Shown here: positions 1 through 20,568 of the stretch, one piece after another
Layout of the letters: each line of letters begins with the position of its first letter
Numbering within the stretch: position 1 is the stretch's first letter
IMG/VR virus record: IMGVR_UViG_3300010318_003450
Coordinates: 1 to 20,568 of that record
Length of the DNA: 20,568 nucleotides
Source of the DNA: a virus
Direction: 5' to 3' (one strand)
The notes under the pieces: model-generated
What the model saw: the letters and a program-made list of their open reading frames with translations, nothing else
Databases searched by the model: none
What the model was told of the DNA's origin: nothing
Translations under genes and position numbers: made by a program

Positions 1-797
1 CATCAAGTATAGAATTAGAAAGAGTTAATGAAAACTTTAAAACTACTAATACATCTCAAGTTTTAACTAATAAAATAGAAAAAAATATTAAAAGCGGAGG
101 AAGTATTTTTAATAATAATGATTATTACTTAAGGAAAAGCAATGATAATCCTTATTACTGTATTTGCTTTCCTGATAAAAATATATCCTCAGAAGATTAT
201 TATAATGATTTCGTAAGAGCATTTAATAATTTACCAGATGATCAAAATTTTAGTAAAGATCATTTTAATAATATACAAAATTGGTTTGTTATAAATCATA
301 CATACTCACAATCAGGTAAATTTATAGAAAAATTAAATACTTATGATCCACAAGGTATTCCATTATTATTAATAGGATGGGGAGAAGGAGCAAAACATCT
401 ATGGCAATATCTTACATTAAATAAATTACCTATTATCTTATTAGATCCTGTTGTAGACAATAATAGTTTAGAGTATTATAATAATATGTCGGATACTCAA
501 AGAAATATGACTATTATTAATTCTAACTGCGATAATTTTAGAAATAATAAATTAACTAGAAAAACATTATATACAATAGAAAATAGTCGTGGTAATTTTG
601 ACGGATCAGTAATTAAACAGCCTGGCTTAGATGGCCAATCAGCTAATCATAATTTAATCGGTCAACCATTATTTAATAATAGTATAATTATAAAAGCATA
701 CGATAGTGTTTTACAAACTGATTATTATAATGATAATGTAAAACCATATGATCTTAGTTTTAATAGATATGTAGAAAGATATAAATTTAAAGTATGA
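1..797 (+). CDS. Unknown phage protein, 5'-truncated by the window edge
   Basis: An open frame runs without a stop from base 3 to the TGA at 795-797, so at least 264 codons belong to one gene whose start is outside the window. An internal ATG at 486 is in the same frame and is unlikely to be the true start, because the frame and composition continue unchanged upstream. The protein is rich in Asn, Tyr and Ile. Around bases 355-455 a hydrophobic strand leads into GWGEG and then another hydrophobic strand ending in LLDPVV, which is reminiscent of an alpha/beta-hydrolase nucleophile elbow but has Glu where the Ser would be. I do not recognise the family. Its stop overlaps the next start in an ATGA arrangement, implying translational coupling. 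A virion-related role is only a guess from position upstream of the replication block. Confidence 0.75.
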   Translation, partial: SSIELERVNENFKTTNTSQVLTNKIEKNIKSGGSIFNNNDYYLRKSNDNPYYCICFPDKNISSEDYYNDFVRAFNNLPDDQNFSKDHFNNIQNWFVINHTYSQSGKFIEKLNTYDPQGIPLLLIGWGEGAKHLWQYLTLNKLPIILLDPVVDNNSLEYYNNMSDTQRNMTIINSNCDNFRNNKLTRKTLYTIENSRGNFDGSVIKQPGLDGQSANHNLIGQPLFNNSIIIKAYDSVLQTDYYNDNVKPYDLSFNRYVERYKFKV

Positions 798-1834
798 TTA
801 TACCAAACGGACTAATTGAAAAATCTCATACATCAGAACTAGATAGACCAGTCTATTTTGGAGAAGATAGTATAAGATATAACGGACCTATCTTTAGAAT
901 ATCAACCGGAGCAATATTTACAGGCAGTCAACCAGGTAGAGGATCTATGCTATTATATTACAAAGATAGCGATGGAACTAAAATAAACCCTGCTCAATTA
1001 TATAATGATAATATATCTAACAATAATATTGAAGACAAAACAAGTTTTAATAGAACACAATATAATTTTAATATTAAAAATAATCTAGAATATGCTAATT
1101 CTATGAATGAAGATCCACATACCCGTAGAGTATTATTATTAGGATCAGAAACCGATATACCAGTATCAATAACCGATAAACCATTAGGGATAAATTATGT
1201 TACTGGATATTATATTAAATATATAGTTAAATACTATAATAATAATTCTTTTTATTATACTAGTGGTAACAACTATTTAAAATATAGAGGAATAAAAAAC
1301 TATAGTCCAAAAGTTAATACTATTTACACCGTCCAACCATTGAAGTGGTATATACGAGCAAAAAGTATAGAAGATATAATTCGTATAAATAGATTTAACA
1401 CCCAGCAATTAGAAAATAATACTGGAATGTCAGGATTATCTAAATTTATTATTGATTATGCAGAATATTATAGTGATCCGTATGATAATTTACTTACATT
1501 AGGTAGAGAACTTATAACAAGAGAAGGAGGAGACTATAAAGGAATATATTATATTGATCAAGATAATAAAATCTTTCAGAAATACTCAACTACTAATCCA
1601 ACTACTAATGAGTTATTTTTAAGTGAAGCTATCGGAGATGAAGGAATTGAAAGACTAGGAGGATTTGCCGCAGTCCAATCCTTAATTAATAATTATTATT
1701 TAAATGAAAGTATAAATAGTAGTGTATTAAATAATGCATCAAGAATGGCATTTAATAATTTTAAAACACAAACATTAACTAATAATACTCAATATACAAA
1801 TGGAGGATCTTCTGGTGGAGGAGGTGGTTATTAG
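794..1834 (+). CDS. Unknown protein with glycine-rich C-terminus, possibly structural
   Basis: This 346-residue protein starts at the ATG that overlaps the preceding TGA (ATGA). It is rich in Asn, Tyr, Ile and Ser, has no signal peptide or membrane segment that I can see, and ends in a flexible tail, GGSSGGGGGY. Repeated short beta-prone stretches (for example the VTGYYIKYIVKYYNN region near residue 135) would suit a virion or baseplate/tail component, but no family is recognised. The coupled upstream gene has the same composition, so the two probably form one transcription unit that ends at the boundary with the replication genes. A T-rich run followed by a candidate promoter lies immediately after the stop. 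Confidence 0.75.
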   Translation: MIIPNGLIEKSHTSELDRPVYFGEDSIRYNGPIFRISTGAIFTGSQPGRGSMLLYYKDSDGTKINPAQLYNDNISNNNIEDKTSFNRTQYNFNIKNNLEYANSMNEDPHTRRVLLLGSETDIPVSITDKPLGINYVTGYYIKYIVKYYNNNSFYYTSGNNYLKYRGIKNYSPKVNTIYTVQPLKWYIRAKSIEDIIRINRFNTQQLENNTGMSGLSKFIIDYAEYYSDPYDNLLTLGRELITREGGDYKGIYYIDQDNKIFQKYSTTNPTTNELFLSEAIGDEGIERLGGFAAVQSLINNYYLNESINSSVLNNASRMAFNNFKTQTLTNNTQYTNGGSSGGGGGY

Positions 1835-1839
1835 AGATT

Positions 1840-1857
1840 TTTTTCGTATATTTAAGT
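1840..1857 (+). promoter_or_regulatory. Candidate phage promoter, copy 1 of the TTTTCGTATATTWA motif
   Basis: TTTTTCGTATATTTA at 1840-1854 is shared almost exactly with 3044-3058, 11677-11691 and 15277-15291. It holds a -10-like TATATT (1847-1852), and TATATTTA loosely fits the Bacteroidetes -7 box TAnnTTTG. The A of the polA-like ATG is six bases after TATATT, so a transcript started at normal distance would be leaderless. It marks the junction between the unknown or structural genes and the replication genes. The promoter function is inferred from recurrence, strand and position; no clear -35 element is seen. Confidence 0.5.
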
Positions 1858-3114
1858 ATGTACTGGTTAGTAGAGAATAAAAAACAGTTTGATACTTTTG
1901 TTAATGTTGTTAAAAATGATCTCTATATCGAAATTATTCCCGATTTCTATAATGAACATCCCTGTCAGCAATCTATTGTAGGATATTACGTTAGACCTAT
2001 AACAGATAAAAAAGGATACATTCTACCAGTAAATCATTATGAAACAAGTAATTTACAAGAAAGTGATGTTATAAACTTTCTTAATGGAATATCTAAGTTT
2101 TACTGTTATGATAAAAAGAAGTTATTACATAACTTTAAACATAGAAATCTCTTTGATATACAAATAAATTACAAAGAGATACAAACAGATTATCCATTAA
2201 TTATACAAGATTTTCAAAGAAGAAAAATATCTAACTCAAACTGCCCTATAGTAAAGATATATGAGTACTATGAAGCTAAGTATGAGGAGATTAGTGAGCA
2301 TATTGATAATGATTATAATTTATTTTATAATAATAAAGTACCACTAGTATTTTCAGTTATTGAGTCAAGTGGTATAAAAATAAATAAACAATTATTTGAA
2401 AAACATTTTTATGAAAATGAAGAAGATTTTGTTTTTACTCAGTATAACTATACTACTTTAACTACAAGACCATCTAATACATTTAAGAAAGTAAACTATG
2501 CTGCTTTAAATAAAGATAATGGTAGTAGGGATTGCTTTATACCGAGAAATGATCATTTTGTAGAAATAGATGTTTCCTCTTATCATATACTTTTACTTTG
2601 TCAGTTACTTAATTATGAGTTTGAGGTAGAAGATATACATGAATATTTTGCATCTGTATATCAAACATCATATGATAAAGCAAAGCAATTAACATTTCAA
2701 CAAATATATGGAGGAATAAAATCCGAATACGAACATATTCCATTCTTCCAGAAAGTAAAAAACTATTCTAATAATTTATGGTCAGAATTTAATTCGAAAG
2801 GCTATATAGAATGTCCTATATCTAATTATAGATTTTCAATGAAAGATCATCCGCAAATGAATTCATTAAAATTAATGAATTATCTATTGCAAAATTTGGA
2901 AACTTCAAATAATGTTCTTATCTTATATGATATCTTGAAACTATTGCGAGGTAAACAAACTAAGGTTGTTTTATATACTTACGATAGTATATTATTAGAT
3001 GTAGATAAAAAAGAAGAAGAAATAGTAGAGAAAATTAAAGAAGTTTTTCGTATATTTAATCTTAAAATAAAATGTAAAAATGGTAAAAATTATGGTAATC
3101 TTGTAAAATGTTAA
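1858..3114 (+). CDS. Compact family A (PolA-like) DNA polymerase
   Basis: A 418-residue protein whose C-terminal half carries the family A polymerase landmarks. LTTRPSN near residues 201-207 matches the TGRLSS region. Motif A is FVEIDVSSYHILLL with Asp238. Motif B is KAKQLTFQQIYGG (274-286), with the conserved Lys, Phe and Tyr-Gly. A conserved Gln lies near 345, and motif C is LYTYDSILLDV with Asp376, where Ser377 replaces the Glu of the usual HDE. The N-terminal third sits where a 3'-5' exonuclease domain would be, but I cannot find the acidic DxE signature, so proofreading is probably absent. At 418 residues it is much smaller than E. coli Pol I (928) or T7 polymerase (704). The 5' nuclease function is a separate gene at 5559. 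Since the window also encodes a family B polymerase, this enzyme may serve repair, lagging-strand gap filling or a specialised role. Confidence 0.8.
   Translation: MYWLVENKKQFDTFVNVVKNDLYIEIIPDFYNEHPCQQSIVGYYVRPITDKKGYILPVNHYETSNLQESDVINFLNGISKFYCYDKKKLLHNFKHRNLFDIQINYKEIQTDYPLIIQDFQRRKISNSNCPIVKIYEYYEAKYEEISEHIDNDYNLFYNNKVPLVFSVIESSGIKINKQLFEKHFYENEEDFVFTQYNYTTLTTRPSNTFKKVNYAALNKDNGSRDCFIPRNDHFVEIDVSSYHILLLCQLLNYEFEVEDIHEYFASVYQTSYDKAKQLTFQQIYGGIKSEYEHIPFFQKVKNYSNNLWSEFNSKGYIECPISNYRFSMKDHPQMNSLKLMNYLLQNLETSNNVLILYDILKLLRGKQTKVVLYTYDSILLDVDKKEEEIVEKIKEVFRIFNLKIKCKNGKNYGNLVKC
3044..3058 (+). promoter_or_regulatory. Candidate promoter, copy 2, inside the end of the polA-like gene
   Basis: TTTTTCGTATATTTA, identical over 15 bases to the copies before 1858 and 11704. 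It lies in the last 25 codons of the polA-like gene. If TATATT (3051-3056) is a -10 element, transcription would start near 3062, giving a leader of about 57 bases for the gene at 3119. In this copy the motif also encodes Phe-Arg-Ile-Phe, so coding constraint cannot be excluded. Confidence 0.4.
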
Positions 3115-3118
3115 AGTT

Positions 3119-3586
3119 ATGGAGGAGAATTTAGTTATGGAGCCGCAAGTTGATATTTATAATCGATATGATTATGATAAAATCAACAGCGAAATAGACG
3201 TGAATAATAAATTATTTTGTACATTCGTTACTCTGGAGGAGTTAGAGGATAGGTTAAAAAGTATAACCACAGAGTACGAAATCAAGTACAACAAGTTATT
3301 TGTACTATCTGTAGAAGATAGCGAAGAGTATGTTATTACTTACAATGTAGAAAACGCTAATGTTAGCGCTATCCCTTATAATACAATTTTAGTGCATCGA
3401 AAAAAGCATACAAATACTTTGTATACGATCAATGCATTAAATGAATTGATTAAAAAATTAAATGGTGGAGTAGTTGATACTAAATTTCCTATTGAATGGA
3501 ACCACTATAGAAATACCATCATGCTAACTCAACAGGGTGGTTTAAAAATGTTAAAGACAAAAATATATCAAATAATCGAGTTATAA
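3119..3586 (+). CDS. Unknown 155-residue protein between polymerase and ssDNA-binding protein
   Basis: I do not recognise this protein. It is a soluble mixed alpha/beta sequence with one Cys, many acidic residues in the first half and a conserved-looking end with FPIEWNHYRN near residue 123. There are two possible starts. The first ATG (3119) lies four bases after the polA-like stop codon. The second, at 3137 (residue 7), is preceded at nine bases by GGAGGAG (3121-3127), the only strong Shine-Dalgarno-like sequence seen in the window; it may also be just the Glu-Glu codons. In T4 small transcription and replication accessory proteins lie near gene 32, so an accessory role is possible, but nothing in the sequence proves it. 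Confidence 0.65.
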   Translation: MEENLVMEPQVDIYNRYDYDKINSEIDVNNKLFCTFVTLEELEDRLKSITTEYEIKYNKLFVLSVEDSEEYVITYNVENANVSAIPYNTILVHRKKHTNTLYTINALNELIKKLNGGVVDTKFPIEWNHYRNTIMLTQQGGLKMLKTKIYQIIEL

Positions 3587-3617
3587 TAAATTGTTTCATC
3601 TTAAAAAGTTTTAAAAA

Positions 3618-4463
3618 ATGGATTTAAACGCAATTCGTCAGAAACTGCAGTCTATGCAGAATCAAGGTAATGGTCAAGCCAATAATAATAATCGACCAAA
3701 TTATTTCTGGAAACCTTCTGAAGGTAATTCCAAAGTTAGGATTCTTCCATCAGCATTTAATGCCGCATCACCATTCTCAGAAATGAAAATGTATTATGGT
3801 ATTGGATCTAAGATGATGGTATCTCCACTAAACTGGGGAGAGAAAGATCCTATTGCTGAATTTGTAAAGCAGCTTCGTCAATCTAATAACTCTGAACATT
3901 GGAGATTAGCTAAAACTTTAGATCCTAAAGTACGTATCTATGCTCCAGTAATCGTTCGAGGAGAAGAAAATGAAGGAGTTAAGCTATGGGGATTCGGTAA
4001 GATGGTATATGAATCTCTTCTACAATTAATCTTAGATGAGGAAGTAGGTGATTATACTGATGCATATAATGGTCGTGATATTAAAATTAATGTAGTACGT
4101 GATCCTAGTGGAGGATATCCTAAAACTACTGTACAGCCATCTATGAATCAATCACCTGTTCATGAGGATGCTAAATTAGCAGAAGAGTTTTTACGTACTC
4201 AACCTAACCCATTAGAAGTATTTAAACCACTTCCATTTGATACTATGAAGTTAAATCTTCAGAATTATATTAATCCGGACGGAGGAGATAATGAAGCTGA
4301 TACTGTAGCTACACCAAGCAATGTAACCACAACAGCTCAACCATCAGCCTTTCCACCACCACCATCTTCTAATCATTCAGAACCACCTGCTGTAAAGAAA
4401 AGTAAAGCAGATATGTTTGATGATTTATTTGAAGAAGAGACTTCAGAAGAAGCTCCGTTTTAA
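3618..4463 (+). CDS. 32: gp32-like single-stranded DNA-binding protein
   Basis: The 281-residue protein starts MDLNAIRQKLQSM, followed by a short Asn/Gln-rich linker, like the N-terminal LAST-type cooperativity region of T4 gp32. A core follows with YFWKPSEGNSKVRILP, and then a Pro/Ser-rich linker and the acidic tail DMFDDLFEEETSEEAPF, which in this family recruits helicase loader, primase and recombinase. It coats ssDNA during replication and recombination. Its place directly before uvsX, the 5' nuclease and the helicase matches T4-like replication blocks. One odd point: the protein contains no cysteine. T4 gp32 binds zinc through His64, Cys77, Cys87 and Cys90; the matching stretch here (GIGSKMMVSPLNWGEKDPI, about residues 61-79) keeps the surrounding pattern but has lost the metal ligands. 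Confidence 0.88.
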   Translation: MDLNAIRQKLQSMQNQGNGQANNNNRPNYFWKPSEGNSKVRILPSAFNAASPFSEMKMYYGIGSKMMVSPLNWGEKDPIAEFVKQLRQSNNSEHWRLAKTLDPKVRIYAPVIVRGEENEGVKLWGFGKMVYESLLQLILDEEVGDYTDAYNGRDIKINVVRDPSGGYPKTTVQPSMNQSPVHEDAKLAEEFLRTQPNPLEVFKPLPFDTMKLNLQNYINPDGGDNEADTVATPSNVTTTAQPSAFPPPPSSNHSEPPAVKKSKADMFDDLFEEETSEEAPF

Positions 4464-4479
4464 TTAATAATAGTATTTT

Positions 4480-5553
4480 ATGGCAAAAAGTAAAAAGTCT
4501 TTGTCCGAGGCCGTGTCTTCGGAAATCAAGTCGAAATTTGATTTAGGTAAGTTTAAAGAAAAGAAAGGATTAGCAGGAAATGTAAAGTTCAAAGAACAAC
4601 AATGGATTCCTCTATCTGATGCTTACCAAGATATACTATCAGTACCAGGAATTCCAATGGGACATATCGTTCTACTAAGAGGTCATTCTGATACTGGTAA
4701 AACAACAGCGCTACTAGAAGCAGCTGTATCAGCTCAAAAGCGAGGCATCCTTCCAGTTATTATCGTAACGGAAATGAAATGGAACTGGGAGCATGCAATG
4801 CAAATGGGGTTAGAAGTAGATACTGAAGTAGATGAAGAAACTGGTGAAGTAGTTGGTTACTCTGGAAACTTTATCTATGTTGATAGAGAAACTCTAAATA
4901 CTATTGAAGATGTTGCTGCATTCATTATGGATATTATTGATGAGCAGTCTAATGGTAACTTACCATATGATCTTCTTTTCTTATGGGATTCTATTGGAAG
5001 TATTCCTTGCGACCTTTCAGTACGTTCTAATAAGAATAATAACGAATGGAACGCAGGAGCAATGTCTACTCAATTTGCAAATAATGTAAATCAGAAGATT
5101 GTTCTATCTCGTAAAGAGTCATCTAAGTTTACTAATACTTTAGTTTGTATTAATAAGGTATGGGCTATGAAGCCGGAATCTCCTATGGGTCAACCTAAGT
5201 TAATGAATAAAGGAGGTTACTCAATGTGGTATGATGCTACATTCGTAGTTACTTTCGGCAATATTATGTCTGCTGGTACCTCTAAGATTAAAGCAATTAA
5301 GGATGGTAAGCAGGTAGAATTTGCTAAGCGAGTAAACGTTCAGGTAGAGAAGAATCATATTAATGGAGTAACTACAAGAGGAAGAATTATTATGACCCCT
5401 CATGGATTTATCAAAGATACTCCTACAGCTCTAAATAACTATAAAAAAGATAGAGCCCAAGAATGGTCTGATATCATGGGAGGTTCTACTTTTAATATTG
5501 TAGAAGAAGAGCATGATTTAACTGATATCTCAACTTACACTCAAGAACCCTGA
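4480..5553 (+). CDS. uvsX: UvsX/RecA-like recombinase
   Basis: A 357-residue RecA-fold ATPase, slightly shorter than T4 UvsX (391). Walker A is GHSDTGKTT (68-76) and Walker B is LLFLWDSIGS with Asp170. The segment NEWNAGAMSTQFANNVNQK after it and the VCINKVW strand fit the UvsX subfamily better than bacterial RecA. The protein would form filaments on gp32-coated ssDNA and drive strand invasion for recombination-dependent replication and repair. The start ATG lies 16 bases after the gene 32 stop. Codons 7-18 use TTG, TCC, GAG, GCC, GTG and TCG, which are uncommon in this genome, giving a short G+C-rich patch at the 5' end, while the rest has the usual A/T-ending codons. Confidence 0.9.
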   Translation: MAKSKKSLSEAVSSEIKSKFDLGKFKEKKGLAGNVKFKEQQWIPLSDAYQDILSVPGIPMGHIVLLRGHSDTGKTTALLEAAVSAQKRGILPVIIVTEMKWNWEHAMQMGLEVDTEVDEETGEVVGYSGNFIYVDRETLNTIEDVAAFIMDIIDEQSNGNLPYDLLFLWDSIGSIPCDLSVRSNKNNNEWNAGAMSTQFANNVNQKIVLSRKESSKFTNTLVCINKVWAMKPESPMGQPKLMNKGGYSMWYDATFVVTFGNIMSAGTSKIKAIKDGKQVEFAKRVNVQVEKNHINGVTTRGRIIMTPHGFIKDTPTALNNYKKDRAQEWSDIMGGSTFNIVEEEHDLTDISTYTQEP

Positions 5554-5558
5554 ATCAC

Positions 5559-6590
5559 ATGGAATACTTGGATATCTTAAATAACATTAACGAAAAGGAT
5601 CAAGAGATTAAATTAAAACCTCATGATAGAGTTTTAATTATTGATGGCTTGAACTTATTCTTTCGTAACTTTGCAACTATTAACTTAACTAATAATAATG
5701 GAGCACATATTGGTGGTCTAGGTGGCTTTCTTAGATCAATGGGAACTTTAATTAATAAAGTACAACCAACTTCAATATATGTTATTTTTGATGGTAAAGG
5801 TTCTACTGTAAATAGAAAGAATATAAATCCTGATTATAAAGCAAACAGGAACATCAATAGGATTACTAATTGGGATTCATTTAATTCTATAGAAGATGAA
5901 CATGAGTCTAAATTAGATCAACTATTAAGATTAGTTCAATATCTTAAATTACTACCAGTAAAAATATTATCTTTTGATAAAGCAGAAGCTGATGATATTA
6001 TATCAGTACTTTGTAAGCAACTATCATATGATAAGAATAAATTATTTATAGTATCTTCAGATAAAGATTTCTTGCAATTAGTAGATGATCATATTGTAGT
6101 ATATCGACCTACAGAGAAGAAGTTTTATACTTACGATGATGTAGAAAGTTCATTTAATATTAAGCCGGAAAACTTTTTATTATACAAATGCTTACTCGGA
6201 GATAATTCCGATAACGTAAAAGGTATAAAAGGTCTTGGTAAAAAGACGCTAGCAAAGAGATTACCTGAATTAGCCAATGAGGAAATACATTTAGGTAAGC
6301 TTCATAGTATATGTGAAGAGAAATTAACTACAAATATCTCATATGCTAGAATCTTAGATGATTTTAATACTATAGAAAAGAATTATAAGATAATGAATCT
6401 TAAAGATCCTATGGTCACCGAACAGCAGATTCAGGGAGTAAAAGAAATAATTGCACATAAAGAATTAAATTATTACCCTGATGAGTTTGAAAGTTTGCAT
6501 AATGTTGATAAATTAGGTAATCTGATTAGGAATCCACAACATTGGTTTAATCAGTATTTTAATCAAATTTATAAAATTAGTAAACAATGA
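5559..6590 (+). CDS. FEN/RNase H-family 5'-3' exonuclease
   Basis: A 343-residue protein with the acidic signature of flap endonuclease and Pol I 5'-nuclease enzymes: IIDGLN (Asp29), IFDGKGS (Asp78), EADD (Glu143, Asp145, Asp146), SSDKDF (Asp168, Asp170) and GDNSDNVKGIKGLGKKT (Asp215, Asp218), the last being the helix-hairpin-helix DNA-binding element. These residues bind the two catalytic metals. The size and setting between uvsX and the helicase match T4 RNase H, which removes RNA primers and flaps on the lagging strand. The start at 5559 is five bases after the uvsX stop; the stop overlaps the helicase start as ATGA. Since the PolA-like protein of this phage lacks a 5' nuclease domain, this enzyme supplies that activity in trans. 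Confidence 0.9.
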   Translation: MEYLDILNNINEKDQEIKLKPHDRVLIIDGLNLFFRNFATINLTNNNGAHIGGLGGFLRSMGTLINKVQPTSIYVIFDGKGSTVNRKNINPDYKANRNINRITNWDSFNSIEDEHESKLDQLLRLVQYLKLLPVKILSFDKAEADDIISVLCKQLSYDKNKLFIVSSDKDFLQLVDDHIVVYRPTEKKFYTYDDVESSFNIKPENFLLYKCLLGDNSDNVKGIKGLGKKTLAKRLPELANEEIHLGKLHSICEEKLTTNISYARILDDFNTIEKNYKIMNLKDPMVTEQQIQGVKEIIAHKELNYYPDEFESLHNVDKLGNLIRNPQHWFNQYFNQIYKISKQ

Positions 6591-7969
6591 CCCTATCAAG
6601 CTTAAACGCGTACGGAAAGGCTTTTCAGATAAAAGTAATTTCATCATTATTAACACATAAAAAATTTTTAGTAAATATCTTTGACGTTCTAATCGAAGAT
6701 TATTTTGATAGCGATGCTAGTAAGTGGGTAATTAAACAAATTGTCTCTTACTATGAAAAATACCATACTACACCAACTATGGATGTACTAAAGGTAGAAC
6801 TAAATAAGCTAGAAAATGATGTATTAAAATTAGCAGTAAAAGAATTACTAAGAGAAGCATACAAAGCATCAGATGAAGACTTAGAATTCGTTCAAGAAGA
6901 GTTTTCTAAGTTCTGTCAGAATCAACAACTTAAAGCTGCTCTGTTAGAATCAGTTGACTTACTTAAAACAGGAGATTATGAATCTATTCAATTCCGGATT
7001 AAGAAAGCAATGGAAGCAGGTGGTGATAAGAACGTTGGTCACGAATATAATATTGATGTAGAATCTCGGTATAGAGAAGATAACAGAACAGTAGTACCAA
7101 CTCCATGGCCTGTATTTAATGATTTACTACAGGGTGGATTAGGTAATGGAGACTTTGGATTAATCTTTGGTAATCCTGGAGGAGGTAAATCTTGGCTATT
7201 AGTAGCTTTAGGAGCTTATGCTGTAAAAGCAGGATATAATGTTTTACATTATACTTTAGAATTAGGAGAAGGATATGTAGGAAAAAGATATGATGCTACT
7301 CTAACTGGTATAAATGTATCTGAAATTAGCTCTAAAGAAAATGTAGCTAGAGTAACCGAAGAAGTAAACCAATTACCAGGAAAATTAATCATAAAAGAAT
7401 ACTCTCCAGGTATTGCAACTATAGATACTATTAGAGCTCATATTGAGAAAGTTAAGAATCTAGGCACCGACCCTGACTTAATAATTATCGACTACGCCGA
7501 CTTAATGGGGAGCAGAAAAAAAAGCAAAGAACGAAAAGATAGTATTGATGATATTTATCTTAACACCAAGGGACTTGCAAGGGAATTAAATTTACCAATA
7601 TGGTCTGTTTCACAAGTTAACCGAGCTGGTGCGAAGGATGACATAATTGAAGGAGACAAGGCCGCGGGTTCATATGATAAAATCATGATCACGGATTTTG
7701 CTCTTTCTCTGTCACGCAAAAGAGAAGACAAAGTAAATGGAACGGGTCGATTTCATTTGATTAAAAATCGATATGGAATGGATGGAATGACCTATGGGGT
7801 GAAAGCGGACACCAATGTGGGTAGATTTGAGGTATTTGATTATGATGAAGATCAATATCTAACACCACAAACCCAACCGTCAAGTAATGGAGACATGAAC
7901 AGTTTTGATAGAAAGATATTAGCTAACGAATTTTTTAAACTAAACAACAATGGGAATATTCCAGCCTAG
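6587..7969 (+). CDS. 41: gp41/DnaB-type replicative helicase
   Basis: A 460-residue protein, close to T4 gp41 (475). An N-terminal helical domain (about 1-145) is followed by a RecA-like motor with Walker A GNPGGGKS (195-202), a Glu in HYTLELGEG, Walker B LIIIDYADLM (Asp302), the sensor/DNA-loop motif SVSQVNRAG (341-348) and RFHLIKNRYG near 394. It would unwind DNA as a hexamer moving 5'-3' on the lagging strand and work with the phage primase. It starts inside the preceding stop (ATGA) and its end overlaps nrdB by 20 bases. From about 7440 to 7840, covering Walker B to the arginine-finger region, G+C is higher than in the preceding part (about 50% at 7621-7680) and codon choice changes. Confidence 0.93.
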   Translation: MTLSSLNAYGKAFQIKVISSLLTHKKFLVNIFDVLIEDYFDSDASKWVIKQIVSYYEKYHTTPTMDVLKVELNKLENDVLKLAVKELLREAYKASDEDLEFVQEEFSKFCQNQQLKAALLESVDLLKTGDYESIQFRIKKAMEAGGDKNVGHEYNIDVESRYREDNRTVVPTPWPVFNDLLQGGLGNGDFGLIFGNPGGGKSWLLVALGAYAVKAGYNVLHYTLELGEGYVGKRYDATLTGINVSEISSKENVARVTEEVNQLPGKLIIKEYSPGIATIDTIRAHIEKVKNLGTDPDLIIIDYADLMGSRKKSKERKDSIDDIYLNTKGLARELNLPIWSVSQVNRAGAKDDIIEGDKAAGSYDKIMITDFALSLSRKREDKVNGTGRFHLIKNRYGMDGMTYGVKADTNVGRFEVFDYDEDQYLTPQTQPSSNGDMNSFDRKILANEFFKLNNNGNIPA

Positions 7970-8927
7970 ACCATTTTATAAACCATTTGAATACGGAGAC
8001 ATAACAAACCCTTTAATTGATGCAATGTGGGCATCACATTGGACAGTTAATGAATTTAATTTTACTAAAGATATACAAGACTTTAATACTAATTTAACTG
8101 AAAAAGAAAGACAGGTAGTAAAGCGTGCATTACTAATGATCTCTCAAGTAGAAGTATCAGTAAAAAGTTATTGGTCTAATGTCGGAAAACTTATACCTAA
8201 ACCAGAAATCTCAGAAATGGGATCAGTATTTGGTGGAGTAGAAGTTATACACTCAAGAGCTTATTCTGAAATTTTAACTAAGCTAGGATTAAATGATGAG
8301 TTTAGTACTTTGCTGGATACTGAAATTGTAAAGAATAGAGTTAAGTATTTAACAAAATATAATGAAAAAAATTATGTAGATGATAGAAAAAATATCTACT
8401 ATTCGTTAGCATTATTTTCTTTATTTACTGAAAACGTATCTTTATTTTCTCAGTTTTATACTATTTTAGGATTTAACAGATATTATAATGTATTAAAAGA
8501 TACTGCTAATGTAGTACAGTATACTTCAAAAGAAGAGAATTTACATGCTGCTGGTGGTATTGCTATACTTAATAAAATCAGAGAAGAATATCCAGAAGTA
8601 GTTGATTATACTATGGAGCTTAAAATATATGAAGAAGCTAAAGAAGCATATGATGCTGAATTAAGACTTATTGAATGGATATTAGATGGGTATGAAAATG
8701 ATTTCTTATCTTATGATATATTAAAAACATATTTAGGAATAAGAATGAACGACTCATTGGAAAAGATAGGATTTGAAAAATTGTTTGATGTAGATGAGAA
8801 TCTAGCAGAAAAAACGTTATGGATGGAAGAGGAAATATATGTTCCTGCCTTAACAGATTTCTTTCATAAGAAACCTATTGATTATCAAAAAGCAATGAAA
8901 AGCTTTGACGCAGGTGAATTATTTTAA
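7950..8927 (+). CDS. nrdB: Class I ribonucleotide reductase, beta (radical) subunit
   Basis: A 325-residue ferritin-like helical protein. By alignment by eye to E. coli NrdB the metal ligands are Glu68 (Asp84 in E. coli), Glu98, His101, Glu161, Glu196 and His199, seen in QVEV, VEVIHSRAY, LFTENVSLF and KEENLH. The radical tyrosine is Tyr105, four residues after His101 as in E. coli Tyr122. The subunit makes the stable radical used by NrdA to reduce ribonucleotides to deoxyribonucleotides for phage DNA synthesis. The combination of a first-ligand Glu with a retained Tyr is notable: in the Chlamydia-type Mn/Fe enzyme both the Asp-to-Glu and Tyr-to-Phe changes occur. The start overlaps the helicase end by 20 bases, and nrdA follows after 17 bases. 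Confidence 0.92.
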   Translation: MGIFQPRPFYKPFEYGDITNPLIDAMWASHWTVNEFNFTKDIQDFNTNLTEKERQVVKRALLMISQVEVSVKSYWSNVGKLIPKPEISEMGSVFGGVEVIHSRAYSEILTKLGLNDEFSTLLDTEIVKNRVKYLTKYNEKNYVDDRKNIYYSLALFSLFTENVSLFSQFYTILGFNRYYNVLKDTANVVQYTSKEENLHAAGGIAILNKIREEYPEVVDYTMELKIYEEAKEAYDAELRLIEWILDGYENDFLSYDILKTYLGIRMNDSLEKIGFEKLFDVDENLAEKTLWMEEEIYVPALTDFFHKKPIDYQKAMKSFDAGELF

Positions 8928-8944
8928 TTAGTAAAATTTAAGGA

Positions 8945-10582
8945 ATGTATTGGTTAAACGAACAGTCTAGGACTTTCTTGGAAAGAGACTACCTCCTTCC
9001 AGGTGTAACAGCAGAGCAAAGAATTAAACAAATCTGTGATAGAGCAGAAGAAATTTTAGGTATTGATGGATTCTCAGATAAGTTTTATTCTTATGTTGAG
9101 AAAGGATGGTATAGTTTTTCATCACCTGTTTGGTCTAACTTTGGATTAGATAGAGGATTACCTATATCATGCTTTGGGATTGATATTCAAGATGATATTA
9201 TGGATATCTTACGAGCATCATCAGAGATAGGTGCAATGACAAGATATGGAGGAGGAACTGCAGGCTTTTTTGGTAAGATAAGACCAAGAGGCTCAGAGAT
9301 TAGAAATAATGGAAAGACTTCAGGAGCAGTTCATTTTATGGAGCTATTCCAAACTATTACTCAAGTTGTATCACAAGGTAGAATGAGAAGAGGATTCTTT
9401 GCCGCATACATGCCAATGGATCATGGAGATATAGAAGAATTCTTAAACTGCCATACAGAAGGTCATCCCATCCAAGATTTAGCTTTTGCAGTAACTATTC
9501 CGGAAGGATGGATGCAATCTATGATCGATGGAGATAAAAAGAAAAGAAAATTATGGGCTAAAGTTTTGCAAAGAAGAGCTGAAAAAGGATACCCATATAT
9601 TTTCTTTGACGATAATGTAAATAATAATTTACCACAAACTTATAAAGATAAAGGATTAAAAATTAATCATTCTCAGATGTGTTCAGAAATTATTGAATAT
9701 ACTGATGAAGAAAAATCTTTTGTTTGTTGTTTGTCCTCTTTAAATGTACTTCATTACGAAGAATGGAAAGATACAGATGCTGTAGAAATGCTAACTTATT
9801 TCTTAGATGCAGTTTATACTGAATTTATTGATAAGACAGAAGGCTTACCATTTATGGAAAAAGCTCGAAAGTTTGCAATCGAGCATAGAAGTATTGGAGT
9901 TGGAGTATTAGGATGGCATTCATATCTACAATCAAATATGATACCATTTGAAAGTATGGAAGCTAAACTAGCTAATACTCAGATCTTTAAATTAATCGAT
10001 GAAAGAACTTTAAAAGCATCAAAAGAGTTAGCTAAACTGTATGGAGAACCAAAAATGCTAGAAGGATACGGAGAAAGATTTACTACAAGAGTAGCTCCTG
10101 CACCTACAACTTCTTCTTCATTTATTTTAGGTCAAGTATCTCCATCTATAGAGCCTTTGTTCTCTAACTACTTTGTTAAGGATCTAGCTAAAGGTAAATT
10201 TACTTATAAAAACCCTTATCTACAAAAGCTATTAAAGGATAAAGGAAAGGATTCAAGTGAGGTTTGGAGATCAATTATGTCAAAAGGAGGTTCGGTACAA
10301 CACTTGGATTTCTTAACTGAAAGAGAAAAATTTGTATTTAAAACTTTTGGAGAAATTACTCCATTAGAGATTATTCAACAGGCAGCAGGAAGACAAAAAT
10401 ATATTGATCAATCACAATCTTTAAACTTAGTTATCCATCCAGATGCTAGTTTAAAAGATGTAAATGCATTATATATTGAAGCTTGGAAATTAGGCTTAAA
10501 AACTCTATATTATCAAAGATCTTCTAATCTAGCACAAGAAACTTCACGTAATATTATGGATTGTGCTAGCTGTCAAGCATAA
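8945..10582 (+). CDS. nrdA: Class I ribonucleotide reductase, alpha (catalytic) subunit, without ATP-cone
   Basis: A 545-residue catalytic subunit, short compared with E. coli NrdA (761). It begins directly in the helical and barrel core, so the N-terminal ATP-cone that mediates dATP feedback inhibition is missing. Visible active-site features are Cys76 (LPISCFG), Cys246 and Glu248 in HSQMCSEI, Cys261/Cys262 in FVCCLSSLN, the loop PTTSSSFILGQVSPSIEP, the radical-transfer pair Tyr522-Tyr523 and the C-terminal swinging-arm pair Cys540/Cys543 (CASC). The position of E. coli Asn437 (NLC) is Gln244 here. With NrdB it makes dNDPs; re-reduction of the C-terminal cysteines needs a thioredoxin or glutaredoxin, for which the small CxxC protein at 13162 is a candidate. 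The order beta then alpha is kept in one unit with the helicase. Confidence 0.93.
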   Translation: MYWLNEQSRTFLERDYLLPGVTAEQRIKQICDRAEEILGIDGFSDKFYSYVEKGWYSFSSPVWSNFGLDRGLPISCFGIDIQDDIMDILRASSEIGAMTRYGGGTAGFFGKIRPRGSEIRNNGKTSGAVHFMELFQTITQVVSQGRMRRGFFAAYMPMDHGDIEEFLNCHTEGHPIQDLAFAVTIPEGWMQSMIDGDKKKRKLWAKVLQRRAEKGYPYIFFDDNVNNNLPQTYKDKGLKINHSQMCSEIIEYTDEEKSFVCCLSSLNVLHYEEWKDTDAVEMLTYFLDAVYTEFIDKTEGLPFMEKARKFAIEHRSIGVGVLGWHSYLQSNMIPFESMEAKLANTQIFKLIDERTLKASKELAKLYGEPKMLEGYGERFTTRVAPAPTTSSSFILGQVSPSIEPLFSNYFVKDLAKGKFTYKNPYLQKLLKDKGKDSSEVWRSIMSKGGSVQHLDFLTEREKFVFKTFGEITPLEIIQQAAGRQKYIDQSQSLNLVIHPDASLKDVNALYIEAWKLGLKTLYYQRSSNLAQETSRNIMDCASCQA

Positions 10583-10590
10583 ACAATAGT

Positions 10591-11673
10591 ATGAGAAAAT
10601 TATTTAACTTTTTAGGAAAAGCTATCTTTCCTACTCTGATCGCAGTAACCGCCTTAGCTATTTCGGGTTCGGCAGCTACTTTTTCAGTAATTGGATTATC
10701 AAAATTATTTGCTGGTGCAGCTACAGCTGTTATTATAATGACAGGAACTTTAGAAGCATCTAAATTAGTAGTAGCATCATTACTACATCAATATTGGTCT
10801 GACTTAAATAGATTACTTAAAACCTATTTAACTTTAGCAGTTGTAGTTTTAATAATGATTACTTCAATGGGTATTTATGGTTATTTATCAGCTGCATATC
10901 AAGAAACAGCTAATAAAGAAGGTATTACTCAAAAAGAGTTAGCTATATTTGATTCCCGAATTGAAAATTATAAAACCCAAAAATCTTCAAGAGAAGAAAC
11001 AGCAAGTTCTGTACAAGAAAGAATCACTCAATTAAATGAAGGTATTAACAATATTGAATATAGTTGGGTAGATAGAGATGGTGCTGCTCAACAAAGAGAA
11101 TTACTATCTACTCAGTTAGAATTAGCTAATGAAGAATATCTAAGAGTTAGTAATGATATCTCAAAATTAGATTCTACTATCCTATCATTAGAGAATGAAA
11201 GATTTGAAACCGAAATTAGCTCTGATGTAGCAGCTGAATTAGGACCTTTGAAATACATTAGTAAAATTTCAGGATGGGATATGGATAAGACAGTTAATAT
11301 TCTTATCTTAATTATTGTATTTGTATTTGATCCTTTAGCTATATGTTTAGTACTAGCTGCTAATTTTGCATTTGGAAAAGCATTTCCAAAAAGACGAGAA
11401 AATATTTATGGTGAAAAAGTAGTTATAACTCAAACACCTATTGTAGAACTAGAAGCAGATCCCGATGATCTTCCTGTTATAGAGGAAACTAAGCCAAATC
11501 CAGAAAAAGAAAGAATAGAAAAACAAATTAAAGAAATACAAGCCGAACAAATTAGATTAAGTCAGAGTAATATATCTGGAAGAGCTAGAGCAGCTGCTGG
11601 TGAAGAATTAAATACTCGTTTAGAAAATTTGAAAAAAAAGCTAAATAATGACGATAATAGTATAACTTATTAA
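10591..11673 (+). CDS. Membrane protein with coiled-coil domain
   Basis: A 360-residue protein with four likely transmembrane segments: about residues 11-29, 31-51, 79-100 and 236-260. Between the third and fourth lies a long, charged, helical coiled coil (about 108-215), and a second charged coiled coil ends the protein (about 300-355), followed by a short polar tail. No enzyme motif is visible. The layout is like phage-encoded membrane proteins with a soluble coiled-coil loop, but I cannot name a family with confidence; DUF4407-like topology is a weak possibility. The gene starts eight bases after nrdA. The large soluble loop could reach the periplasm or the cytoplasm, and a role in superinfection exclusion, lysis control or membrane anchoring of replication can only be guessed. 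Confidence 0.75.
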   Translation: MRKLFNFLGKAIFPTLIAVTALAISGSAATFSVIGLSKLFAGAATAVIIMTGTLEASKLVVASLLHQYWSDLNRLLKTYLTLAVVVLIMITSMGIYGYLSAAYQETANKEGITQKELAIFDSRIENYKTQKSSREETASSVQERITQLNEGINNIEYSWVDRDGAAQQRELLSTQLELANEEYLRVSNDISKLDSTILSLENERFETEISSDVAAELGPLKYISKISGWDMDKTVNILILIIVFVFDPLAICLVLAANFAFGKAFPKRRENIYGEKVVITQTPIVELEADPDDLPVIEETKPNPEKERIEKQIKEIQAEQIRLSQSNISGRARAAAGEELNTRLENLKKKLNNDDNSITY

Positions 11674-11676
11674 TTA

Positions 11677-11691
11677 TTTTTCGTATATTTA
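11677..11691 (+). promoter_or_regulatory. Candidate promoter, copy 3, in the gap before 11704
   Basis: TTTTTCGTATATTTA in the 30-base gap after the membrane-protein stop, identical over 15 bases to copies 1 and 2. With TATATT at 11684-11689 as a -10 element, transcription would start near 11695, giving a leader of about 8 bases before the ATG at 11704. This copy is non-coding, so protein constraint cannot explain it. It would drive two unknown genes and perhaps the 7-deazaguanine cluster starting at queC. Confidence 0.55.
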
Positions 11692-11703
11692 GTTAAAATA
11701 GTT

Positions 11704-12159
11704 ATGAGACATATTTACGATAGAGAAGTTATTGAAGAAAATCTAAAAAGATTGCAACCATTAAATTATAATAGATTTATGTGGTGGCGTACTCATGCTA
11801 GAAAGAATAAACTTCTAAGTAATTATGCACCTCTTATTCAAAGAATTAAGAATGGTGATTTCGATCATAGTATTTACTTCTGGCAAGCTCAATTAGCTCA
11901 GCTAAATTTCAATGAAAGATATCAAGCTAATATTGGTAGCGGTCAAGGAGATGATAAACTCAGCATAATGGCTGCAAGATGTAAAAGGTTATGGGAAGAC
12001 TTTGAAAAAGATGAAGCGAAATTATTAATTGAAATACGTAAAGAGTTTTGTAAGTTATTTAGAATTAGCATTAAGACATATGAAAGATTAATGGATGAGT
12101 TTGATGGTACATTAGAAGACCTTTATTATTATTGTGAAAAAAAATATAAAAATGACTAA
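11704..12159 (+). CDS. Unknown 151-residue protein
   Basis: No family recognised. The protein is basic and helix-rich, with many aromatic residues (RFMWWRTHARKNKL near 24-37, IYFWQAQLAQLNF near 57-69), a central Gly-rich turn (GSGQGDD) and an acidic C-terminal part that ends DLYYYCEKKYKND. There is no membrane segment or clear metal site. The gene follows candidate promoter copy 3 and its end overlaps the next small gene by eight bases. It lies between the reductase/membrane block and queC, so it could be linked to either. The composition (basic and aromatic) would allow nucleic-acid binding, but that is speculation. Confidence 0.7.
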   Translation: MRHIYDREVIEENLKRLQPLNYNRFMWWRTHARKNKLLSNYAPLIQRIKNGDFDHSIYFWQAQLAQLNFNERYQANIGSGQGDDKLSIMAARCKRLWEDFEKDEAKLLIEIRKEFCKLFRISIKTYERLMDEFDGTLEDLYYYCEKKYKND

Positions 12160-12337
12160 ATTAGGTATTAATCAAGGTCCTTATCGAGAGGAAAGAATAC
12201 TTCAGAATACATATTTTGAAGAAGAATTAAATACATTATTTGTTAGAATAAGAGATAATGGAGTAAATTTAACAAAAGAAGATATAAAATATTTAGAATA
12301 TTTAGGTAATAAAACAATAAACGATAATTTAAAATAA
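12152..12337 (+). CDS. Unknown small protein
   Basis: A 61-residue charged, probably helical protein (MTKLGINQGPYREERIL at the start, a helix with FEEELNTLFVRIRDNG, and LTKEDIKYLEYLGNK at the end). I chose the ATG at 12152, which overlaps the previous stop by eight bases. An in-frame GTG at 12134 would add six residues but lengthens the overlap to 26 bases. It ends four bases before queC. The function is unknown. Confidence 0.6.
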   Translation: MTKLGINQGPYREERILQNTYFEEELNTLFVRIRDNGVNLTKEDIKYLEYLGNKTINDNLK

Positions 12338-12341
12338 GAAA

Positions 12342-13160
12342 ATGAGTAAAAATGTTGTAATTTCACTTAGCGGAGGTATGGACTCCTCTACTTTATTAAT
12401 CCATGCTTTAAAAGAAGGATTTAACGTAACTGCTGTATCTTTTGATTATGGTCAAAAGCATCGAGTAGAACTTGAAAGAGCTCAATCTTTGGTTACTTAC
12501 TTATGTCAAAATGATATTGGGATTGCCAATACGTTAAAATATAGAGTAATTAAATTAGATGGTTTACCTGACCTATTAAACTCAGCTTTAGTAGCAGGAG
12601 GAGAAGATGTTCCTGAAGGTCACTATGCAGAAGAAAATATGAAAGCTACAGTGGTACCTAATCGTAATAAAATCTTTTCTTCTATAATTCAGGCTATTGC
12701 TCTTTCAATGTATAAAGCAAATAACCTACCAACTTATATTGGAATGGGTATTCATGCAGGAGATCACGCTATTTATCCTGATTGTAGAGAAGAATTTAGA
12801 GATGCAGATCTAGCTACCTTTAAATTAGGAAACTGGGACGCTGATGATATTGAATATTATACTCCATTTATAAATGATGATAAGTATGGTATTTTACAAG
12901 CAGGTGAAGTAGCTTGTTTTGAATTAGGATTAGATTTCAATGAAGTATATTCTCGAACTAATACTTCTTATAAGCCTATCCAAATCGATCGTGAATGGTA
13001 CTCTGATTATAAATCAGCTTCATCAGTAGAACGTATCGAAGCATTTATTAAATTAGATAGACCAGATCCAGTAAAATATGCTGACGAAACAGGTGTTGTT
13101 CACTGGCAAAAAGCTAAAGCTCATGTAGAAGAGATTTTATTAAATTATTCAAATAAATAA
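12342..13160 (+). CDS. queC: QueC-like 7-cyano-7-deazaguanine (preQ0) synthase, zinc cysteines lost
   Basis: A 272-residue PP-loop ATPase that would convert 7-carboxy-7-deazaguanine and ammonia to preQ0. Recognised by SLSGGMDSS (8-16, PP-loop), VSFDYGQKH (32-40), VPNRNKIF (105-112), the motif GIHAGDHAIYPDCREEF (136-152) and the end ERIEAF (230-235). QueC normally binds zinc with four cysteines, in a TCY-like motif and a CGKCGSC-like motif just before ERIEAF. Here the equivalent residues are Ser209 (TSY), Asp222, Ser225 and Ser228, with spacing unchanged, so the structural zinc site is gone while the catalytic parts are intact. It starts the 7-deazaguanine gene group, four bases after the small unknown gene, and is followed at once by the thioredoxin-like gene. 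Activity towards preQ0 is inferred from the presence of queF downstream. Confidence 0.88.
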   Translation: MSKNVVISLSGGMDSSTLLIHALKEGFNVTAVSFDYGQKHRVELERAQSLVTYLCQNDIGIANTLKYRVIKLDGLPDLLNSALVAGGEDVPEGHYAEENMKATVVPNRNKIFSSIIQAIALSMYKANNLPTYIGMGIHAGDHAIYPDCREEFRDADLATFKLGNWDADDIEYYTPFINDDKYGILQAGEVACFELGLDFNEVYSRTNTSYKPIQIDREWYSDYKSASSVERIEAFIKLDRPDPVKYADETGVVHWQKAKAHVEEILLNYSNK

Positions 13161-13161
13161 A

Positions 13162-13407
13162 ATGATTAAAGTAAAGTATTTTTATTCTAGTAGTTGTATG
13201 GTTTGTAGAAAACTACAAAATGATATTAATCTATTGTCTAAAAAATATAATGTAGAAAAACTTGATGATAAATTTAATTCCAAGGAATTAGATAAGCATA
13301 ATATAGAGTATTTTCCTACTATGATTGTTTATAAGGATGATCAAATAATTCATAATGTGAATGGTCTTAAACCAATATATAGAATTATTAAAGAACTTTT
13401 AAAGTGA
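13162..13407 (+). CDS. Thioredoxin/glutaredoxin-like protein
   Basis: An 81-residue thioredoxin-fold protein. A first beta strand leads into SSSCMVCRKL with a CxxC redox pair at residues 12 and 15, and a conserved cis-Pro region EYFPTMIVYKD lies at about 50-60. It is of phage glutaredoxin/thioredoxin size. The likely role is to reduce the C-terminal disulphide of the phage ribonucleotide reductase, although here it sits between queC and the small membrane gene, not next to nrdA. It could also keep the cluster cysteines or the QueD and QueF thiols reduced; context alone cannot decide. Its TGA overlaps the GTG of the next small gene. Confidence 0.82.
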   Translation: MIKVKYFYSSSCMVCRKLQNDINLLSKKYNVEKLDDKFNSKELDKHNIEYFPTMIVYKDDQIIHNVNGLKPIYRIIKELLK

Positions 13408-13547
13408 AAGAAATAGTATATCATTCTTTAGGTTTATGTGGAGAATCTCATCCTTCTATATTATCAATATTAGCATTAGGATTAATTCCTGTTATTTTTA
13501 TGTATAAAAAAGTTATAAATTATGTCAAAAAAATTTTTATCCACTAA
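13404..13547 (+). CDS. Small single-span membrane protein (GTG start)
   Basis: A 47-codon frame starts with GTG at 13404, overlapping the TGA of the thioredoxin-like gene (GTGA), and ends with TAA at 13545-13547, 26 bases inside queD. The predicted peptide has an N-terminal polar part with YHSLGLCGESHPS (6-18), one hydrophobic segment ILSILALGLIPVIFMY (19-34), and a basic tail ending KKIFIH, so an N-out/C-in single-span protein is expected. It fills the only gap of more than 100 bases in this part of the genome. The coupled start, the clear membrane segment followed by positive charges and the gap filling make it likely to be real, although no function is known. Confidence 0.62.
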   Translation: MKEIVYHSLGLCGESHPSILSILALGLIPVIFMYKKVINYVKKIFIH

Positions 13548-13992
13548 GATATATGATGGATATTCAACATGTTTTCGACAATGGAGAGCAACAGATACTC
13601 ATTGTCAATATCTACATGGATACTCAATATCTCTTAAAGTAACTTATGAAGGAGATCTAGATGAAAAAAATTGGGTTGTAGATTTTGGTAGAGCCAAAAG
13701 ATCAGGAGTATTAATTGATGGAATGAACCTTAAAGATTGGTTAGCATATATGTTAGATCATACAGTTATAATTGCAGAAGATGATCCATTCCTAGATGCT
13801 TTTAAGCAAATGGGTAAAGTAGGAGCTGCACAAGTGAGAGTACTACCTGCAGTTGGAGCAGAAAAATTTGCTGAGTATTTTTATAATAAATTAAATGAAT
13901 GGGTAAAAGAAGATACAAATGGCAGATGCCGAGTAGTATCTGTAGAAGTAAGAGAACACGAAAAAAATAGTGCAATATATTATGGAGAATAA
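13522..13992 (+). CDS. queD: QueD-like 6-carboxy-5,6,7,8-tetrahydropterin synthase
   Basis: A 156-residue T-fold enzyme, second step of preQ0 synthesis (dihydroneopterin triphosphate to carboxytetrahydropterin). CQYLHG (28-33) contains the catalytic Cys28 and His32 (E. coli QueD Cys27 and His31); LDHTV holds His80 and VGAEKFAEYF holds Glu114, matching the substrate and proton-relay positions. Two zinc ligands differ from E. coli: the first His (FxAAH) is Cys17 in YSTCFRQW, and HGH is HGY (Tyr34). The CFRQW...HGY pattern looks like a recurring QueD subfamily rather than random decay, but I cannot check that here. Start ATG at 13522 overlaps the small membrane gene. The end overlaps dpdA by 11 bases. 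Confidence 0.88.
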   Translation: MSKKFLSTKIYDGYSTCFRQWRATDTHCQYLHGYSISLKVTYEGDLDEKNWVVDFGRAKRSGVLIDGMNLKDWLAYMLDHTVIIAEDDPFLDAFKQMGKVGAAQVRVLPAVGAEKFAEYFYNKLNEWVKEDTNGRCRVVSVEVREHEKNSAIYYGE

Positions 13993-14800
13993 AATTAGAA
14001 TAGCTCACGAAGCACCGATGTCAATATTTGACAAGGTTCAAAAGCTAACAGATTACGATTACTGTTTAGTACATTTAATGGATGAACTTCCGGAATATAA
14101 AGAATTATTCTTTAAAGCTAAAGAGCAAGGAAGAGAGATTATTTTAGATAATAGTATTTTTGAATTAGGTAAATCATTTAATAATAAAAAATATTACCAC
14201 TGGGTTACAGAACTAGAACCAACTTGGTATATTATTCCAGATGTATTAGAAGATTGTGATAAAACAATTGATAAAGCAAAAAGATGGTTATCTAAGTATC
14301 CTGATATTAAGAGTAAATCAATAGGAGTAGTTCAAGGAAAAACATACGAAGAAATAGTTAAATGCTACAAATATATGGTAGAGGTAGCTAAAGTAGATAA
14401 AGTAGCTATTTCATTTGATTACTCTTATTATTTGAATACTTATGAAAATTTAGGAGAAAATAAATATGAAAGATTTACTATCGGTAGAGCATGTCTTATT
14501 GATCAAATGATCGAAGATGAGGTAATTGATTATAGTGTACCGGTACATCTACTAGGTTGTGGCTTACCACAAGAAGGAGCATTTTATAAAGAAGATCCAG
14601 AAAGATATTTCTTTATTGATTCTGTTGATACCTCTAATCCTATTGTTCATGGTATTAAAAACGTTCAATATACTAAATATGGATTAAAAGATAAAGAATC
14701 ACAAAAATTATTTACTATGATTAATTATCAATTAAATCCACAAATTTGGGACTTAATTGAATATAATACTAAGGCATTTAAAAATTTATGGAATGCATAA
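13982..14800 (+). CDS. dpdA: DpdA-type DNA guanine transglycosylase
   Basis: A 272-residue TGT-fold protein that would swap guanine in DNA for a 7-deazaguanine base after replication. Motifs in TIM-barrel order: LDNSIFELG (Asp56, like the DSGGFQ loop of tRNA-guanine transglycosylase), IIPDVLEDC (Asp87), SIGVVQGK (Gln118-Gly119 area, like GIVQGG), HLLGCGLP (189-196) and FFIDSVDTSNPI (Asp213/Asp216, place of the nucleophile Asp280 of Zymomonas TGT). The zinc-binding CxCxxC...H module of tRNA enzymes is missing and the protein ends soon after the nucleophile, as expected for DNA-acting DpdA rather than tRNA-acting Tgt. I chose ATG 13982; a GTG four codons upstream (13970) is possible. The stop overlaps the formyltransferase start by eight bases. 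The exact DpdA subfamily cannot be assigned by eye. Confidence 0.85.
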   Translation: MENKIRIAHEAPMSIFDKVQKLTDYDYCLVHLMDELPEYKELFFKAKEQGREIILDNSIFELGKSFNNKKYYHWVTELEPTWYIIPDVLEDCDKTIDKAKRWLSKYPDIKSKSIGVVQGKTYEEIVKCYKYMVEVAKVDKVAISFDYSYYLNTYENLGENKYERFTIGRACLIDQMIEDEVIDYSVPVHLLGCGLPQEGAFYKEDPERYFFIDSVDTSNPIVHGIKNVQYTKYGLKDKESQKLFTMINYQLNPQIWDLIEYNTKAFKNLWNA

Positions 14801-15344
14801 ACGATGGATTGCAATGTTCTCGCAAACAGGTAGCGAGTTAATAGAAATAATTAATGCTCTAGATACAGAGCCTGATATTATTATTACTAATAAGAGACCA
14901 GAGCATCTAAGAAAAATAAATAAAGATTTACTGGATAGATGTGGAAGTAAAATTTGTTATGTATCTAATAAACCAACACTAGAAGAGTATTATGGAATAT
15001 TTGAACGATTTGTTTTTAATCCTATAGTTACTCTCCACGGCTGGTTAAGAGTATTACCACCAGAAATATGTAAGAGTTATGAAATTTATAATGGTCATCC
15101 AGGAGATATAATTAAGTATCCGAAACTAAAAGGTAAAGATCCTCAATTAAAAGCATGGAAGAAAAATTATAAATTCATAGGAACAGTTTTACATAAGGTG
15201 ACAGAAGAAGTAGATGAAGGAGAAATTATAGCTTATATAAATAAAATTCCTACTAGAAATTTGGAACTTGATGATTATTTTCGTATATTAAGAAACGAGT
15301 CGATAGACTTATGGATAGAATTTTTGAATAAAAGGTTATACTAA
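14793..15344 (+). CDS. dpdN: Formyltransferase, candidate dPreQ1 formyltransferase DpdN
   Basis: A 183-residue protein of the GART/methionyl-tRNA formyltransferase fold. The catalytic triad of E. coli PurN (Asn106, His108, Asp144) is matched by Asn100 and His102 in NGHPG and Asp141 in VTEEVDEGEII, and LHGWLRVLP (81-89) matches the LAGYMRIL strand. It lacks the C-terminal tRNA-binding domain of Fmt and differs from PurN in substrate-side segments. Phage 7-deazaguanine studies predict a formyltransferase (DpdN) that turns dPreQ1 into 7-(formylamino)methyl-deazaguanine; this gene, joined to dpdA by an eight-base overlap and with queF nearby, fits that assignment. The formyl donor would be host 10-formyl-tetrahydrofolate. 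ATG 14793 is preferred over a TTG at 14757. The stop shares one base with the next start (TAATG). Confidence 0.78.
   Translation: MHKRWIAMFSQTGSELIEIINALDTEPDIIITNKRPEHLRKINKDLLDRCGSKICYVSNKPTLEEYYGIFERFVFNPIVTLHGWLRVLPPEICKSYEIYNGHPGDIIKYPKLKGKDPQLKAWKKNYKFIGTVLHKVTEEVDEGEIIAYINKIPTRNLELDDYFRILRNESIDLWIEFLNKRLY
15277..15291 (+). promoter_or_regulatory. Candidate promoter, copy 4, inside the end of dpdN
   Basis: ATTTTCGTATATTAA shares the 14-base core TTTTCGTATATTWA with the other three copies. It lies within the last 23 codons of dpdN. TATATT at 15284-15289 would start a transcript near 15295, about 49 bases before the kinase-like gene at 15344, very like the spacing of copy 2 before 3119. 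It would separately drive kinase-queF-queE. The motif also encodes Phe-Arg-Ile here. Confidence 0.4.
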
Positions 15345-15898
15345 TGAAAATAGCATTTACAGGAGCTCAGGGAACGGGTAAATCTACTTTAGTTAATTAT
15401 CTTGTAGATAATAATGTTAAAGAGATAGAAGGATATACTTTTGTAAAAGAAGTAACAAGAAGAATACAAAGACAATTTAATCTGGATATTAATGAGAAAG
15501 GTGATCTAACTACTCAAATACTAATTATTACAGATCATATTGTAAATCTGCGTAAACCAAAAGTAGTAATGGATAGATGTATTTTAGATGCATTAGTCTA
15601 TACTCGATGGTTATGTGATTATAATCCTGGTATTCCTAGCTGGGTTTATGATTATTGTGAAAATGTATTTAAAAGTTACATTAATCAATATGATATTATA
15701 TTTTATTTAAAGCCTGAATTTGATCTGGTTAGTGATGGAGTAAGAAGTGATGATATAGATTTTAGAGATGATATAGCAGAATTATTTGAAACCTACATTA
15801 ATAATTTTGGTGTAGAAGTTGTGGAATTAACAGGTACGGTAAAACAAAGAGTTAAACAAATTAAAAAAGCAATTAATGAGCACACAAAGTCAAATTAA
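15344..15898 (+). CDS. P-loop kinase-like ATPase (NadR/AAA_28-like)
   Basis: A 184-residue single-domain P-loop protein. Walker A is GAQGTGKST (7-15), a VVMDRCILDAL strand (74-84) provides a DRxxxD motif like that of nucleotide and nucleoside kinases, and IIFYLKPEFD followed by an Arg-containing lid (GVRSDDIDFRDD) resembles the LID of NadR-type and deoxynucleoside/deoxynucleotide kinases. It most likely phosphorylates a small nucleoside or nucleotide-like substrate. It lies inside the run of overlapping dpdN-kinase-queF-queE genes (TAATG with dpdN, a 23-base overlap with queF), which suggests a link to modified-base metabolism. Substrate is unknown: a dNMP kinase supporting replication, a salvage kinase or a dedicated cluster enzyme are all possible. 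Confidence 0.78.
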   Translation: MKIAFTGAQGTGKSTLVNYLVDNNVKEIEGYTFVKEVTRRIQRQFNLDINEKGDLTTQILIITDHIVNLRKPKVVMDRCILDALVYTRWLCDYNPGIPSWVYDYCENVFKSYINQYDIIFYLKPEFDLVSDGVRSDDIDFRDDIAELFETYINNFGVEVVELTGTVKQRVKQIKKAINEHTKSN

Positions 15899-16793
15899 TG
15901 ATATAGCGGGAACGCTATTAGGTAAAAGAGGTGGAGAAGGCTATTCAACAACTTATGATTCTTCTCTATTAGTTCGTATTCCTAGATCTTTGAATCGGGA
16001 AACTTATCGAATTGATAATGAAAATCTTCCGTTTATAGGCGGAGATGTCTGGAATGCATACGAAGTATCAGCTATTACTAATACCGGAAGACCAGTATCA
16101 GGGGTAATGAAGATATGGTGTAAAGCAGATTCTAAATATCACGTTGAATCTAAGTCAATTAAATTGTATCTTAACTCCTTTAATATGACACCTTTTGGTG
16201 AAACAGGAGAAGAATGTATTAAGATTATCGAAGATACTGTAAGAGAAGATTTATCTACATTATTAGAAACAGAAGTTGAATGTAGATTATTTACAAGAAA
16301 TGATAGTCTTATCTTTGATGTTTTTAGTGATTATGATGAACTAGAAGATTTAGTAGATTTAGATAAAGTAGATTACTCTAATGATAAATTACAAAAATTA
16401 GATCTTAGTAACTCTACAGTAAAAGATTTTACTCCTAGATTAAAAGTTCGTACTAATCTTCTAAGAAGCAATTGTCGAGTAACCAATCAACCAGATTGGG
16501 GAGATTTATTTATCTTTATTAAAGGTAATGAAGAAGATAGTGTATTTACATTAGATAGTCTAGCAAGCTATATTGTATCTCATAGACAAGTAAATCACTT
16601 TCATGAAGAGATTGTAGAAATGATCTTTAAGAAATTGTATGATGAATTTAATCCTAAGGAATTAATGGTATGTGCAATGTATACTCGAAGAGGTGGTATT
16701 GATATTAATCCTATTCGATCTACTCATGAGCATTTAATTCCTGGAGCATTTAGAACTATGGATAGCTTAACTCAAAAAACATTACGTCAATAA
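15876..16793 (+). CDS. queF: QueF, NADPH-dependent preQ0 reductase (bimodular type)
   Basis: A 305-residue nitrile oxidoreductase of the long, E. coli-like type (E. coli 282). The QueF motif ESKSIKLYLNSFNMT lies in the N-terminal T-fold half (91-105), and the catalytic half has SNCRVTNQPDWGD with Cys200 (thioimide nucleophile) and Asp207, spaced as E. coli Cys190 and Asp197, then HFHEE (His243, Glu244; E. coli His229, Glu230) and YTRRGGIDINPIRS near the end. It reduces preQ0 to preQ1 with NADPH. In a phage that also encodes dpdA, this implies that the incorporated base is preQ1 or a derivative rather than preQ0 or archaeosine. An acidic insert (about 144-172, DYDELEDLVDLDKVDY) is longer than usual. 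The stop shares a base with the queE start. Confidence 0.93.
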   Translation: MSTQSQINDIAGTLLGKRGGEGYSTTYDSSLLVRIPRSLNRETYRIDNENLPFIGGDVWNAYEVSAITNTGRPVSGVMKIWCKADSKYHVESKSIKLYLNSFNMTPFGETGEECIKIIEDTVREDLSTLLETEVECRLFTRNDSLIFDVFSDYDELEDLVDLDKVDYSNDKLQKLDLSNSTVKDFTPRLKVRTNLLRSNCRVTNQPDWGDLFIFIKGNEEDSVFTLDSLASYIVSHRQVNHFHEEIVEMIFKKLYDEFNPKELMVCAMYTRRGGIDINPIRSTHEHLIPGAFRTMDSLTQKTLRQ

Positions 16794-17569
16794 TGAAGTG
16801 TAAAAGATTAAGAAGTTACGAAAAGCCTTTACAGGTACTTGAGCTTTATACTGCAGTTCAATCTGAAGGTTCAAGACAAGGATATCCTACTATTGTAGTT
16901 AGAACATCAGGATGTACTCATAGATGCTTCTTTGGTGAAGGAGGATGGTGTGATAGCTGGTATACTTCCATCCATCCAGAAAAAGGTACTTTCTGTTTTA
17001 ATGACATTATTAAAATGTATGATGATAATCCTCATATTAAAGAGATGATGTTAACAGGAGGTTCTCCTACTATGCATCCTGCTTTAGTAAATGAATTAAC
17101 TCATTTTGCTCATGAACGAGGAATCTTTATTACTATTGAAACTGAAGGATCTCACTTCTTAGAAACTGATTATCCTATTGACCTATTATCTATTTCACCT
17201 AAGTTTAGTAATTCTATTCCTGTAGTAGGAGCTAAGACCCCACTTGGAGAGATAGTAGATGAAAAAATGATCATTAAACATAATAGTAAACGATTAAATA
17301 AAGAAGCAATTAAAGCCTCTATTGAATATCATAAAGATTACCATCTAAAACCTGTATTAGATAAAGAGCTTAGTATTCTTCCAGAAGTAGAAGAGTTTGT
17401 TAAAGAGTTAGAGATACCAGATGAAAAGATTTGGTGTATGCCTGCTGGAGATGATATTCCTGCTCTACAAGAATCCTATCCTGTAGTAATGAACTTTGTT
17501 AGAGATAGAGGATGGAGGTTTACTGGTAGATCGCACATCATGGCCTTCGGGACTGAGCGTTGTGTTTAA
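16793..17569 (+). CDS. queE: QueE, 7-carboxy-7-deazaguanine synthase (radical SAM), variant cluster motif
   Basis: A 258-residue radical-SAM enzyme converting carboxytetrahydropterin to 7-carboxy-7-deazaguanine. VLELYTAVQSEGSRQGYPTIVVRTSGC is typical of the QueE N-terminus (only parts quoted: SEGSRQGYPT, 24-33). The [4Fe-4S] motif is Cys41-x3-Cys45-x7-Cys53, a five-residue expansion (FGEGG) of the usual CX3CX2C, followed by the usual WCDS/WYT sequence. The SAM-binding motif TGGEP reads TGGSP (88-92). The rest, with TIETEGS and DLLSISPK, is standard. Start ATG 16793 shares one base with the queF stop. The last 13 codons (17531-17569) are clearly G+C-richer than the rest of the gene, and a recoded copy of the final TERCV-stop follows the gene. 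Confidence 0.9.
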   Translation: MKCKRLRSYEKPLQVLELYTAVQSEGSRQGYPTIVVRTSGCTHRCFFGEGGWCDSWYTSIHPEKGTFCFNDIIKMYDDNPHIKEMMLTGGSPTMHPALVNELTHFAHERGIFITIETEGSHFLETDYPIDLLSISPKFSNSIPVVGAKTPLGEIVDEKMIIKHNSKRLNKEAIKASIEYHKDYHLKPVLDKELSILPEVEEFVKELEIPDEKIWCMPAGDDIPALQESYPVVMNFVRDRGWRFTGRSHIMAFGTERCV

Positions 17570-17588
17570 TACAGAAAGATGTGTATAA
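17552..17588 (+). repeat. Duplicated, synonymously recoded 3' end of queE
   Basis: The last codons of queE, 17552-17569, read ACT GAG CGT TGT GTT TAA (TERCV-stop). One base after the stop, 17571-17588 reads ACA GAA AGA TGT GTA TAA, which encodes the same five residues and stop with different codons (13 of 18 bases identical). The second copy is in another frame and uses the A-ending codons and AGA that are normal for this genome, while the copy now in frame sits in a G+C-rich patch. This looks like the remnant of the native gene end after a diverged 3' segment was recombined in. Confidence 0.65.
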
Positions 17589-17610
17589 AAAGTTTGATAA
17601 ATAAAAATAA

Positions 17611-17625
17611 TTTCTTATATTAAGT
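17611..17625 (+). promoter_or_regulatory. Variant candidate promoter before folE
   Basis: TTTCTTATATTAAGT, a relaxed form of the TTTTCGTATATTWA element, in the 58-base gap before folE. TATATT (17616-17621) ends seven bases before the A of the folE ATG at 17628, the same close arrangement as copy 1 before the polA-like gene, so a leaderless or nearly leaderless transcript would result. The rest of the gap is A/T-rich and has no hairpin that I can see. Confidence 0.4.
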
Positions 17626-17627
17626 AA

Positions 17628-18311
17628 ATGGAAGGACGAAAAAAACAATACGATATAGAATGCGTGCAAGAAGGTCACGCTAATGGTGTAGCTCCTGGCT
17701 TTCCTTTATCGGATAAGCAAAAGGAGAAAATGATAGAAAAAGCAGCTAAGGCTTATGGTAAGTTTCTAGATGAATTAGGATGTGATTGGCGCAATGATCC
17801 TAACTCTAGTGATACCCCAAGGCGTGTAGCTAAAGCATATGTAAATGATTTATGGGCAGGTAGGTACACGCTCCCGACCGAAATTACTTCCTTTCCTTCC
17901 GACGGTTATGATGGAATAATTCAAGAGAGCAATATCCCGGTTACGTCAATGTGTTCACACCACCATCAAACCATAAAAGGTCTGGTGAGCGTGGCCTACG
18001 TGCCTTCTAAAGATGGAAGAGTGATAGGATTGTCTAAACTAAATCGAATAGTAGAACATTTTGCTAGACGAGGAGCAATCCAAGAACAATTAACCGTTGC
18101 TATTCATCAAGCTATCGATAAGGTATGTGAAGGTAATGTAGGAGTAGCGGTAATGATAAATGCAACCCATAATTGTGTAAGTTGTAGAGGAGTAAAGCAT
18201 CAAGGTGCAGCAATGCAAACAGCTAAGCTATCGGGATGTTTCCTAGAAGAAGATAGTGCTAGAGCGGAGTTTTATAACAATATTCAGCTCTCAGAAAAAT
18301 GCAACCATTAA
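17628..18311 (+). CDS. folE: GTP cyclohydrolase I (FolE)
   Basis: A 227-residue FolE, about the length of E. coli FolE (222). Zinc ligands are Cys109 and His112 in MCSHHHQT (the family CEHH) and Cys183 in ATHNCVSCRGV; the Glu of CEHH is Ser110 here. VIGLSKLNRIVEHFARR (132-148) and IQEQLT (151-156) are the classic core, and the end has GCFLEEDSARAEFYNNI. It opens GTP to dihydroneopterin triphosphate, the substrate of QueD, and so feeds the preQ0 pathway (it could also feed folate). Having a private FolE frees the pathway from the host pterin supply. The middle of the gene (about 17821-18000) reaches roughly 40-50% G+C and uses unusual codons such as CTC, CCG, ACG and GTG, unlike neighbouring genes. 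Confidence 0.94.
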   Translation: MEGRKKQYDIECVQEGHANGVAPGFPLSDKQKEKMIEKAAKAYGKFLDELGCDWRNDPNSSDTPRRVAKAYVNDLWAGRYTLPTEITSFPSDGYDGIIQESNIPVTSMCSHHHQTIKGLVSVAYVPSKDGRVIGLSKLNRIVEHFARRGAIQEQLTVAIHQAIDKVCEGNVGVAVMINATHNCVSCRGVKHQGAAMQTAKLSGCFLEEDSARAEFYNNIQLSEKCNH

Positions 18312-18330
18312 TAAACTTAAATAAATATAT

Positions 18331-18831
18331 ATGCAGTATCAATATAGTAGAAGAGATGATTATGTACCGTTTGTATCCGAGGTAGAAGAGTTTAATGAAG
18401 CCTTTAATAAGCCTAACAAGTATACCCCTAATGTTCCCGAGAAAGAGCAGTGGGAATTTGTGTATAACTTTATATTAGAGGAGTTAAATGAGTATAAAGA
18501 AGCATGCGAGAAAGGCGACATCGTAGAAGTATTAGATGCATTAGCAGACATCACATATGTTGCAACAGGTAATGGTGTAATGTTGCACGGACTCAAAGAT
18601 TATTTTGAAGCTGCGTATGAGGAAGTACATCAATCAAATATGTCAAAGCTTTGTAAGTCACATACAGAGGCTTTAGATACGGTTGAACTACGTCAAAAAG
18701 AACAAGGTGAAGCTTGTCACATAGAGAAGAAGGATGAGTATTGGGTGGTGCTAAGATCGAGAGATCGAAAAGTAATGAAATCGATTAATTACTTTCGACC
18801 AAACTTAAAGGCAATATTGGATGGCCAATAG
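18331..18831 (+). CDS. MazG-like nucleotide pyrophosphohydrolase
   Basis: A 166-residue all-alpha protein with the MazG/PRA-PH metal signature: FILEELNEYKEAC (Glu50, Glu51, Glu54) and EVLDALADITYVATG (Asp69, Asp73), which together form the EExxE...D...D magnesium site. Such enzymes hydrolyse (d)NTPs to the monophosphate and PPi; phage versions may clean the pool of non-canonical nucleotides or act on alarmone-related signals. The C-terminal part (about 105-166), with KKDEYWVVLRSRDRK, is an extension of the kind seen in phage MazG-like proteins. Codon use is slightly more G+C-rich than in the clusters upstream. It starts 19 bases after folE and its end overlaps the DNA polymerase start by 11 bases. 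Confidence 0.82.
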   Translation: MQYQYSRRDDYVPFVSEVEEFNEAFNKPNKYTPNVPEKEQWEFVYNFILEELNEYKEACEKGDIVEVLDALADITYVATGNGVMLHGLKDYFEAAYEEVHQSNMSKLCKSHTEALDTVELRQKEQGEACHIEKKDEYWVVLRSRDRKVMKSINYFRPNLKAILDGQ

Positions 18832-20545
18832 TAGTGATCAATTAGTATTACCTTATAAAAAGTGTTATGCCGAAAAAATAAGAGGTAATAATTATTTAAT
18901 TCATCTTTGGGATGATGGTGGAAAGCAAGAACTTGAGTGGCGTAATTATGCTTACAAAGAATCTGATTATGGTGAGTATGAAGGTTTCCGAGGTGAGAAG
19001 TTAGAGAAGGTTTACAAATGGGATTATGATGATAAGACTATTCATTATCATGATATGCAACCGGCTCAAAAGTTCTTAATTGAAACCTACGGTACTAATG
19101 ATGAGCCTTCGACTTCACATAAAGAATTATTTTTCGATATTGAGATTGAGATTGGTGGACGATTAACTCAAGAATATATCCGTCAAGCTCCGATGCCTTG
19201 TACCTCTATAGCTTGGTATGATAAGTTTAGAGATAAGTGGGGTATCTTGATTTTAGATAAGCAAGGTAAAATGCAATACTCTGAAAAGGGTAACAAAGAG
19301 ATCATACCTGTTCGTACAGAAAAAGAGTTACTTGCTAAATGGGTTGAACGTATTAGAGAAATCGATCCAGATATCTTAATCGGATACAATAGTGATCATT
19401 TCGATATTCCTTATCTATATTTTCGTATCTGTAATGTATTAGGAGAGGAATGGGCTATGGCTATGTCTCCTATCAATATTGCAAGAGATATATCTCAATG
19501 GTCTAGAGAACGTACTATTGAGTTTGCTGGTCTAGAATGTTTGGATTATTTACGACTACATAAGCAATTCTCTATGCGAGAAGAACCAACCTATAAGTTA
19601 GATGCTATTGGTGAGAAGTATGCCGGACTCGGTAAAGTAGAGTATGAAGGTTCTCTTAATCGATTATTCGAAGATGATATTGATAAGTTTATCGAATATA
19701 ACTTTCGAGATGTTGAGATCTTAAAAGTATTAGATGAGAAGTTAGGTTATCTTGATTTAACTAAAAACTTATGTCATAAAGGTAAGATTAATTACAATCA
19801 AGTTCATTCTACTTCAGTGGTTCACGATGGAGCTATTTCTGCTTATCTTTTATCAAAAGGTATTATTCCTCCACGTAAAGAACGTAATAATAAATTAGAT
19901 CGTAAGATTGCTGGTGGTTATGTATTCTGTCCTACTTCCGGACTATACAATTATATCTTTGATTTAGATTTAACTTCTCTATATCCATCTATTATGATGA
20001 CTCTTAATATGGGTAAGGAAACTATGATAGGAAAGGTATATCATGGTGATGAAAAGAATAACCGATTAGGATTAAAAGATTTAAAAGAGTTGCCTCAAGA
20101 ATTAAATGTTAGAGTACAAAACCATAGAGGTCAAACTAAGATGATGGAAGTATCTAAACTCGTTAAGTTTATCGAAGATATGGATATCGCAGTAGCTGCT
20201 AATGGAGTAATGTTCTCTAAAGATAAACCATCAGTATTCTCAATACTATTAAATGAATGGTTTAATGAGAGAGTACGATATAAGAACTTAATGAAAAAGT
20301 ATAAGTCTGAAGGTAACAAAGCTATGACTGCAAAGTATCATACAATGCAGTATACCATTAAAATCTTACTTAATTCTTTATTCGGAGCCACCGCAATGCA
20401 AGGCTTTAGATATGGTAATATACTTATAGGAGAAGCTATTACTTTATCTGGACAGCGTATCATTCAAGAATCAGCTCTGCACATTAATCATACTTGTCAC
20501 GATTTACTTTCTGGTAATATAGATAAAGAAGTTTTTACTAATTAA
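18821..20545 (+). CDS. 43: Family B DNA polymerase, N-terminal part (exonuclease plus palm motifs A and B; motif C missing)
   Basis: A 574-residue fragment of a T4 gp43-like polymerase (T4 898). Proofreading exonuclease motifs are all present: ExoI FFDIEIE (Asp106, Glu108), ExoII GYNSDHFDIPY (Asn190, Asp195) and ExoIII YNFRD (Tyr293, Asp297). Polymerase motif A is DLDLTSLYPS (Asp383) and motif B is KILLNSLFG (Lys514-Gly522, Phe in place of the usual Tyr). The reading frame then ends with TAA at 20543-20545, right where alignment to RB69/T4 places YGDTDS, so the second catalytic Asp pair and the thumb are absent. The last 23 bases of the window are A/T-rich and do not contain YGDTDS in any frame. 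Either a second gene encodes the C-terminal part (split polymerase) or an intron interrupts the gene just beyond the window. Confidence 0.92.
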   Translation: MANSSDQLVLPYKKCYAEKIRGNNYLIHLWDDGGKQELEWRNYAYKESDYGEYEGFRGEKLEKVYKWDYDDKTIHYHDMQPAQKFLIETYGTNDEPSTSHKELFFDIEIEIGGRLTQEYIRQAPMPCTSIAWYDKFRDKWGILILDKQGKMQYSEKGNKEIIPVRTEKELLAKWVERIREIDPDILIGYNSDHFDIPYLYFRICNVLGEEWAMAMSPINIARDISQWSRERTIEFAGLECLDYLRLHKQFSMREEPTYKLDAIGEKYAGLGKVEYEGSLNRLFEDDIDKFIEYNFRDVEILKVLDEKLGYLDLTKNLCHKGKINYNQVHSTSVVHDGAISAYLLSKGIIPPRKERNNKLDRKIAGGYVFCPTSGLYNYIFDLDLTSLYPSIMMTLNMGKETMIGKVYHGDEKNNRLGLKDLKELPQELNVRVQNHRGQTKMMEVSKLVKFIEDMDIAVAANGVMFSKDKPSVFSILLNEWFNERVRYKNLMKKYKSEGNKAMTAKYHTMQYTIKILLNSLFGATAMQGFRYGNILIGEAITLSGQRIIQESALHINHTCHDLLSGNIDKEVFTN

Positions 20546-20568
20546 TCTATATTTATAATAATAAAAAA

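What the first reader, a model, noticed from the sequence alone, without database searches (positions are those of the whole stretch)
20400..20568. Family B polymerase stops just before the YGDTDS catalytic motif
ExoI-III and palm motifs A and B are intact, then a TAA occurs where motif C should begin. A functional enzyme needs the missing part, so either a second gene completes a two-subunit polymerase, as in some T4-related phages and phage RM378, or a group I intron or similar element interrupts the gene. Motif C is a favoured target of mobile introns and inteins.
Basis: partly seen in the sequence, partly recalled or inferred. Interest (0 to 1): 0.6.

Follow-up and report, generated by a model that had tools for sequence, protein, structure and literature searches.

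The report
Phage DNA polymerase in two genes
This uncultured phage makes its DNA-copying enzyme from two separate genes cut just before the catalytic core, and in its lineage the second gene sits thousands of bases away beside the sliding-clamp gene, so the apparently truncated enzyme is half of a two-part machine.

Summary
Observation confirmed: the PolB ORF (18821-20545, 574 aa) has intact ExoI-III and palm motifs A and B and stops 21-22 residues before motif C; the contig ends 23 nt later. It is neither an error nor an intron. Near-identical contigs (95-97% aa) have the same stop, then an unrelated 926-aa gene. In a large, mostly marine phage family (126 distinct loci with both halves on one contig) PolB is split at this site: the C-half ORF follows at 0 to 4.2 kb, with overlapping start/stop, a small ORF 'S' or cargo genes between. 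In the window's lineage the C-half (309 aa, YTDTDS) was found on an overlapping contig chain (22 kb at 99.96%, 6 kb at 99.88%): it stays with clamp, Hsp20, GroEL and clamp loader, at least 9 kb from the N-half. Both halves are under strong purifying selection, and their models match complementary parts of RB69 gp43. So: a two-subunit replicase from unlinked genes (assembly inferred). Split gp43 and archaeal PolB are known, but the Aeromonas cut is elsewhere (before motif B). By-catch: in six related polB loci, one in this split family, motif C itself is interrupted by a hairpin plus stop between equivalent codons, resembling T4 gene 60 ribosomal bypass.

The parts
18821..20545 (+). PolB N-half: exonuclease domain, fingers and palm motifs A and B; 574 aa, ends in TAA 20543-20545
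   Evidence: AF2 model pTM 0.85 matching RB69 gp43; dN/dS 0.075-0.087
19130..19153 (+). ExoI motif FFDIEIEI (D106, E108)
   Evidence: invariant columns in alignment of 30 relatives
19373..19417 (+). ExoII motif ILIGYNSDHFDIPYL
19688..19723 (+). ExoIII motif FIEYNFRDVEIL
19961..19993 (+). Palm motif A DLDLTSLYPSI (catalytic D383)
   Evidence: the stretch leading into it (358-384) has pLDDT below 50 in the isolated N-half model
20360..20389 (+). Motif B KILLNSLFGA
20543..20568 (+). Stop codon TAA and the 23 nt to the contig end; in L002 the same sequence runs on into an unrelated 926-aa gene whose ATG starts 36 nt after the stop
18331..18831 (+). MazG-like pyrophosphohydrolase, upstream neighbour of the N-half, as also in relative L005 where the C-half follows the N-half; supports the ancestral order MazG-N-C-clamp

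Best explanation
The ORF is the large subunit (exonuclease, fingers, half the palm) of a two-subunit T4-type family B DNA polymerase. The split lies in a loop of the palm, after motif B and before the beta-hairpin carrying motif C. The small subunit (motif C, KxY-like RRYAQW, thumb) is a separate gene. In most of the family the two genes are neighbours; in the window's lineage they were separated and the C-half stayed with the clamp, chaperonin and clamp-loader genes. Shown: both genes exist, are complementary without overlap or loss, are conserved and under purifying selection, and are not adjacent here. Inferred: the two polypeptides assemble without splicing, completing the palm sheet (motif A strand from the N-half beside motif C strands from the C-half) to form one active site, and work as the phage replicase with the clamp.
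For: 97% identical contigs L002/L004 and 95% identical L003 have the same stop, then an unrelated gene. Relatives at 53-58% encode the rest as a separate ORF downstream with YxDTDS: 126 distinct split loci, 39 adjacent (ATGA or TAATG overlaps), 81 with small ORF S between, gaps to 4.2 kb, and one fused chain, L016, that joins exactly at the split point. Window-lineage C-half found on G011 with clamp-Hsp20-GroES-GroEL-clamp loader in the same order as in L009; G011 overlaps G007 (5,952 bp, 99.88%), which overlaps G001 (22,008 bp, 99.96%), which holds the N-half; the ~145 kb chain has one N-half and one C-half. dN/dS 0.075-0.087 (N) and 0.054 (C). N and C tree distances correlate, r = 0.94, 0 of 2000 permutations. 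PHROG 262 is covered 19-568 by N and 561-842 by C. Both models match RB69 gp43; low pLDDT falls mainly in palm strands that would pair across the split (N 358-384, C 88-116). Precedent: gp43A/B of phage 25 co-purify and are active (PMC2988022).
Against: No protein or RNA data. The N/C link in the window's lineage rests on overlapping contigs from related samples, not one read or contig, and the piece between G001's right end and the C-half is not held. The window's own contig (91-93% identical in DNA to G001) has not itself been linked to a C-half. The lineage's position is unresolved and differs between N and C trees. Ingroup-only N/C correlation is weaker (r = 0.78). A conserved family-A polymerase-like ORF coexists, so PolB need not be the only replicase.
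Confidence: 0.9

Rival explanations
1. An intron (group I or II) or HEG-bearing element interrupts a single polymerase gene that RNA splicing restores.
For: Motif C is a known target; relatives have homing endonuclease genes between the parts (GIY-YIG, HNH, Vsr-like).
Against: No continuing exon within 7.5 kb; the next gene is unrelated; no Rfam intron match; relatives range from ATGA overlap to kilobases with unrelated cargo, which no intron explains; C-halves start with a conserved Met at the split.
Confidence: 0.02
2. The halves are rejoined as protein by a trans-splicing split intein, as in Nanoarchaeum equitans PolB.
For: Non-adjacent halves; N. equitans PolB and phage MIJ3 PolB use split inteins (PMC4104785, PMC6892783).
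Against: N-half ends and C-half starts close to the junction in the fused homologue, with no intein-like tail or head; total length 883 against 852 aa in L016.
Confidence: 0.03
3. The N-half is now only an exonuclease or decaying remnant and the family-A polymerase-like protein (window 1858-3114) replicates the genome.
For: A 418-aa family-A-like ORF is conserved in 9 of 10 family contigs.
Against: Fingers and palm motifs A and B are conserved in the N-half, and a full C-half with YTDTDS exists under purifying selection; the family-A-like ORF also occurs in relatives with adjacent PolB halves.
Confidence: 0.05

Closest known systems
gp43A/gp43B of Aeromonas phages 44RR and 25 (split T4-type PolB)
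   Same: T4-type PolB in two genes; phage 25 halves co-purify and are active (PMC2988022).
   Different: 44RR 43A (498 aa) ends in the fingers, before motif B (about window residue 496-514); here the cut is after motif B, before motif C. 44RR genes are adjacent (about 50 nt apart); here they are at least 9 kb apart.
Methanothermobacter split PolB (Kelman et al. 1999; discussed in PMC4104785)
   Same: Two-polypeptide family B polymerase; from memory, the cut is also before motif C.
   Different: Archaeal PolB3, thought to derive from faulty intein excision; not compared by sequence here.
Nanoarchaeum equitans PolB
   Same: Two non-adjacent gene parts (PMC4104785).
   Different: Parts carry a split intein and could be trans-spliced; none is present here.
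RB69/T4 gp43
   Same: Same fold and motifs for both halves.
   Different: Single chain.

Membership tests
T4-type family B DNA polymerase (gp43) | ExoI-III, motifs A, B, C and gp43 fold | tested here: met
   N-half and C-half together
Split (two-gene) family B polymerase | Two ORFs that together cover the enzyme without loss or overlap | tested here: met
   PHROG 262 19-568 plus 561-842; junction equals the fused L016 chain
Split (two-gene) family B polymerase | The two polypeptides form an active heterodimer | not testable with these tools
   Inferred from selection, correlated N and C distances and the gp43A/B precedent
Aeromonas gp43A/gp43B type | Break between motif A and motif B | tested here: not met
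   Break is after motif B
Intron-interrupted polymerase gene | Intron RNA structure and a downstream exon in cis | tested here: not met
Split-intein polymerase (N. equitans, MIJ3) | Intein N and C parts at the break | tested here: not met
   No intein-like tail or head at either end
[quoted passage not shown]
   Sequence features in L036, L039, L341, L343/L356, L345; the codons are synonymous Thr codons, identical only in L039; L035 is a longer variant without a stop directly after take-off
T4 gene 60-type ribosomal bypass (related loci only, not the window) | Ribosome actually bypasses the gap | not testable with these tools
   Needs reporter assay or mass spectrometry

The most novel reading that the evidence does not exclude
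The motif C codons of phage PolB are a recurrent fracture site for homing elements, and phages survive it in different ways: the window's family by a permanent two-subunit polymerase whose genes can even become unlinked, others by a programmed ribosomal hop that stitches Y-x-D-T^D-S together across an in-frame stop (one case inside the window's own split family).
Probability: 0.5. Interest if true: 0.82.

Novelty: new variant of a known kind. Interest (0 to 1): 0.58.

Why it matters
A whole phage family appears to replicate with a polymerase whose catalytic aspartates come from two polypeptides, with genes that are sometimes unlinked: a natural split replicase for studying assembly and engineering. 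It warns that 'truncated' PolB in metagenomes can be intact. The related interrupted motif C sites could supply several new natural cases of ribosomal hopping, of which phage T4 gene 60 is the main proven phage example.

Tried and rejected
Sequencing error (same stop in independent contigs). Group I or other intron (no Rfam match, no cis exon). Split intein in the window's lineage (no extra domain at either end). C-half in the window, in the 72-kb contig G001 or in G007: absent by tblastn and HMM. Extending G001 to the right found only the same contigs. DNA-level search of named phages: no match. Trees could not place the window's lineage firmly. The hop-pattern scan of bacterial genomes gave 17 chance hits, none in PolB.

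Full report
OBSERVATION. The last ORF of the window (18821-20545, 574 aa) is a T4-type family B polymerase with ExoI-III, motif A and motif B, ending in TAA at 20543-20545; the contig ends 23 nt later. Pfam DNA_pol_B breaks off at position 202 of 453 and PHROG 262 at 568 of 856. The window has no motif C-bearing partner.

WHAT FOLLOWS THE STOP. Contigs L002 and L004 (97% aa identity) and L003 (95%) hold the same gene and run on. The stop is conserved and the last 60 nt of the window are identical in L002. The next gene is an unrelated 926-aa ORF, then a lysozyme-like protein and others (names by eye). No intron family matches. So neither an error nor an intron.

THE FAMILY. Relatives at 53-58% identity have an N-half ending at the same place and, downstream, a separate ORF starting MKHLEDTPWWIC..YVDTDS. 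Searching with the C-half gave many more. Of 127 distinct loci with both halves on one contig, 39 have stop and start overlapping or touching (ATGA, TAATG), 81 have a small ORF 'S' (about 87 aa, no Pfam or PHROG match) between the halves, gaps reach 4.2 kb, and one (L016) is a single 852-aa chain joined exactly at the split. Between the halves sit cargo genes that look (by eye, not searched in a library) like nucleotidyltransferase, KDO-8-P synthase, transaldolase, cysteine synthase and sugar enzymes, and in a few cases GIY-YIG or HNH endonucleases. More distant relatives (33-37%), including Microcystis phage Mel-JY01, mostly have one continuous gene.

THE MISSING HALF IN THE WINDOW'S LINEAGE. 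It is absent from the 72-kb contig G001. Walking outwards by overlap led to G011, with a 309-aa C-half (YTDTDS) followed by clamp, Hsp20, GroES, GroEL and clamp loader, as in L009. G001 and G007 share 22,008 bp at 99.96%, G007 and G011 share 5,952 bp at 99.88%; the ~145 kb chain holds one N-half and one C-half. They are about 133 kb apart along the chain, or at least 9 kb the other way if the genome closes. A second contig, L241, has a 97% identical C-half fragment. MazG precedes the N-half both here and in L005, where the C-half follows downstream, so the simplest history is separation of a once neighbouring pair.

FUNCTION. dN/dS is 0.075-0.087 for the N-half and 0.054 for the C-half. N and C tree distances correlate (r 0.935; 0 of 2000 permutations; ingroup r 0.78). 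The split maps on RB69 gp43 to the loop just before the motif C hairpin. AlphaFold models of the halves (pTM 0.85 and 0.60) both match RB69 gp43 best. Their low-confidence stretches are mainly the motif A strand region (N 358-384) and palm strands of the C-half (88-116), as expected if each lacks its sheet partner. Assembly and activity are inferred; gp43A and gp43B of phage 25 co-purify and are active (PMC2988022).

COMPARISON. In Aeromonas phage 44RR the 43A product ends in the fingers before motif B, so this is a different split. Archaeal split PolB genes (Methanobacteriales; non-adjacent and possibly intein-spliced in N. equitans) are the other precedent (PMC4104785). I found no description of this phage family's split in the papers searched, which is not proof of absence.

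BY-CATCH: INTERRUPTED MOTIF C. In outgroup loci L035, L036, L039, L341 and L345 the polymerase's motif C itself is interrupted. In the four whose N part is held (not L345) the N part carries a ~40-aa Hint-like tail, and L036, L039 and L341 have a homing endonuclease gene next door; the C part starts with a short Lys-rich head that reads into Y-x-D-T and then hits a stop. Beyond the stop the D-S-V/L-F sequence resumes in another frame (L035: same frame after 39 nt): GAT-ACG-TG-ACA-GAT (L036), GAC-ACG-TA-ACT-GAT (L341, also L344), GAT-ACG-TA-ACC-GAT (L345), GAC-ACC-TGAAG-ACC-GAC (L039), GAT-39 nt-GAT (L035). A further case, L343/L356 (contig G021), is in the window's own split family, in an otherwise normal N-S-C arrangement: GAC-ACG-TG-ACA-GAC. 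In all six a strong hairpin ends at the Asp codon just 5' of the take-off: folding energy of the 45 nt upstream is -15.1 to -23.8 kcal/mol against a mean of -4.85 and a minimum of -11.4 at 171 intact sites. The exact DNA pattern hits only 6 stretches in all viral contigs, 5 of them polB motif C, against 17 chance hits in 257 Gb of bacterial genomes. These features resemble T4 gene 60 bypass (matched codons, stop after take-off, 5' stem-loop, neighbouring homing endonuclease; PMC5009743). In huge phage LR756508 an intein-like insert sits at the same YTD^TDS point. Function is untested.

Noticed in passing
L036 (=L347) 7683-7790; L341 (=L342, L344) 4936-5015; L345 (minus strand, about 8150-8290); L039 7630-7760; L035 6802-6930: polB motif C interrupted by a stop with a strong hairpin directly upstream and equivalent take-off and landing codons (ACG-TR-ACN; ACC-TGAAG-ACC; GAT-39nt-GAT) that would restore YxDTDS exactly: looks like T4 gene 60-type programmed ribosomal bypassing, with homing endonuclease genes next door in L036, L039 and L341.
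   Followed up: partly
L356 3500-3620 (contig G021; also L343 2900-3015): The same hairpin plus ACG-TG-ACA element inside the C-half gene of a phage of the window's own split-polymerase family, in a normal N-S-C-clamp arrangement.
   Followed up: partly
L365 (LR756508.1 258000-268500): Huge phage PolB with an intein-like insert at motif B and, on a separate downstream ORF 3 kb away, an intein-like insert exactly at YTD^TDS of motif C.
   Followed up: partly
window 1858-3114: 418-aa family A polymerase-like ORF (weak Pfam DNA_pol_A and PHROG 17 hits; palm-like motifs, YTYDS in place of HDE), conserved at 42-50% in split-PolB phages: a second polymerase of unknown role.
   Followed up: partly
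L009 6752-7015 and homologues in more than 80 loci: Small ORF 'S' (about 87 aa) between the polymerase halves, sometimes elsewhere in the genome; no Pfam or PHROG match.
   Followed up: partly
window 12342-18311: Genes that look like QueC, QueD, a Tgt-like protein, QueE and FolE, near ribonucleotide reductase genes, suggesting 7-deazaguanine modification of the phage DNA (from reading the sequences; only the radical SAM domain was tested).
   Followed up: no
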